From Caulobacter sp. (lineage in GTDB: Bacteria; Pseudomonadota; Alphaproteobacteria; Caulobacterales; Caulobacteraceae): DNA of 64,000 bases. The stretch is taken from NCBI GenBank assembly GCA_030678995.1, contig JAUXTQ010000060.1, positions 62,001-126,000 of the forward strand. Direction: 5' to 3'. How positions within the stretch are numbered: the first letter of the stretch is position 1; the number at the start of each line of letters is the position of its first letter. Below, in pieces: positions 1 through 64,000 of the stretch. The notes under the pieces are model-generated. The model saw nothing but the letters and a program-made list of their open reading frames with translations, made no database searches and was not told the DNA's origin. A program made the position numbers and the translations under genes.

Positions 1-277
1 CGTAGGCCTCATAGTCCCCAAGGGAGAGTCCGAAGTTGCTGACCGGCAGCCTGATGACATCGACCCCGAAGAGCGGCACCCAGCTCGGCCACTGATAGTA
101 GACGTTTCCGGTGCCCTGGCCGGTGCCGTAGGGCGTGGTCTTCCGACTGCTCTGGACGATGTGCACCATGTTGGTGCTCACGACGCGGCGGAAGAAGATC
201 GCCGCGAGGATCGCCACGCCCAGGACCGCAAGAGCGGCGATGATCCCGAGGGATGCGAACCGAGACGTGTCAAACAT
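1..277 (-). CDS. Flotillin/SPFH-domain membrane protein, N-terminal part
   Basis: The reverse strand from the ATG at 277 reads 92 codons and runs off the window edge, so only the N-terminus is present. Residues about 9-30 form one hydrophobic membrane segment ending in a basic FFRRVV. This is followed by STNMVHIVQSSRKTTPYG and then YYQWPSWVPLFGV, the typical opening of the bacterial flotillin (YqiK-like) SPFH domain. Family members are anchored in the inner membrane and organise membrane microdomains. The protein probably continues for several hundred residues with SPFH and coiled-coil regions outside this window. Family assignment is good; the substrate or partner is unknown. Confidence 0.8.
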   Translation of the reverse strand, partial: MFDTSRFASLGIIAALAVLGVAILAAIFFRRVVSTNMVHIVQSSRKTTPYGTGQGTGNVYYQWPSWVPLFGVDVIRLPVSNFGLSLGDYEAY

Positions 278-348
278 GTCGTTCTCCGAAACCCGGCCTG
301 GCGCCGCGACCGCGCGAGTCTCCTGACCCGCCCCGGACCGCTTGTTCC

Positions 349-480
349 ATGCGGGCGACAGTCGCGGCAAGGTTGTTTGGCGCCTCGCGCCTGACCGAAT
401 GGGGCGACGACCCGTGGCAGGCGGTGATGGACATGATACGGGCGGCCAATGACGGGGACCGGGCGCAGGAGACGGTATGA
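349..480 (+). CDS. Possible 43-aa protein upstream of Nudix gene
   Basis: An open frame of 43 codons starts at an ATG and ends with a TGA that overlaps the ATG of the Nudix gene in an ATGA arrangement, which suggests translational coupling. The peptide contains WGDDPWQAVMDMIRAANDGD and matches no family I recognise. No strong ribosome binding site is seen before its start. It may be a short leader or a chance frame in GC-rich DNA. Confidence 0.25.
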   Translation: MRATVAARLFGASRLTEWGDDPWQAVMDMIRAANDGDRAQETV

Positions 481-956
481 CACAGCCACGGGCGCGGCCG
501 ACGGTCCGGCTGCTGTTGATTTCACCGCAAGGGCGTCTGCTGCTCATGCGCTTCACCGACCCCCATAACGGCGGCGGCGGCTGGTGCACCATCGGTGGCG
601 GGGTCGACGAGGGCGAAACTCTGGAAGAGGCCCTCTGGCGGGAACTGCGCGAGGAAACGGGCCTGGACGAAATGTCGCTCGGACCCAAGGTCTGGTTCCG
701 CGAGCACGACCTGATCGTCGAGGGTGAGCCCCGCCGTATGCAGGAACACTACTTCCTCGCCGAGGCGCCGCACGAGGAGGTGGTCGATCACCACTGGACC
801 GAGCTCGAACGGCAGATGGTCCTGACCATGCGCTGGTGGGCGCCCGACGAAATCGCCGCCAGCGACGAGGTGTTCTTCCCGGCCGGACTGGCCGCCCATC
901 TGCAGGCGGTGCTGGCGGGCGAGATCCCGGAGACGCCGATCATTCTGGTCGGCTGA
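477..956 (+). CDS. Nudix hydrolase
   Basis: This 159-residue protein has a complete Nudix box between G41 and L63: G-x5-E47-x7-R55-E-L-x-E59-E60-x-G62-L. The glutamates bind the metal that activates water for hydrolysis of a nucleoside diphosphate linked to another moiety. Length and single-domain layout fit small housekeeping or detoxifying Nudix enzymes, but the substrate cannot be read from the sequence. It lies upstream of a cysteine-rich secreted protein with no obvious functional link. The start overlaps the stop of a possible 43-aa frame. Confidence 0.88.
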   Translation: MTQPRARPTVRLLLISPQGRLLLMRFTDPHNGGGGWCTIGGGVDEGETLEEALWRELREETGLDEMSLGPKVWFREHDLIVEGEPRRMQEHYFLAEAPHEEVVDHHWTELERQMVLTMRWWAPDEIAASDEVFFPAGLAAHLQAVLAGEIPETPIILVG

Positions 957-962
957 TCATGG

Positions 963-977
963 TTAACCAGGTCTTAA
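963..977 (+). promoter_or_regulatory. CtrA-type binding site TTAA-N7-TTAA
   Basis: Two TTAA half-sites at 963-966 and 974-977 are separated by exactly 7 bp, the canonical spacing for the Caulobacter cell-cycle regulator CtrA. The site lies 24 bp before the preferred ATG of the cysteine-rich secreted protein (1001), so it would overlap that gene's promoter. Such a site is rare by chance in DNA of this GC content. Function is inferred. Confidence 0.5.
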
Positions 978-1000
978 CGACCCTGGCCCAGGGTCGCCCC

Positions 1001-1336
1001 ATGCGCCGCCTCGCCGCCTGCCTGATCCTCAGCCTCGCCCTCGCCGCCCCTGCCGCGGCGCAGCAGCGCCGGATTCCGGTCGCGTCTCCGGCGACGGACA
1101 CGGCGGCCCTGCGGGGTCCGGTCAGCGCCGGGCAATCACGGTTCGCCGACGTCGAGCCGGCGGAGGAGGCCCCGGCGCCAGCGGTGCCCTTCGGGTCCGC
1201 CGCCCTGGTGGTCCCGGCGCCCGACGCGCGGCAGTGCCGGATGACCTGCTCGCGGGACTACTACTTCTGCCTCGCCGGCGAGGATGACCGCTGCCCGCAG
1301 CACTGGAGCCGGTGTGTGACGGGGTGCTCGGGCTGA
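1001..1336 (+). CDS. Small secreted cysteine-rich protein
   Basis: From the ATG at 1001 the protein has 111 residues. It opens with a clear Sec signal peptide (MRRLAACLILSLALAAPAAA-QQ). The middle is rich in Pro and Ala, and the C-terminus holds six cysteines in a tight cluster (C-x3-C-x6-C-x7-C-x6-C-x3-C), suggesting a disulfide-bonded periplasmic or extracellular domain. An upstream in-frame ATG at 959 would place 14 residues before the signal and would make the CtrA-like site coding, so 1001 is preferred. I do not recognise the family. The CtrA-like site hints at cell-cycle or developmental control. Confidence 0.65.
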   Translation: MRRLAACLILSLALAAPAAAQQRRIPVASPATDTAALRGPVSAGQSRFADVEPAEEAPAPAVPFGSAALVVPAPDARQCRMTCSRDYYFCLAGEDDRCPQHWSRCVTGCSG

Positions 1337-1418
1337 GCGCTGACCCCGCGTCACCGTTGACGCGCGCGTCAACCGGCGACACCTTCACCTGAACATCGAT
1401 AACTCCGGGAGATCAGAC

Positions 1419-2786
1419 GTGGCCGAACGCCTGCCGAAGGCCTGCATCATCGGGGCCGGCTGTTCCGGTTTCACCACGGCCAAGCGGCTGAAGGACGTGG
1501 GCGTGCCCTACGACTGTTTCGAGGTCTCCGACGAAATCGGCGGCAACTGGTACTACAAGAACCCCAACGGCATGTCGGCCTGCTACGAGAGCCTGCACAT
1601 CGACACGTCCAAGTGGCGGCTGGCGTTCGAGGACTTCCCGGTCCCGGCCGACTGGCCGGACTTCCCGTCCCACGCCCAGCTGTTCCAGTACTTCAAGGAC
1701 TACGTGGCCCATTTCGGCCTGCGCGAGACGATCACCTTCAACACCGCCGTGGAGAAGGCCCGCCGCAACGCCGATGGCCTGTGGGAAGTGACTCTGTCGA
1801 CCGGCGAGACGCGGCTCTATGACGTCCTGTTCGTCTGCAACGGCCACCACTGGAGCCCGCGAATCCCGGACTATCCCGGCGAGTTCGACGGCCCGGCCTT
1901 TCACAGCCACGCCTATCGCGACCCGTTCGATCCGGTCGACATGCGCGGCAAGAATGTCGTGGTCGTCGGCATGGGCAACTCGGCGATGGATATCGCCAGC
2001 GAGCTGGCCCAGCGGCCGATCGCCAAGAACTTGTGGGTCTCCGCCCGGCGCGGGGTCTGGGTGCTGCCCAAGTACATGAACGGCCAGCCGGCGGACAAAT
2101 CGGCCCTGCCCCACTGGATGCCGCGCAAGCTGGGCCTGGCCATGGCCCGCAACGTGATCAAGAAGACGCTGGGCAGGATGGAAGACTACGGCCTGCCCAA
2201 ACCTGACCACGAGCCGCTGGAGGCCCACCCCTCCGTCAGCGGCGAGTTCCTGACCCGGGCCGGCTGCGGCGACATCAAGTTCAAGCCGGCGATCAAGGCG
2301 CTGGAGGGCAGGCGCGTCCGCTTTGAGGATGACACGGTCGAGGATGTCGACGTCATCGTCTTCGCCACCGGCTACGACATGCGCTTCCCGTTCTTCGACG
2401 ATCCGGCGCTGGTTCCCGACGCCGACCACCAGCTGCCGCTGTTCAAGCGGATGATGAAGCCGGGCATTCCGAACCTGTTCTACATGGCCCTGGCCCAACC
2501 CCTGCCGACCCTGGTGAACTTCGCCGAGCAGCAGTCCAAGCTGGTCGCCGCCTACCTGACCGGCCACTACCTGCCGCCGTCGGAGGCCGAAATGAAGGCC
2601 GTCACCGTCAAGGACGAGGAGACCCACAAAGGCCAGTACTACGCGTCCAAGCGGCACACGATCCAGGTCGACTTCGGCCTCTACTGCCACGACCTGGTCA
2701 AGGAGATCGCCCGGGGCGAAAAGCGCGCCAGGGCGGCGGGCAATGCCCTGCCCGTGAAGGCGCGGGCGGAGGCGGTGGGGGCCTGA
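1419..2786 (+). CDS. Flavin-containing monooxygenase (FMO-like)
   Basis: The 455-residue protein begins with an FAD-binding GxGxxG (G12, G14, G17). Around residues 155-165 it has the FMO fingerprint FxGxxxHxxxY (FDGPAFHSHAY), followed near residue 181 by a second dinucleotide motif (GMGNSAMD) for NADPH and near residue 314 by FATGYD. These are the landmarks of class B flavoprotein monooxygenases, which insert oxygen into N, S or ketone substrates using NADPH. The substrate is not predictable. A TetR gene lies convergently downstream beyond a palindromic element. The frame is intact and full length. Confidence 0.9.
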   Translation: MAERLPKACIIGAGCSGFTTAKRLKDVGVPYDCFEVSDEIGGNWYYKNPNGMSACYESLHIDTSKWRLAFEDFPVPADWPDFPSHAQLFQYFKDYVAHFGLRETITFNTAVEKARRNADGLWEVTLSTGETRLYDVLFVCNGHHWSPRIPDYPGEFDGPAFHSHAYRDPFDPVDMRGKNVVVVGMGNSAMDIASELAQRPIAKNLWVSARRGVWVLPKYMNGQPADKSALPHWMPRKLGLAMARNVIKKTLGRMEDYGLPKPDHEPLEAHPSVSGEFLTRAGCGDIKFKPAIKALEGRRVRFEDDTVEDVDVIVFATGYDMRFPFFDDPALVPDADHQLPLFKRMMKPGIPNLFYMALAQPLPTLVNFAEQQSKLVAAYLTGHYLPPSEAEMKAVTVKDEETHKGQYYASKRHTIQVDFGLYCHDLVKEIARGEKRARAAGNALPVKARAEAVGA

Positions 2787-2792
2787 AGCACA

Positions 2793-2858
2793 GGGACATG
2801 CACTTCAGTGCGTGTCCCTTGCCGCCAAGAGGGGACACGCACTGAAGTGCATGTCCCC
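2793..2858. repeat. REPIN-like inverted repeat, family A copy 1
   Basis: Two 26-bp arms (2793-2818 and 2832-2857) are perfect reverse complements separated by 13 bp. Each arm is itself a near-palindrome of the form GGGACA-n-GCACTTCAGTGC-n-TGTCCC. Two head-to-head small palindromes are the layout of REPINs. It sits between the converging monooxygenase and TetR genes, 6 bp after the monooxygenase stop, and may also act as a bidirectional terminator-like hairpin. Further copies lie near 10.6, 16.2 and 51.7 kb. Confidence 0.9.
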
Positions 2859-2862
2859 GGTG

Positions 2863-3525
2863 CTACGCCCCGAACGCCCGCAGGAAGGCGGCCGTATGGA
2901 ACTGCCGGTAGCGTTCCCGTTCCTCCGCGTCGCCGATCGGCAGGGCGTAGCCGACCGCGCCCAGCGAGGCCTGCAGGAAGGGCGCGAAAAACAGCCGCGC
3001 CAGGAAGCCGGGATCGTGGCCGGCGGTCAGCTCGCCCCTGGCCATGGCGCGGGCCATGGCCCCGCCCAGCACCACCAGTCCCGGCGCGAGAATCTCGTTG
3101 CGGATGAATCCGGCGATTTCCGGCCGCCGGCCGCCTTCGTCCATCGCCAGCATCAGATAGCCGCGGGTCAGGCCGCTGGCCTGCAGGTCGCCGACCCGCT
3201 GGCCAAAGCCGTCGAGCATGTCGGCCACGGGTCCTTGATGGGCCTCGATCCACTCGGCCAGCCGCCGCCAGGGAACCGCCAGGTCCTCCTCCAGCAGGGC
3301 CTCGATCAACCGGTCCTTGCCGGGGAAGTAGCGGTAGACGGCCGGCTTGGTGACGCCGGCGGCGGCGGCCACCTCGTCCATGCGCGCCGCCTCGAAGCCC
3401 TTGCGCGAGAACAGGTCTCGGGCGGCGTTGAGGATTTCCTGCGGCCGGGCGCGGGCGCGCTCGCGCCGGGCGACGGCGGATTGCCGTCGGACGGTCGCGG
3501 AAACTGCGGCGGGGCGGGCCGTCAT
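2863..3525 (-). CDS. TetR/AcrR family transcriptional regulator
   Basis: A 220-residue protein with an N-terminal TetR helix-turn-helix: ILNAARDLFSRKGF at 31-44 and the recognition region DEVAAAAGVTKPAVYRYF at 50-67. The remainder is an alpha-helical ligand-binding and dimerisation domain with no recognisable specificity. The N-terminal 25 residues are unusually Arg/Ala-rich. It is divergent from the DsbA-like isomerase gene at 3600 with about 75 bp between them, so it may control that gene as well as itself; that is inference. Confidence 0.9.
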   Translation of the reverse strand: MTARPAAVSATVRRQSAVARRERARARPQEILNAARDLFSRKGFEAARMDEVAAAAGVTKPAVYRYFPGKDRLIEALLEEDLAVPWRRLAEWIEAHQGPVADMLDGFGQRVGDLQASGLTRGYLMLAMDEGGRRPEIAGFIRNEILAPGLVVLGGAMARAMARGELTAGHDPGFLARLFFAPFLQASLGAVGYALPIGDAEERERYRQFHTAAFLRAFGA

Positions 3526-3599
3526 CGAATCTCCCGTCTGGCTCGGCTGTCAGCCTTCTGTATACTCACGGGTAACCAAAGCGAAGTCCGGAGGAAGCC

Positions 3600-4253
3600 T
3601 TGACCCTGAGCGTGGACGTTTTCTGGTCGTTTCGCAGCCCCTATTCGTGGCTGGCGACCCCGCAGCTGGTCAAACTGCAGGCGAACTACGACCTGGCGGT
3701 GCGCGTTCGACCGGTCATGCCGATCGCGGTGCGCATCGACGGTTTCTTCAAGCGGGTCAATCCGCTGTGGCCGCCCTATCTGGCGCGCGACTGCTACCGC
3801 CTGGCCCAGATGCAGGGCACGCCGTTCCGCTGGCCCCGGCCCGATCCCATCGTGATGGACATCGCCAGCGGCGAGGTGCCGAAGGACCAGCCCTATATCT
3901 ACCGCATCACCCGCATGGGCCAGGCCGCGGCGGAGGCCGGCAAGGGCCTGGAGTACATCGCCGAGGTCGGTCGGGTGATCTGGGGCGGCGAGGTCGACGG
4001 CTGGCACGAGGGCGACCATCTGGCGAAGGCCGCGCAGCGCGCCGGTCTTGATCCCGAGGCCCTCGAACGGGCCGCCCGCGACGACGCCGACCGGCTCGAC
4101 GCCGCCATCGCCGCCAACCAGCAGGCGCTGGAAACGGCCGGCCATTGGGGCGTGCCGACCATGGTGTTCGACGGCGAGCCGTTCTTCGGCCAGGACCGCC
4201 TCGACGTGCTGCTGTGGCGGATGAAGCAGAACGGGCTGCAGGCCCGCGCCTGA
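3600..4253 (+). CDS. DsbA-family 2-hydroxychromene-2-carboxylate isomerase-like protein
   Basis: Translation starts at a TTG preceded by GGAGGA at good spacing. The 217-residue protein begins with a thioredoxin-fold strand and the motif FWSFRSPYSWLA, in which serines replace the CxxC of DsbA. This is typical of HCCA isomerases and kappa-class GSTs, which use glutathione. Near the C-terminus GVPTMVFDGEPFFGQDRLD is the family's conserved cis-Pro and substrate loop. In known pathways such enzymes isomerise aromatic-degradation intermediates, but no other aromatic catabolic genes lie alongside. Divergent from a TetR gene. Confidence 0.85.
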   Translation: MTLSVDVFWSFRSPYSWLATPQLVKLQANYDLAVRVRPVMPIAVRIDGFFKRVNPLWPPYLARDCYRLAQMQGTPFRWPRPDPIVMDIASGEVPKDQPYIYRITRMGQAAAEAGKGLEYIAEVGRVIWGGEVDGWHEGDHLAKAAQRAGLDPEALERAARDDADRLDAAIAANQQALETAGHWGVPTMVFDGEPFFGQDRLDVLLWRMKQNGLQARA

Positions 4254-4329
4254 ACGCCGCGATCCGCAGGCTGTTATAGCGTCACGTTCCTCTTCCCGCC
4301 GGGCCGCGCGACCTGATAGCCTGCGGATA

Positions 4330-4953
4330 ATGAGTCACGCCGCAGTCCTATCGTCGGGAAAACGCGAACAGACCAAGGTCGCCAATCGCCGGGCGATCCT
4401 GGACGCCGCGCGCGAGGTGTTCGCCGAGCTGGGCTACGAAGTGTCCACAGTGCGCGACATCATCCGCCGCACCGGCCTGGCGTCCGGCACCTTCTACAAC
4501 TACTTCCGCTCCCGCGAGGAGGTGTTCGAGGCCCTGGCCGACGACGGCGCCGCCCGCTTCCGCCCGATCCTGCGCGCCTGCTGGGAAGCCTCCGACACCT
4601 TCGACGGCTACCTGCGCGCCGCCATCCAGGCCTATTTCGACTTCCTCGCCGACGAGCACGAGTCCTGGCAGGTGCGCCGCCCCGCCGGGGAGAAGCAGCC
4701 GCACATGCGCATCCAGACGCCGGAGATGGAGCGGGTGTTCGAGGAGGTCCGCGACGCCTTCGCCCAGGCCATCGAGCGTGGCGGCGCCCCCCGCGTGGAC
4801 GCCGACTACCTGGCCGCCGGCTGCATCGCCATCGCCCGCGAGGTCGGGGACAAGATGCTCGAGCGTCGGCCGATCGACACCGTCGCCGCCGCCGACTTCG
4901 TGGTGAAACTGATCCTGGGCGGCCTGCCCGCCCTGCCGCGCCTCGCGCCCTGA
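4330..4953 (+). CDS. TetR family transcriptional regulator
   Basis: This 207-residue regulator has a classic TetR DNA-binding domain (RAILDAAREVFAELGY at 21-36, then STVRDIIRRTGLASGTFYNYF at 39-59). The helical C-terminal domain is of ordinary size. It is co-directional with the esterase gene 13 bp downstream, so the two are probably one transcription unit and the regulator may respond to the ester substrate or product. The ligand is not inferable. Confidence 0.9.
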   Translation: MSHAAVLSSGKREQTKVANRRAILDAAREVFAELGYEVSTVRDIIRRTGLASGTFYNYFRSREEVFEALADDGAARFRPILRACWEASDTFDGYLRAAIQAYFDFLADEHESWQVRRPAGEKQPHMRIQTPEMERVFEEVRDAFAQAIERGGAPRVDADYLAAGCIAIAREVGDKMLERRPIDTVAAADFVVKLILGGLPALPRLAP

Positions 4954-4966
4954 CCTGAGAGACCCC

Positions 4967-6013
4967 ATGGCCGACCCCGCCGTCCAGAAGACAGTGCTCA
5001 AGGTCATGCTCTCCCTGCCCACGCCTATCCTGCGGATGATGTCCGGCGGGGGCGTGGTCTGGCAGGGCGGCCGCACGCTCGACCCGCGCTTCCAGTTCCT
5101 CGCCGCCGGCGCCCGGCGAATGCCGGCGATGTCGTCCCTGACGCCGGAGGAAGCCCGCGCCGGCAGCGCCGCCGGCCTGGCCATGATGGCCGGCAAGCCC
5201 GAGCCCGGTGTGCGCACCGAGAACCTGACCATGGAAGGCCCCAGCGGCCCGATCCGCCTGCGCGCCTATCGCCCGGCCGACCAGGACTCCGCGGCGCCGC
5301 TGATGGTCTTCGCCCACTTCGGCGGCGGGGTGATCGGCGACCTGGACACCTGCGACTCCTTCTGCGGGATCCTCGCCCGCATCGCCCGCACGGCGGTGCT
5401 GTCGGTGGACTATCGCCTGGCCCCGGAACACCGCTTCCCGGCCGGGCTGGACGATGTCCTGGCCGCCTATCGCTGGGGCCGGGACAATGCCGCCCGGTTC
5501 GGCGCGGCGCCGGACACGGCCGCCATCGGCGGCGACTCCATGGGCGGCAACTTCGCGGCGATCATCGCCCAGGACCTGAAGCGGGCGGGCGAGCCCCAGC
5601 CGGCCCTGCAGCTGTTGATCTATCCGGCGGTGGACGTGGCCAGCGAGACCCAGTCGATGTCCACCTACGCCGACGCCTATCCGTTGTCGGCCGACACCAT
5701 GAACTGGTTCATGGGCCACTACATGGGCCCCGACGCCGATCCGGCCGATCCGCGGCTGTCGCCGATCAAGACCCAGGATCTGTCGGGCCTGGCGCCGGCC
5801 GTGGTGGTCACCGCCGGCTTCGACCCGCTGGTCGACCAGGGGGAGACCTACGCCAAGCTGCTGAAGGACGCCGGGGTTCCGGTGATCTACCGCTGTTACG
5901 ACAGCCTGGGCCATGGCTTCACTGCCTTCACCGGGGCCATCCCCGCCGCCGACACCGCCTGCCGCGAGATCGCCGGCTTCGTGCGCCAGGCGGCGGACGG
6001 GATGCTGAAGTAG
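4967..6013 (+). CDS. Alpha/beta hydrolase, HSL-family esterase
   Basis: The 348-residue protein carries the hormone-sensitive-lipase (family IV) signature. HFGGG near residue 117 takes the place of the usual HGGG oxyanion-hole motif, GDSMGG near 188 holds the nucleophilic Ser, FDPLVD near 284 holds the Asp, and LGHGF near 315 holds the His. The fold hydrolyses short-chain esters. The N-terminal 70 residues are a probable cap. It follows a TetR gene by 13 bp and probably shares its transcript. The HFGGG variant (Phe for Gly) is slightly unusual but keeps the Gly run. Confidence 0.88.
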   Translation: MADPAVQKTVLKVMLSLPTPILRMMSGGGVVWQGGRTLDPRFQFLAAGARRMPAMSSLTPEEARAGSAAGLAMMAGKPEPGVRTENLTMEGPSGPIRLRAYRPADQDSAAPLMVFAHFGGGVIGDLDTCDSFCGILARIARTAVLSVDYRLAPEHRFPAGLDDVLAAYRWGRDNAARFGAAPDTAAIGGDSMGGNFAAIIAQDLKRAGEPQPALQLLIYPAVDVASETQSMSTYADAYPLSADTMNWFMGHYMGPDADPADPRLSPIKTQDLSGLAPAVVVTAGFDPLVDQGETYAKLLKDAGVPVIYRCYDSLGHGFTAFTGAIPAADTACREIAGFVRQAADGMLK

Positions 6014-6023
6014 GGGTGCTATT

Positions 6024-6168
6024 CTCCCTCCCCTTCATGGGGAGGGTGGACGGGCGTAGCCCGGCCGGGTGGGGGAGTGAGACGCCTCACCGACACATCC
6101 AGCACGGCCCTTTGCTTCCCCACCCTGGCCGCTTCGCGGCCTGTCCCTCCCCATGAAGGGGAGCGAGG
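6024..6168. repeat. Inverted-repeat element, family E copy 1
   Basis: Fills the 225-bp gap between the esterase and the quinone oxidoreductase. Outer arms (6024-6046 and 6146-6168) are near-perfect reverse complements built on CTCCCC-TTCATGGGGAG. Inner stems (CGGGCGTAGCCCGG and GGCCGCTTCGCGGCC) add further hairpins. The same architecture recurs near 12.1, 15.2, 53.9 and 60.55 kb. No coding function is seen. Confidence 0.8.
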
Positions 6169-6238
6169 GCGTTCCGTTTTCGGATGACTCCCGCAGCGGA
6201 AACGCTCCACAAATCCGGCCGGCATCCGGGGACCAAGA

Positions 6239-7219
6239 ATGCGCGCGCTCGTCACTGAATCTCTCGCCGCGGACTACGCCGGCTGCGTCCTGAAGGACAT
6301 CCCGGTCCCCTCGCCGGGCCCCGGGGAGGTGCTGGTCCGCGTCAGGGCGGCCAGCGTGAACTTTCCCGACCTCTTGATGACCCGGGGCGAGTACCAGATG
6401 AAGCCGCCTCTGCCGTTCGTCGGCGGGATGGAGCTGGCTGGCGAGATCGTCGGCCTGGGCGAGGGCGTCACGGCCTGGGCCCTTGGCGACGCGGTCGTGG
6501 GCGGGGCCAAGCTGGGCGGGTTCGCCGAGTTCGCCGTGCTGCCCGTCGCCGCCATTCGCCGCAAGCCCGACCGCCTGAGCTTCGCCCAGGCCGCCGCCGT
6601 CGGCGCGGCCTATCTGACCGCCTACGTCGCCCTGGTGCGCCGGGCGCGGCTCGAGCCCGGCGAGTGGGTGCTGGTGCATGGGGCGGCCGGCGGCGTGGGC
6701 CTGGCCGCAGTGGACCTGGCCAAGGCTTTGGGGGCGAAGGTCATCGCCGCCTCGGCGTCAGACGAGAAACTGAAGGTCATCGCCGAGGAATACGCCCCCG
6801 ACGCGGTGATCAATGTGACGGGCGGCTTCCGCGAACAGGTCAAAGCGATCACCGGCGGCGGGGCCAACGTGATCTACGACCCGGTCGGCGGCGACGTGTT
6901 CGACGAGAGCACCCGCTGCATCGCCTTCGACGGCCGGTTGCTGGTCGTCGGCTTTACCTCGGGCCGCATCCCGACGGTCTCGGTCAACATGCCGCTGATC
7001 AAGGGCTTCTCGGTCATGGGCGTGCGCGCCGGCGAGTACGGCCGCCGGTTCCCCGACCGGGGCCGGGAGAACGCCCAGGCGGTCTGGGACCTGGCCAACG
7101 ACGGCGTGATCCGTGCCCGCGTCCATGCCGAGCTGCCGCTGGACCGCTGGCGCGAGGCCTTCGACCTGCTTGCGGACCGCAAGGTCATCGGCAAGGCCAT
7201 TATCCGCCCGGACCTGTAA
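6239..7219 (+). CDS. Zinc-independent NADPH:quinone oxidoreductase (MDR superfamily)
   Basis: The 326-residue protein shows the medium-chain reductase plan: a GroES-like N-terminal domain (VPSPGPGEVLVRVRAASVNFPD near 22-41) and a Rossmann domain with GAAGGVGLAA near residue 149. No zinc-ligand cysteines are present where alcohol dehydrogenases have them, which fits the quinone-reductase branch. Proteins of this family reduce quinones or enoyl-type substrates with NADPH. The ATG at 6239 lies just after the family E palindrome, and no strong SD is evident. Single gene. Confidence 0.88.
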   Translation: MRALVTESLAADYAGCVLKDIPVPSPGPGEVLVRVRAASVNFPDLLMTRGEYQMKPPLPFVGGMELAGEIVGLGEGVTAWALGDAVVGGAKLGGFAEFAVLPVAAIRRKPDRLSFAQAAAVGAAYLTAYVALVRRARLEPGEWVLVHGAAGGVGLAAVDLAKALGAKVIAASASDEKLKVIAEEYAPDAVINVTGGFREQVKAITGGGANVIYDPVGGDVFDESTRCIAFDGRLLVVGFTSGRIPTVSVNMPLIKGFSVMGVRAGEYGRRFPDRGRENAQAVWDLANDGVIRARVHAELPLDRWREAFDLLADRKVIGKAIIRPDL

Positions 7220-7240
7220 GGCCTTCCCGACTCGCCGCGG

Positions 7241-7269
7241 TTGACAGGCCGGGCCTGTTCCCGTATCCA
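7241..7269 (+). promoter_or_regulatory. Candidate housekeeping promoter of rpmH-rnpA-yidC
   Basis: A perfect -35 TTGACA (7241-7246) is followed after 17 bp by TATCCA (7264-7269). The predicted transcription start is about 55 bp before the rpmH GTG. This is the only gap of size before the ribosomal protein gene, and a strong promoter is expected there. Confidence 0.6.
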
Positions 7270-7331
7270 CCCGCGCTCATTCGCGGCGGGCCCTTCCGTT
7301 GCAGATACGACCAGAATTTCGGAGCTAACCC

Positions 7332-7469
7332 GTGAGCAAGCGGACCTTTCAGCCCTCGCGTCTCGTGCGCAAGCGCCGTCACGGCTACCGTACGCGGATG
7401 GCCACCAAAAGCGGCCAGAAGATCGTTGCGCGCCGCCGCGCCAAGGGCCGCAAGCGCCTGACCGCCTAG
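7332..7469 (+). CDS. rpmH: 50S ribosomal protein L34
   Basis: A 45-residue, strongly basic protein starting at GTG: it reads [19 protein letters not shown], then [25 protein letters not shown]. This is the canonical L34 sequence and length. L34 is part of the large ribosomal subunit near the exit-tunnel region. The rnpA gene follows 50 bp downstream, the near-universal bacterial order. A strong promoter-like TTGACA-N17-TATCCA lies upstream. The GTG start makes the gene easy to overlook. Confidence 0.97.
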
Positions 7470-7518
7470 TCTTTCGCGCGCGCGTCCCCATCTGCCTCGC
7501 ATACGGGGCCGGGACGAG

Positions 7519-7920
7519 TTGGACGAGAAGCCCATCATAGAACGCATCAGGAAGCGGCCGGATTTCCTTTCGGCCGCCAAGGCGCCCTCGTGCGCCCGCG
7601 GCGCCGTGGTCGTGCAGCGCCGCGACCGTCAGGACGGCGACCCCGCGATCCGCGCCGGATTCACCGCCACCAGGAAGGTCGGCGGCTCTGTCGTTCGCAA
7701 CCGCGCCCGGCGCCGTCTGCGCGAGGCCGCGCGGCTGCTTTTGCCGCAGGCGGGGCGGCCCGGATCAGACTATGTGTTCATTGCCAGGGGCGGCGCCCCG
7801 ACGCGCCCCTGGGACCGTCTCCTTGACGATGTGAAAAGCGCGCTGTTAAGGCTCGCCGCCGATCAAGACCCTGCGTCCGCGCAACCCGCCGCGACGTCCG
7901 ATTCCTCCCGTACGGGTTAA
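7519..7920 (+). CDS. rnpA: Ribonuclease P protein component
   Basis: The 133-residue protein, starting at TTG, contains the RnpA core: [13 protein letters not shown] at the N-terminus, then [28 protein letters not shown], which is the RNR motif helix that contacts P RNA, and a C-terminal half with YVFIARG. It is the protein subunit that helps the RNase P ribozyme mature tRNA 5' ends. It lies between rpmH and yidC, 7 bp before yidC. The C-terminal tail ([20 protein letters not shown]) is a lineage extension. No yidD is found between rnpA and yidC. Confidence 0.95.
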
Positions 7921-7927
7921 GCGCGAC

Positions 7928-9772
7928 ATGCCGCAAAACGAATCCCGCAACATGATCACCTTTATGGTGATCGCGTTCGCCATCCTCATCGGCTACCAGG
8001 CCCTGGTCCTCGACCCGGCGAACAAGAAGCGCCAGCTCGAGGCCAAGCAGGCGGCGGCGGCCACCGCCGCGGCCAAGCCCCAGGGTCCCAAGGCAACCAG
8101 CGGCCCAAGCGTGCGGGTGTCGCGCGACGCGGCCAAGGCGCGCAGCCCGCGGGTGACCATCGCCACCCCGGCCCTGAGCGGCTCGCTGCGCCTGCAGGGC
8201 GCGCGGATCGACGACCTGTTCCTGACCGAGCGTGGCCCCAATGGCCTGAAGTACGCCCAGTCCCTCAAGAAGGGCGCGCCGCCGGTCGAGCTGCTGCGTC
8301 CCGAGGGCGCCGCCAACGCCTGGTTCGCCGACTTCGGCTGGGAAGTGCCGCAGGTGAACGGCGTGCCCGTGGCCGTCGTGCCGGGCCTGCCGACCGCCGA
8401 CACCGTCTGGACCGTGACGTCCGGCGACGTCCTGGCCCCCGGCAAGCCGCTGGTGCTGACCTATGTGGCGCCGGGCCGTCTTGTCTTCACGCGCCGGGTC
8501 GAGGTCGATGACCGGTTCATGTTCACGGTGACCGACACGGTCGCCAACCTGGGCGCCGTCCCGGTGACCCTCAATCCCTACGCCCGCGTCCAGCGGCAGG
8601 GGCTGCCGGTGTCCGCCGCGCAGAACGTCCACGAAGGCGGCGTCGGCGCCCTGTCGGACATGCCCGACAGGGAAAAGCCCGAGCTGCGGCTGTTCAAGTA
8701 CAAGCCGTGGAAGAAGAAGACCGGCCAGACCTTCAGCTCCCAGGGCGGCTGGCTGGGAATCACCGACAAATACTGGCTCGCGGCCCTGGTGCCGACCCAG
8801 AGCGAGAAGATCGTCGCCAGCTTCAACGTCAGCACCCGCGACGGTGTGGACATCTATGACGCCAACTACGGCGGAACCCCGCGCCTCATCGCGCCGGGCA
8901 AGCAGGTCACCGAGGTCTCGCGCCTCTACGCCGGCGCCAAGGTGGTCAAGGATCTGCAGGCCTACCAGAAGACCCTGGGCATCCCCTTCTTCGACAAGGC
9001 CGTCGACTGGGGCGTGCTGGGCTTTCTGACCCGGCCCTTCTTCAACGTGCTGGAGTTCTTCTTCAGCCACGTCGGCAACTTCGGCCTGGCCATCCTGGCG
9101 ACCACCCTGGTGGTCCGGCTGCTGCTCTTCCCGCTGGCGCAGAAGAGCTATGAATCCATGTCGCGGATGAAGAAGCTGCAGAAGCCGATGGAGGAGATCC
9201 GGGCCCGCTACAAGGAAGATCCGGCCAAGATGCAGCAGGAGACCATGGCCCTCTACCAGAGGGAAAAGGTCAACCCGATGCTCGGCTGCCTGCCGATTCT
9301 GCTGCAGATCCCGATCTTCCTGGCTTTCTACAAGGTGCTGTCGGTGACCATCGAGATGCGTCACGCGCCCTTCTACGGCTACATCCGCGACCTGTCGGAC
9401 CGCGACCCGACCACCGTGCTGAACCTGTTTGGCCTGATCCCCTGGGACATCGCCTCGACGCCGCTGATCGGCGGCTTCCTCAACGGCCCGCTGCATCTGG
9501 GCGTGCTGCCGCTGCTCTACGGCTTCACCATGTGGCTGACCACCGCCATGAATCCGCCGGCGCCCGATCCCATGCAGCAGCGAATCTTCCAGCTGATGCC
9601 GATCATGTTCACCTTCATCATGGCCCCGTTCGCCGTCGGCCTGCTGCTCTACTGGACCTTCTCGAACGTGTTCTCGATCTTCCAGCAGTACATCATCATG
9701 CACCGCCTCAAGACCGACAACCCGATCGACGACTTCATCGCCAGGGTGCGGGGGAACGGCAAGGCAGTCTAG
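7928..9772 (+). CDS. yidC: Membrane protein insertase YidC
   Basis: The 614-residue protein has the Gram-negative YidC plan: an N-terminal membrane segment (about 9-26), an Ala/Lys-rich linker, a large periplasmic beta domain to about residue 350, and the conserved C-terminal insertase with five membrane segments. The latter includes [19 protein letters not shown] with its groove arginine, the cytoplasmic coiled hairpin [18 protein letters not shown], and [16 protein letters not shown]. It inserts small membrane proteins alone or with Sec. Its stop codon lies inside the arm of the palindromic element that follows. Confidence 0.97.
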
Positions 9773-9844
9773 TGTGCCGGATTTGAAGTTCGCCAATGGT
9801 TGGGTCGACCTCCGAGCGAACTTCAAATCCCCAAGGCACACTAG
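9769..9844. repeat. Inverted-repeat element, family D copy 1
   Basis: Left arm 9769-9793 and right arm 9816-9844 pair through CTAGTGTGCC and ATTTGAAGTTCGC with a small internal bulge. The element begins with the yidC stop codon (TAG at 9770-9772). A related element follows 13 bp later, forming a tandem pair between yidC and engB. Confidence 0.85.
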
Positions 9845-9857
9845 GAAGTCTGAGTGG

Positions 9858-9933
9858 CTAATGTCCTTTTTGGTTTCGACGTTCGACAGAGGGTTCCACA
9901 AGATGCTGGCGAACTTCGAAACCAGGACACTAG
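9858..9933. repeat. Inverted-repeat element, family D copy 2
   Basis: Left arm 9858-9885 and right arm 9910-9933 share the family D ends (CTA-n-TGTCC and GGACACTAG) and the inner GGTTTCGA-n-GTTCG. The right arm supplies AGGA, the likely ribosome binding site of engB, whose GTG start lies 2 bp beyond. Compared with copy 1 the inner stem differs while pairing is kept. Confidence 0.82.
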
Positions 9934-9934
9934 C

Positions 9935-10573
9935 GTGACCGATACCTTCGACGACGAGGAGATCGAGGCCGCCCGGGTCCTCTTCGCCCATCCCGCGACC
10001 TTCATGTTGGGGGCGGTGAAGATGGACGGGCTGCCGCCGGCCGACCTGCCGGAGGTGGCCTTCGCCGGCCGCTCCAACGTCGGCAAGTCGAGCCTGATCA
10101 ACGCCCTGGTCGGCCAGAAGTATCTCGCCCGGGCCTCCAACGAGCCGGGCCGGACGCGGGAGATCAACTTCTTCCTGCTGGACGACCGGCTGCGGCTGGT
10201 CGACCTGCCCGGCTACGGCTTCGCCCGCGTCTCGCGGACCGCGAAGGACAAGTTCCAGAACCTCGGCCGCCAGTACCTGCGCGGCCGGCCAAACCTGAAG
10301 CGGGTCTATCTGCTGATCGACGCCCGCCACGGCCTCAAGGAGCCCGACACCGAGGCCCTGGACGCCCTGGATACAGCGGCGGTGTCCTATCAGATCGTCC
10401 TGACCAAGGCCGACAAGATCAAGCCGGCCGAGGTCGAGGCGGTGACCGCCCAGACCCTGGCCAAGATCGCCAAACGCCCCGCCGCCTTCCCGCGGGTGCT
10501 GGCCACCTCCTCGGAGAAGGGAACCAACATCCCCCTCCTCCGCGCCGAGGTGAAAGCCGCCTGCGCGGTGTGA
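9935..10573 (+). CDS. engB: Ribosome biogenesis GTPase EngB/YihA
   Basis: From the GTG at 9935 the protein has 212 residues. It shows the G1 P-loop [10 protein letters not shown] near 46-55, TRxxN in switch I (GRTREINFF), G3 DLPGYGFA, and G4 TKAD. This is the YihA/EngB GTPase that acts late in 50S assembly. An in-frame GTG at 9854 would add 27 residues encoded by the family D palindrome, which is unlikely to be native protein, so the downstream GTG with AGGA upstream is preferred. It lies downstream of yidC, an arrangement common in alphaproteobacteria. Confidence 0.94.
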
Positions 10574-10581
10574 TCTGAGCA

Positions 10582-10647
10582 GGGACATGCACTTCAGTGC
10601 GTGTCCCTTGCCTGCCAGAGGGGACACGCACTGAAGTGCATGTCCCC
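10582..10647. repeat. REPIN-like inverted repeat, family A copy 2
   Basis: Arms 10582-10607 and 10621-10646 are perfect 26-bp reverse complements with a 13-bp spacer, nearly identical to the copy at 2793. It occupies almost the whole gap between the converging engB and amidohydrolase genes (stops at 10573 and 10656). Confidence 0.9.
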
Positions 10648-10655
10648 GCGGTCGA

Positions 10656-11927
10656 CTACCGCTTCACCACCACTCCGCCCTTCATCACGAAGGTCACCCG
10701 TTCCAGCACCGTCACATCGGCAAGCGGATCGCCCGTGACGCCGATGATGTCGCCGTAGCGGCCGACGGCGACCTGGCCGACGTCGCCGTCCTGGCCGAGG
10801 GCCGCGGCGGCGTTGACGGTGGCTGACTGGATCGCCTGCAGCGGGGTGGCGCAGTAGCGCACCATGACGGCGAACTGCCGGGCGTTCCAGCCGTGCGGAT
10901 AGATGCCGGCGTCGGTCGAATAGACTTGGCGAACCCCGGCCTTCACCGCCTTGCAGAAGTTCTGCCGCTGGGCCTCGCCGATGTCGCGGTCCTTCTTCAA
11001 CTCGCTCTCGCGCACACCGTTCGCCCGGCCTTCGGCCTGGGTGTAGTCGGTGTTGTAGATATCCATGCCGAAGAAGGCGCCGTACTTGACCGCCAGCTTG
11101 ATGCCCTCGTCGTCGACCAGGCTGGCGTGTTCGATGGTGTCAACACCGCCGAGGATCGCCGCCCGGATACCTTCCGGCCCGTGGGCGTGGGCCGCGACCT
11201 TGAGGCCCTGCATGTGGGCTTCGTCGACGATCGCCTTGATCTCCTCGACGGACATCTGCTGGACGCCGACCGCGTCGTTGGAGAAGACCCCGCCGGTGGC
11301 GCAGATCTTGATCACCTTGGCGCCGTACTTGTGCATCTTACGCACCATCTTGCGGCCTTCCTCGGGACCGTCGGCGACGCCCGGCGCCACCGCCCCGACC
11401 GATGGCGGGAAGTAGGTGTAGTCACAGTGGCCGCCCATGGCGCTGATGGCGTAGCCGGCCGGGATGATGCGCGGCCCGGGGATCAGTCCCTCGTCGACGG
11501 CCTGCTTCAGCGCCACGTCGTTGTAGCGGTCGGCGCCGACGTTACGCACGGTGGTGAAGCCGGCGTTGAGAGTTGCGGCCGCGTTGGGCACCGCGATCAC
11601 CGCCCAGAAGCTGTCGGTGAAAACCAGGCTCGAATAGCCGCCGTAGCGCGGGTTGGAATCCAGATGGACGTGCATGTCGATCAGACCCGGCAGCAGGGTC
11701 TGGCCGGGCAGGTCGATCCGTTCGGCGTCCGCCGGGATGCTCACCGACCCCTGCGGACCCACGGCGGTGATGCGGCCGTCGGTGATGATCACCACCGGCA
11801 GCTCGACATATTTGCCGGAGACCACGTCCAGCAGACGGGCGGCGGTGACGGCCACGGTCTTGGCCTGGACGGCCCCGGCGGACAGGACGGCGAGAGCCAG
11901 GGTGAAGGCGGCAAGGGCGCGGCGCAT
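10656..11927 (-). CDS. Secreted metal-dependent amidohydrolase (imidazolonepropionase/prolidase-like)
   Basis: From the ATG at 11927 the protein has 423 residues with a Sec signal peptide (RRALAAFTLALAVLSAGAVQA). The amidohydrolase landmarks follow in order: GLIDMHVHLD (HxH metal ligands), KVIKICATGGV (bridging lysine), VAAHAHGPEGIRAAI, IEHASLVDDEG and YSTDAGIYPHG (metal-binding Asp). In Caulobacter, periplasmic relatives hydrolyse C-terminal residues from dipeptides, so peptide scavenging is plausible. Longer in-frame starts at 11960 and 12008 exist. It is an isolated gene bounded by two palindromic elements. Confidence 0.85.
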   Translation of the reverse strand: MRRALAAFTLALAVLSAGAVQAKTVAVTAARLLDVVSGKYVELPVVIITDGRITAVGPQGSVSIPADAERIDLPGQTLLPGLIDMHVHLDSNPRYGGYSSLVFTDSFWAVIAVPNAAATLNAGFTTVRNVGADRYNDVALKQAVDEGLIPGPRIIPAGYAISAMGGHCDYTYFPPSVGAVAPGVADGPEEGRKMVRKMHKYGAKVIKICATGGVFSNDAVGVQQMSVEEIKAIVDEAHMQGLKVAAHAHGPEGIRAAILGGVDTIEHASLVDDEGIKLAVKYGAFFGMDIYNTDYTQAEGRANGVRESELKKDRDIGEAQRQNFCKAVKAGVRQVYSTDAGIYPHGWNARQFAVMVRYCATPLQAIQSATVNAAAALGQDGDVGQVAVGRYGDIIGVTGDPLADVTVLERVTFVMKGGVVVKR

Positions 11928-12048
11928 GAAGGAATCCCCGATTGATGTGGCTTTCGTCATATCCCCGCCCCCGCCATTTTCGCCAGCGAGAACTCCGCCG
12001 GCGCCCACGCCGATCGGCGCCTAGACCGGATCTGGCGCGGGTCTGGTT

Positions 12049-12161
12049 GCTCCCCCCTGGGGGAGCTGTCGGCCCGCAGGGCCGACTGAGGGGGGGCGTC
12101 AGCGGCGTGGTGAGACCCCCTCCGCCCCTGTTGCGCAGGGCCACCTCCCCCAGGGGGGAGG
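12049..12161. repeat. Inverted-repeat element, family E copy 2
   Basis: Left arm carries CTCCCCCCTGGGGGAGCTGTC, then a GGCCCGCAGGGCC stem and GACTGAGGGGG. The right arm carries the complementary CCCCCTC and CACCTCCCCCAG-GGGGGAGG. The element lies between the divergent amidohydrolase and acyltransferase genes, so unlike most copies it is in a 5'-5' gap and could influence their promoters. Confidence 0.8.
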
Positions 12162-12263
12162 AACCTTGTCGGAGCCTGGCCAGGGCCGGATGCTGAACCT
12201 AAACCCTCCCGCAACAGTTGGGCGCTAGTCTGCCGCTCGGCAAATCGGCCAGGGGAGCGTTTC

Positions 12264-13352
12264 GTGAAGATCGATGTCGTCAGGCCCTGGGAGCTGACCG
12301 CCTTCGCCGTCGAGCGCTGGGCGGCGCTCCAGGCAGCCAATCCCGCGCTCGACAGTCCCTTCCTGTCACCCCACTGGGCGCGGGCCGTGGCGCGGGCGCA
12401 GGGGCCGGGCGCCGGCGACCGCGGCGTGCGTGTGGCGGTGCTGGGCGGCCTCGCCGATCCGAAGGGCTTCATCGCCGCCCGGGTCGGACCGTTCGCCGCC
12501 ATGCCCGCCGGCGCGCCGATGTGCGACTATCAGGGGCTGGTGGCCGAGCCCGGTCTGACGGTCGATCCCCGCGAGATCGTCCAGGCCCTCGGCGTAGGCC
12601 GGCTCGACTTCTCCCACATGATCGAGGATCAGGCGGCGTTCGCCCCACTGGCCCGCGGCCGCGAAAGCTCCTGGGTCATCGACCTGGCGGACGGGTACGC
12701 CGCCTACGAGGCCGAGCGCCGCGCCGCCGGGGTCTCGACCCTCAAGGACAGCGACAAGAAACGCCGCAAGGTCGAGCGGGAGCTGGGGCCGGTGACCTTC
12801 ACCGCCTTCTCGCGCTCCAAGGCCGACCTCGACCAGCTGATCGCCTGGAAGCAGGCCCAGTGGCGCGCCACCGGCCAGGTCGACCTGTTCGCCGCCGGCT
12901 GGCCTCTGGCCCTGGTGCGCGGTCTGTTCGCCAGCCGAGACCCCGACTTCGGCGGCGTGCTGTTCACCCTGCATATCGGCGACAAGCTGGCGGCGGCCCA
13001 GCTGGACATCCGCGGCGGCCGCAATGTCCACAGCTGGATCATCAGCCACGATCCTGCGTTCGAGCGCTATTCGCCTGGCATGCTGCTGTTCCAGGACATC
13101 CTGCGCTGGATGGACGACACGCCCTACAGCCGCCTCGACCTGGGCGCCGGCGAATACCGCTTCAAGCGCGAGCTCTCCAACGTCCAGATCGGCGTCACCC
13201 ACGGCTTCGTCGGCGCCCCGTCGGCGGCGGCGCTGATGCGCGAGACGGCCTATGCCCTGCGCAAGGCGGCGGAGTCCCTGCCGCTGGGCCGGATGTCGGA
13301 ACTGCCCGGGAAAGCCATGCGGCGGCTTGACCTCATGCGGGGTTTGCGGTGA
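12264..13352 (+). CDS. GNAT/FemAB-like acyltransferase (BcsL/CelD family)
   Basis: The 362-residue protein (GTG start, AGGGGAG upstream) has two GNAT-like halves typical of PF13480: an N-terminal region with SPFLSPHWARAVA, and a C-terminal half with GDKLAAAQLDIRGGRNVHSWIISHDPAFERYSPGMLLFQDILRW, then DLGAGEYRFKRELSN. Family members acylate cell-envelope polysaccharide precursors. In Caulobacter the related HfsK affects holdfast adhesion, so an envelope or holdfast polysaccharide role is reasonable but unproved. No other hfs genes lie nearby. The next gene, threonine dehydratase, follows by 29 bp. Confidence 0.75.
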   Translation: MKIDVVRPWELTAFAVERWAALQAANPALDSPFLSPHWARAVARAQGPGAGDRGVRVAVLGGLADPKGFIAARVGPFAAMPAGAPMCDYQGLVAEPGLTVDPREIVQALGVGRLDFSHMIEDQAAFAPLARGRESSWVIDLADGYAAYEAERRAAGVSTLKDSDKKRRKVERELGPVTFTAFSRSKADLDQLIAWKQAQWRATGQVDLFAAGWPLALVRGLFASRDPDFGGVLFTLHIGDKLAAAQLDIRGGRNVHSWIISHDPAFERYSPGMLLFQDILRWMDDTPYSRLDLGAGEYRFKRELSNVQIGVTHGFVGAPSAAALMRETAYALRKAAESLPLGRMSELPGKAMRRLDLMRGLR

Positions 13353-13381
13353 AGGCTGGCGCCCCGCCCCCCTGAACGCCC

Positions 13382-14584
13382 ATGACCCTCACCCTCGAAG
13401 ACATCAAGGCCGCCGCCGGACGGCTGGCCGGCCACATCGAACGCACGCCGTGCCGCTACTCCCGCACCCTGTCGGAGATCACGGGGGCGCAGGTGTGGGT
13501 CAAGTTCGAGAACCTGCAGTTCACCGCCGCCTACAAGGAGCGCGGGGCGCTCAACAAGCTGCTGCTGCTGACCGACGAGGAACGCTCGCGCGGGGTCATC
13601 GCCGCCAGCGCCGGCAATCACGCCCAGGGGCTGGCCTATCACGGCGCGCGGCTGGGCGTGCCGGTGACCATCGTCATGCCCAAGGGCACGCCGTTCGTGA
13701 AGGTCGAGCACACCCGTCAGCACGGCGCCACCGTGGTCATCTTCGGCGACACCTATGACGAGGCCGCCGCCCATGCCCAGCTGCTGCGGGAAGAGCGCAA
13801 CCTGACGTTCGTCCACCCGTTCGACGACTACGACGTGATGGCCGGCCAGGGCACCATCGCCCTTGAGATGCTCGAGGACGTGCCGGACCTGGAGGTCCTG
13901 CCCGTGCCGATCGGCGGCGGCGGGCTGGTCAGCGGCGTGGCCACGGCGGCCAAGGCGATCAACCCCAATATCCGCGTCATCGGCTGCGAGCCGGCGATGT
14001 TCCCCAGCTTCACCGCCCGCATGCGCGGTTTGAACGCCGAGGCCGGTGGCCAGACCATTGCCGAGGGCATCGCGGTCAAGGAGGTGGGCGCCAAGACCTA
14101 CGGCATCGCCCGCCCGCTGATGGACGATGTCCTCCTGCTTGAAGAGCCCTATATCGAGCGGGCCATCGCCCTCTACTGCAACGTCGAGAAGACCATCGCC
14201 GAGGGCGCCGGGGCGGCGTCTCTGGCCGCCCTGCTGGCCTATCCCGAGCGGTTCCGCGGCAAAAAGTGCGGGCTGATCCTGACCGGCGGCAACATCGACA
14301 CCCGCCTGCTGGCCTCGGTCCTGACCCGCGAACTGGTGCGGGCCCAGCGGCTGGTCTCCCTGCGGATCATCGGCGACGACCGCCCGGGCCTGCTGGCGAC
14401 CGTCAGCCGTGTCATCGGCGAGATGGGCGGCAACATCATCGAGGTGGCCCACAACCGCCTGGCCCTCGACGTGCCGGCCAAGGGCGCGGAGTTCGACATC
14501 ATGATCGAGACCCGCGACGCCCAGCACACCCACGAAATCATGGACGCCCTGCGCGAGAGCGGCTACCCGCCTCGCGCGGTCTAG
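13382..14584 (+). CDS. ilvA: Threonine ammonia-lyase with C-terminal ACT domain
   Basis: The 400-residue PLP enzyme has the cofactor lysine at K52 in FTAAYKERGALN, the phosphate/substrate loop SAGNHAQG, and the glycine-rich PLP-phosphate site PIGGGGLVSG. Residues after about 325 form one ACT domain (RLVSLRIIGDDRPGLLATVSRVIGE), pointing to amino-acid feedback control. It deaminates threonine to 2-oxobutyrate, the first committed step to isoleucine. Both biosynthetic (IlvA) and degradative (TdcB) enzymes share this layout, so the symbol is tentative. The FKBP lipoprotein gene starts 8 bp downstream. Confidence 0.88.
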   Translation: MTLTLEDIKAAAGRLAGHIERTPCRYSRTLSEITGAQVWVKFENLQFTAAYKERGALNKLLLLTDEERSRGVIAASAGNHAQGLAYHGARLGVPVTIVMPKGTPFVKVEHTRQHGATVVIFGDTYDEAAAHAQLLREERNLTFVHPFDDYDVMAGQGTIALEMLEDVPDLEVLPVPIGGGGLVSGVATAAKAINPNIRVIGCEPAMFPSFTARMRGLNAEAGGQTIAEGIAVKEVGAKTYGIARPLMDDVLLLEEPYIERAIALYCNVEKTIAEGAGAASLAALLAYPERFRGKKCGLILTGGNIDTRLLASVLTRELVRAQRLVSLRIIGDDRPGLLATVSRVIGEMGGNIIEVAHNRLALDVPAKGAEFDIMIETRDAQHTHEIMDALRESGYPPRAV

Positions 14585-14592
14585 GAGAGAAC

Positions 14593-15105
14593 ATGCTTCG
14601 CACCCTCGCCATCGCCGCCGCCGTCTCCGCCAGCCTGGCCCTCGCCGGTTGCGGCAAGAAGGCGGCCGATCCGGTCCTGATCGAGGCCAACGCGGCCGTG
14701 GCCACCGCCTACATGGAGAAGACCGCCAAGGAGCCAGGCGTGAAGGCCCTGCCGTCGGGCGTGCTCTACAGGATCGTGCGGCCGGGCGACTCCGGCGGCG
14801 TCTCGCCCCGCCCCGAGGACGAGGTGAAGGTCCACTACGAGGGCAAGCTGGTCTCCGGCGACGTGTTCGACAGCTCCTACCAGAAGGGCGCCCCCGCGGT
14901 GATGAAGCTGGGCGGCTTGATCCCGGCCTGGGTCGAGGCCCTGCAGAAGATGAAGCCCGGCGAGGAATGGATCCTCTACGTCCCGCCGGCCCTCGGCTAC
15001 GGCGAACAGGGCGCCGGCCCGATCCCGCCCAACAGCGTGCTGATCTTCAGGATCGAGCTGCTGGGGGTGTTGCCGGCGGCGGGATCGACCGGGTTCGGTA
15101 GATAG
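14593..15105 (+). CDS. FKBP-type peptidyl-prolyl isomerase lipoprotein
   Basis: The 170-residue protein starts with a lipoprotein signal (lipobox LAGC, Cys at about 20), so it is exported and lipid-anchored. After an Ala-rich stalk the FKBP domain is clear: GVLYRIVRPGDSGG, DEVKVHYEGKLVSGDVFDSSYQKG, IPAWVEALQKMKPGEEWILYVPPALGYGEQG, then NSVLIFRIELL. The active-site aromatic and Asp residues (Y, FDSS, W, Y) are present. It probably assists folding of outer-membrane or periplasmic proteins. It is 8 bp after ilvA and likely co-transcribed. Confidence 0.92.
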   Translation: MLRTLAIAAAVSASLALAGCGKKAADPVLIEANAAVATAYMEKTAKEPGVKALPSGVLYRIVRPGDSGGVSPRPEDEVKVHYEGKLVSGDVFDSSYQKGAPAVMKLGGLIPAWVEALQKMKPGEEWILYVPPALGYGEQGAGPIPPNSVLIFRIELLGVLPAAGSTGFGR

Positions 15106-15109
15106 GCTG

Positions 15110-15270
15110 TCCTCCCCAGCTTGCTGGGGAGGGGGACCGCCGCGAGGCGGTGGAGGGGGCGGCGCGAACGCCAGCGGCCCAATCCTGAATTCCGGTCCTT
15201 CCGGCCAGCGCGGCGCTGCCCCCTCCACCACGCTCCGCGTGGTCCCCCTCCCCTCTGCGAGGGGAGGATG
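15110..15270. repeat. Inverted-repeat element, family E copy 3
   Basis: Fills the gap between the convergent FKBP lipoprotein and purU. The left arm reads CCTCCCCAGCTTGCTGGGGAGG then a GACCGCCGCGAGGCGGTGGAGG stem-bearing segment; the right arm is the approximate reverse complement with a different loop (CCACCACGCTCCGCGTGGTC). Stems vary but stay self-complementary. Confidence 0.8.
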
Positions 15271-15278
15271 AGAGAGGG

Positions 15279-16136
15279 CTAATCCGTGAACACCACCGTC
15301 TTGCGCCCGTTCAGCAGCACCCGGTCGTCCAGCGCCCACCGCAGCGCCCTCGCCAGCACCCGGCGCTCGATATCCCGGCCCTTGCGGATCAAGTCTTCCG
15401 GCGTATCGCGGTGGCTGATGCGTTCGACGTCCTGTTCGATGATCGGGCCTTCGTCCAGGTCGCCGGTGACGAAGTGGGCGCTGGCGCCGATCACCTTCAC
15501 GCCGCGGGCATGGGCCTGGTGATAGGGCCTGGCGCCCTTGAAGCCCGGCAGGAAGGAGTGGTGGATATTGATGCAGCGGCCCTCCAGCTTGGCCGCCAGA
15601 CCGTCGGACAGCACCTGCATATAGCGGGCGAGCACCACCAGATCGGCGCCGCTGTCACGGATCAGCGCCCAGACCTGCGCCTCCTGCTCCAGCTTGGTGT
15701 CCTTGCTGACGGGCAGGTGGTGGAACGGCAGGTCGGTCAGGTCCACATGGCGATAGGTGTCGGCCGGATGGTTGGAGATCACCCCGGCGATGTCCATCGG
15801 CAGCTCGCCGATACGCCAGCGATAGAGCAGGTCGGCCAGGCAATGGTCGGACTTGCTGGCCAGGATCATGACCTTCTTGCGCACCGCCGGGTCGCGCAAG
15901 CTCCAGGTCATGGCGAGGCGGTCGGCTACCGGGCCGAATTCGCCCCGCAGGCCCCCGGCGTCATGGCCGTCCGGATGGAACACCACCCGCATGAAGAACA
16001 CCCCGGTCTCGGCGTCGTCATACTGTTGGGCGTCGAGGATGTTGCAGTCCCGGTCGGCCAGAAAGGCGGACACCGCCGCCACGATACCGCGGCGGTCGGG
16101 ACAGGACAGGGTGAGGATCAGGCCTTGGGTCGACAT
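15279..16136 (-). CDS. purU: Formyltetrahydrofolate deformylase
   Basis: The 285-residue protein has an N-terminal ACT domain ([24 protein letters not shown]) followed by a formyltransferase-fold domain. The catalytic Asn-His-Asp arrangement appears in [43 protein letters not shown]. PurU hydrolyses 10-formyl-THF to formate and THF, balancing one-carbon pools and supplying formate for purine synthesis. Length matches the family. It is a single gene flanked by palindromic elements on both sides. Confidence 0.95.
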
Positions 16137-16196
16137 GGTGGAAGGGGCTTAAGGGCGCGGCCCCATCGGAGCAAGGGTTTGCGCGCACAAGGCGCG

Positions 16197-16261
16197 GGGA
16201 CATGTACTTCAGTACGTGTCCCCTCCGGCCGGAAAGGGACACGCACTGAAGTGCATGTCCC
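16197..16261. repeat. REPIN-like inverted repeat, family A copy 3 (diverged left arm)
   Basis: Arms 16197-16222 and 16236-16261. The right arm is identical to copies 1 and 2. The left arm has a C-to-T and a G-to-A change at the two mirrored positions of its own stem (GTACTTCAGTAC versus GCACTTCAGTGC). The pair change keeps the small hairpin intact. The element lies between the divergent purU and argE. Confidence 0.88.
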
Positions 16262-16285
16262 TGCTCGCCGCGCTACACAATCTCC

Positions 16286-17455
16286 ATGATCACCACCTCC
16301 GCCCTGACCGACCGCGCCATCGCCATTCTCGGCCATCTGGTCGGGTTCGACACCACCTCGCGCGGGTCGAACCTGGCGTTGATCGACTGGGTCCAGGCGC
16401 ACCTGACCGAACAGGGTGTCGAGAGTCGCCGCATCGCCAGTCCTGACGGCGGGAAGGCCAACCTGCTGGCCACGGTCGGACCGGCGGTGGAGGGCGGGAT
16501 CGTCCTCTCCGGCCACACCGACGTGGTGCCGGTGGACGGCCAGCCCTGGACCTCCGACCCCTTCGTCCTGACCGAGCGCGACGGTCGGCTCCACGGGCGC
16601 GGCGCGGCGGACATGAAGGGCTTCATCGCCCTGGCCTTGGCGGCGGTCCCGCTGTTCCGCGAAGGACTGAAACGTCCCGTCCACCTGGCCTTCTCCTATG
16701 ACGAGGAGGTCGGCTGCTTCGGGGCGCCGGAGATGATCGCGGTGATCGCCCGCGACCTCCCGAGGCCCGCGCTGGCCATCGTCGGCGAGCCGTCGTTGAT
16801 GAAGGCCGTGGCCGGGCACAAGGGCGCGGCCTTCTTCCGCGTGGTGGTCAGCGGCAGGGAGGCCCACTCCAGCCAGCCACATCTGGGCGTCTCGGCCAAC
16901 ATGGCCGCCGCCGGGCTGATCACCGCCCTGGCGGGCCTGTCGCTGGATCTCGCCGCCCGGGCCGATCCCGCCTCGCCGTTCGAGCCGCGGGGGACCACCC
17001 TGACCATCGGCCGGATCGACGGCGGCACGGCGACCAACATCCTCGCCCGCCGCTGCGAGATCCTGTTCGACGTGCGGGCCGAGCCCGGCCAGGACGCCCT
17101 GGCGTTGCTGACGGACTTCCGCGCCCGGGTCGCCGATCTCGACGCCCGGCTGAAGGCCCGCGATCCCGACTGCGGCGCGGTGTTCGAGGTGCAGGCCGAC
17201 GTGCCGCCCATGGCCCCCGAGGACGGCGCGGCCGAAGCCTTCGTCCGGGGCCTGACCGGCGACAACGGCGCGGCCCGCACGGTGGCCTTCGCCTCCGAGG
17301 GCGGCCAGTTCCAGAACGCCGGCTTCTCGACGGTGATCTGCGGCCCCGGCTCGATCGACCAGGCCCACCAGCCGGACGAGTACATCGCCCTCGACCAGAT
17401 GCGCCAAGGCGCGACCTTGATGCTCCGGCTGGCGGAGACGCTGCGAGCGGGGTGA
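16286..17455 (+). CDS. argE: Acetylornithine deacetylase
   Basis: This 389-residue M20-family enzyme contains the metal-site motifs VLSGHTDVVPVDGQPW (His, Asp near 76-78), GRGAADMKGF (bridging Asp), and YDEEVGCFGAPE (catalytic Glu-Glu), followed by the lid/dimerisation domain and a C-terminal GPGSIDQAHQPDEY with the last ligand His. The pattern matches ArgE, which hydrolyses N-acetylornithine to ornithine and acetate in arginine synthesis. A succinyl-diaminopimelate desuccinylase is the main alternative, but GPGSIDQAHQPDEY favours ArgE. It is not linked to other arg genes. Confidence 0.88.
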   Translation: MITTSALTDRAIAILGHLVGFDTTSRGSNLALIDWVQAHLTEQGVESRRIASPDGGKANLLATVGPAVEGGIVLSGHTDVVPVDGQPWTSDPFVLTERDGRLHGRGAADMKGFIALALAAVPLFREGLKRPVHLAFSYDEEVGCFGAPEMIAVIARDLPRPALAIVGEPSLMKAVAGHKGAAFFRVVVSGREAHSSQPHLGVSANMAAAGLITALAGLSLDLAARADPASPFEPRGTTLTIGRIDGGTATNILARRCEILFDVRAEPGQDALALLTDFRARVADLDARLKARDPDCGAVFEVQADVPPMAPEDGAAEAFVRGLTGDNGAARTVAFASEGGQFQNAGFSTVICGPGSIDQAHQPDEYIALDQMRQGATLMLRLAETLRAG

Positions 17456-17457
17456 AC

Positions 17458-17549
17458 CTATTTCGGTGACAGTTTACCTATTTCGCGCCTTGAGCTTGGA
17501 TGTCGAATCTGTGGCGCTTGGCGAAATAGGTAAACTGTCACCGAAATAG
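17458..17549. repeat. Inverted-repeat element, family B
   Basis: Arms 17458-17486 and 17521-17549 are perfect 29-bp reverse complements containing GGTAAACTGTCACC and flanking CTATTTC. The element starts 2 bp after the argE stop and extends into queG, whose last codons (Leu-Phe-Arg-stop, stop at 17538) are encoded by the right arm. A related element lies at 60444-60532. Confidence 0.9.
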
Positions 17550-18575
17550 CCGCTCCAGCGCCCATCCGGCCGCGTCACGGACCACATCAGACGGATCGTC
17601 CTTCAGCCGCGCCGCCGACGCCGCCAGCGCCGCATCGCCGCTGTTGCCGATGGCGTAGAGCACGTTGCGGACGAACCGGTCGCGGCCGATGCGCTTGACC
17701 GGGCTCTTGCGGAACAGGGCCCGGAACGCCGGATCGTCCAGCGCCGCGAGGTCAGCCAGCGGCGGGGACCTCAGCTCATCCCGGGCGTGGAAGGCGCTCT
17801 CCCGCGCGACGGCAGCGAACTTGTTCCACGGGCAGACGGCCAGGCAGTCGTCGCAGCCGTAGATCCGGTTGCCCATGGCCGTGCGGAATTCCTCCGGCAC
17901 CGGGCCGGCGTGCTCGATGGTCAGATAGGAGATGCACCGACGCGCATCCAGCCGGTAGGGGGCGGGAAAGGCGTCGGTCGGGCAGACGTCGAGACAGGCG
18001 CGGCAGGAGCCGCAGTGGTCGACCTCGGCCGCGTCCGGCTCGATGTCCAACGTGGTCAGGATCGAACCGAGGAACAGCCACGACCCCAGCTCCCGCGAGA
18101 CCAGGTTGGTGTGCTTGCCCTGCCAGCCCAGACCCGCCCGCTGGGCCAGCGGCTTTTCCATCAGCGGCGCGGTGTCGACGAACACCTTCACCTCCCCACC
18201 CTGCCGCGCGACGATCTTGCCGGCCAGGGTCTTGAGCCGGCCCTTGATCAGCTCGTGATAGTCGTCGCCCCGGGCGTAGACCGAGATGGTCCCGCGCGAC
18301 CGCTCCGCCAGCGCCGCCAACGGATCACTGTCGGGCCCATAGTTCAGCCCCAGCACAATGGCTGAACGCGCGGCCGGCCACATGCCGGTGGGATGGGCGC
18401 GCCGGGGAAGCGTCTCCGCCATCCAGCCCATGGTTCCGTGCAGGCCTTCGGCGACGAAGGCCTCCAGCCGCGCGCCCGCCGGCCAGGCGTCGGACGCCGA
18501 GGCGAACCCGCAGACGTCGAACCCGAGGCTTGCGGCCTCGTCACGGATCGCCGTCTTCGGTGAGTCAGAAATCAA
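17538..18575 (-). CDS. queG: Epoxyqueuosine reductase
   Basis: The 345-residue enzyme has the catalytic aspartate in [11 protein letters not shown] (D134), two ferredoxin-type [4Fe-4S] motifs (C188-C191-C194-C198 and a set with C214, C241, C244, C248), and a C-terminal HEAT-like repeat. QueG uses cobalamin to reduce epoxyqueuosine to queuosine at the tRNA wobble base. Translation starts at TTG and overlaps the end of the upstream GST gene by 11 bp, suggesting coupling. The terminal residues and stop codon come from an inverted-repeat arm, so the native C-terminus was probably altered by that element. Confidence 0.94.
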
Positions 18576-19251
18576 GGTCGTGATAGTGGGGCGCCGGGGC
18601 CATGCCTGGCCAACGGTCGGCCAGAAGCGGTCGGAAACAGGGCCGCGACTTGATCTTCATGTACCACGTCCTGGCGGCGGTGAAGTCGTTCCACGGTACG
18701 TCGCCGAAGTAGTCGATCACCGACAGGTGGGCGGCGGCGGCCATGTCGGCCAGCGAGATGCGCTTGCCGGCCAGCCAGTCGCGGTCGGCCAGCAGGCGCT
18801 CGATATACTGCATGTGCAGCTTCAGGGCGTCGCGGCCGGCGCGGATGTTGGCCAGGGCGGGCGCGCCCAGGCCCAGCAGCCGCTTCTCCATCTTCTCGTG
18901 CAGCAGGTAGCCGGAGACCTCGGCGTCGAACTTGCGATCGAACCACTGCAGCAGGCGTCGCGCCTCCGCCCGTTCGGCCGGCCCGCGCCCCAGCAGGGCC
19001 GGTTCGGGGTTTTGTTCCTCGAGGTGCTCCAGGATGGCGCGGGTCTCGCAGACCACGATCCGGTCCGCCCCGTTGATCTCCACCAGCACCGGCGGCACGC
19101 CCGAGGCGTTCAGCTGGGCGAACTCCGGCGGGCTCTCCCACCAGCGCACCTGGATCTCGGTGAAGGCCAGCCGCTTCTCGCCCAGCGCCAGCCGCACCTG
19201 CCGCGAGGCCGGGTCGAGCGGGAAATGGTGGAGGGTGCGTTCGACGCTCAT
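18565..19251 (-). CDS. Glutathione S-transferase family protein
   Basis: From the ATG at 19251 the protein has 228 residues. An N-terminal thioredoxin-like domain ([23 protein letters not shown], then [11 protein letters not shown] with the cis-Pro and [12 protein letters not shown]) is followed by an all-helical C-terminal domain with [28 protein letters not shown]. The latter is close to the class seen upstream of queG in alphaproteobacteria. It overlaps queG by 11 bp, so the two are probably co-transcribed. The substrate is unknown. A longer frame to 19347 lacks support. Confidence 0.88.
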
Positions 19252-19306
19252 CGAGGGTCCGGTTGCTGCATCGCGAAGTAAGCGCAGGCGGGCGTTAAGG
19301 GCGCGT

Positions 19307-20245
19307 TTACCGCGACGGCGGCTCGGCCTCGCCGAAGGCCCCGCCATGGGGCTCGGCCCGGCCGCGCGGATCGGCGTGGATGATGATGTCCGCCGCCGGA
19401 AAGGCCGCCAGCACCCGCTTCTCGGCCGCCACGACCGCCTCGTGGGCGGCGGCCAGACTGCTGTCGGGATCGAGGTCGGCGTGCATCTGGATGTGGACGT
19501 AGGGCCCGGACGCGCGGGTGCGCAGCTGGTGGACGTCCTGGATGCGGGGGTCGGCGGTCATCAGGGCGATGATCCGCTCGCGGTCCGGCACGGGCAGCTC
19601 ATGGTCCATCAGCTGGGCGCCCGCCTCGCGGAACACCCCGATGGCGCCCCACAACAGCCAGAGCGCCACCAGCAGGCCAGCGGCCGCATCCAGCCAGTGC
19701 AGGCCCAGCAGGGCCGCCCCGGCGATGCCGGCCATGGCCGCGAGGTTCGAGGCCAGGTCGGCGGCGTAGTGGGCCCGGTCGCCGGTGACCGCCACCGAGC
19801 GGGTCCGGCGCAGCACCCAGGACTGCATGGAGATCAGCCCCACGGTCAGGACCACCGACAGACCCATGACCGCGACCGCCCAGCCGCCGGCGGCGATCGG
19901 CCTGGGGTCGAGGATCCCGACGATGGCCTCGCGGCCCACCAGGGCCGCCGAGGCGAACACCAGGCCGCATTGCATCAGGCTGGCGAAGGCCTCGGCCTTG
20001 CCGTGGCCGAAGCGGTGCTCGGCGTCCGGCGGGACCACGGCGTAGCGCACCGCGTACAGGGTGATCAGCGAAGCCAGCAGGTCCAGACCGGAGTCGGCCA
20101 GCGAGGCCAGCAGGGCGACCGAGCCGCTGGCGACCCAGGCCGCCGCCTTGGCGCTGACCAGCACGGCCGCGACGGCGACCGACAGGGTGGTCACCCGGCG
20201 GGTGAGGACGCCGGCCTGGGCGGCGGTGAGGGGCGGGGCAGTCAT
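19307..20245 (-). CDS. Cation diffusion facilitator family metal transporter
   Basis: The 312-residue protein has the CDF plan: about six membrane helices with metal-site residues in LADSGLDLLAS (DxxxD) and HYAADLASN (HxxxD), the loop motif HRFGHGKAEA, and a cytoplasmic C-terminal domain with VHQLRTRASGPYVHIQMHADLD. Family members export Zn, Fe, Co or Cd using the proton gradient. The DxxxD/HxxxD pattern is like FieF (YiiP). It is upstream of the GST-queG pair on the same strand with a 55-bp gap. The metal cannot be fixed from sequence. Confidence 0.9.
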   Translation of the reverse strand: MTAPPLTAAQAGVLTRRVTTLSVAVAAVLVSAKAAAWVASGSVALLASLADSGLDLLASLITLYAVRYAVVPPDAEHRFGHGKAEAFASLMQCGLVFASAALVGREAIVGILDPRPIAAGGWAVAVMGLSVVLTVGLISMQSWVLRRTRSVAVTGDRAHYAADLASNLAAMAGIAGAALLGLHWLDAAAGLLVALWLLWGAIGVFREAGAQLMDHELPVPDRERIIALMTADPRIQDVHQLRTRASGPYVHIQMHADLDPDSSLAAAHEAVVAAEKRVLAAFPAADIIIHADPRGRAEPHGGAFGEAEPPSR

Positions 20246-20303
20246 GCCGCTGTTCTAGCGAGCGCCGCCGCCGGACCCCAGCGCGAATGACTCGCGCCTT
20301 TGT

Positions 20304-21389
20304 TCAGGCGGCGCGGCGGGGCTGCGGGCCGATGTAGCGCGAGGCCGGCCGGATCAGCCGGCCGCCGACCAGCTGTTCGCGGGCATGGGCGATCCAGCCG
20401 GCGACGCGGCCCATGGCGAACACGCCGGTGAAGGTCGCCGGCGGGAAGGCCAGGGCCTCCAGCAACAGGGCCGTGTAGAACTCGACATTGATATCCAGCG
20501 GCCGGTCGGGCTTGCGGTCGCGCAGGATTTCGAGCGCGGCCTTTTCCACCGCCTCGGCGAAGGCCACGCGGCCGGGCAGGACGTTGGAGCCCTCGCTCAT
20601 CCGCCGCACCGCCGCCTTGAGCACGTCGGCCCGGGGATCGCGCACCCGGTAGACCCGGTGGCCAAAGCCCATCAGCCGCTCGCCGCGATCCAGCGCGGCC
20701 TCCAGCCAGGCGCGGGCGTTCTCCGGCCGGCCGATGCCGTCGAGCATGTCGATCACCGGCCCCGGCGCACCGCCATGGAGCGGACCCTTGAGGGCCGAGA
20801 TGCCCGCCAGCACCGCCGAGGTCAGGCCGGCCTGGGTCGAGGCCACCACCCGGGCGGCGAAGGTCGAGGCGTTCAGGCCATGGTCGCTGACGGTGACCAG
20901 ATAGGCGTCCAGCGCGTCGGCCTCCGCCCGGCTGGCCGGCCGGCCGTGCAGCATGCGCAGGATGTCGGCGCTGTGGCCCAGACTCGCGTCCGGCGCCACC
21001 AGCGACTGGCCGGCCTGGGCGCGGACCACCGCCGGGGTGAACACCGCCGGCGCCGCCAGCAGCGTCAGCGCGGTGTCGAGATCGTCGCCGTCGGGCAGCC
21101 GGGCCCACAGGGCGCGCATGGCCTCCACCGGATTAAGCTTCAGCAGGCGGGCGTCGAGCGCCGCCGTCTCGGCGAACACCGCCACGCGCGCCTCGCCCAG
21201 GGCCCGGGTCAGGTCGGCCGGCATGTCGTCGAAGAACCCGTCGAACAGCAGGTGGGCGACCTCTTCGAAGCGGGTCCGTCCCGCCAGGTCGTCCAGCGCA
21301 TAGCCCCGGATGGTCAGCTGGCCGGCCAAGCCGTCCACGTCCGAGAGCACCGTATTGGCGGCGACCACGCCTTCCAGCCCGTCATTCAT
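20304..21389 (-). CDS. Citrate synthase family protein (citrate/2-methylcitrate synthase-like)
   Basis: The 361-residue protein, with GGAG before the ATG at 21389, shows citrate synthase landmarks: LTIRGYALDDLA, NASTFAARVVASTQAGLTSAVLAG, the first catalytic His in GPLHGG near 206, the second in GFGHRVY near 240, and RRAA at the C-terminus. The third catalytic position, usually Asp in NVDFY, is Glu here (NVEFYTA near 300). It would condense an acyl-CoA with oxaloacetate; citrate versus methylcitrate cannot be decided. It is divergent from a paralogue that carries a DNA-binding domain. Confidence 0.85.
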   Translation of the reverse strand: MNDGLEGVVAANTVLSDVDGLAGQLTIRGYALDDLAGRTRFEEVAHLLFDGFFDDMPADLTRALGEARVAVFAETAALDARLLKLNPVEAMRALWARLPDGDDLDTALTLLAAPAVFTPAVVRAQAGQSLVAPDASLGHSADILRMLHGRPASRAEADALDAYLVTVSDHGLNASTFAARVVASTQAGLTSAVLAGISALKGPLHGGAPGPVIDMLDGIGRPENARAWLEAALDRGERLMGFGHRVYRVRDPRADVLKAAVRRMSEGSNVLPGRVAFAEAVEKAALEILRDRKPDRPLDINVEFYTALLLEALAFPPATFTGVFAMGRVAGWIAHAREQLVGGRLIRPASRYIGPQPRRAA

Positions 21390-21438
21390 GTCCTGTCTCC
21401 TTTTCCGGGAAGACAAAACCGCCTGACGCATGGTATCG

Positions 21439-21462
21439 TCAATCTTGATCAATATAATCAAT
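21439..21462. promoter_or_regulatory. AT-rich repeated operator candidate between citrate synthase paralogues
   Basis: In the 75-bp divergent gap, read on the reverse strand, three ATTGAT-like units occur in succession (ATTGAT, ATTGAT, ATTGAC). The first two also form an inverted TTGAT/ATCAA arrangement. The patch is strikingly AT-rich for this genome. It is a plausible binding site for the helix-turn-helix of the citrate synthase paralogue encoded immediately to the right. Function is inferred. Confidence 0.4.
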
Positions 21463-21464
21463 AT

Positions 21465-22619
21465 ATGACCATGGATCGCGACTGGATTTCCGCGGAAGAG
21501 GCGATGAGCCGGCTGGGGGTGCGCCCCCAGACCCTCTACGCCTATGTCAGCCGGGGCCGGATCGAGGCCCGGCCCGATCCCGCCGACCCCCGCCGCAGCC
21601 GCTATCGCCTGGCCGACGTGGGTGGTCTGGCGGAGCGCAAGAAGCGCGGGCGCAAGGCGTCCGAGGTCGCCGCAGGGGCGATCGCCTGGGGCGAGCCGGT
21701 GTTGGCCTCGGCCATCACCACCGTCGCCGGCGGACGGCTGTTCTATCGGGGACGGGACGCCGTGGCGCTGGCGCGGACCGAGACCCTGGAATCGGTCGCC
21801 CGCCTGTTGCGCGGCGGCCATGGGGCTTCGCTGAAGGCCGCCCCGCCGACGGCGACCTTCGCCGGACAGTCCCTGCGCGAGCGGCTGTTCAACGCCCTCT
21901 CCGCCCGTGCCGGCATCGATCCCCCCGCGCGGGGCCGCGCCGCCCTGGCGCTGGCTGTGGAGGCGGTGGGCCTGCTGGACCTGGTTGCCGATGCCGCGGC
22001 GGGCGGGCCGGGCGAGGGTCCGATCCACGAGCGCATCGCCAACGCCTGGGGCCGTCCGGACGCGGCGGACTTCATCCGCCGGCAGCTGGTCCTGCTGGCC
22101 GACCATGAGCTGAACGCCTCGACCTTCGCCGCCCGGGTGACGGCCTCGACCGGCGCCTCGCTGGCGGCCTCGGCCCTGTCGGGGCTGTGCGCCCTGTCCG
22201 GACCTCTGCACGGCGGCATGGCCGGGCGGGTGATCAACCTGGTCGAGGAGGCGCGCCGTCTGGGGCCGGAGGCCACCGTCGCGGGCCGTATCGCCCGGGC
22301 CGGTCCGACGCCGGGCTTCGGCCACCCGCTGTATCCGGACGGGGACCCCCGCGCCGCGGCCCTGCTGGCCGCCTTCGCGCCGCCGGCCGAGTACGCGGCC
22401 TTGCAGACGGCGGTGGAGACCATGACCGGCGAGGCCGCCAACGTCGACTTCGCCGTCACCGCGCTGAGCGCCCGGTTCGGCCTGCCGGCGGACGCGCCGT
22501 TCGCCCTGTTCGCGGTCGCCCGGACGGCGGGCTGGCTGGCCCATGCGGTCGAGCAGGTCCAGACGGGGACCCTGATCCGCCCCCGCGCCCGCTATGTCGG
22601 CGAAGCGCCGCCGCTCTGA
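21465..22619 (+). CDS. Citrate synthase paralogue with N-terminal helix-turn-helix domain
   Basis: The 384-residue protein begins with a MerR/excisionase-like DNA-binding unit (WISAEEAMSRLGVRPQTLYAYVSRGRIEA, then basic RRSRYRLADV and KKRGRKA, residues 5-66). A citrate-synthase domain follows with NASTFAARVTAS, GPLHGGMAG near 245, GFGHPLYPDGDPR near 284 and NVDFAV near 325. Compared with active enzymes it has PLYP after GFGH and lacks the Tyr after NVDF. The protein may be an acyl-CoA or oxaloacetate-sensing regulator of the divergent citrate synthase gene, or an active enzyme that binds DNA. An ATG at 21471 is an alternative start. Confidence 0.85.
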   Translation: MTMDRDWISAEEAMSRLGVRPQTLYAYVSRGRIEARPDPADPRRSRYRLADVGGLAERKKRGRKASEVAAGAIAWGEPVLASAITTVAGGRLFYRGRDAVALARTETLESVARLLRGGHGASLKAAPPTATFAGQSLRERLFNALSARAGIDPPARGRAALALAVEAVGLLDLVADAAAGGPGEGPIHERIANAWGRPDAADFIRRQLVLLADHELNASTFAARVTASTGASLAASALSGLCALSGPLHGGMAGRVINLVEEARRLGPEATVAGRIARAGPTPGFGHPLYPDGDPRAAALLAAFAPPAEYAALQTAVETMTGEAANVDFAVTALSARFGLPADAPFALFAVARTAGWLAHAVEQVQTGTLIRPRARYVGEAPPL

Positions 22620-22626
22620 CCGGCCG

Positions 22627-27165
<4,539 letters not shown>

Positions 27166-27170
27166 GGCGC

Positions 27171-28619
27171 TCACTCCGCCGCGACGAGGGCGGGGGCATC
27201 CGCCTTCGCCTGGAGATGATTGTGGATGGCGTCGGCGGCGTCGCGGCCGTCGCGGATGGCCCAGACCACCAGCGAGGCGCCGCGGGCGATGTCGCCGGCG
27301 GCGTAGACGCCGTCGAGGTTGGCCGCCTGGGTCTTGCGGTCGATGTTCACCGTGCCCCAGCGGCTGACCGCCAGGTCGGGGGCGGCGAGAGTTGTCGGCA
27401 GGTCCTCGGGATCAAAGCCGAGCGCCTTGATCACCAGCTGGGCCGGCAGGTCGAAGTCCGAGCCCTCGACCGGCTCGGGCGCGCGGCGGCCGGAGCTGTC
27501 GGGCGGGCCCAGCCGCATGCGCACGGCGCGGACGCCGGAGACGCCCTCGACGTCGCCCAGCAGGCTGCGGGGCGCGGCCAGCCATTCGAAGACCACGCCT
27601 TCTTCCTCGGCGTTGGAAACCTCGCGCAGGGAGCCGGGCATGTTCTCGCGGTCGCGGCGATAGAGGCAGGTCACCGACGTCGCGCCCTGGCGGACCGCCG
27701 TGCGGACGCAGTCCATGGCCGTGTCGCCGCCGCCGATGACCACGACGTCCTTGCCCTGCGCGTCCAGCAGGCCCGAGTCGTAGTCGGGGACCTCGTCGCC
27801 CATGCCCTTGCGGTTGGACGCGATCAGGTAGTCGAGCGCCGCCACCACACCCTGCGACCCGGTTCCGGGCAACTCCAGCTCGCGGGCGGCATAGACGCCG
27901 GTGGCCAGCAGGACGGCGTCATGGCGCTCGCGCAGCTGCGGCAGGGTGGCGTCGCGGCCGACCTCGAAGTTCATCTGGAAGACCACGCCGCCGTCCTCGA
28001 GCCGCTTCGTGCGGCGCTGGACCACATCCTTCTCCAGCTTGAAACCGGGGATGCCGTAGATCAGCAGGCCGCCGGGCCGGTCATGGCGGTCATAGACGGT
28101 CACGGCGTAGCCGTGCTCGCGCAGGGCTTCGGCCGCGGCGAGGCCGGCGGGTCCCGCCCCGACGACGCCCACCGACTGGCCCACGTCCGCGTGGGCCTTC
28201 AGCGGGGTGACCCAGCCTGCTTCCCAGGCCTTGTCGGTCAGATAGCGTTCGACCGCGCCGATGGTCACCGTGCCGTGGCCCGACTGCTCGATGACGCAGT
28301 TGCCCTCGCACAGGCGGTCCTGCGGGCAGATGCGGCCGCAGATCTCGGGCATGGCGTTGGTCGCCTGCGACAGACGATAGGCCTCTTCCAGCCGCCCGGC
28401 GGCGGTCAGGCGCAGCCAGTCGGGGATGTTGTTGTGCAGCGGGCAATGGGTCTGGCAGAAGGGGACGCCGCACTGCGAACAACGCGAGGCCTGTTCCTGG
28501 GCCTTGGCGTCGATGAAGTCGGCGTAGATTTCATGGAAGTCGCGGTCGCGCGTCCGCGCCTCCCGCTTCTCAGGAGTGCGGCGCTCGATGGTCGTGAACT
28601 TCAGCATCCGCTCGGCCAT
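27171..28619 (-). CDS. gltD: Glutamate synthase [NADPH] small subunit
   Basis: From the ATG at 28619 (GGAG upstream) the protein has 482 residues. N-terminal cysteines SRCSQCGVPFCQTHCPLHNNIPDW and CGRICPQDRLCEGNC bind two [4Fe-4S] clusters. The FAD motif GAGPAGLAAAEAL and NADPH motif GGGDTAMDC follow, with GDIARGASLVVWAI at the end. GltD passes electrons from NADPH to GltB. The gene order gltD-gltB on one strand with only 5 bp between them indicates an operon and fixed stoichiometry. A longer TTG-initiated frame to 28703 is unlikely. Confidence 0.95.
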   Translation of the reverse strand: MAERMLKFTTIERRTPEKREARTRDRDFHEIYADFIDAKAQEQASRCSQCGVPFCQTHCPLHNNIPDWLRLTAAGRLEEAYRLSQATNAMPEICGRICPQDRLCEGNCVIEQSGHGTVTIGAVERYLTDKAWEAGWVTPLKAHADVGQSVGVVGAGPAGLAAAEALREHGYAVTVYDRHDRPGGLLIYGIPGFKLEKDVVQRRTKRLEDGGVVFQMNFEVGRDATLPQLRERHDAVLLATGVYAARELELPGTGSQGVVAALDYLIASNRKGMGDEVPDYDSGLLDAQGKDVVVIGGGDTAMDCVRTAVRQGATSVTCLYRRDRENMPGSLREVSNAEEEGVVFEWLAAPRSLLGDVEGVSGVRAVRMRLGPPDSSGRRAPEPVEGSDFDLPAQLVIKALGFDPEDLPTTLAAPDLAVSRWGTVNIDRKTQAANLDGVYAAGDIARGASLVVWAIRDGRDAADAIHNHLQAKADAPALVAAE

Positions 28620-28707
28620 GCCGCGCTCCAGCCTTCCGGGGGGAAAAGTTTGCTTCCCCGGCCTTCTAGGGGTTGGGAAACGCACGAAAAATGCGTCTGT
28701 CAATTTT

Positions 28708-28723
28708 GTTGACGATATTCAAC
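28708..28723. promoter_or_regulatory. Palindrome GTTGA-N6-TCAAC between gltD and uppP
   Basis: A 5-bp inverted repeat separated by 6 bp lies in the AT-richer middle of the 189-bp divergent gap between gltD and uppP. It could be an operator or promoter element for either gene. No known regulator consensus is matched with certainty. Confidence 0.25.
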
Positions 28724-28808
28724 ACCGGGGACCCGATTCCCGGCCTCCGGCGCCGACAATTCCCGCAATTTCAGTCTCCAAAGTAGACCATCACCTCGCG
28801 AGGCCTTC

Positions 28809-29612
28809 ATGAACGACATTCTGGCCGCCATCATCCTGGGCATCGTCGAGGGGCTGACCGAGTTCATTCCGGTCTCCTCCACCGGCCACCTGCTGTTGGC
28901 CAAGATCGCCCTGGGGCTGGAGGACAAGTCCTGGGACAGCTTCATCGTGCTGATCCAGCTGGGCGCCATCCTGGCCGTGGTGACGCTGTATTTCCGGCGG
29001 CTGTGGGCCGTGCTGATCGGCCTGCCAACCAGCGCCGAAGCCCGCCGGTTCGCCCTGTCGGTGCTGGTGGCCTTCCTGCCGGCGGTGGTGTTCGGCGTCC
29101 TGCTCTATGACTTCATCAAGGAGGTGCTGTTCGAGAGCCCGGCGCTGATCTGCTGGTCGCTGGTGATCGGCGGCTTCGGCCTGCTGGCCATCGACCGCTG
29201 GGCCCCGGCGCCGCGCCACGACGACGCCATGACCCTGCCGCTGAAGACCACCCTGGGCGTGGGCCTGTTCCAGGTCCTGTCGATGATCCCCGGCGTGTCC
29301 CGCTCAGGCGCGACCATCGTCGGCGGCGTCCTGCTGGGCGTGGACAAGCGCGCGGCGGCCGAATTCAGCTTCTTCCTGGCCATCCCGACGATGATGGGCG
29401 CCTTCGCCAAGGACTTCTGGGAAAGCCGCGAATCCCTGATGGTCGGCGGTCACCTCGGCCTGCTGGCCGTGGGCTTCGTGGTGTCGTTCGTCTCGGGCCT
29501 GATCGTGGTGAAGGTGCTGCTCGACTTCGTCAGCAAGCGCGGCCTGGCGCCCTTCGGCTGGTGGCGGATCCTGGTCGGCGGCGTGGGCCTGGGCCTGATC
29601 TATTTCGGGTGA
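28809..29612 (+). CDS. uppP: Undecaprenyl-diphosphatase
   Basis: The 267-residue polytopic membrane protein carries both signature motifs: GLTEFIPVSSTGHLLL at residues 15-30 and PGVSRSGATI near 160. These form the periplasmic-facing active site with conserved Glu, His and Arg. UppP (BacA) dephosphorylates undecaprenyl pyrophosphate to recycle the lipid carrier for peptidoglycan and other envelope polymers, and confers bacitracin tolerance. Length matches the family. Transcribed away from gltD and followed by a palindromic element. Confidence 0.96.
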   Translation: MNDILAAIILGIVEGLTEFIPVSSTGHLLLAKIALGLEDKSWDSFIVLIQLGAILAVVTLYFRRLWAVLIGLPTSAEARRFALSVLVAFLPAVVFGVLLYDFIKEVLFESPALICWSLVIGGFGLLAIDRWAPAPRHDDAMTLPLKTTLGVGLFQVLSMIPGVSRSGATIVGGVLLGVDKRAAAEFSFFLAIPTMMGAFAKDFWESRESLMVGGHLGLLAVGFVVSFVSGLIVVKVLLDFVSKRGLAPFGWWRILVGGVGLGLIYFG

Positions 29613-29630
29613 CGCCAAGCACCCAAACCA

Positions 29631-29749
29631 CTGTCATCCCGGCCGAAGCGCACAGCGCGAAGAGCCGGGACCCAGATCCGCTCTCATCCAAAGCGCATGA
29701 AGCAGAATCTGGGTCCCGGATCGTCCCTTCGGGCCGTCCGGGATGACAG
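29631..29749. repeat. Inverted-repeat element, family T copy 1
   Basis: Left arm 29631-29677 runs from CTGTCATCCCGG to CCGGGACCCAGAT; right arm 29707-29749 is the reverse complement at both ends with a diverged middle. Each arm holds its own hairpin between CCGG blocks. It lies 18 bp after the uppP stop, between convergent uppP and the SDR gene. It belongs to the family that flanks the GIY-YIG gene at 61.0-61.4 kb. Confidence 0.87.
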
Positions 29750-29796
29750 GGGTTGGCTGGCCGCCAGCGGCGATCAAACCGGCCGGCGGCTGAAGC

Positions 29797-30762
29797 CTAG
29801 AACGCCCCTTCCGGCGTGGCGGCGTACTGGCCGCCCTTGCGGTAGCGGTAGAGGTAGCTGGGTGCGATCGCCTCGATGCTGCGGGGGGTGATGCCCAGAT
29901 CGGCGAAACCGGGTGCGCCGTCGCTGACCACATTGTCCGACTTTAACAGCGCGACCTGGTCCTTCGTCAGCACCGGCGGGATGCCGACGACGGCCGTCAG
30001 GGCCGCGGCCTGGCCGATCAGCGACGCGACGCCCCAGGGCAGGGGAACCAGCAGCCGCGACTTGCCGGTCTCGCGCAGGACGAAGTCCATCAGCTCGCGG
30101 AAGGTGAACACGCCGGGCCCGCCCAGCTCGTAGGTCCGGCCGGCGCAGTCGGGGTCGGTCAGGGCTTTCGCCACCGCCGCGGCCACGTCGGCCACATAGG
30201 CCGGCTGGAACCTTGTCGCGCCGCCGCCGGGCAGAGGCAGGGCCGGGCTGAAGGTCGCCATGCCGGCGAAACGGTTGAAGAAGCTGTCCTCGGGTCCAAA
30301 CACCACCGACGGCCGCAGGATCACCGCCGAGGGGATCAACTCGCGCACCGCCGCCTCGCCCATGGCCTTGGTGCGGGCGTACTTCGACGGTGAGTCGATG
30401 TCGGCGCCGAGGGCCGAGACCTGCACGAAGCGGACGACGCCGCGAGCCTCGGCGGCCTCGGCGATCGTCTTCGAGCCCATGGCGTGCAGCGACTGGAAGC
30501 CCTGGCGGCCGCCCTCGTAGAGAACGCCGACCAGGTTCACGCAGGCCTCGGCCCCGTCCAGCGCCCGGCCCACCGAGGCGGCATTGCGGACGTTGGCCTG
30601 GACCACCTCGATCTGGCCGACGTCGCCCAGCATGCGCAGGCGATAGCCCCGTCCGACGTTGCGCGCGGCGACCCGAACCCGGAAGCCCTGTCTGGCCAGC
30701 GAACGGACGACCTGGCGACCGACAAAGCCGGTTCCCCCGAAGACGGTGACGAGCCCACGCAT
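29797..30762 (-). CDS. NAD(P)-binding SDR, complex I NDUFA9-like subunit family
   Basis: From the ATG at 30762 the protein has 321 residues, starting with the atypical SDR motif VTVFGGTGFVGRQVV. FVQVSALGADIDSPSKYARTKAMGEAAVRE follows, containing the YxxxK-type Tyr and Lys spaced as in NDUFA9-like proteins. VILRPSVVFGPEDSFFNRFA and a long C-terminal helical part complete it. In alphaproteobacteria this family is associated with NADH dehydrogenase (complex I) assembly or quinone synthesis, but direct function here is unproved. Confidence 0.82.
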   Translation of the reverse strand: MRGLVTVFGGTGFVGRQVVRSLARQGFRVRVAARNVGRGYRLRMLGDVGQIEVVQANVRNAASVGRALDGAEACVNLVGVLYEGGRQGFQSLHAMGSKTIAEAAEARGVVRFVQVSALGADIDSPSKYARTKAMGEAAVRELIPSAVILRPSVVFGPEDSFFNRFAGMATFSPALPLPGGGATRFQPAYVADVAAAVAKALTDPDCAGRTYELGGPGVFTFRELMDFVLRETGKSRLLVPLPWGVASLIGQAAALTAVVGIPPVLTKDQVALLKSDNVVSDGAPGFADLGITPRSIEAIAPSYLYRYRKGGQYAATPEGAF

Positions 30763-30897
30763 GACGACGCCTTTTCCCTTTGAACAGCGCCCGGATAGAC
30801 GAGGCGCGGTCCATGCGCAACGCGGCATTGACCGCAGGAAGAGGGCGCCCTATGAGGCTCGCCTTCGCGCCGGTCGGGCTTCCCGACGGGTCAGCGA

Positions 30898-30984
<87 letters not shown>

Positions 30985-31030
30985 CCCTCCTCTTCTATAT
31001 GGTAGAGAGCGAGAGAGGGAGCGACCGCAT

Positions 31031-31648
31031 TTGGCCAATCATCTGCATGAAGGCGACATCCCGGCGGGCCTGTTCGCGGGCGTGACGTCGGTGGCCGTGG
31101 ATTCGGAGACCATGGGCCTGAGTCTGCAGCGCGATCCCCTGTGCCTGGTGCAGATCTCCGCCGGCAACGGCGACGCCCATGTGGTGCGGCTGGGCCGCCC
31201 GGCCTACGACTGCCCCAACCTCAAGGCGTTGATGACCGATCCGGCGGTGCTGAAGATCTTCCACTTCGGCCGCTTTGATATCGCCATGTTCGAGCGCCAC
31301 CTTGGCATCACGACCACCCCCGTCTGGTGCACCAAGATCGCCTCCAAGATCGCCCGCACCTATACTGATCGCCACGGCCTGAAGGACGTGTGCAAGGAAC
31401 TGCTGGGCGTGGACCTCAGCAAGGCCCAGCAGAGTTCCGACTGGGGCGCGGCTTCCCTGTCGCCCGAGCAACTGGCCTACGCCGCCTCCGACGTCCTCTA
31501 CCTGCACGGCCTGAAGGACCGCCTGCAGGCGATGCTCGACCGTGAAGGCCGGGCGGCCCTGGCCCAGGCCTGTTTCGACTTCCTGCCCCAGCGCGCGCGG
31601 CTCGACCTCGCCGGCTGGGAAGAGGTCGACATCTTCGCCCACAGCTGA
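31031..31648 (+). CDS. rnd: Ribonuclease D-like 3'-5' exonuclease
   Basis: The 205-residue protein (TTG start, GGGAG upstream) is a single DEDDy exonuclease domain. Exo I is AVDSETMGL (Asp, Glu), Exo II is FHFGRFDIAMF (Asp), and Exo III is YAASDVLYL (Tyr, Asp). It lacks the HRDC domain of full-length E. coli RNase D, as is common for short alphaproteobacterial versions. It trims 3' ends of tRNA and other small RNAs using two metal ions. It lies just downstream of a tRNA gene and upstream of lptC. Confidence 0.88.
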   Translation: MANHLHEGDIPAGLFAGVTSVAVDSETMGLSLQRDPLCLVQISAGNGDAHVVRLGRPAYDCPNLKALMTDPAVLKIFHFGRFDIAMFERHLGITTTPVWCTKIASKIARTYTDRHGLKDVCKELLGVDLSKAQQSSDWGAASLSPEQLAYAASDVLYLHGLKDRLQAMLDREGRAALAQACFDFLPQRARLDLAGWEEVDIFAHS

Positions 31649-31655
31649 GACGGCC

Positions 31656-32279
31656 ATGACCGCCGCCACTCACCACGTCAGCGCGCCCGTCGACCGCGAT
31701 GCGGTGTTCGCCCGCTGGGAGCGCCGGCTGGTCCTGATCCGCGCCCTGCGCCGGGCGCTGCCCGCGGTGATGGCGTTGATCGCCCTGGCCCTGGTGGGCC
31801 TGGTGACCCTCAGCGCCCTGCAGGCGCCCCGCCCGGTCAAGAGCGACGATCCGATCATCCGCATGGTCGGCGCCCGTTTCCAGGGCCGGGTCGAGGACGG
31901 CCGCAGTTTCCTGATCGGCGCCCGCGAGGCGGCCCGCGACGAGCGCGAGCCGCACCGGGTCAGCCTGACCGAGCCGATCATGGTGGTCGGTGCCGAAACC
32001 GCCACGCCCCGCCGCCTGATGGCCAAGACCGGCGTCTATGACGAGCGGACCCAGCTGTTGCGGCTGACCGGCGACGTGCGCATCGACGACGGCCTTGGCA
32101 ATCGGGTGGCGACCAACGACACCACCATCGACACCCGCACGGGTCTCGCCGTGGGCCAGAAGGGCATCGTCGGAGACGGTCCGGTGGGTCAGGTTTCGGC
32201 CGATTCCTATACGGTCAAGGACAAGGGCGACCGCATCGAGTTTCGAGGCAGGGTTCGCACACGCGTCAATCCGGAATAA
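31656..32279 (+). CDS. lptC: LPS export ABC transporter periplasmic protein LptC
   Basis: The 207-residue bitopic protein has one membrane helix (about residues 36-56) followed by a periplasmic beta-jellyroll of the LptC/OstA type with VSLTEPIMVVG, MAKTGVYDERTQLLRLTGDVRIDDGLGN and a terminal FRGRVRT. LptC docks on LptB2FG and passes LPS to LptA. It is 7 bp after rnd and 8 bp before lptA, in the conserved lptC-lptA-lptB-rpoN order. Confidence 0.92.
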   Translation: MTAATHHVSAPVDRDAVFARWERRLVLIRALRRALPAVMALIALALVGLVTLSALQAPRPVKSDDPIIRMVGARFQGRVEDGRSFLIGAREAARDEREPHRVSLTEPIMVVGAETATPRRLMAKTGVYDERTQLLRLTGDVRIDDGLGNRVATNDTTIDTRTGLAVGQKGIVGDGPVGQVSADSYTVKDKGDRIEFRGRVRTRVNPE

Positions 32280-32287
32280 GACGGGTC

Positions 32288-32830
32288 ATGGTCATGTCGG
32301 GAACGCGCATGCAGAGCGCCAAAAGAAAACTCGGACTCGCGAGCCTGGTCGTCGCGGGCGTTGCACTAACGGCGGGCGGGGCCTTCGCCCAGCTGGATCC
32401 GCGCGCGCCCACCGACATAACCGCCGACTACTCCGAAGTGATCCAGAGCCAGTGCCTGAGCACCTGGAGCGGCGCGGTGGAGGCCCTGCAGGGCAAAACC
32501 CGGATTCGCGCCGACAAGATCGTCGTGCACAGCCGCAAGGGCGGCGACGGCTGCGGCGACATGGATCGCCTCGAGGCTGATGGCCAGGTCTACTTCGTGA
32601 CCCCCGAACGCACCGTGCGCGCCGACAGCGCCATCTATGTCTTCTCCTCCGAGACCGTCACCCTGACCGGCAACGTCATTGTCGTGCAGGGCAAGAGCGT
32701 GGTCCGTGGCGACCGCCTGGTGATCAACACCAAGACCGGCCAGGCCCAGATGTCGTCAAACACCACCGGCCGCAACAAGGCCGGCCGGGTCCGCGGCGTC
32801 TTCTATCCCAATCAGGGGACCACCAACTAG
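32288..32830 (+). CDS. lptA: LPS transport periplasmic protein LptA
   Basis: The 180-residue protein has a signal peptide (hydrophobic stretch about 14-30 ending AFAQ) and an OstA/LptA beta-jellyroll: PTDITADYSEVIQSQCLSTWSGAVEALQG, ADKIVVHSRK, LEADGQVYFVTPERTVRADSAIYVFSSETVTLTGNV and VVRGDRLVINTKTGQ. LptA oligomers form the periplasmic bridge for LPS. Its stop codon abuts the GTG start of lptB with no gap, indicating coupled translation. Confidence 0.93.
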   Translation: MVMSGTRMQSAKRKLGLASLVVAGVALTAGGAFAQLDPRAPTDITADYSEVIQSQCLSTWSGAVEALQGKTRIRADKIVVHSRKGGDGCGDMDRLEADGQVYFVTPERTVRADSAIYVFSSETVTLTGNVIVVQGKSVVRGDRLVINTKTGQAQMSSNTTGRNKAGRVRGVFYPNQGTTN

Positions 32831-33574
32831 GTGGCCGCCGACCTCGACCAGACCGGCGAAGGACTCGTCGTCAACCGACTGGTGAAGTCGTTTGGCGAGC
32901 GGCAGGTCGTGCGCGGCGTCAGCCTGCGGCTGCGGCGCGGTGAGGTGGCCGGCCTGCTGGGCCCCAACGGCGCGGGCAAGACCACCTGTTTCTACATGGT
33001 CACCGGACTGATCCCCGTCGACGAGGGAACCATTCACCTCGACGGCCGCGACATCACCGCCCTGCCGATGTACCAGCGCGCCCGGATGGGCGTGGGCTAC
33101 CTGCCGCAGGAAGCCTCGATCTTTCGCGGCATGACGGTGGAGGAAAACGTCCTCGCCGTTGTGGAGATGCGCGAGAAGGAGCCCTCCAGGGCCCGCGAGG
33201 CGACCCACGCCCTACTGGAAGAGCTGCGTATCAGCCACCTGAAGACGGCGCCCGCGGTGTCGCTGTCGGGCGGCGAGCGGCGGCGGGTGGAAATCGCGCG
33301 GGCGCTGGCCAGCGAGCCCAGCTTCATGCTGCTGGATGAGCCGTTCGCCGGCATCGACCCCCTGGCCATCGCCGACATCCGCGAGGTGATCGGCTATCTG
33401 AAGGGCCGCGGCATCGGCATCCTGGTCACCGACCACAATGTCCGCGAGACCCTCGACATCATCGACCGCGCCTCGATCATCCATGCCGGGGAAGTGCTGT
33501 TCGAGGGCGCGCCGCAGGAGATCGTCGACAACCCCGACGTCCGCCGCGTCTACCTGGGCGACCGGTTCAGCTAG
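32831..33574 (+). CDS. lptB: LPS export ABC transporter ATP-binding protein LptB
   Basis: The 247-residue ATPase starts with GTG immediately after the lptA stop. Walker A is GPNGAGKTT, the Q-loop YLPQEASIFRGMTVEENV, the signature LSGGERRRVEIARAL, Walker B FMLLDEPFAGIDP, and the H-loop VTDHN. It powers LPS extraction with LptFG, which are not in this window. The order lptC-A-B followed by rpoN is widely conserved in Proteobacteria. Confidence 0.96.
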   Translation: MAADLDQTGEGLVVNRLVKSFGERQVVRGVSLRLRRGEVAGLLGPNGAGKTTCFYMVTGLIPVDEGTIHLDGRDITALPMYQRARMGVGYLPQEASIFRGMTVEENVLAVVEMREKEPSRAREATHALLEELRISHLKTAPAVSLSGGERRRVEIARALASEPSFMLLDEPFAGIDPLAIADIREVIGYLKGRGIGILVTDHNVRETLDIIDRASIIHAGEVLFEGAPQEIVDNPDVRRVYLGDRFS

Positions 33575-33604
33575 CTTCGATCGTCACCCGCCAATCCCCT
33601 CCAT

Positions 33605-33724
33605 CGTCATGGCCCGACTTGTTCGGGCCACCCAAGCGCGCTGGACGAGGGGGTTTCGTCGCCATTCGATTTGATTCTGCAACACCCGTGTTCCTGGGTG
33701 GCCCGAACAAGTCGGGCCATGACG
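33605..33724. repeat. Inverted-repeat element, family T-like variant (F)
   Basis: Arms 33605-33634 and 33695-33724 are perfect reverse complements. Each arm reads GTCAT, then a hairpin GGCCCGA-CTTG-TTCGGGCC, then ACCCA. The outer TCAT and ACCCA match family T, while the stem is a different but still self-complementary sequence. It lies between lptB and rpoN and may separate or attenuate their transcription. Confidence 0.87.
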
Positions 33725-33845
33725 GTGGGTGGCGAGATGTCGATGGGTCTCGCTCCCCCGTGCAAGAACCGCGCCGCTTAAGGGCTGCGTTAACCGTCCG
33801 GCGTCCAAGCTGCCCCCTGGTTGTTCCAACGGGTGGGGGAAGCGC

Positions 33846-35342
33846 GTGGCGCTCGGTCCAAGACTTGAGCTGAGACAGGGCCAGAGCCTCGTCATCACGC
33901 CGCAGCTGCAGCAGGCGATCAAGCTGCTGCAACTGACCAACCTCGAGCTGGAGGTCTACGTCGAGGGCGAGCTGGAGCGCAATCCGCTGCTGGCCCGTGA
34001 CGATCGGGACAACGAGCCCGAGACGGAGACCGTCCGCACCGAGACCCCCGACTATTCCGCCGACCAGGTCCCCGACGGCGCGGCCCAGGCGGACATGGAC
34101 GGCGGGCCGTCCGACCTGTCGCCGGGCGAGCGCGACGCCGGCGACGGCGACACCAGCGAGCCGGGCCGGGCCGGCGGCGACATCGACTGGTCGCGCGCCG
34201 GGCGCGGCGGCAGTTTCGAGGGCGAGGACAGCCTCGAAGGCCGGTTGACCCGCGACAAGACCCTGGGCGAGCACCTGCACGACCAGCTGGCCGTGGCCCG
34301 CCTGAACGAACCGCAGCGGGTGGTCGCCGCGGTGCTGATCGACGCCGTCGACGAGGGCGGCTACATGCGCGCCGACCTGGTCGACATGGCCGACCGGCTC
34401 GGCTGTGAACTGGCCTTCATTGAGGAGGTGCTCAGCGTCCTGCAGGGCTTCGAGCCGGTCGGCATCATGGCCCGCGACGTGCGCGAGTGTCTGGCGATCC
34501 AACTCAAGGACCGCAACCGGTTCGACCCGGCCATGGCCGCGCTGCTGGACAACCTCGAACTACTGGCCCGCCGCGACATGAACGGGCTCAGAAAGGCCTG
34601 CGGCGTCGACGACGAAGACCTGCGCGAGATGATCAGCGAGCTGAAGGCCCTGACGCCCCGCCCGGGCGCGGCCTTCGGCGGCGAGCCGTCCCAGCCGGTC
34701 GTGCCCGACGTATTCGTCCGCGAGGGCTCGGGCGGCCTGTGGCTGGTCGAGCTGAACACCGACACCCTGCCCAAGGTGCTGGTCGACCGGCGCTATCACG
34801 CCAAGGTTTCCGGCGGGGCCCGCACCGACCAGGAAAAGACCTTCGTCCAGGACTGCCTGGCCAGCGCCAACTGGCTGGTCAAGAGCCTGGACCAGCGGGC
34901 CCGCACCATCCTCAAGGTGTCGAGCGAAATCGTGCGCCAGCAGGACGGCTTCCTGGCCTATGGCGTGGAACACCTGCGGCCGCTAAACCTGAAGACCGTG
35001 GCCGACGCCATCGGCATGCACGAGAGCACGGTCAGCCGGGTCACCTCGAACAAATACATCGCCACTCCGCGCGGGGTGTTCGAGCTGAAGTTCTTCTTCA
35101 CCTCCTCGATCGCCTCCTCGTCCGGCGGCGAGGCCCATTCGGCAGAGGCCGTGCGACACAAGATCCGCCAGCTGATCGAGGCCGAGGGCGCCGAGAGCGA
35201 CGTGCATTCCGACGACGCCATCGTCGACATCCTCAAGGAAGCCGGCGTCGACATCGCTCGCCGCACGGTGGCCAAGTATCGCGAGGCCATGCGCATTCCC
35301 TCGTCGGTCGAGCGCCGCCGGATGTTGCGCGCCTCGGCGTAA
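33846..35342 (+). CDS. rpoN: RNA polymerase sigma-54 factor
   Basis: From the GTG at 33846 (GGGGGAAG upstream) the protein has 498 residues. Region I is Gln/Leu-rich (LRQGQSLVITPQLQQAIKLLQLTNLELEVYVEGELERNPLL), an acidic linker follows, then the core-binding domain, the HTH (VADAIGMHESTVSRVTSNKYI) and the RpoN box ARRTVAKYREAMRIP. Sigma-54 needs AAA+ activators and in Caulobacter governs flagellar and stalk genes. It is followed by exoD, hpf and ptsN, the usual sigma-54 neighbourhood with exoD inserted. Confidence 0.96.
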   Translation: MALGPRLELRQGQSLVITPQLQQAIKLLQLTNLELEVYVEGELERNPLLARDDRDNEPETETVRTETPDYSADQVPDGAAQADMDGGPSDLSPGERDAGDGDTSEPGRAGGDIDWSRAGRGGSFEGEDSLEGRLTRDKTLGEHLHDQLAVARLNEPQRVVAAVLIDAVDEGGYMRADLVDMADRLGCELAFIEEVLSVLQGFEPVGIMARDVRECLAIQLKDRNRFDPAMAALLDNLELLARRDMNGLRKACGVDDEDLREMISELKALTPRPGAAFGGEPSQPVVPDVFVREGSGGLWLVELNTDTLPKVLVDRRYHAKVSGGARTDQEKTFVQDCLASANWLVKSLDQRARTILKVSSEIVRQQDGFLAYGVEHLRPLNLKTVADAIGMHESTVSRVTSNKYIATPRGVFELKFFFTSSIASSSGGEAHSAEAVRHKIRQLIEAEGAESDVHSDDAIVDILKEAGVDIARRTVAKYREAMRIPSSVERRRMLRASA

Positions 35343-35397
35343 TTTGGCCTGGGCGTTCGCGCCCTTCATGCGGTTAGAATGGGCGCCGGAGCCCGAG

Positions 35398-36018
35398 ATG
35401 AATCCCCTCGAACGTCGTCAACCGCTGTCCGACCTGCTGCAGGATATCAGCGACGACCCCGATCCGGAGGTGACGGTCGGCGAGATCGTGCACAGGCTCG
35501 GGCGCCGGTCTTTCGGCGCGCTGCTGTTCATCTTCTCGGCGCCCAACTGGCTGCCGCTTCCGCCGGGCTCCTCGACCTTCCTGGCCGCGCCGCTGCTTCT
35601 TCTGGCGCCGCAGATCGCCATCGGCATCCGCGGTCCGTGGCTGCCGCGGTTCATCGACGAGCGGAAGATCAGGCGGGCGGACCTGGCCGGCGCCTTCCGC
35701 AAGCTGATCCCCACGCTGCAAAAGATCGAAAAGGTCTCCCGGCCCCGCCTGGCCTTCCTGTTCGGACCGATCGGCGACCGGCTGATCGGTCTGACGGTGA
35801 CTCTGCTGTCGCTGGTGCTGCTGCTGCCGATCTTCCTGGGCAACATGGCCCCGGCCGCGGCGATCGCCGCCTTCGGCCTGGGACTGATCCAGCGCGACGG
35901 CTATTTCGCCGTCGCCGGCTACGTCATTTCGGCGATCAGCGTGGGATTGCTGGTGGTCGGCTGGAACGTGGCTGTGGCGTTTATCCAGCACATCGCGCAG
36001 GTCCTCGGCCTGGCCTGA
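35398..36018 (+). CDS. exoD: ExoD family exopolysaccharide synthesis protein
   Basis: The 206-residue protein (ATG at 35398 with GGAG upstream) is largely hydrophobic with several membrane helices. It has the ExoD motifs LGRRSFGALLFIFSAPNWLPLPPGSSTFLAAPLLLLAPQ, WLPRFIDERKIRR and NMAPAAAIAAFGLGLIQRDGYF. ExoD was described in rhizobia as affecting exopolysaccharide and alkaline tolerance; the biochemical activity is not established. It sits between rpoN and hpf. Confidence 0.82.
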   Translation: MNPLERRQPLSDLLQDISDDPDPEVTVGEIVHRLGRRSFGALLFIFSAPNWLPLPPGSSTFLAAPLLLLAPQIAIGIRGPWLPRFIDERKIRRADLAGAFRKLIPTLQKIEKVSRPRLAFLFGPIGDRLIGLTVTLLSLVLLLPIFLGNMAPAAAIAAFGLGLIQRDGYFAVAGYVISAISVGLLVVGWNVAVAFIQHIAQVLGLA

Positions 36019-36094
36019 TCGCGCGCCGCTCACAAACCGGAGAGCGCCTTTCCGATTGCTTGACACCTATCGCCGCCGGGCGCGTTCTATTCCC

Positions 36095-36715
36095 ATGCAA
36101 GTGCAAGTCTCCGGCAAGCACGTCGACGTCGGGGAGGCCCTGCGTTCGCGGGTCTCGGACGACATCACCTCCACCATCGGCAAGTATTTTGATCGCGGCG
36201 GCACGGCCGACGTCGTGGTCGCCAAGGATGGGTTCAATTTTCGGGTCGATTGTTCCATCCGGCTGGATTCCGGCCAGATGCTGCAGAGCCAGGGCCTGGG
36301 CGGCGACGCCCACGCCGCCTTCGGCAGCGCGCTCGACAAGATCGAGAAACGCGTACGCCGCTACAAGCGCCGGCTGAAGAGCCACTCGGTCCAGGCCGGC
36401 GCGCGGCGGGAGGAAACGGCGGCGATGTACGTCCTGCGCTCCCCCGACGACGACGTCGAGGAGTGGGACGATATCGACGGCAACGGTCCGCCGACCGGCA
36501 TGATCATCGCCGAGTCCGAGGAAGCGCTCAAAACAATGACCGTTTCGATGGCGGTGATGGAACTGGACTTGACTGAATCTCGAACAATCGTGTTTAGGAA
36601 CGCCGCCCACGGGGGATTGTCCGTGGTCTATCGGCGACCAGACGGGAACATCGGCTGGATCGACCCTGAACGCACTCAGTCACAGAACGGCAACGGGAAA
36701 CGGGCACACGCCTGA
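36095..36715 (+). CDS. hpf: Ribosome hibernation promoting factor, long form
   Basis: From the ATG at 36095 the protein has 206 residues. An N-terminal S30AE domain (MQVQVSGKHVDVGEALRSRV through RVRRYKRRLKSH) is joined by an acidic linker (SPDDDVEEWDDIDGNGPP) to the long-HPF C-terminal domain (AVMELDLTESRTIVFRNAAHGGLSVVYRRPDGNIGWIDP). That domain drives 100S ribosome dimers. A TTGACA at 36060-36065 lies close upstream and no SD is seen before the ATG, so the message may be nearly leaderless. It is followed by ptsN. Confidence 0.93.
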   Translation: MQVQVSGKHVDVGEALRSRVSDDITSTIGKYFDRGGTADVVVAKDGFNFRVDCSIRLDSGQMLQSQGLGGDAHAAFGSALDKIEKRVRRYKRRLKSHSVQAGARREETAAMYVLRSPDDDVEEWDDIDGNGPPTGMIIAESEEALKTMTVSMAVMELDLTESRTIVFRNAAHGGLSVVYRRPDGNIGWIDPERTQSQNGNGKRAHA

Positions 36716-36769
36716 CATGGCGCGGCCCGGACCTCGGCCACCGGTCTGAATATTGCGAGTCCCAAGCGT

Positions 36770-37234
36770 ATGAACATCGGTGATCTGCTGGAGCCGCGCG
36801 CCATCGCGCCGCGCGCGGGAGGTGGCAGCAAGCGTCAGGTTCTGTCGGCGGTGGCCGACATCGCGGCGCGCACCTTCGGCCTGAAGGCCGGGACGGTGCT
36901 CGACGCCCTGCTGGAACGGGAGGCGGCCGGCTCGACCGGAGTCGGTCACGGCGTGGCCGTGCCCCATGCCCGTCTGCCGGGCCTCGACCGCATGCGCGGC
37001 GTCTTCGTGCGTCTGGAGCAGCCCGCCGCGTTCGAGGCGGTGGACGATCAGCCTGTCGATCTGGTGTTCGCCCTGTTCGCGCCTGAGGATTGCGATTCCG
37101 AGCACCTGCGGACCCTGGCCCGGGTCTCGCGCCTGCTGCGCCAGGGCGACGTCCGCCAGCAGATCCGCCAGGCGCGCACCGCTGAAGCCATCCATGCCCT
37201 GCTGGCGCGCGAACCCCAGTCGTCGGCGGCGTAG
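36770..37234 (+). CDS. ptsN: PTS IIA-like nitrogen-regulatory protein
   Basis: The 154-residue protein matches EIIA-Ntr: the phosphorylated histidine is H66 in GVGHGVAVPHARLPGL, with DDQPVDLVFALFAPED and LRTLARVSRLLRQ following. In the PTS-Ntr phosphorelay it takes phosphate from NPr and regulates potassium uptake, carbon/nitrogen balance and (p)ppGpp enzymes by binding. It lies 54 bp after hpf in the standard rpoN-hpf-ptsN neighbourhood. Confidence 0.94.
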   Translation: MNIGDLLEPRAIAPRAGGGSKRQVLSAVADIAARTFGLKAGTVLDALLEREAAGSTGVGHGVAVPHARLPGLDRMRGVFVRLEQPAAFEAVDDQPVDLVFALFAPEDCDSEHLRTLARVSRLLRQGDVRQQIRQARTAEAIHALLAREPQSSAA

Positions 37235-37256
37235 GTCCGGCCTCGATCAATCCGCC

Positions 37257-37514
37257 CTAGTGAACCGACACCGGCGCCAATTCGTGCGCCAGGGCCGCGG
37301 CCATGGCCGAGTCGCGGTCGCCGAGCACCGCCAGGCGCTCGCCATCAGCGCGGTGAACCGCGTAGAGGGTCTGTTCGGGCGAGATGGAAAAGCCCTGCAG
37401 CGCCGCCACCGGCGTGTCGGCGATGATCTCGGCCGCCGTGACGGGCCGCACATAGACCAGGTCGGGCGCGCCGAGGGCGGCAAAGGCTTCCTTGGTAAGC
37501 AGTTGGGGTGTCAT
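37257..37514 (-). CDS. DUF1150 family protein
   Basis: The 85-residue protein starts at the ATG at 37514, which has a nearly perfect Shine-Dalgarno (AAGGAGGT) 7 bp upstream, the best in the window. The sequence KEAFAALGAPDLVYVRPVTAAEI, then LYAVHRADGERLAVLGDRDSAMAAA is the DUF1150 signature. In alphaproteobacteria these small proteins are encoded next to small heat-shock proteins, as here (Hsp20 immediately upstream on the same strand). Their function is unknown; the strong SD suggests abundant synthesis. Confidence 0.85.
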   Translation of the reverse strand: MTPQLLTKEAFAALGAPDLVYVRPVTAAEIIADTPVAALQGFSISPEQTLYAVHRADGERLAVLGDRDSAMAAALAHELAPVSVH

Positions 37515-37560
37515 TGAGACCACCTCCTTCAAAAAGGGAACGCGGGGAACAGCCGCCGGT

Positions 37561-37983
37561 TCACTCGGCCGTCCGGATCGGAATGCGCTGGATCAGCCGC
37601 TGCGGCTCGGGACGGGCCAGATCGACGTGAAGCAGGCCGTGTTCCAGCAGGGCGCCGCTGACCACCATCCCGTCGGCCAGCACGAAGGTCCGGATGAACC
37701 CTCGCGCCGCGATGCCCCGGTGCAGGAAGGCCCGCTCGGCGTCGGAACCGTCGCCACGACGGCCGGCGACGGTCAGCTGGTTGCCTTCCACCTGGATCTC
37801 GAGCTGGTCGGGCGAGAAGCCGGCCACCGCCAGGGTGATCCTGACGCCGCCATCCTCATGGGCCTCCACATTGTAGGGCGGGTAGCCCTCCGCGGCGGCC
37901 TTGGCGGCCCGTTCGATCAGGCCTCGGGTGTGTTCGAACCCCAGAAGAAAGGGGCTGTCAAAAAGCAGCGGTCGTGTGGTCAT
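37561..37983 (-). CDS. Hsp20 family small heat-shock protein
   Basis: The 140-residue protein has an alpha-crystallin domain: YPPYNVEAHEDGGVRITLAVAGFSPDQLEIQVEGNQLTVAGRR, then ERAFLHRGIAARGFIRTFVLADGMVVSGALLEHGLLHVDL, and a C-terminal IxI-type motif (RIPI). These ATP-independent chaperones hold unfolded proteins. It is the probable first gene of a two-gene unit with the DUF1150 gene 46 bp downstream. I could not identify a convincing sigma-32 promoter or thermosensor hairpin upstream. Confidence 0.9.
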   Translation of the reverse strand: MTTRPLLFDSPFLLGFEHTRGLIERAAKAAAEGYPPYNVEAHEDGGVRITLAVAGFSPDQLEIQVEGNQLTVAGRRGDGSDAERAFLHRGIAARGFIRTFVLADGMVVSGALLEHGLLHVDLARPEPQRLIQRIPIRTAE

Positions 37984-38105
37984 TCCGAAGACAGAGTCCT
38001 TGCACAAGCGACTCCCGCCAGGGCCGGCCCTTCATGGCGCCGGCCCGGACGGTGTGATCCATAGGTGGAGACTGGCGGCCCGGGCTGCAAGGCAGCGACG
38101 ACGGG

Positions 38106-38810
38106 TCAGCGCTCTCGTTCCGGAAATGGCGAGATGACCCTGTATTTCAGTGACGCGTTGGCGGCCTCCAGGACCTCGATTCGAGCGCCTCGAAAACCAA
38201 ACACAGGGCCTTCGGACAGATCGATCTGGAATTCCATCGACAGCGTCGGGGATGGCTGGCCTGCCGAGAACTCCCAGTAGACGAACCTCAGCAACGACCC
38301 TGACCGACCCCCATAGATCAGCTCATCGCGAAAGTTGGTGGCGTTGCCGTCCACGACAGAGGTCGCCGAAAACCTCGGCCATTGGTCAAGCTGGATTCCA
38401 CAAGACCCTGATGTCGTGAACGCCCGAACCTGCTTCGGGTCCGTCTTGCTTATGCAGATCCCGCCCGACGCTCGCGAGGTGAGGCCGGTCAGCGGGTCCC
38501 AGAAGGAGAGCTGGTCCGAGAAATAGTAGGTGAAGTCCTGATCGGCTTCCCGCGCCACCAATCTCCCTGGCTCTATGGCGAACTGCCGGAGTTTGAACAG
38601 GTCGAGCCAGGTGACCCTGTTCTCAAGGAGAATGCCGTCGTACCGGACCGACCGGGACGTCTCCAGGACGGCGCCGCCAAGCTCGGCGACGGCAATCTCA
38701 TCCGCTCCAGGGCGGTCAATCGACACGAGGATCGGCACGAGGGATTGCGTGGTGGTGCAAGCGCTGATGAGCATGGCTGCGGCAATCGCCGCGATAACGC
38801 TCCTGACCAT
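38106..38810 (-). CDS. Hypothetical lipoprotein
   Basis: From the ATG at 38810 (GGGCGGGAA upstream) the protein has 234 residues. Its lipoprotein signal peptide ends in the lipobox ISAC. The mature protein contains ETSRSVRYDGILLENRVTWLDLFKLRQFAIEPGRLVA, a pair of later cysteines (GGICISKTD, SGSCGIQLD) and a beta-strand-rich C-terminus. I recognise no family. Codon use looks less GC-biased than the neighbours. It stands alone between Hsp20 and an untranslated stretch. Confidence 0.7.
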   Translation of the reverse strand: MVRSVIAAIAAAMLISACTTTQSLVPILVSIDRPGADEIAVAELGGAVLETSRSVRYDGILLENRVTWLDLFKLRQFAIEPGRLVAREADQDFTYYFSDQLSFWDPLTGLTSRASGGICISKTDPKQVRAFTTSGSCGIQLDQWPRFSATSVVDGNATNFRDELIYGGRSGSLLRFVYWEFSAGQPSPTLSMEFQIDLSEGPVFGFRGARIEVLEAANASLKYRVISPFPERER

Positions 38811-39132
38811 TTCCCGCCCCAAATCTACCTATGGGGGATATTTGACTCAGAACGCCAAAAACGCAACCTTTGGACGACGCCGGGATATGGCCCGCAAACG
38901 CGGGGGGCAGAAGGCCGAGGTCGAAGGCATCATGAGCTCTGCAGGGATCGGCGCCTGATTTCGACTTTTTGCCAAAATTCTCCATTTGATTGAATTCTGG
39001 CGCGAAAAGGGTCACCTTTCAGAAGAAATCGACCCGCCAGCCGCCGGTTGGCGTCGGTTTTGCGGAAAAAACCGCTCTTTTCGGATGCCGGCGCGTTCAG
39101 ACGCTGGACCGGATCTCAAAGGGAAACGCACC
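38811..39132. other. Intergenic stretch with AT-rich hairpin
   Basis: About 320 bp without a convincing gene. A 23-codon frame (38887-38958, RKRGGQKAEVEG) is too short to support. The stretch is richer in A and T than its surroundings and contains a hairpin CGGTTTT-GCGG-AAAAAACCG at 39055-39074. Promoters for the divergent lipoprotein and small membrane protein presumably lie here; none matches a consensus clearly. Confidence 0.4.
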
Positions 39133-39465
39133 ATGGCCCTGGCCCTCAACCCGATGGAAGACCGCGACGCCGGTCGGGAACGCTTTTCACGTCTGCTCGC
39201 CGTCGCCGGCGCGCTCTACACCCTGATCGCCCTGATCGTCGCCGGCGTGGCCGCGCTGGGCCTGCTTGGCCTGTTCGGCCAGCCGGTGGACCCGGCGGCG
39301 GTCGAGCCGGCGCTGATGCTGGGACTGCCCTGGAGCCTCGCCGTGGGCGCGGCGGCTGGTCAGGCCCCGACGGTGATCCTGGCCCTGGCCTGCGCCGCCA
39401 TGGCCGCCAATGGGGCCCTGCTGGCCATCGCGGCCCGGCTGGTCCGGGTCAGCGCCCGCGGCTGA
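39133..39465 (+). CDS. Small two-helix membrane protein, hypothetical
   Basis: The 110-residue protein starts at the ATG at 39133 with GGGAAA upstream. Two hydrophobic helices (about 23-47, LLAVAGALYTLIALIVAGVA, and about 80-104, VILALACAAMAANGALLAIAA) flank a loop with GQPVDPAAVEPALM. There are no catalytic motifs. It ends just before a strong bidirectional terminator. Family unknown. Confidence 0.6.
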   Translation: MALALNPMEDRDAGRERFSRLLAVAGALYTLIALIVAGVAALGLLGLFGQPVDPAAVEPALMLGLPWSLAVGAAAGQAPTVILALACAAMAANGALLAIAARLVRVSARG

Positions 39466-39483
39466 CCAAGGCCTGAAAAGGCG

Positions 39484-39512
39484 AAAGCCCGCCGGGGTTA
39501 CCGGCGGGCTTT
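39484..39512. terminator. Intrinsic terminator, bidirectional
   Basis: A stem AAGCCCGCCGG/CCGGCGGGCTTT with loop GGTTA, T-rich on the right side and A-rich on the left. It can end transcription of the small membrane protein from the left and of tRNA-Ala from the right. Confidence 0.85.
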
Positions 39513-39515
39513 CAT

Positions 39516-39591
39516 TGGTGGAGCTAAGCGGAGTCGAACCGCTGACCTCTTGAATGCCATTCAAGCGCTCTACCAGCTGAGCTATAGCCCC
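39516..39591 (-). tRNA. tRNA-Ala (anticodon GGC)
   Basis: On the reverse strand the 76-nt sequence begins GGGGCTATAGCTCAGCTGG, has the anticodon arm CTTGA-ATGGCAT-TCAAG (anticodon GGC), the T arm GGTTCGACT, and an encoded CCA end. It decodes GCC and GCU alanine codons; GCC is dominant here. An intrinsic terminator follows 4 bp beyond its 3' end. Confidence 0.97.
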
Positions 39592-39660
39592 GGGGTCTTC
39601 CGGGTTTCCCGCAACCGGCGGGCCGGCGGCGAGGGCGCGGTTCTAGGCCGTCATCCCTCG

Positions 39661-39741
39661 CCGATCAAGAGCCGGTGATCGGAAAACCCGATCAGAGCCT
39701 TCCCGGTTCGGATGGAAACATCCGAACCGGATGAGAAGGCT
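39661..39741. repeat. Two adjacent hairpins downstream of TIGR02300 gene
   Basis: The first hairpin (39661-39682) is CCGATCA-N8-TGATCGG. The second (39696-39741) pairs AGCCTTC-n-CGGTTCGGATG with CATCCGAACCG-n-GAAGGCT around a GAAA loop. They lie between tRNA-Ala and the TIGR02300 gene, both on the reverse strand. Confidence 0.7.
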
Positions 39742-39758
39742 CCTTCTTTTGACTGCTG

Positions 39759-39806
39759 GAGCACGCCGGGCGGCGAAACCGGCGTCCACTTTCGCCTGGC
39801 GTGCTC
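39759..39806. repeat. Inverted repeat overlapping TIGR02300 gene stop
   Basis: GAGCACGCC at 39759-39767 pairs with GGCGTGCTC at 39798-39806, with additional CGAAA/TTTCG pairing inside. The stop codon of the TIGR02300 gene (39806-39808) begins at the edge of the arm. It may serve as that gene's terminator. Confidence 0.65.
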
Positions 39807-40285
39807 TAGCGGTCCTCGGCATCCTGTTCACCCGGCAGACCGTCGATTTCGTCCTCGGGGAAGTCGTCCTCGTCCTCGTCCTCGAGGAAGGGCACGCCGT
39901 CGGCTTCCTCCTCGTCGGCGAGTTCTTCCTCCTCGGCGAAGTCGACGCCCAGGTCGCCCGCCGGCGCGGGCGCCGCCACGGGATCGTCGGACTCCTCGTC
40001 GGTCTCGATCGGCTCGGCCGCGGCCTCGTCGTCGATCTCCGGCGTCTGATCGGGTTCTTCCTCGAAGCCGTCGGCGTCGGGGTCGACGGCCTTGACCGGC
40101 TTTTCCTCGGCGTCCTCGTAGTCCGGCACGGCCGAACGGGCGCGAACCCGACGATTGCGGACGGCTTCCTCGGGGTCGAACGTCTCCCCACACTTGGGGC
40201 ACGCGGCCGGGCGGCGGCCCAGATCGTAGAATTTAGACTGGCAGTTGGGGCAAATCTGTTTTGCGCCCAGTTCAGGATTGGCCAA
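39806..40285 (-). CDS. TIGR02300 family protein (zinc-ribbon head, acidic tail)
   Basis: The 159-residue protein begins [20 protein letters not shown], then [19 protein letters not shown], giving two CxxC pairs that would form a zinc ribbon. The rest is extremely acidic (runs such as [12 protein letters not shown]). It matches the alphaproteobacterial TIGR02300/FYDLN family, which regularly lies divergent from aroA, as here. The function is unknown; a charged tail and zinc ribbon suggest a nucleic-acid or ribosome-associated role, but that is inference. Confidence 0.88.
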
Positions 40286-40400
40286 GGGGCGATCCTCTAA
40301 GGTCTTGGTGCGGAAGCGGCGCGTCCCTTGCCACGGGGCGGGGGCGCTGTCAAAAGCAATCCCCGCCCTTCCCCAAGCCTATCAGGAGCTTGCGCCCGGC

Positions 40401-41720
40401 ATGACCGCCGCCGTGCTTTCGGCCCGCCCCGGCGCGCCTCTCTCAGGGACCGTCAAAGTCCCCGGCGACAAGTCCATTTCCCATCGCGCCCTGATCCTCG
40501 GCGCCATGGCCCTGGGCCGCACCACGATCGAGGGTTTGCTGGAGGGCGAAGACGTCCTGGCCACGGCCCGGGCCATGCGGGCCTTCGGCGCGACGGTCAC
40601 CCGCACGGGCGAGGGCGCCTGGACCGTGGACGGACAGGGCGGCTTTTCCGAACCGGACGACGTCATCGACTGCGGCAACGCCGGCACCGGGGTGCGGCTG
40701 ATCATGGGGGCGGCGGCCGGCTACGGCCTCACCGCCACCTTCACTGGCGACGCCTCGCTGAGGAAGCGCCCGATGGGCCGGGTGCTCGAGCCGCTGGGCC
40801 GGATGGGCGCGACCTGGCTGTCCCGCGAGGGCGGCCGCCTGCCCCTGACCCTGCGGGGCGGCGGGCTCAAGGGCCTCGACTACACCCTGCCGATGGCCTC
40901 GGCCCAGGTGAAGTCGGCGGTGCTGCTGGCCGGACTCAAGGCCGACGGGCCGGTGACTGTCACCGAGCCCGAGCCCACCCGCGATCACACCGAGCGGATG
41001 CTGAGGGCTTTCGGGGCCTCGCTGACGGTCAGCGACCACAACGACCGGCGAGTCATCACCCTTCAGCCCGGGGCCCGGCTGAGTGGCAGTCCCGTGGCCG
41101 TGCCGGGAGACCCTTCGTCCGCCGCCTTCCCGATCGTCGCGGCCCTGATCTGCCCGGGATCGGAGGTCACGGTCGAGGGGGTGATGCTCAACCCCCTGCG
41201 CACCGGTCTGTTCGACACCCTGCGCGAGATGGGCGCGGACCTGACGATCACCAACCGCCGCGACGCCAGCGGCGAGGAGGTCGGCGACATCACCGCCCGT
41301 TATTCGCGGCTGAGGGGCGTGGACGTGCCGCCCGGCCGGGCGCCCAGCATGATCGACGAATATCCCATACTCGCCGTGGCCGCGGCCTTCGCCGAGGGCG
41401 AGACGGTGATGCGCGGCGTCGGCGAGATGCGGGTCAAGGAAAGCGACCGCATCGCCTTGATGGCGGCCGGGCTCGAGGCCTGCGGCGTCGATGTCGAGGA
41501 GGAGCCCGAGGGCTTCATCGTCCGCGGGACCGGGCGCCGGCCGCTGGGCGGGGCGCTGGTCGAGACCCACGGAGACCACCGCATCGCCATGAGCCATCTG
41601 GTGCTGGGCCTGGCCGCCGACAACGGCGTGCGGGTGGACGAGCCGGGCATGATCGCCACCAGCTTCCCGGACTTCGCCCCCATGATGCGCCGCCTCGGCG
41701 GCGATATCGCGGAGGGCTGA
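40401..41720 (+). CDS. aroA: 3-phosphoshikimate 1-carboxyvinyltransferase
   Basis: The 439-residue EPSP synthase starts at the ATG at 40401. Motifs include [19 protein letters not shown] (substrate-binding Lys, Ser, Arg), [54 protein letters not shown] with the catalytic Asp, and RVKESDRI. It joins shikimate-3-phosphate and PEP in aromatic amino-acid synthesis. The sequence NAGTG, rather than NAGTA, at the PEP site may be noted. It is followed 3 bp later by cmk in an aroA-cmk-rpsA operon. Confidence 0.96.
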
Positions 41721-41723
41721 GGC

Positions 41724-42374
41724 ATGGGCTTCATCATCGCCGTCGATGGCCCGGCGGCCTCGGGCAAGGGGACCATCGCTGTTCGCCTGGGCGCGCTCTA
41801 CGGCTACCCGGTGCTGGACTCCGGCCTGCTCTATCGCGCCGTGGGGATGAAGGTGCTGGCCGAGGGCGGCGACCTCTCCGACGAAGCCGCCGCCACCGCC
41901 GCCGCCAGGTCGCTGGAGCCCGCCGAGCTGGAGGGCCCGGTGGTCCGCACCCGCGCCGCCGGCGAGGCCGCCAGCCGGGTGGCCATCTACACCCCGGTCC
42001 GCGCGGTGCTGCGCGACTTCCAGCGCGCCTTCGCCGCCCAGGAGCCGGGCGCGGTGATCGACGGGCGCGACATCGGCACGGTCATCGCCCCGCACGCCCC
42101 GGCCAAGCTCTATGTCACCGCCTCAGCGGAGGCCCGCGCCGAGCGCCGCTGGAAGCAGCTGGTCAGCCAGGGCGAGGCCGTGACCTACGAGGAAATCCTC
42201 GTCGACATCCGCACCCGCGACGCCCGCGACGCGGCCCGGGCCGACTCGCCGATGGTCGCCGCCCCCGACGCGGTCTTGCTCGACACCACCGAAATGACTA
42301 TAGACGCGGCCTTCGATGCGGCCCGCCGTATCGTCGAGACGGCGCGCAGCCGGTGGGAAACCGCCAAAGGCTAA
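41724..42374 (+). CDS. cmk: Cytidylate kinase
   Basis: The 216-residue kinase has the P-loop GPAASGKGTIA at residues 9-19, LDSGLLYRAV for nucleotide binding, IDGRDIGTVIAPHAPAKLYVTA with the conserved Arg-Asp, and RDARDAARADSPM in the lid region. It phosphorylates CMP and dCMP to diphosphates. It lies between aroA and rpsA, a conserved proteobacterial order, and about 125 bp separate it from rpsA. Confidence 0.96.
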   Translation: MGFIIAVDGPAASGKGTIAVRLGALYGYPVLDSGLLYRAVGMKVLAEGGDLSDEAAATAAARSLEPAELEGPVVRTRAAGEAASRVAIYTPVRAVLRDFQRAFAAQEPGAVIDGRDIGTVIAPHAPAKLYVTASAEARAERRWKQLVSQGEAVTYEEILVDIRTRDARDAARADSPMVAAPDAVLLDTTEMTIDAAFDAARRIVETARSRWETAKG

Positions 42375-42498
42375 TCCAACGCGCCGAACTCGAACGGCCG
42401 CGGGCGCTCAAATCCAACTGAAACCCATGGAACGCCCGGACTCTGCCGGAATCCCTCCGCCTGTTCGCGTTCCGCAACCAAAGAGACTGTTCCTACAT

Positions 42499-44214
42499 AT
42501 GGCCGACGATCTCAGCCTGAACCCCAGCCGCGATGACTTCGCGGCCATGCTCGACGCCTCCATGGGCGGCGCCGGCGGCGACTTCGCCGAAGGCACCGTC
42601 ATCAACGGCATTGTCGTTGGCATCGAGAAGGACTTCGCCATCATCGACGTCGGTCTGAAGACCGAAGGCCGCATCCTGATCAAGGAATTCGGCGTCGACG
42701 ACGACGGCAAGGCGACCCTGAAGATCGGCGACACCGTCGAGGTGTTCCTCGAGCGTCTCGAGAACGCCCTGGGCGAAGCGGTCATCAGCCGCGAAAAGGC
42801 CAAGCGCGAAGAAGCCTGGACCCGCCTGGAAGGCGTGTTCGCCGAGCAGCAGCCGGTCATGGGTTCGATCATCGGCCGCGTGAAGGGCGGCTTCACCGTC
42901 GACCTGGGCGGCGCCAGCGCCTTCCTGCCGGGCTCGCAGGTGGACATCCGTCCGGTCCGCGACGTCGGCCCGCTGATGGGCAAGGAACAGCCCTTCGCCA
43001 TCCTCAAGATGGACCGTCCGCGCGGCAACATCGTCGTGTCACGTCGCGCCATCCTGGAAGAAGCCCGCGCCGAGCAGCGCACCGAGCTGGTCAGCCAGCT
43101 GCTGGAAGGCGAAGTCCGCGAAGGCGTGGTCAAGAACATCACCGACTACGGCGCGTTCGTGGACCTGGGCGGCATCGACGGCCTGCTGCACGTCACCGAC
43201 ATGAGCTGGAAGCGCGTCTCGCACCCCAGCCAGGTCCTGGCGGTCGGCGACACCGTCAAGGTGCAGATCATCAAGATCAACCCGGACACCCAACGCATCA
43301 GCCTGGGCATGAAGCAGCTGCAGTCCGATCCCTGGGACGGCGTGGAAGCCAAGTACCCGGTCGGCGCCAAGTACACCGGCCGCATCACCAACATCACCGA
43401 CTACGGCGCGTTTGTTGAGCTGGAAGCCGGCGTCGAAGGCCTGGTGCACGTCTCGGAAATGTCCTGGACCAAGAAGAACGTCCACCCGGGCAAGATCGTC
43501 TCCACCTCGCAGGAAGTGGACGTCATCGTGCTCGACGTCGACAGCTCCAAGCGCCGCGTGTCGCTGGGCCTCAAACAGGCCCTGGACAACCCCTGGGACG
43601 CCTTCCTGTCGGCGCACCCGATCGGCTCGACCGTCGAGGGCGAAGTCAAGAACGCCACCGAGTTCGGCCTGTTCGTCGGCCTGGACGGCGACATCGACGG
43701 CATGGTCCACCTGTCCGACCTGGACTGGAACGCGTCTGGCGAGGAAGCCATGGCGAAGTTCAAGAAGGGCGACATGATCAAGGCCAAGGTGCTGGACGTC
43801 GACGTCGAGAAGGAACGCATCAGCCTGGGCGTCAAGCAGCTGGGCGGCGATCCGATGACCGGCGACACCTTCCGCAAGGGTCAGACGGTGACCGTCACGG
43901 TGACCGAGATCACCACCGGCGGCATCGAGGTCAAGTTCGGTGAAGACGACGCGCCGATGACCGCCTTCATCCGCAAGTCGGACCTGTCGCGCGACCGCCA
44001 GGAGCAGCGCCCCGAGCGCTACGCCGTCGGCGACCGCGTCGACGCCCAGGTGACCAACATCGACAAGGCCGCCCGTCGGGTGTCCGTCTCGATCAAGTCG
44101 CTGGAAATGGCCGAAGAGAAGGAAGCCATCGAGCAGTTCGGGTCCTCGGACTCCGGCGCCTCGCTGGGCGACATCCTCGGCGCGGCCCTGCGCGAGAAGG
44201 CCTCGAAGGACTAA
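42499..44214 (+). CDS. rpsA: 30S ribosomal protein S1
   Basis: The 571-residue protein starts at the ATG at 42499 ([18 protein letters not shown]) and contains six S1/OB repeats. The clearest are residues about 200-445: [59 protein letters not shown] and [31 protein letters not shown]1 binds mRNA leaders and promotes initiation on structured or weak-SD messages. Codon use appears strongly optimised. An intrinsic terminator follows the gene. Confidence 0.97.
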
Positions 44215-44238
44215 CCTTCAAGGCCACTCTTGAGTGAC

Positions 44239-45075
44239 CTAAGCGGCGGTCGGGGTTTCCTCGGCCGCCGTTTTCGTTTGCGCGGCCAGCAGCGCCGACT
44301 CCCGGGCGCCCGGGACGATGTCCAGGCTGGCCCAGCTGGCCCCCGCGGCCCGCGCCGCGGTCAGGCCCGCCACCGACCGGACGGCGTGAACCAGCACGCC
44401 CGGACCGATCTTCTGCAGGGCCAGGACAATCCGCAGCATCGCCGTCTCGTCCTCGGCCGCCCCCAGCGCCGCCGCTTCGACCGTGGCGCCTGTGAAGCCG
44501 CAATCGGTCAGCTCCCGGATCCCGCGCGCGGTCGGCGCCGCCCGGGCTAGGACGCCGCGGAAGATCGGCTGCAGCTGGCCGGTCGCCTCGCGCAGGGCCG
44601 ACTGGGGCGTGCCCGACTCGATGCCGGTGATCTCGCAGACCGCCAGATTGCGCAGCTTCACCTGCCCCTCGGCCGCCAGGCGCAGGATCTTGCGGCGGGT
44701 GCGGCTGTTGCGCAGGGACGACCAGGACAGGGGCAGGAACAGCAACGGCGGCCGCTCGCCCTCGGCCATGGGCTCGGCCGAGGCGAAGGCCCGCTCGATC
44801 ATCGCCAGGTCCAGCCGCTCCAGGTCCACCGGATTGAGCGTTGCGACCACCACCGGCGTCTTGCGGCCGTCCGGCTGCTGCTCGCTGACAATATAGCTGG
44901 CCACCCGGCCCCGTTTGGCGCCCTCGCCCAGGGCGATAACCGGCCGCAGGAAGCCCTCGGCGAACAGCCGCCGTCCCGATGCCCCGGCCATGGTCGCGGC
45001 GATCCTGGGGCCGCGCAGGCGCTCCAGCGCCGCGTCGCGGACCTTTTCCGTGGTGTCGCCCTGGTCCCTACTCAC
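44239..45075 (-). CDS. Uncharacterised protein with remote EAL-like features
   Basis: From the GTG at 45075 (GGAGG 6 bp upstream) the protein has 278 residues. I do not recognise a named family. The order of motifs loosely follows an EAL phosphodiesterase fold: ERLDLAMIERAFA, LFLPLSWSSLRNS, AVCEITGIESG, a helix ALQKIGPGVLVHAVRSVAGLTAARAAGASWASLD. The catalytic EAL and metal-binding residues are missing. It could be an inactive c-di-GMP-domain relative with binding or scaffolding function; this is inference. It converges on rpsA, whose terminator hairpin overlaps its last codons. Confidence 0.65.
   Translation of the reverse strand: MSRDQGDTTEKVRDAALERLRGPRIAATMAGASGRRLFAEGFLRPVIALGEGAKRGRVASYIVSEQQPDGRKTPVVVATLNPVDLERLDLAMIERAFASAEPMAEGERPPLLFLPLSWSSLRNSRTRRKILRLAAEGQVKLRNLAVCEITGIESGTPQSALREATGQLQPIFRGVLARAAPTARGIRELTDCGFTGATVEAAALGAAEDETAMLRIVLALQKIGPGVLVHAVRSVAGLTAARAAGASWASLDIVPGARESALLAAQTKTAAEETPTAA
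44244..44274 (+). terminator. Intrinsic terminator of rpsA
   Basis: CGGCGG at 44244-44249 pairs with CCGCCG at 44265-44270, followed by TTTT. The stem overlaps the final codons of the convergent gene ending at 44239, so one sequence serves as terminator and coding DNA. Confidence 0.65.
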
Positions 45076-45228
45076 GCAGACCTCCGCCGCTTCAGACCGC
45101 CTTTCGTGGCCCGGAATGAGCCTCGCGCAAGAGCATTGTGGACTGCTTAATGCGCCAATGCCCGACAACCCCTTGAAGACTCAAGAATGATTGGGCAAAG
45201 GTCGGGCCGCCGATACCGGGGGAGAGCA

Positions 45229-45510
45229 ATGATCAAGTCCGAGCTGATCGCCAAGCTCGCCGCGGAGAATCCCCATCTGACCCAGCGCGACATCGAGCGC
45301 GTGGTCGGCGTCATCCTGGAAAAGATGACGGTAGCCCTCGAAGAGGGCGGACGGGTCGAGCTTCGCGGCTTTGGCGCCTTTTCCGTCCGCTCGCGCCCGG
45401 CGCGGGCCGGACGCAATCCGCGCACCGGCGAGCCCGTGTCGGTGAAGGGCAAGCACGTCCCCTTCTTCAAGAGCGGCAAGGAACTGCGCGAGCGGCTCAA
45501 CGCCGACTGA
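45229..45510 (+). CDS. ihfB: Integration host factor subunit beta
   Basis: The 93-residue protein starts at the ATG at 45229 with GGGGGAGAG upstream. It is a typical HU/IHF fold: [69 protein letters not shown], with the intercalating Pro at the arm tip and IHF-beta-type [22 protein letters not shown] bends DNA and assists sigma-54 promoters and replication. It is downstream of rpsA, as in many Proteobacteria, and 7 bp before trpF. Confidence 0.95.
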
Positions 45511-45517
45511 CGCGCCG

Positions 45518-46156
45518 ATGGCCGGGACCAAAATCTGCGGCCTGTCGACGCCGGAGACCGTCCGCGCGGCCCTCGATGGCGGCGCGGCGTTCCTGGGGTT
45601 CAACTTCTTTCCGTCCAGCCCGCGCTACCTGACGCCCGACGCCGCGGCCCGCCTGGCGCCGCCCGCGCGCGGCAAGGCGTCAATCGTGGCGGTGACGGTC
45701 GATCCCGACGACGATCTGGTCGACCGGCTGATGGCGACCCTCAGGCCGGATCTGATCCAGCTGCACGGCAAGGAGACCCCGGCGCGGGCGCGCGAGGTCT
45801 CTGGGCGCGCGGGCGTCGGCGTGATCAAGGCCCTGCCCGTTTCCGAGTCCGCCGACCTCGACGCCGCCATGGCCTTCGAGACCGTCGTCGAACATCTGAT
45901 GTTCGACGCCAAACCGCCGACGGACGCCGCCATGCCGGGCGGCCTGGGCGAGCCCTTCGACTGGACGATTCTGTCCGGTCGCCGCTTCGAGAGGCCCTAC
46001 CTGCTCGCCGGCGGGCTCGACCCCTGGAACGTCGGCGAGGCCCTGCGCCAGTCCGGCGCCCCGATCGCCGACGTTTCCTCTGGCGTGGAGCGCGGGCCGG
46101 GGATAAAGGACCCCGTCCTGATTTCGGCCTTTCTGGAGGCGGTTCGCCGCGCCTGA
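45518..46156 (+). CDS. trpF: Phosphoribosylanthranilate isomerase
   Basis: The 212-residue TIM-barrel enzyme opens with [16 protein letters not shown] (catalytic Cys), followed by [28 protein letters not shown], the phosphate-binding [16 protein letters not shown], and [14 protein letters not shown] with the catalytic Asp. It converts phosphoribosylanthranilate to CdRP in tryptophan synthesis. It heads a trpF-trpB-trpA-accD run on one strand with nearly no gaps. Confidence 0.95.
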
Positions 46157-46157
46157 G

Positions 46158-47398
<1,241 letters not shown>

Positions 47399-47402
<4 letters not shown>

Positions 47403-48232
47403 CCGCCAACCGGCTGACCACGCGCTTCGCGGCCCTGGCCGCCGAGGATCGCGCCGCCTTCGTCGCCTATGTGATGGCCGGCGACCCCGACGTGGCGATC
47501 TCGTCGCAAATCCTCGCCGGGCTGCCGGCCGCCGGGGCGGACATCATCGAGCTGGGCATGCCCTTCTCCGATCCGATGGCCGAGGGCCCGACCATTCAGC
47601 GGGCGGCCCAGCGGTCGCTGGCGGCGAAGACCAAGATCGCTGACGTGCTGGCCATGGTCGCCCGCTTCCGCCAGCAGGACGACGACACGCCGATCGTGCT
47701 GATGGGCTATCTCAACCCGGTGCTGTCCAAGGGCTTCGAGCGGTTCGCCGCCGAGGCCGCCCGGGCCGGTGTCGATGGCATGATCATCGTCGACTGCCCG
47801 CCGGAGGAAGCTGATCCGCTGGCCGACGCCCTGGAAGCGGTCGGCATCAGCCTGATCCGGCTGGCCGCGCCGACCACCGACGACGCCCGCCTGCCGGCCG
47901 TCGTGCGCCGCACCTCGGGCTTTGTCTATTACGTCTCGGTCGCCGGGGTGACCGGGGTCAAGGAGGCGGTGGCCGCCTCCGTGGCACAGCCCGTGCAGAA
48001 GCTGCGGGACGCCTCGGGCCTGCCCGTGGCCGTGGGGTTCGGCATCCGCACGCCCGAACGGGCCGCCGAGGTGGCCCGGCTGGCCGACGGGGTGGTGGTT
48101 GGATCGGCCCTGGTCGATGAAATCGAAGGCGCCCTGAACGGCGGAGCGAACGAAAACGTGACTGAAAGAGTTCTTTCCAAGGCAGCAGAGCTGGCTAAGG
48201 CTGTGCGCTTGGCGCGAGTCAGGGATGCTTGA
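47399..48232 (+). CDS. trpA: Tryptophan synthase alpha chain
   Basis: The 277-residue TIM barrel starts at TTG within the trpB stop (TTGA overlap), with GGGGA 8 bp upstream. Landmarks are [37 protein letters not shown] with the catalytic Glu and Asp, [22 protein letters not shown], and [28 protein letters not shown] for phosphate binding. It cleaves indole-glycerol phosphate and channels indole to TrpB. Confidence 0.95.
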
Positions 48233-48237
48233 AGCTG

Positions 48238-49158
48238 ATGGCGATGGCTGACCCGAAGAACGACAAACCCTCCCGGGGCGCCGCGCGCGAGCGCCAGGGC
48301 TGGCTGGCCCGCATCGCGCCCGGCGTCCGCGGCGCGTTCGTGAAGCGCGAGACGCCCGAGAACCTGTGGGTCAAATGCCCCGACACCGGGGAGATGATCT
48401 ACCGTCCCGATCTGGAAGCGGCCTGGTGGGTGACCCCTGCCGGCCGCCACATGCGCATCGGGCCGGAGCTGCGCTTCAAATACACCTTCGACGACGGCGT
48501 GTTCGAGGCGCTGGAATCGCCCGCCGTGGTCGAGGACCCGCTGAAGTTCTCCGACGGCAGACCCTACAAGGACCGCCTCACCGCGGCCCGCAAGGCGACC
48601 GGCGAGCAGGACGCGGTGGCCATCGGCGCCGGCAAGATCGGCGGCACGCCCAGCGTGGTGCTGGTGCAAGACTTCGCCTTCATGGGCGGCTCGCTGGGCA
48701 TGGCCGCGGGCGAGGCCTTCATCGCCGCCGCCCGGGCCGCCGTCGCGCGCCAGGCGCCGCTGGTGGCCTACACCGCCGCCGGCGGGGCGCGGATGCAGGA
48801 AGGCACCCTGTCCCTGATGCAGATGGCCCGCGCGACCCTGGCCATCCAGGAGCTCAAGCGCGCCCGCCTGCCCTACATCGTGGTGCTGACCGACCCGACC
48901 ACCGGCGGGGTGACCGCCAGCTACGCCATGTTGGGCGACATCCATATCGCCGAACCCGGCGCCCTGATCGGCTTCGCCGGCCCGCGGGTGATCGAGCAGA
49001 CCATCCGCGAGACCCTGCCGCCGGGCTTCCAGCGCGCCGAGTATCTGGTCGAGAAGGGCATGGTCGATCGCGTCGTGGCCCGCCACGAGCTGCCGGTCGT
49101 GCTCGGCTCGATCCTCAAGACCCTGATGATGGGCCGCAACGGCCAGAAGGCGGCGTAA
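48238..49158 (+). CDS. accD: Acetyl-CoA carboxylase carboxyltransferase subunit beta
   Basis: From the ATG at 48238 the protein has 306 residues: a short N-terminal domain and a crotonase-like carboxyltransferase domain with FSDGRPYKDRL, QDFAFMGGSLGMAAGEAFI, YTAAGGARMQEGTLSLMQM and DPTTGGVTASYAMLGD. The zinc ribbon expected at 47-70 (CxxC-x15-CxxC) retains only C47; the other three positions are T50, T66 and G69. The enzyme transfers carboxyl from biotin to acetyl-CoA for fatty-acid synthesis. Other possible starts are a TTG at 48229, overlapping the trpA stop, and an ATG at 48244. Confidence 0.95.
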   Translation: MAMADPKNDKPSRGAARERQGWLARIAPGVRGAFVKRETPENLWVKCPDTGEMIYRPDLEAAWWVTPAGRHMRIGPELRFKYTFDDGVFEALESPAVVEDPLKFSDGRPYKDRLTAARKATGEQDAVAIGAGKIGGTPSVVLVQDFAFMGGSLGMAAGEAFIAAARAAVARQAPLVAYTAAGGARMQEGTLSLMQMARATLAIQELKRARLPYIVVLTDPTTGGVTASYAMLGDIHIAEPGALIGFAGPRVIEQTIRETLPPGFQRAEYLVEKGMVDRVVARHELPVVLGSILKTLMMGRNGQKAA

Positions 49159-49165
49159 CAATTCC

Positions 49166-49292
49166 CCGCTCATCCCGGCGAATGCCGGGACCCAGATGGA
49201 ATGGCGTGAGAGGCTGATCTTCGGTCCTGGAGCCAGTCCAGCCCACTTCAATGCCCTATGATCTGGGTCCCGGCATTCGCCGGGATGAGCGG
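49166..49292. repeat. Inverted-repeat element, family T copy 2
   Basis: Arms 49166-49197 and 49261-49292 are perfect 32-bp reverse complements, CCGCTCATCCCGGCGAATG running to CCGGGACCCAGAT, enclosing 63 bp. Each arm folds on itself through CCCGGC-GAAT-GCCGGG. It is the cleanest empty copy of the family and lies between convergent accD and the DUF6624-like gene, 7 bp after the accD stop. Confidence 0.93.
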
Positions 49293-49316
49293 AATATTTT
49301 TGGACCAAACGCGCGC

Positions 49317-50033
49317 TCAACACCCCGGCGGCGGCCGGAAGTCCCTGACCTCCATCGCCTGCAGGCCCAGCTCGGCGCGGCGCGCGTCAAGCCCGGCCGG
49401 GTCCTCGACCTCGCCGACCACCCAGGCGCCGGCGCGGCAGACCGGCTGGGTGCCGAACCGCTGCGGCCGGCCCTCCAGCACCGCCAGCCGGTCGACCACG
49501 CTGGCGTACCAGGCCGGCAGCACCTCGGCGTCAGCCACCAGGGGGGCCATCCGCCCCGCCGCCTCGCGCATCAGCCGCCGGTCATTCACCGCATGGATCA
49601 CAATCAGCCAGGCTGCTCGCGCCGCGTCCTCGCCCCAGTCCGTGCGCCCGAACCAGCCGTCCGCCGGCAGGATGGTCTTCAGCGCCGCCTGGTTACGGCG
49701 GTCGACCGCCTCGACCAGCGCCCAGGCCTCGTCCAGAGCCGTGCGCCGCTCGGCCATCTCCAGGCTGTCGAAATCAAGGCCGTACAGCGCCTCGCGCGCC
49801 GCCTGTTCGAAATCCGCCATGCGAACCAGCCGCGCGGCGTCAGACGCCGGCGGCGGCAGGACCGCCTGCCGCGCCTGCTCGGCCCTGATGGCCGCCTTCA
49901 GCCGCTTGATCTGCCTCCGCCCCCGCGGCGACAGCGGCGGCCCGGTATCGGGCGCATAGATCGGCGCCGCCACGGCGGGCGAGGCGGCGGCAAGCGTCAG
50001 GGCGATGAGAACGAGGCGGCGGTCGAGGGGCAT
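49317..50033 (-). CDS. Secreted DUF6624-like hypothetical protein
   Basis: The 238-residue protein has a signal peptide (RRLVLIALTLAAASPAVA) and an all-helical C-terminal domain with ILPADGWFGRTDWGEDAARAAWLIVIHAVNDRRLM, then VDRLAVLEGRPQRFGTQPV. This pattern (Pro/Gly-W loop, AAWLxVxHA, LEGxPQxFGTQ) resembles the DUF6624 family, whose function is unknown. It is exported and stands alone, convergent with accD across a family T element. Confidence 0.65.
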   Translation of the reverse strand: MPLDRRLVLIALTLAAASPAVAAPIYAPDTGPPLSPRGRRQIKRLKAAIRAEQARQAVLPPPASDAARLVRMADFEQAAREALYGLDFDSLEMAERRTALDEAWALVEAVDRRNQAALKTILPADGWFGRTDWGEDAARAAWLIVIHAVNDRRLMREAAGRMAPLVADAEVLPAWYASVVDRLAVLEGRPQRFGTQPVCRAGAWVVGEVEDPAGLDARRAELGLQAMEVRDFRPPPGC

Positions 50034-50141
50034 GACGGGCTCCCGTTGCGGCGGTCATCTTCCCCGCTCCGACCGACGGTGGGAAGGCCCCTCGCCCGCG
50101 GTGGACGGGCGCTGTAGAACCCGCCGGGAATGGGGCGCTGA

Positions 50142-51434
50142 ATGCCAATGCACTACGACACCATCATCGTCGGCGGTGGAGCCGGCGGGCTTGAACTCGC
50201 CGCACGGCTCGGCCGCCGGCTGGGGCGCAAGCGTGGGGTCGAGCGGGTGCTGCTGGTGGACCGGTCGGTGTTCCACATCTGGAAGCCGACGCTGCACGAG
50301 GTGGCGGCCGGGACGCTGGATGCGCACCAGGAGGGGCTGAGCTATCCGATCCTGGCGCGGCGCAACCATTTCAGTTTCACCCTCGGCCAGCTGGTCGGGC
50401 TGGACGCGGCCGGGCGGCGGCTGACGCTGGGCGAGCTGCGGGACGTGGCCGACGGGTCGGTGCTGGCGCCGGCGCGGACGATCAGTTTCGAGCGGCTGGT
50501 GCTGGCCATGGGCAGCGGCTCCAACTTCTTCGGCACGCCGGGGGCGGAAACCGCGCATGCGCTGGAGACCACCGCCGACGCCGAGCGGTTTCACGGCCGG
50601 CTGCTGGCGGCCTTTACCCGAGCGTCGTTTTCCGAGAGCCGGACCCTGGGGGTGGCCATCGTCGGCGGCGGGGCCACGGGGGTGGAGCTGTCGGCCGAAC
50701 TGATCGAGGCGCACCGGGCGCTGGACGAGGGGCTGGCGCCCGGGCAGCGTTTCCGCCTGGACATCGCCATCGTCGAGGCCGGCTCGCGCATCCTGACGGC
50801 CCTGCCCGAGCGGGTGGCCGACCAGGCCCGGCTGGCGCTGGAGCGCAAGGGCGTGCGGGTGCTGACGGGCGTGAAGGTCGAGCGGGTCGAGGCCGGAGCG
50901 CTGGTCACCGCGCCCGCCGGGCGGATCGAGGCGGAGCTGATCGTCTGGGCCGCCGGGGTCAAGGCGGCGGCGGGCAACGCCGGGCTGGGCCTGGAGGTCA
51001 ACGGCCTGAACCAGGTCGTGGTCAACGACCGGCTGGAGACGGCGGCGTCGGGGATCTGGGCCATGGGCGACTGCGCCGCGGCGCCCTGGCGGGACGGGCG
51101 GACCGTGCCGGCGCGGGCCGCGGCGGCGCATCAGCAGGCGGACTATCTGGCGCGGGCGCTGTGGGCGCGCATGGGCGAGCGGAGAGTGGACCGGCCCTTC
51201 GTCTACCGCGATTTCGGCTCCCTGGTGTCGCTGGGGGAGAACCGGGGTCTGGGCGCGCTGATGGGCGGCCTGGGGGGACCCAACTTCTTCGTCGAAGGCC
51301 TTGTGGCCAAGGCGGTCTACATGTCACTGCACCTGGATCACCACCGCGCCATCCTCGGCGTGACGCGAACCATGGTGCTGGCGCTGGCCCGGCTGCTGCA
51401 GCAGCGCGTCGCCGGGCGGCTGAAGCTGCATTGA
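50142..51434 (+). CDS. ndh: Type II NADH dehydrogenase (NDH-2)
   Basis: The 430-residue flavoprotein has the FAD motif IIVGGGAGGLELAARL at 8-23, VFHIWKPTLHEVAAGT, the LVLAMGSGSNFFGTPG loop, the NADH motif VAIVGGGATGVELSAEL near 168-184, and GIWAMGDCAAAP, plus AAAHQQADYLA (quinone-site region). The C-terminus (NFFVEGLVAKAVYMSLHLDHHRAILG) is an amphipathic membrane-binding stretch. NDH-2 oxidises NADH and reduces ubiquinone without pumping protons. It is the likely second route beside complex I. Confidence 0.9.
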   Translation: MPMHYDTIIVGGGAGGLELAARLGRRLGRKRGVERVLLVDRSVFHIWKPTLHEVAAGTLDAHQEGLSYPILARRNHFSFTLGQLVGLDAAGRRLTLGELRDVADGSVLAPARTISFERLVLAMGSGSNFFGTPGAETAHALETTADAERFHGRLLAAFTRASFSESRTLGVAIVGGGATGVELSAELIEAHRALDEGLAPGQRFRLDIAIVEAGSRILTALPERVADQARLALERKGVRVLTGVKVERVEAGALVTAPAGRIEAELIVWAAGVKAAAGNAGLGLEVNGLNQVVVNDRLETAASGIWAMGDCAAAPWRDGRTVPARAAAAHQQADYLARALWARMGERRVDRPFVYRDFGSLVSLGENRGLGALMGGLGGPNFFVEGLVAKAVYMSLHLDHHRAILGVTRTMVLALARLLQQRVAGRLKLH

Positions 51435-51523
51435 TCGGGGTTTGGGATAGGGCGCAGGGCCAGCTATTCCCTACGCCCTACGGCCCTAATCGCTGTAGGA
51501 TGCCGCATCACAGGAGCGACGCC

Positions 51524-51634
51524 ATGGCCAAGGGTCAGAAGAAGTCCAACAAGGAAATCCGCAAACCCAAGGCGGACAAGAAGGCCGCCGCCGCGCCCGC
51601 GAGCCGCTTCATCGAGGTCGCCGGCAAGAAGTAG
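51524..51634 (+). CDS. Small basic lysine-rich protein (36 aa)
   Basis: The peptide AKGQKKSNKEIRKPKADKKAA, with a short C-terminus ending RFIEVAGKK, is 36 residues with AGGAG upstream. Very short Lys-rich proteins starting AKGQ-K-SNKE-KKPK are widespread in Alphaproteobacteria, so the frame is probably real. The function is unknown; the charge suggests nucleic-acid or ribosome contact. It lies between ndh and a family A repeat. Confidence 0.75.
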   Translation: MAKGQKKSNKEIRKPKADKKAAAAPASRFIEVAGKK

Positions 51635-51641
51635 GGGCGAG

Positions 51642-51720
51642 GGGACATGTACCGCCTTCGGTACGTGTCCCCGACAGGCGCCGGCGGGTTTCGGGGACAC
51701 GTACCTTCGGTACATGTCCC
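51642..51720. repeat. REPIN-like inverted repeat, family A variant (copy 4)
   Basis: Left unit 51642-51671 is GGGACAT-GTACC-n-GGTAC-GTGTCCC and right unit 51694-51720 is the same in reverse with a shorter loop. The outer GGGACA/TGTCCC is as in copies 1-3, while the stem is GTACC/GGTAC. It lies between the 36-aa gene and the DUF3501 gene. Confidence 0.85.
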
Positions 51721-51740
51721 CTCCGGCGAACATCCCCGCC

Positions 51741-52343
51741 CTATGACAAATCCCGCGCCAGCTCCGCCCGGCTCGCGGGGCTGAGCATGGCCATGTGCGC
51801 GTAGTGTTCGTGGTCGCAGCCGACGGCGATGGTCACGGCCGGATCGCGGAACACCGTCTTCTGGGCCCCGGCCAGGGGAAAGCGCAGAAAATGCACCGCG
51901 GAGGTCTTGCCGTCCTCGCGGGTGCGCTCGACGTTGTCCTCCTGCTCCGGCACGCCGGGCGAGCGGAAGTCAGCGCCGAACTGCAGGAAGAAACAGTCCT
52001 CCACCCCGCCCAGCCGGCCCAGGGCCGCGGTGCGGCGCACGGGCTCGTCGATCTCGAACATCACCGTGGCCACCAGCTCGTCGCCGTTGGGGATCAGCGG
52101 GTTGTAGGCGGCCAACTCGTCCGGAATCTGCGCCGCGCCGCCCTTCTCGGTCAGCAGCATCTCCTGCACCTGGAAGAGCATGGTCTCGTAGCTCTCGAAG
52201 ATCACCGTGCAGTACGGCCCCAGCGAAACCCGCCGCAACCGCTTGACCGGCAGCAGCGCCGCCCGGCGCTCCGCCCGCTGGCGCGCGTATTCGGCGTCTG
52301 GGATCAGATCGGCGGGGGTGATGCGGTGTTCGTGAAGGGGCAT
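51741..52343 (-). CDS. DUF3501 family protein
   Basis: The 200-residue protein (PLHEHRITPADLIPDAEYARQRAERRAALLPVKRLRRVSLGPYCTVIFESYETMLFQVQEML) matches DUF3501. Family members are found next to rubrerythrin and heterodisulfide-reductase-like Fe-S proteins, as here: it is the third gene of that set. The predicted role is in peroxide or oxidative stress defence with its partners; the activity is unknown. The middle contains DELVATVMFEIDEPVRR and the end HYAHMAMLSPASRAELARDL. Confidence 0.82.
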   Translation of the reverse strand: MPLHEHRITPADLIPDAEYARQRAERRAALLPVKRLRRVSLGPYCTVIFESYETMLFQVQEMLLTEKGGAAQIPDELAAYNPLIPNGDELVATVMFEIDEPVRRTAALGRLGGVEDCFFLQFGADFRSPGVPEQEDNVERTREDGKTSAVHFLRFPLAGAQKTVFRDPAVTIAVGCDHEHYAHMAMLSPASRAELARDLS

Positions 52344-52360
52344 GGTCAGGTCCTGAACAG

Positions 52361-52464
52361 CACTGTCATCCCGGCCGAAGCGTAGCGAAGAGCCGGGACC
52401 CAGATTCGGCCTGGATTCAATCTGGGTCCCGGACAGCCGCTGCGCGGCTTCCGGGATGACAGTG
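52361..52464. repeat. Inverted-repeat element, family T copy 3
   Basis: Arms 52361-52406 and 52419-52464 share CACTGTCATCCCGG ends and CCGGGACCCAGATT inner ends; the middle of each arm has a different but self-complementary hairpin. The spacer is only 12 bp. It fills the gap between the Fe-S protein gene and the DUF3501 gene, which are read in the same direction. Confidence 0.88.
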
Positions 52465-52466
52465 AT

Positions 52467-53831
52467 TTACAACCCATAGCTCCGCGCCAGGATCTCGATC
52501 GGATGGCCCGTGTGCACCGCCCCGCCGCCCGTCTCCGCCGCGACCATCTGGCCCAGGTGATTGCAGGCGAGGGGGCAGTCGGAGCAGAGCTCTTCGGTCT
52601 TTTTCGCGGCCACCTGTTTCGCCGTCGGCTTGCCGACCTTCAGCGCCATGGGCCGGGTTTCCTTCATCACCCCGAAGGTGCCGCCGTGGCCGCTGCAGCG
52701 TTCGACCAGTTCGATACGGGTGTCGGGGATCAACTTGAGCATCTGCGCCGACTGGGCGCCCATGTTCTGCGCCCGGGCGTGGCAGGCGTGGTGCACCGTC
52801 ACCCCGCCGGGGATGGCCGTGAGCCCCGGCGCCAGGCCGAAGTCCTTCGCCAGCGACACGACATACTGCGAGACGTCCCGCGTCGCCGCAGCCAGGGCCT
52901 TCACCGCGGCGTTCTCTGGCAGCAGCAGGGGCCATTCGAACTTCATCATCAGGCCGCAGGAGGCGGTCAGGGCCACGACGTCGTAGCCCTTCTCGATCCA
53001 CGGCGCGAAATGCGCCGCCACCCGCTGCGCCCGGCCGGCCACATCGGCGAGATCCCCCGACTCCAGCTGCGGCATGCCGCAGCATTCGGGATAGACGAAG
53101 GCCGTCTCGACCCCCTGTTTCGCCAGCACGGCGGCGGCGGCCAGGGCGGTGTCCGGGTCATTGTAGTTGGTGAAACAGGTGGCGTAGATCGCCGCCTTGC
53201 GTTGGCCGAAGGCCGGGCCGGCGGGGTCGGCGGGGGGCATGGTCTTCAGCCGGTCGGCGGCGGTTTTGGAATGATACTTCGGCAGCTCGGCCTCGGCATC
53301 GATGCCGGCGATGGCCTCCATCAGGCCGCGCAGGGGCGTGTTTTCCCGCGCCGTGGCCCAGTTGGCGAGACCCGCGACCGGTTTGGCCAGCTTGCCGTTG
53401 CGGTCGGTCTTGCCCAGCTGTTCGCGGACGAACTCGCCGCCGGACGCTTTCCGCTTGGCCGCGCGGTAGCGCAGGATCAGGTGCGGGAAATCCAGGTTGA
53501 ATTCGTGCGGCGGCACGTAGGGGCACTTGGTCAGGAAGCACATGTCGCAGAGGGTGCAGGCGTCGGCCACCTCGCCGAACCTGGCCTTGTCGACCCCGTC
53601 CAGTTCGCCGGTCGGGCTCTCGTCGATCATGTCGAACAGCCTGGGGAAGCTGTCGCACAGATTGAAGCAGCGCCGGCAGCCGTGACAGATGTCGAAGACC
53701 CGCTCCATCTCCGTCTCGACCGCCGCCAGATCGTAATAGGCCGGGTCCCGCCAGGCGATCGGATGCCGCATCGGCGCGTCGAGGGAGCCTTCGGCCTTGG
53801 GGGCGGGCGCGGTCGGGGTCTCGTCAGTCAT
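52467..53831 (-). CDS. Heterodisulfide-reductase-like Fe-S protein
   Basis: The 454-residue protein has two [4Fe-4S] motifs near the N-terminus (CHGCRRCFNLC and CTLCDMCFLTKCP). Two cysteine-rich CCG-type domains follow (YPECCGMPQLESGDL and HHACHARAQNMG through RCSGHGGTFGVMKE), plus a terminal CSDCPLACNHLGQ. This is the layout of GlpC/HdrD-type electron-transfer subunits. With rubrerythrin upstream and DUF3501 downstream it forms a recognised oxidative-stress set, in which it probably feeds electrons to rubrerythrin. Start ATG 53831 with GAGGAC upstream. Confidence 0.87.
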   Translation of the reverse strand: MTDETPTAPAPKAEGSLDAPMRHPIAWRDPAYYDLAAVETEMERVFDICHGCRRCFNLCDSFPRLFDMIDESPTGELDGVDKARFGEVADACTLCDMCFLTKCPYVPPHEFNLDFPHLILRYRAAKRKASGGEFVREQLGKTDRNGKLAKPVAGLANWATARENTPLRGLMEAIAGIDAEAELPKYHSKTAADRLKTMPPADPAGPAFGQRKAAIYATCFTNYNDPDTALAAAAVLAKQGVETAFVYPECCGMPQLESGDLADVAGRAQRVAAHFAPWIEKGYDVVALTASCGLMMKFEWPLLLPENAAVKALAAATRDVSQYVVSLAKDFGLAPGLTAIPGGVTVHHACHARAQNMGAQSAQMLKLIPDTRIELVERCSGHGGTFGVMKETRPMALKVGKPTAKQVAAKKTEELCSDCPLACNHLGQMVAAETGGGAVHTGHPIEILARSYGL

Positions 53832-53851
53832 GCGTCCTCGCTTGCGGGGCT

Positions 53852-53958
53852 GGCCCCCTCCGGCCCTGCGGGCCACCTCCCCCAGAGGGGGAGGATCACC
53901 GGTGCGGATGCTCCCCCTCTGGGGGAGCTGTCAGGCCGAAGGCCTGACTGAGGGGGCC
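53852..53958. repeat. Inverted-repeat element, family E copy 4
   Basis: The left arm reads GGCCCCCTCCGGCCCTGCGG and continues to CACCTCCCCCAGAGGGGGAG; the right arm reads CTCCCCCTCTGGGGGAGCTG and continues to GACTGAGGGGGCC with an AGGCCGAAGGCCT-type stem. It fills the gap between rubrerythrin and the Fe-S gene within the same co-directional set. Confidence 0.85.
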
Positions 53959-53959
53959 T

Positions 53960-54376
53960 CTAGTCCAGCGTATCCAGCGCCCGCTGGAAGCGGCCGGCGT
54001 GCGACTTCTCGGCCTTGGCGAGGGTCTCGAACCAGTCGGCGATCTCGTCGAAGCCTTCCTCGCGGGCCGTCCGGGCCATGCCCGGGTACATGTCGGTGTA
54101 CTCGTGGGTCTCGCCGGCGATGGAGGCCTTGAGGTTGTCGCCGGTGGGGCCGATGGGCAGGCCGGTGGCGGGGTCGCCGACCGCTTCCATGAATTCCAGG
54201 TGGCCGTGGGCGTGGCCGGTCTCGCCCTCGGCGGTCGAGCGGAACACGGCGGCAACGTCGTTGTAGCCCTCCACGTCGGCCTTCTGCGCGAAGTAGAGGT
54301 AGCGGCGGTTGGCCTGGCTCTCGCCGGCGAAGGCGGCCTTGAGGTTGTCGAGGGTCTTGCTGGTGGCGAGGGCCAT
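53960..54376 (-). CDS. Rubrerythrin without rubredoxin domain
   Basis: The 138-residue protein is a four-helix di-iron domain with ligands in [14 protein letters not shown] (E19), [29 protein letters not shown] and [14 protein letters not shown]. It lacks the C-terminal CxxC rubredoxin domain of classical rubrerythrins, so electrons must come from elsewhere, probably the Fe-S protein encoded next. It reduces hydrogen peroxide. Start ATG 54376 with GGAGA upstream; longer frames extend into non-coding DNA. Confidence 0.93.
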
Positions 54377-54531
54377 GATCGTTGAGTCTCCGGTGATGGG
54401 GTCGGGTCGGGAATCCGCACGCGAAGCGCCGACTCCCGACCCCTGGCGGCGACACCGTAGGCCCGCGCGGCGGGGGCGGGACAATCGATTGTTTCTTGCG
54501 AGAGGATAGAGCGGGGCTATGAGCTGCCCGC

Positions 54532-54615
54532 CTAGGGCCGTCGCCGGAGAGCCCAGATAAAGGTAGCAGCGGCAGAGATAAGGGCCGCTATGGAATAGAA
54601 GAGTTCTGCGGTCAT
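54532..54615 (-). CDS. Predicted 27-aa single-helix membrane protein
   Basis: On the reverse strand, GGAG lies 9 bp before an ATG that opens a 27-codon frame: [20 protein letters not shown], then ALRRRP and stop. It is one hydrophobic helix with a positively charged tail, the standard layout of small bacterial membrane proteins. A promoter-like TTGGAG-N16-TATAAC lies just upstream (about 54654-54681 on the reverse strand). No known family. The SD, topology and promoter together make it credible. Confidence 0.45.
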
Positions 54616-54715
54616 AGTGGTGTTCTCCAACTAGGAAAACACGATCCCATCGTTATATCGCCGACGCGACAGGCTCCAATCACTGAACATCCCCCCCTAA
54701 TCGCTGATCGGACCC

Positions 54716-55717
54716 TCATTGTGTCCGCTTGGGCCGATACTCCCTTCCCGCCCCGCGATGTTCGAATAGCTCCCTAATATGACCTTCAATCCATTTTTGG
54801 CCGGTATTCAGTTTCCATGTCGGATCTGCCGTCATTTCATCGGCAACAAGACGCGCGCATCGGCCCAATGAAATATCGCCTTCAATTGCGATGATGCGCT
54901 TAGAGGCCTCACGTAGAGGTTCGGTGGCCAACCTGCTCGCGGCCCGCCGAGCCTCCGCCGCCTTCGCTTGATGGCCCCTTGCCGCCTGACCTCGAACGGC
55001 GGATTCGAGCAACATGCCCTCGGCCTCCGCTCGAGCCATCATATAACCAAACGAGGCATAGGCCTCGGGCTCCATAGTCTGCACCGCGTCCACGAAAGCC
55101 ATGAAAGCCAAGGCATAGGACCGTGGAACCTCTTGTTGGAGTTTGGGCCAGCTCTCAGTGGGCGTCTCCACCATTTCCTCGAGGTCGACTAAGCCAGTCG
55201 CCGTTTCCAGCTTTGCCACAAGGCCTCTGAAAGCTTTCGAGTAGTCGGCCATCTGGACGAGCTGGGCCGTAGCCTGTTGCGCTACCAGCAGTAGGGGGCG
55301 TTTGACCACGTACATGCTGCGGTCTTCATGCATGACGAAGAGGTAGGCGAGCTTGCCCTCCCTTGCGCTGGGTTCATCGAAGTCCGCAAATGGCGTGGAG
55401 AATTTTCGGGTCTCCACATAGCCGATGAAAACGAGGCTTCCGGCCTTGGCTTCGACCAGTTCGCCGCTCTTTCTAAATGACCGTTTCCAGTCGGAAGGAG
55501 TCCAAGGGAAGACGATCTCGGGCCCATTCAATGCGGCCGGGTGCCCGTAGACACCGAGCGGGCAAAGTGGACGCCATGTGGCGGTATCGATGTCGCATTT
55601 TAGGTTGATGAGGACCCCGTCGATCTCAACCGTCTCGTCCTTTCCAAAGGCCGTGATCAAAGCCCATCGCCGCAGGAAATCGGCTGTCTCAGCGGCTTTC
55701 GTGCGCTTTCTAGGCAT
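54716..55717 (-). CDS. Orphan hypothetical protein in lower-GC DNA
   Basis: From the ATG at 55717 (AGGGG upstream) the protein has 333 residues. It starts basic (PRKRTKAAETADFLRRWALITAF) and is predicted alpha/beta in the first half (GVLINLKCDIDTATWRPLCPLGVYG). The second half is helical and Ala/Glu/Arg-rich (RGQAARGHQAKAAEARRAASRLA), suggesting a coiled coil, ending TWKLNTGQKWIEGHIRELF. I recognise no family. Its codons use A and T at third positions more than the neighbours do, consistent with recent transfer. A defence or toxin role cannot be excluded, and nothing specific supports one. Confidence 0.6.
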   Translation of the reverse strand: MPRKRTKAAETADFLRRWALITAFGKDETVEIDGVLINLKCDIDTATWRPLCPLGVYGHPAALNGPEIVFPWTPSDWKRSFRKSGELVEAKAGSLVFIGYVETRKFSTPFADFDEPSAREGKLAYLFVMHEDRSMYVVKRPLLLVAQQATAQLVQMADYSKAFRGLVAKLETATGLVDLEEMVETPTESWPKLQQEVPRSYALAFMAFVDAVQTMEPEAYASFGYMMARAEAEGMLLESAVRGQAARGHQAKAAEARRAASRLATEPLREASKRIIAIEGDISLGRCARLVADEMTADPTWKLNTGQKWIEGHIRELFEHRGAGREYRPKRTQ

Positions 55718-55940
55718 CTTGTGACCCCTGGAAATTACTGACGACTTGATCGCTGGGTTCGTGATCGCTTCATCGCGAATCGTACCCAAGAGGACACCGT
55801 CTTCAATACTGGTAGGCCAACCTTGGGCGGCAAAGGAAGGGACGAACAGGTCCCAAGCCCCCGGTACAGATTTGAAGACTTTTCTCGTTTCTTCTTGAAA
55901 TGATGATCTTGCCGATCAGCTAGGCCCCACCGCCCCCTTC

Positions 55941-56067
55941 ATTTCATGCCGAGACGATCGCCGGGCGGGCCAGGTCACTCAAGGGCGCTTCGCGTCGCGG
56001 AGCGACAGGCCCGCAGGGCCTGCCCTTGACTGACCTGGACCGTCCGGCACGCTGGCCTGCATGAAAT
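55941..56067. repeat. Inverted-repeat element, family H
   Basis: Outer arms ATTTCATGC (55941-55949) and GCATGAAAT (56059-56067), inner arms CCAGGTCA-n-AAGGGC and GCCCTT-n-TGACCTGG, with a central GCGTCGCGGAGCGACAGGCC type hairpin. The layout is the same nested style as the other elements but with a sequence seen only once here. Confidence 0.7.
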
Positions 56068-56117
56068 CAATGGGGCTCTCCCTTCTCTGACGAGAAGGTG
56101 AGCGCCACTTGGCTGTC

Positions 56118-56161
56118 GGGGACAGGAAATCATGTCCCGAGGGACACGATATCCTGTCCCC
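56118..56161. repeat. Inverted repeat related to family A/C core
   Basis: Two 21-bp arms, GGGGACAGGAAATCATGTCCC on the left and its near reverse complement on the right (19 of 21 matching), are separated by 2 bp. The GGGGACAG and GGGACA ends resemble those of families A and C. Confidence 0.75.
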
Positions 56162-56318
56162 TGAACTCGCTCATCTCCCGTGGCTCTGACGGGCGGGCCG
56201 GGCACCGGCTCTATCCGCGGTCGCCGGACCGCTCGCGAATTTTGGTCACGGTGTTTCGGCGACGTTGAGGGGACTATGTAGAGGACGAACGCGACGACTC
56301 CCTGGAGCGGACACCCCT

Positions 56319-56657
56319 ATGAAGAAACCTCGGACCAAGGCAGGACCTGTTCCCGAAGAGCCGGCGTCGTTCTTCTGGTGGGAAGAGGACACGCTGGTCT
56401 TCAACGTGCTGGGCAAGCCCAGCGCCAGCCGTGACGCCATCGGCAAGCCCAAGGGCCGGCAGCTCAAGATCAGCGTGACCGCCGCGCCGCAGCTGGGCAA
56501 GGCGACGGACCATATGGTGCGCTTCCTGGCCCGGGAGTTCGATGTCTCCCCCTCGGCGATCGAGGTCGTCTTTGGCCGTTTCAACGTCAACAAGCAGCTG
56601 AGGATCAAGGCCCCGCGGACGCTGCCGGCCGTGTTCCAGCAGCAGACGCTGCTGTAG
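56319..56657 (+). CDS. DUF167/YggU family protein
   Basis: The 112-residue protein carries the DUF167 (UPF0235) signature: TLVFNVLGKPSASRDAIGKPKGRQLKISVTAAPQLGKATDHMVRFLAREFDVSPSAIEVVFGRFNVNKQLRI. The family is small, widespread and of unknown function. The N-terminal 18 residues (KKPRTKAGPVPEEPASFF) are an extension. The SD (GGAG) is about 13 bp upstream, which is long. It converges on an AraC gene. Confidence 0.8.
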   Translation: MKKPRTKAGPVPEEPASFFWWEEDTLVFNVLGKPSASRDAIGKPKGRQLKISVTAAPQLGKATDHMVRFLAREFDVSPSAIEVVFGRFNVNKQLRIKAPRTLPAVFQQQTLL

Positions 56658-56665
56658 AGCCGGCC

Positions 56666-57541
56666 CTACCGCGCCGCCGGCCCATCGCCCGGCGCGTGCA
56701 GGCCCTGGACCGGCGCGCCCAGCAGCGCCATCCGCTGGTCGCCGGCCTCCCGCATGAAGGGCTGCGCCCGGGCAAAATAGGCGCGCGGCGTCATGCCGAG
56801 ATAATAGTGAAACTCACGGATGAAGTGGGACTGATCGACAAAGTGACTGTCGATCAAGCCGCTCCAGGCCCCCGGGGGCGTATCGCGCATGGCCGCCAGG
56901 GTGCGCAGGAAGCGCTGGCGGCGGAGCAGGCGCTTGGGCGACATGCCGAAGTAGCGCTGACACAGCCGCTCCAGCTGGCGCACCGACACCGCCAGGCTCG
57001 CGGCCCACGCATCGACTGAACGGGGCTGTGTCGTCACCAGGGCGGCGTGGGCGCGGGCGACGATGGGGGGCGCGGACGGCCGATCGGCGATCAGGTCCAG
57101 GAAGAACGCGTCCAGCATCGTCAAGGCGTCGGCGTCCGACACCGCTCCGCGCAGCTCGGCCAGCAGGTCCTCCACGCCCGGACCAAACGCATCGGACAGT
57201 GGACGAAGCCGGTCGACAAAGCCGGCGGCGGACTGGCCCGTCAGCCGGACCCAGCCCTCGGGCAGCACGCCCATGCCGATCAATACTCCAGGTGAGCCCC
57301 GAACAACCGCGCCGCGCTCCAGCATGCCGGTCAGGGCCGCGTCAGGCAGGGTCTCGAAATCGTCCTGGCCGGCGAACCGCACCTGCCACTGGCCGGTCAG
57401 GACCAGTCTGGGGTTGGCCCATTCCGGATGAATGATGTCCTCGACCACTTCGGGCCCGAGGATCCGCAGGATGTAGTAGGTCGAGATCGCGCTACGCAGC
57501 GGCGGCGCCGGCAGATGAAAACGCACTGTCGCGGTCGCCAT
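56666..57541 (-). CDS. AraC family transcriptional regulator
   Basis: The 291-residue protein has an N-terminal effector-like domain (IHPEWANPRLVLTGQWQVRF) and a C-terminal AraC DNA-binding domain from about 170: SVDAWAASLAVSVRQLERLCQRYFGMSPKRLLRRQRFLRTLAAM, then IDSHFVDQSHFIREFHYYLGMTPRAYF. The second HTH motif is the more conserved. The ligand and targets are unknown; it is divergent from the beta-barrel gene 57734 with 192 bp between, so that gene is a candidate target. Confidence 0.88.
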   Translation of the reverse strand: MATATVRFHLPAPPLRSAISTYYILRILGPEVVEDIIHPEWANPRLVLTGQWQVRFAGQDDFETLPDAALTGMLERGAVVRGSPGVLIGMGVLPEGWVRLTGQSAAGFVDRLRPLSDAFGPGVEDLLAELRGAVSDADALTMLDAFFLDLIADRPSAPPIVARAHAALVTTQPRSVDAWAASLAVSVRQLERLCQRYFGMSPKRLLRRQRFLRTLAAMRDTPPGAWSGLIDSHFVDQSHFIREFHYYLGMTPRAYFARAQPFMREAGDQRMALLGAPVQGLHAPGDGPAAR

Positions 57542-57733
57542 GACAATCCTTGAACAGGGCCCGCGCCAGGTCGCCAGCGACCGAATGTCGCAATCCTACA
57601 ATTTCAACGCAAGCGGGAGCCCTAGAAAGGCCCGTCCCCCGAACTGGGGTCGGGGCAAGGCGCTCAAGGTCCAGGCCGGCGTCCGCTGGGGGCTGCCCGC
57701 GACCCGCTTGAAACGGCATGAGGAAGCGTAGCC

Positions 57734-58549
57734 ATGAGAGCCATTTTCGCCACAACCGTGGGCGTCTTCGCCTTGATGGGCGGCGCCGTCCAGGCCGCCG
57801 AAGCGCCCATTGGATATCTTGGGGTCTCCGGCGGCGGGGCCAACATCGACGCCGGTTCGGCGGGCGAACTCGACGCGGATCTGACCAATATTCAGGGGCT
57901 GGTGAGGCTGCCGCTGGGCCCGCAAATCGGGCTGGAGCTCGCCGCGGAGAGCACCCAGTTCGACGGTGACGCAATCACATCGGGCACGGCGCGGCTCATG
58001 TTCGACGTGGGACCGGGCCGGCTGGGGGGCTTTGTCGGCGGAACCAGCGCCGATGGGTTCGATCTCTCGGGCGGCGGTGTCGAGGGGCGGTTCAACCTCT
58101 CGCCGAATTGGCGGTTGGACGCCCTGGCGGGCGCGGCCTCCGGCGATGCGGACGCCTGGGCCGGCCGTGGCGAGCTGAGGATCTTTCTGTCTGACAACAG
58201 CCGCATCGACGGCTTCGCCAACTTCGTCAGCTTCGACACCGGCGGCGGCGGTGAGGACGGCTGGACCTTCGGCTTTGGCGGCGAGCACCAGTTCGGCGGC
58301 GCGCCTGTGTCGGTGTTTGGCCGCGCCGAGCACGGCGAGCTGAACGACGTCGATATCGCCTCGGACTCGTTCCGGATCGGCGTGCGCTGGAACTTCGGCG
58401 GCGGGACCCTGCGGGATCGCGATATGGACGGCCAGTCATCGCCGGGCTTCACGGACCTGTTCGGCGGCGATCTGCTGCCGGGTCTGCTGGCCGCGCCAAG
58501 CTCACCGCCGCCCCCGCCTCCGCCCCCGCCGCCGTCGGGGGATGCCTAA
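57734..58549 (+). CDS. Predicted outer-membrane beta-barrel protein with poly-Pro tail
   Basis: The 271-residue protein has a signal peptide (RAIFATTVGVFALMGGAVQA-AEA). A run of alternating Gly/hydrophobic strands follows (GYLGVSGGGANID, LGPQIGLELAAESTQF, GRLGGFVGGTSADGF, WTFGFGGEHQFGG, SFRIGVRWNFGGGTL), typical of a small barrel. The end is SSPPPPPPPPPPSGDA, a ten-proline run without a terminal aromatic residue, which is unusual for a BAM substrate. The function is unknown. It lies divergent from the AraC regulator. Confidence 0.7.
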   Translation: MRAIFATTVGVFALMGGAVQAAEAPIGYLGVSGGGANIDAGSAGELDADLTNIQGLVRLPLGPQIGLELAAESTQFDGDAITSGTARLMFDVGPGRLGGFVGGTSADGFDLSGGGVEGRFNLSPNWRLDALAGAASGDADAWAGRGELRIFLSDNSRIDGFANFVSFDTGGGGEDGWTFGFGGEHQFGGAPVSVFGRAEHGELNDVDIASDSFRIGVRWNFGGGTLRDRDMDGQSSPGFTDLFGGDLLPGLLAAPSSPPPPPPPPPPSGDA

Positions 58550-58592
58550 GCGCGTGCTGGCGTCCCTCCCCGGCGGGGAGGGACTGCCGCGC

Positions 58593-59255
58593 CTACCGCT
58601 CCCAGCCCGGGGCGAAGGGGTACCGTTCCGCCCAGAAGGTCGCCAGCCGGGGGTCGGCATCGACCCGCCGCACCACCGGCGTCATGCCCGGCGCTTCGCG
58701 GTAGAAGCGGTTGCGGCCGGGGCCCCAGCGGCTGACCACGGCCACATAGAGGTCCAGCACCGACAGGTCATCGCCCAGCAGATAGTCGCCGGCCGGGGTG
58801 ATCTGCTGGTCCATCATCCGCCAGCAGTCGGCGATCCGCTCGGCGGTGGCCGCCTTGACCCGCTCGCCCTGGGCCGGGTCCGGCCCGGCCAGGCGCGAGG
58901 GCTCGTCCCGCACCCAGAACAGCGAGTAGATCGACGCCGGGATATAGGTCATCCAGCGCAGGAACTGGCCGCGGCGCGGGCCGCCCACGGCGGGGCCCAG
59001 GCGCGCCCGCGGGTGGGCGTCGGACAGCCAGATGAGGATCGCCGCGCTCTCGGTCATGATCTCGCCGGACGGCAGGACCAGGGCGGGGATTTGGCGCAGC
59101 GGATTGACCGCCTCGACGCGGGCGAGGACCTGCGGATCATGTTCCCAGGTGGCGCCCTCGACCACCTCGAACGGCTGGCCGATGAGGGTCAGCGCCGCCT
59201 CGACGGGCACGCTGCCCGATCCCAGGGCGCCGTAGACGGTCAACGATTGGTTCAT
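58593..59255 (-). CDS. Glutathione S-transferase family protein
   Basis: The 220-residue protein (ATG at 59255) has an N-terminal thioredoxin-like domain (SLTVYGALGSGSVPVEAALTLIGQPFEVVEG, PLRQIPALVLPSGEIMTESAAILIWL) with the cis-Pro and the Glu-Ser pair that bind glutathione, and a helical C-terminal domain (GDYLLGDDLSVLDLYVAVVSRW). Class and substrate are unclear. It is divergent from nrdB; a DnaA box lies directly before its start codon. Confidence 0.88.
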   Translation of the reverse strand: MNQSLTVYGALGSGSVPVEAALTLIGQPFEVVEGATWEHDPQVLARVEAVNPLRQIPALVLPSGEIMTESAAILIWLSDAHPRARLGPAVGGPRRGQFLRWMTYIPASIYSLFWVRDEPSRLAGPDPAQGERVKAATAERIADCWRMMDQQITPAGDYLLGDDLSVLDLYVAVVSRWGPGRNRFYREAPGMTPVVRRVDADPRLATFWAERYPFAPGWER

Positions 59256-59259
59256 GATC

Positions 59260-59286
59260 TTATCCACAATCTCACAACATCTTGTG
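59260..59286 (+). promoter_or_regulatory. Perfect DnaA box plus NrdR-like palindrome upstream of nrdB
   Basis: TTATCCACA, the consensus DnaA box, occupies 59260-59268. CACAA-CATC-TTGTG at 59273-59286 is a palindrome similar to the NrdR box. Both lie about 115-140 bp upstream of nrdB, between it and the divergent GST gene. DnaA or NrdR control of ribonucleotide reductase is well known in bacteria; here the assignment is by motif only. Confidence 0.5.
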
Positions 59287-59399
59287 GGTAGCGGCAGTAT
59301 GACCACTAGATGCGCCGCGGCGGTTTGATAAAGCTGTTCGAGCCTACCGCGTTCCGTCCGATTCTCGCCCGCCCCCCGTCCGGAGTTAAGCTTCCCGTC

Positions 59400-60443
59400 A
59401 TGGCCTCGCCCAAGCTGATCACCTCGCCCGGCCTGCTTACCGCCTCGCGCGCCTACAAGCCGTTCCGCTACCCGTGGGCCTACGACATGTGGAAGCGCCA
59501 GCAGCAGGTCCACTGGATGCCCGAGGAGGTGCCGCTGGGCGAGGACTGCAAGGACTGGGCGGCCAACCTGAACGACAAGGAACGGAACCTGCTGACGCAG
59601 ATTTTCCGCTTCTTCACCCAGGCCGACATCGAGGTCGCGGACAATTACATGGAGCGCTACAGCCGCGTCTTCAAACCGACCGAAGTGAAGATGATGCTGT
59701 CGGCCTTCGCCAACATGGAGACAGTGCACATCGCCGCCTACGCCCTGCTGCTCGAGACCATCGGCATGCCGGAGAGCGAGTTCGGCGCCTTCATGGAATA
59801 CGAGGCCATGCGCGACAAGCATGACTACATGCAGAAGTTCGGCGTGGAGACCAACGGGGACATCGCCCGCACCCTGGCCATGTTCGGCGGCTTCACCGAA
59901 GGCCTGCAGGTGTTCGCCTCGTTCGCCATGCTGATGAACTTCCCGCGCTTCAACAAGATGAAGGGGATGGGCCAGATCGTCAGCTGGTCGGTGCGCGACG
60001 AGAGCCTCCACTGCGAAGGCATCATCAAGCTCTACCACGCGTTCAACGCCGAGACCGGCGCGGTGACCAAGGCGGTGGCCGAGGACATCGTCGGCTGCTG
60101 CGAGACGGTGGTGGCGCTGGAGGACAAGTTCATCGACCTGGCGTTCGAGGCCGGCGAGGTGCAGGGCATGACGCCCGAGACGATCAAGGCCTATATCCGC
60201 TTCATCGCGGACTGGCGCCTGCGCCAGTTGAAGCTGCCGGAGGTCTACGGGGTGAAGGAAAACCCGCTGCCCTGGCTGCAGTCGCTGCTCAGCGGCGTGG
60301 AGCACGCCAACTTCTTCGAGGCCCGCGCGACCGAATACTCCAAGGCCGCCACCCGCGGCCAGTGGCACGGCGAAACCGGCGTCTGGGGCGAGTTCGACAA
60401 GCTGATGGCCCGCCGCGGCGAGACGCTGTTGCCGACGGATTAG
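59400..60443 (+). CDS. nrdB: Ribonucleoside-diphosphate reductase subunit beta, class I
   Basis: From the ATG at 59400 the protein has 347 residues. Di-iron ligands appear in FRFFTQADIEVADNYMERY (Asp/Glu), NMETVHIAAYALL (ExxH and the radical-type Tyr), EYEAM and VRDESLHCEGI (ExxH). The long C-terminal part includes EHANFFEARATEYSKAA. It houses the tyrosyl radical used with NrdA to make deoxyribonucleotides. NrdA is not in the window. The stop is followed directly by a palindromic element. Confidence 0.95.
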   Translation: MASPKLITSPGLLTASRAYKPFRYPWAYDMWKRQQQVHWMPEEVPLGEDCKDWAANLNDKERNLLTQIFRFFTQADIEVADNYMERYSRVFKPTEVKMMLSAFANMETVHIAAYALLLETIGMPESEFGAFMEYEAMRDKHDYMQKFGVETNGDIARTLAMFGGFTEGLQVFASFAMLMNFPRFNKMKGMGQIVSWSVRDESLHCEGIIKLYHAFNAETGAVTKAVAEDIVGCCETVVALEDKFIDLAFEAGEVQGMTPETIKAYIRFIADWRLRQLKLPEVYGVKENPLPWLQSLLSGVEHANFFEARATEYSKAATRGQWHGETGVWGEFDKLMARRGETLLPTD

Positions 60444-60532
60444 GAAATCAGGGGACAGCTTACCCATTTCCCGTCGCGGCATGGTCAGGCTCCACGGCGG
60501 CCAGGGAAATGGGTAAGCTGTCCCCTGATTTC
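60444..60532. repeat. Inverted-repeat element, family C
   Basis: Arms 60444-60472 and 60504-60532 are perfect 29-bp reverse complements with GGTAAGCTGTCCCC at the core, starting at the first base after the nrdB stop. The core is the same as in family B (17458-17549) with substitutions, so B and C are related. Confidence 0.9.
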
Positions 60533-60535
60533 TCC

Positions 60536-60574
60536 ACCACCCTTCGGGTGGTCCTCCTCTCCCAAGAGGGAGAG
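60536..60574. repeat. Solo half of a family E element
   Basis: CCACCACCCTTCGGGTGGTC and CTCTCCCAAGAGGGAGAG form two adjacent hairpins, matching one arm of the family E elements (for example the right arm at 15.2 kb) without its partner. Confidence 0.6.
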
Positions 60575-60614
60575 GTTAGGGCTAAGCTGGGACCCACCGC
60601 ACCGGAGAAGGCCC

Positions 60615-60977
60615 ATGCTCCTCGTCAGACTGCTGCTGCGCACCCTGTTCGGCATGGCCGGGCTGTGGCTGGCCCAGCAGTTCGTGCCCGGCATCGACTT
60701 CAAGGACACCCAGAGCCTGGTCGTCGCCGCCCTGCTGCTGGGCGTGGTCAACGCCATCGTGCGGCCGGTGGTGTTCTTCTTCACCCTGCCCCTGACCCTG
60801 GTGACGCTGGGCCTGTTCCTGCTGGTGGTGAACGCCGGCATGCTGTCGCTGACCGCATATCTGATGGACGGTTTCACCGTGGCGGGCTTCTGGCCGGCCC
60901 TGTGGGGCGCCATCGTGGTCGGCGTGGTCAGCTGGTTCGGCCACATGCTGATCGGGCCGCATGAGGAGGGGGGCTGA
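60615..60977 (+). CDS. Small four-helix membrane protein, YvlD/DUF360 family
   Basis: The 120-residue protein has four hydrophobic helices (LLLRTLFGMAGLWLAQQF; VVAALLLGVVNAIVRPVVFFF; LPLTLVTLGLFLLVVNAGML; FWPALWGAIVVGVVSWF). The NAIVRPVVFFFTLPLT motif is characteristic of the PF04020 family. Members are sometimes called phage-holin-like or stress-associated membrane proteins; the function is not established. Expressed alone between nrdB and the GIY-YIG element. Confidence 0.83.
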   Translation: MLLVRLLLRTLFGMAGLWLAQQFVPGIDFKDTQSLVVAALLLGVVNAIVRPVVFFFTLPLTLVTLGLFLLVVNAGMLSLTAYLMDGFTVAGFWPALWGAIVVGVVSWFGHMLIGPHEEGG

Positions 60978-61010
60978 GACCTTCCTCGCTGTGCCAAAAG
61001 GCCCCCAAAC

Positions 61011-61372
61011 CCGCTCATCCCCGCGAAGGCGGGGACCCAGGTTTTTTCACCAAAGGTCCTCAAACAAATCCCGCCAGCCGGGATTGGATCGCTCGATCAG
61101 CCTGATCTTCCAAAGCCGGTTCCATTTTTTCATCTGACGCTCGCGGCGAAAAGCGCCGCCTCGCGTCTCGAAAGCCTCGAACCAGACGAGGATGTGGACG
61201 CCGTATTGCTTCGTGAACCCGGCCCGGATGCCCTCCCGATGTTCCCAGGTTCTTTTGGTAATGTCGTCGGTGGAGCCGATGTAGAGCGTTCCGTTACGCT
61301 GGCTGGCCAGAATGTAGACGTAGAAAGCCATCGCAAAAAAGCCTGGGTCCCCGCCTTCGCGGGGATGAGCGG
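61011..61372. mobile_element. Family T element carrying GIY-YIG gene
   Basis: Arms 61011-61041 and 61342-61372 are perfect 31-bp reverse complements. Each is an inner hairpin of the CCCCGC-GAAG-GCGGGG type between TCAT and ACCCAG. The interior is almost exactly the GIY-YIG gene: 5 bp separate the left arm from its stop codon and 10 bp separate the right arm from its ATG. The arms match the empty family T elements at 29.6, 49.2, 52.4 and 63.2 kb. This is the layout of an autonomous element with non-autonomous relatives. No target-site duplication could be judged. Confidence 0.7.
61047..61331 (-). CDS. GIY-YIG nuclease family protein
   Basis: The 94-residue protein, ATG at 61331, is a stand-alone GIY-YIG domain: FYVYILASQRNGTLYIG, then STDDITKRTWEHREG with the catalytic Arg (R27) and His (H31), and RRERQMKKWNR containing the metal-binding Glu. 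The first motif is VYIL in place of GIY, as in YhbQ/UPF0213 proteins; YIG is intact (17-19). Such domains cut DNA with one metal ion. The gene sits exactly inside a pair of perfect inverted repeats. A longer frame to 61451 merely translates the repeat arm. Confidence 0.9.
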   Translation of the reverse strand: MAFYVYILASQRNGTLYIGSTDDITKRTWEHREGIRAGFTKQYGVHILVWFEAFETRGGAFRRERQMKKWNRLWKIRLIERSNPGWRDLFEDLW

Positions 61373-61412
61373 ATTTGACGCAATTTATACGAGTACTTCT
61401 GCATGACACAAG

Positions 61413-61442
61413 AAAAAGGGCGGACCCTGTAGGATCCGCCCT
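61413..61442 (-). terminator. Intrinsic terminator of groEL
   Basis: On the reverse strand a stem GGGCGGATCC/GG-TCCGCCC with loop TACA is followed by TTTTT, 27 bp after the groEL stop. It separates groESL from the GIY-YIG element. Confidence 0.85.
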
Positions 61443-61468
61443 CAATCTCAAACAGCTGAGTTCGTGGA

Positions 61469-63263
<1,795 letters not shown>

Positions 63264-63267
63264 GGTC

Positions 63268-63558
63268 TTACTTCTCGACCACGCCCAGAACGTCGCTTTC
63301 CTTCATGATCAGCAGGTCTTCGCCGTCCACCTTCACTTCGGTGCCGGACCACTTGCCGAACAGGATGCGATCGCCGGCCTTCACGTCGAGCGCGTGAACC
63401 TTGCCCGCGTCGTCGCGGGCGCCGGGCCCGACGGCGATGACTTCGCCTTCCTTGGGCTTTTCCTTGGCGGTATCGGTGATGATGATCCCGCCCTTGGTTT
63501 TCTCTTCTTCCTCGACGCGCTTCACAAGGACGCGGTCGCCAAGAGGACGAAACTTCAT
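63268..63558 (-). CDS. groES: Co-chaperonin GroES
   Basis: The 96-residue protein reads [95 protein letters not shown], the complete GroES with mobile loop ([16 protein letters not shown]). It caps GroEL. It is the first gene of groESL, transcribed from a CIRCE-containing promoter region upstream at 63.6 kb. Confidence 0.98.
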
Positions 63559-63623
63559 CGGGTCGTCTCCGTGCGTATCTAACAGGGTTGAATGGTTCCC
63601 GTCGGCGGCCGGATAGGCTGCTG

Positions 63624-63650
63624 TTAGCAGTCACCCGGCCCGAGTGCCAA
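63624..63650. promoter_or_regulatory. CIRCE element (HrcA operator) upstream of groESL
   Basis: TTAGCAGTC-N9-GAGTGCCAA matches the CIRCE consensus TTAGCACTC-N9-GAGTGCTAA with two changes. It lies 66 bp before the groES ATG in the leader region, where HrcA represses groESL in alphaproteobacteria including Caulobacter. Confidence 0.9.
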
Positions 63651-63663
63651 CGACGGGTGGGAG

Positions 63664-63692
63664 TTAGGGACGCGGGCTTGCGGAGTCAAGGG
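63664..63692 (-). promoter_or_regulatory. Candidate heat-shock promoter of groESL
   Basis: On the reverse strand CCCTTGACT and, about 13 bp further, CCCTAACT match a sigma-32-like promoter (CTTGA and a CCC-TAA -10). It is correctly placed immediately upstream of the CIRCE operator. The match is approximate and could also act with the housekeeping factor. Confidence 0.5.
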
Positions 63693-63742
63693 ATTGCCGC
63701 TCTGCTGGGCCCTTCCAGATGGACCGGGACGCGGAGAAACGC

Positions 63743-64000
63743 ATGATCGACCACATCACTTTCGGCGTGTCCGACTTTGATCGATCAGCCGCCTTCTATG
63801 ACGCGGCGCTCGCCCCTCTGGGCCTTGGCCGGGTCATGGAGATGTCCAGGGCCGAAACCGGCGGCGCGGGCGTGATCGGCTACGGCGATCACCGCCCCTT
63901 CTTCTGGATCGCCGGCGCGGACGCCACCCGGGGCAGGCTGCATATCGCCCTGGCCGCGAAGGACCGGGCCACGGTCGACGCCTTCTACAAGGCCGCCATA
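63743..64000 (+). CDS. VOC-family (glyoxalase-like) protein, N-terminal part
   Basis: An ATG with GGAG upstream opens a frame that runs off the window end after 86 codons. IDHITFGVSDFDRSAAFYDAALAPLGLGRVMEM, HRPFFWIAGADATRG and LHIALAAKDRATVDAFYKAA show a vicinal-oxygen-chelate fold (betaalphabetabetabeta module with the first His ligand in DHITFGV). The family includes glyoxalases, dioxygenases and resistance proteins; the specific function cannot be named. It is divergent from groESL. Confidence 0.88.
   Translation, partial: MIDHITFGVSDFDRSAAFYDAALAPLGLGRVMEMSRAETGGAGVIGYGDHRPFFWIAGADATRGRLHIALAAKDRATVDAFYKAAI

Follow-up and report, generated by a model that had tools for sequence, protein, structure and literature searches.

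The described repeats that lie closest to the feature considered here are the CGTC-tagged REPs, which are typical of Alphaproteobacteria: a tag CGTC, TGTC or CCTC at one end, a stem of 8-9 bp starting with AT, a tail CCA, and an arrangement mostly as inverted dimers (Di Nocera et al. 2013, PMC3733652). In that paper, C. crescentus is CGTC-positive, the Neisseria repeat dRS3 is assigned to CGTC-1, and palindromes of the CGTC type are placed in five phyla, with Neisseria and Rickettsia among the Proteobacteria. They apparently had no dedicated transposase in 2013, and the term GIY-YIG appears nowhere in the paper (PMC3733652). No link between GIY-YIG enzymes and REPs was found in a literature search by title and abstract start, a search that reaches few subscription papers. 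The nearest described gene-plus-palindrome system is RAYT/REPIN, in which a gene is flanked by palindromes that also occur genome-wide as inverted pairs (PMC3116915, PMC2817692).

In the feature described here, part of a 64,000-nucleotide stretch of Caulobacter sp. DNA (the window), a small GIY-YIG nuclease gene is enclosed by two palindromes. GIY-YIG single-strand nucleases of Neisseria and relatives, the Ssn nucleases, are said to have cognate multicopy genomic repeats, to cleave single-stranded DNA only, at the cognate repeat, and to affect transformation. They are, like the window protein, single-domain GIY-YIG proteins, and probably belong to the same family as the genes described here. 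In Neisseria gonorrhoeae, a relative sharing 54.8% identity with the window protein is encoded among CGTCATTCCCGCG... repeats, which by their sequence look like the CGTC-1/dRS3 type named in PMC3733652. The arms at that Neisseria locus and at three other loci (L031, L049, L051) carry CGTC, as CGTC-tagged REPs do. Given this relative and the Ssn reports, the association is not categorically new, and the remark in the first-pass annotation that no GIY-YIG/palindrome system was established probably needs correction. The Ssn work is reported to deal with cleavage and transformation, whereas the features of the present family are its unit structure, its dispersal, a deletion series and a matching of two palindrome classes to two nuclease subfamilies.

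The window unit and its relatives in the same genome

The coding sequence (61047..61331, minus strand, from the ORF list; 94 aa, MAFYVYILASQRNGTLYIG...) starts with ATG at 61331, and its stop codon ends at 61047. Its product matches the Pfam GIY-YIG family PF01541 with 58.1 bits (E 1.1e-15; cut-off 22.6). The catalytic residues of the GIY-YIG domain are Tyr, Tyr, Arg, Glu and Asn; in an alignment of 12 sequences, Y17, G19, R27, E64 and N83 are invariant and Y6 is conserved in at least 90%. Judged from its sequence, the protein is a member of the GIY-YIG nuclease superfamily.

The left palindromic arm (61011..61041, plus strand) consists of CCG, CTCAT, the stem CCCCGCGAAGGCGGGG and ACCCAGG; the right arm (61342..61372, minus strand), directly upstream of the start codon, is its perfect 31-nt reverse complement. 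An inverted-repeat search bears out this arrangement as the first-pass annotation had it, including an interior filled by the coding sequence with gaps of only 5 and 10 bp, and extends the whole unit to 61006..61377, with 42-nt ends (61006-61047 and 61336-61377) that are 95% complementary around the perfect inner 31 nt. The arm is predicted to fold as a DNA hairpin (-9.2 kcal/mol) with a 7-bp stem and a tail CCCA. It differs from a CGTC-tagged REP in having GCTC before AT in place of the tag, which it thus lacks, and AC rather than AT closing the stem; by its letters it is a variant of that repeat type. As in RAYT/REPIN, the gene is flanked by palindromes that form inverted pairs genome-wide, such flanking is also a tendency of the gene family, and the gene-less pairs look like non-autonomous copies; unlike RAYT/REPIN, where an HUH tyrosine transposase goes with GTAG-tagged palindromes, the unit has a GIY-YIG enzyme and a palindrome without that tag.

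The first-pass annotation had also placed the arm design without the gene at 29.6, 49.2, 52.4 and 63.2 kb, and all four are present as inverted pairs. The first (29633..29747, arms 29633-29675/29709-29747) is of the GTCATCCCGGCC... type and the second (49166..49292, arms 49169-49195/49263-49289) of the CTCATCCCGGCGAATGCCGGGACCCAG type. The nearest relative, G011, aligns at nearly equal length across the place of the third (52361..52464, arms 52365-52403/52422-52460). The fourth (63157..63259, arms 63157-63183/63234-63259), between groEL and groES, is a looser pair identified by eye, outside the search pattern, and was not found at the corresponding place in G011. The arm pattern has eight matches in the window and 0-1 in each of 20 block shuffles; in the 3.62-Mb genome as a whole it has 47 copies when up to 3 mismatches are allowed, of which 38 belong to inverted pairs, and a reversed-pattern control had none. 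Since the window holds seven exact inverted repeats of at least 20 nt within 1.2 kb, inverted repeats as such are not rare in it, and the notable part is the gene inside one.

Gene-less pairs, 101-134 bp long, often have palindrome-adjacent inner sequence in common. Those built on the window's own palindrome (L126-L130) have its inner T-run, and the outer CAAANCC of the window unit is common to them too. Lengths can be nearly fixed: in G007 and G002, 18 of 20 dispersed pairs measure 118-120 bp.

Eight GIY-YIG matches were found in the genome, one of them within a 732-aa frame, which we take to be UvrC. Five of the remaining seven genes have palindromes on both sides, of differing types, and no palindrome boxes were found around the frames L006 (C53:40505) and L007 (C64:14873). 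These two frames, of 83 and 94 aa, have a tRNA-Val and a tRNA-Met gene, respectively, about 140-160 bp away.

Two of the boxed genes, L002 and L005, belong to the same unit of about 580 bp in two copies, which are similar as far as the outer palindrome at either end; sequence beyond these palindromes does not align. A third, shorter copy is present in G011 (L018). L087 (302 bp) keeps both ends and only part of the gene, and in G011 two further pieces, L088 and L089, keep palindromes and a partial gene; as each lies at the end of a contig and they have 115 nt in common, they are probably one deleted copy split over two contigs. With the gene-less copies, these form a series from full unit through deleted unit to gene-less pair. 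The L002/L005 unit thus has terminal inverted repeats, dispersed copies and internal deletion derivatives, and the only derivatives found of the window unit are gene-less pairs with the same ends. The first-pass description of the window feature as an autonomous copy of a palindromic element holds in so far as the gene belongs to a unit bounded by palindromes, the same arms occur in copies without the gene, and the association is family-wide.

Boxed genes and palindrome classes across bacteria

A GIY-YIG match is present in 34 of 41 genomes of the genus and order. Counting as boxed any gene with an inverted repeat scoring at least 18 within 300 bp on each side, 39 of 86 loci from these genomes are boxed, compared with none of 769 control intervals placed elsewhere in the same loci; the 86 include gene fragments and have no row for L004, L006, L007 and L099. 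With subfamily B and fragments left out, the count is 35 of 73. In a set of 109 further loci (from a named genome collection, the best 80 of its 586 relatives, and 30 phylum-wide ones listed from a longer list), 60 are boxed, spread over several phyla, and where at least 200 bp was available on both sides, 58 of 105 are boxed, compared with 6 of 1551 control intervals. Some of the boxed loci belong to Delta-, Beta- and Gammaproteobacteria or to candidate phyla (L164, L167, L193, L177, L188). Other gene families behave differently: no ParE toxin gene is boxed among 29 (30 loci were listed, one being skipped as short), and none of 18 genes from the membrane-protein family neighboring the window gene. 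Y1 transposase genes served as a positive control: at the same score, with wider windows, 7 of the 12 loci that could be tested are boxed by repeats of their own.

The excess over other genes that the first-pass annotation put forward as a check is therefore seen, and the possibility it raised against itself, that the family is usually not flanked, is contradicted by the 58 of 105, though not by a wide margin: the other 47 further loci have no qualifying box. In these counts and in the class counts below, loci of related species are not independent. At L019-L021, a palindrome pair lies on one side of the gene only. L061 and L085 have inverted repeats of about 140 nt, in which whole palindrome pairs seem to be mirrored on either side of the gene.

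Genomes, too, tend to have gene and palindrome together. A gene match is present in 23 of the 24 palindrome-positive genomes among the 41 and in 11 of the 17 palindrome-negative ones (Fisher p 0.014, with a narrow palindrome pattern, which also bears on the 11 genomes with gene and without pattern). The palindrome-positive exception, G024, has 23 copies and no GIY-YIG gene match in an assembly that is 83% complete.

The type of palindrome follows the type of nuclease. Subfamily A, which includes the window gene, has class I palindromes at 119 of 178 loci among those listed, class II at two and neither at 57; subfamily B (L004-like) has class I at none of 22 loci, class II at 16 and neither at six, "neither" being by pattern. 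The contrast (119:2 vs. 0:16) gives a Fisher p of 5e-19, uncorrected for relatedness of loci, with class patterns that were defined after examples had been seen and one identical left-flank pair between the two sets. L006, L007, L087-L090, L095, L099, L314-L329 and L363-L368 are left out of these counts; L095 and L099 have neither class. Within the genus, where 24 of 49 loci could be used, protein identity rises with the likeness of the palindromes (Mantel r 0.72, p 2e-4), and r is 0.60 once pairs at least 80% identical are removed.

Filled and gene-free sites

How sharply the unit is bounded can be seen where copies lie in unrelated surroundings. L031 and L049 occupy the same site in two species. 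Their alignment with L051, from another site in a third species, runs through the gene for 463 bp and ends within 1-2 nt of the outer repeat ends of L031 and L049.

Comparisons of the same site between relatives give a more varied picture. At site A, the unit is present in G010 and G022; G020 has a gene-less pair of another palindrome type, G005 has nothing comparable, and G004 matches on one side only. At site B, the unit is present in G004 and a collapsed single hairpin in G010, and by eye neither was seen in G005, G020 or G022; only the left flank could be aligned in G005, G010 and G020. At site C, pair and gene are present in G004, G005 and G010 and the pair alone in G022, whose two flanks match those of G010 at 97% and 92% identity; the stem of the gene-less pair, CCCCGCGAAAGCGGGG, is identical to that of the gene-bearing one, and the ends and tails differ. 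At sites D and E, two neighboring intergenic places, G008 and G001 have a 98% identical protein (DNA 93% identical). The first of these places lacks a class I palindrome in G001, where a different hairpin-like sequence is present, and the second holds a single class I-like hairpin in G008. In Azospirillum lipoferum, a unit lies between sufB and sufC, and it is absent from the suf operon of four relatives among 11 records listed: the closest three of those examined, at about 94% identity, and one at 87%. The window unit at 61 kb was not found in G011, whose intergenic DNA is too diverged to give a junction.

Sites B and D come close to a full unit facing close relatives that have neither pair nor gene, with ends that are not exact. 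The precise insertion with target duplication that the first-pass annotation had proposed to look for at loci with and without the element is borne out as to presence and absence only: none of the filled and empty pairs compared gave a base-exact junction, tens of bases being changed around the unit, and no target duplication was found at the directly adjacent positions of 24 elements. In 20 further elements, searched at offsets 0-7, the only matches were the palindrome's own ends, one of 4 nt (3 nt at the next offset) and one of 2 nt. With no target-site duplication found in these 24 and 20 elements, the family differs on this point from an insertion sequence or MITE. Among the collapsed forms, L153 and L058 are each a single hairpin that retains the outer tip of either palindrome; what lay between the stems seems to have dropped out.

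The surroundings do have a composition of their own. In the 9 nt beginning 4 nt outside GCTC, for 24 elements (23 from the window's own genome, one from G011), G makes up 6 of 216 bases on the left and C 14 of 216 on the right; for 20 elements of G007 and G002, at positions 5-14, the same bases number 13 (left) and 14 (right) in 200. This bias is marked and the complementarity of paired flanks modest (permutation p 0.013), and no fixed target motif was found in the flanks of the 24 and 20 elements. The flanks appear AT-rich and then run into a C-run or G-run, giving a dyad-like setting.

Possible roles for the nuclease

The boxed unit and its generality are matters of observation, and firm ones. 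Because the genes are often boxed, and come and go together with the repeats, the enzyme is probably a partner that spreads or tends them. We consider it quite likely that the nuclease acts on its own palindromes; whether it also drives their spread is a question on which the chances look slightly worse than even. The best reading of the window feature, held with some preference over the others, is that it is a copy of a small unit, either mobile or maintained, and that the nuclease would recognize the hairpins flanking its own gene, so that a GIY-YIG nuclease would be the partner enzyme for CGTC-type REPs, possibly cutting and mobilizing them. It would act on the flanking palindrome when this is folded as a hairpin, probably in single-stranded DNA while replication, repair or DNA uptake is under way, and would nick it; repair or copying at the cut could then spread or preserve the palindromes, with the gene-less pairs as putative non-autonomous copies. 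Such a scheme would follow the logic of RAYT/REPIN, with a GIY-YIG enzyme replacing the HUH transposase.

A broader version, offered tentatively, is that small GIY-YIG nucleases are dedicated mobilizers of RAYT-less REP classes, each lineage cutting its own hairpin and the two subfamilies driving two palindrome superfamilies (TCATYCC...GGRAYCCA and TCATSSTGAG...CGAASSA). If so, they would represent a mode of transposition or copying outside the HUH, DDE, serine and tyrosine recombinases, and would answer the question of the missing CGTC-REP enzyme as it stood in 2013 (PMC3733652). RAYT/REPIN would then have a counterpart built on GIY-YIG, and the family would be a rich source of nucleases whose hairpin specificities are predicted. 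A gene family that often boxes itself, with matching of types, makes the enzyme question directly testable with one purified protein and its own arm.

Another possibility, unlikely on balance yet the strongest of the alternatives, is a genome guard resembling Ssn: the nuclease would cut single-stranded DNA at palindromes, limiting or shaping uptake and recombination, the palindromes being tags that spread otherwise and the gene lying among them because they locate or protect it. The N. gonorrhoeae relative among its CGTC-1/dRS3-like repeats fits this, as do the reported cognate repeats and transformation effect of the Ssn nucleases; left unexplained are units that end at palindromes at unrelated loci, internally deleted copies, and the nearly fixed length of the dispersed pairs in G007 and G002.

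Somewhat less probable again is that the gene is a homing-type passenger, inserting into older palindrome pairs that serve as its recognition sites and have some other way of moving. It was in homing endonucleases that GIY-YIG domains were first recognized (PMC1564403), and at sites A and C relatives have a gene-less pair where others have pair and gene; the identical stem CCCCGCGAAAGCGGGG at site C earns this explanation slightly more weight. The gene-less pair at site A is of another type, however, the ends and tails at site C differ, and dispersed copies have the palindromes as well as the gene in common, which argues against a passenger.

Ordinary transcription terminators or chance repeats on both sides can be dismissed, although the palindromes are hairpin sequences and most REPs are found downstream of genes (PMC3733652), in view of the boxing controls (0/769, 6/1551, ParE 0/29, membrane family 0/18), the match of palindrome class to nuclease subfamily, and 47 copies against none for the reversed pattern.

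Equally improbable is a RAYT/Y1 (HUH) transposase as the agent that spreads the palindromes, with the GIY-YIG gene there only incidentally. RAYTs are thought to spread GTAG-tagged REPs (PMC3733652), and the window's own genome does have one Y1 match. Such matches are found in only 10 of the 41 genus and order genomes, however, and the own-genome gene (L335) is boxed by a different repeat, GGGAAATGAGTAAGCTGTCCCCTGATTTCC; a RAYT is therefore an unlikely partner, as the first-pass annotation had supposed in naming the GIY-YIG enzyme instead. Among the 13 genomes with at least 15 palindrome copies, eight lack a Y1 match and five have one, whereas 12 have a GIY-YIG match. None of 13 Y1 loci has a convincing class I palindrome near the Y1 gene: L331 has one spurious-looking match and L342 one, elsewhere in the locus. 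On this distribution, on the palindromes of the Y1 loci and on the different own-genome repeat, a RAYT was rejected as driver. L335 itself recalls TIRYT, a Y1 transposase with long terminal repeats (PMC3733652); the window unit is like both in that a gene is boxed by an inverted repeat, and unlike L335 in enzyme and repeat.

The window holds other repeats as well. An inverted repeat at 60444-60532 (AAATCAGGGGACAGCTTACCCATTTCCC...), close beside the nuclease unit, is closely similar to the L335 repeat and is apparently a gene-less copy of that different element family, and a pair at 56118-56161 (GGGGACAG ... CTGTCCCC) has the same look. A further inverted repeat, at 51639-51723, is matched at many places in G011 and so represents another repeat family.
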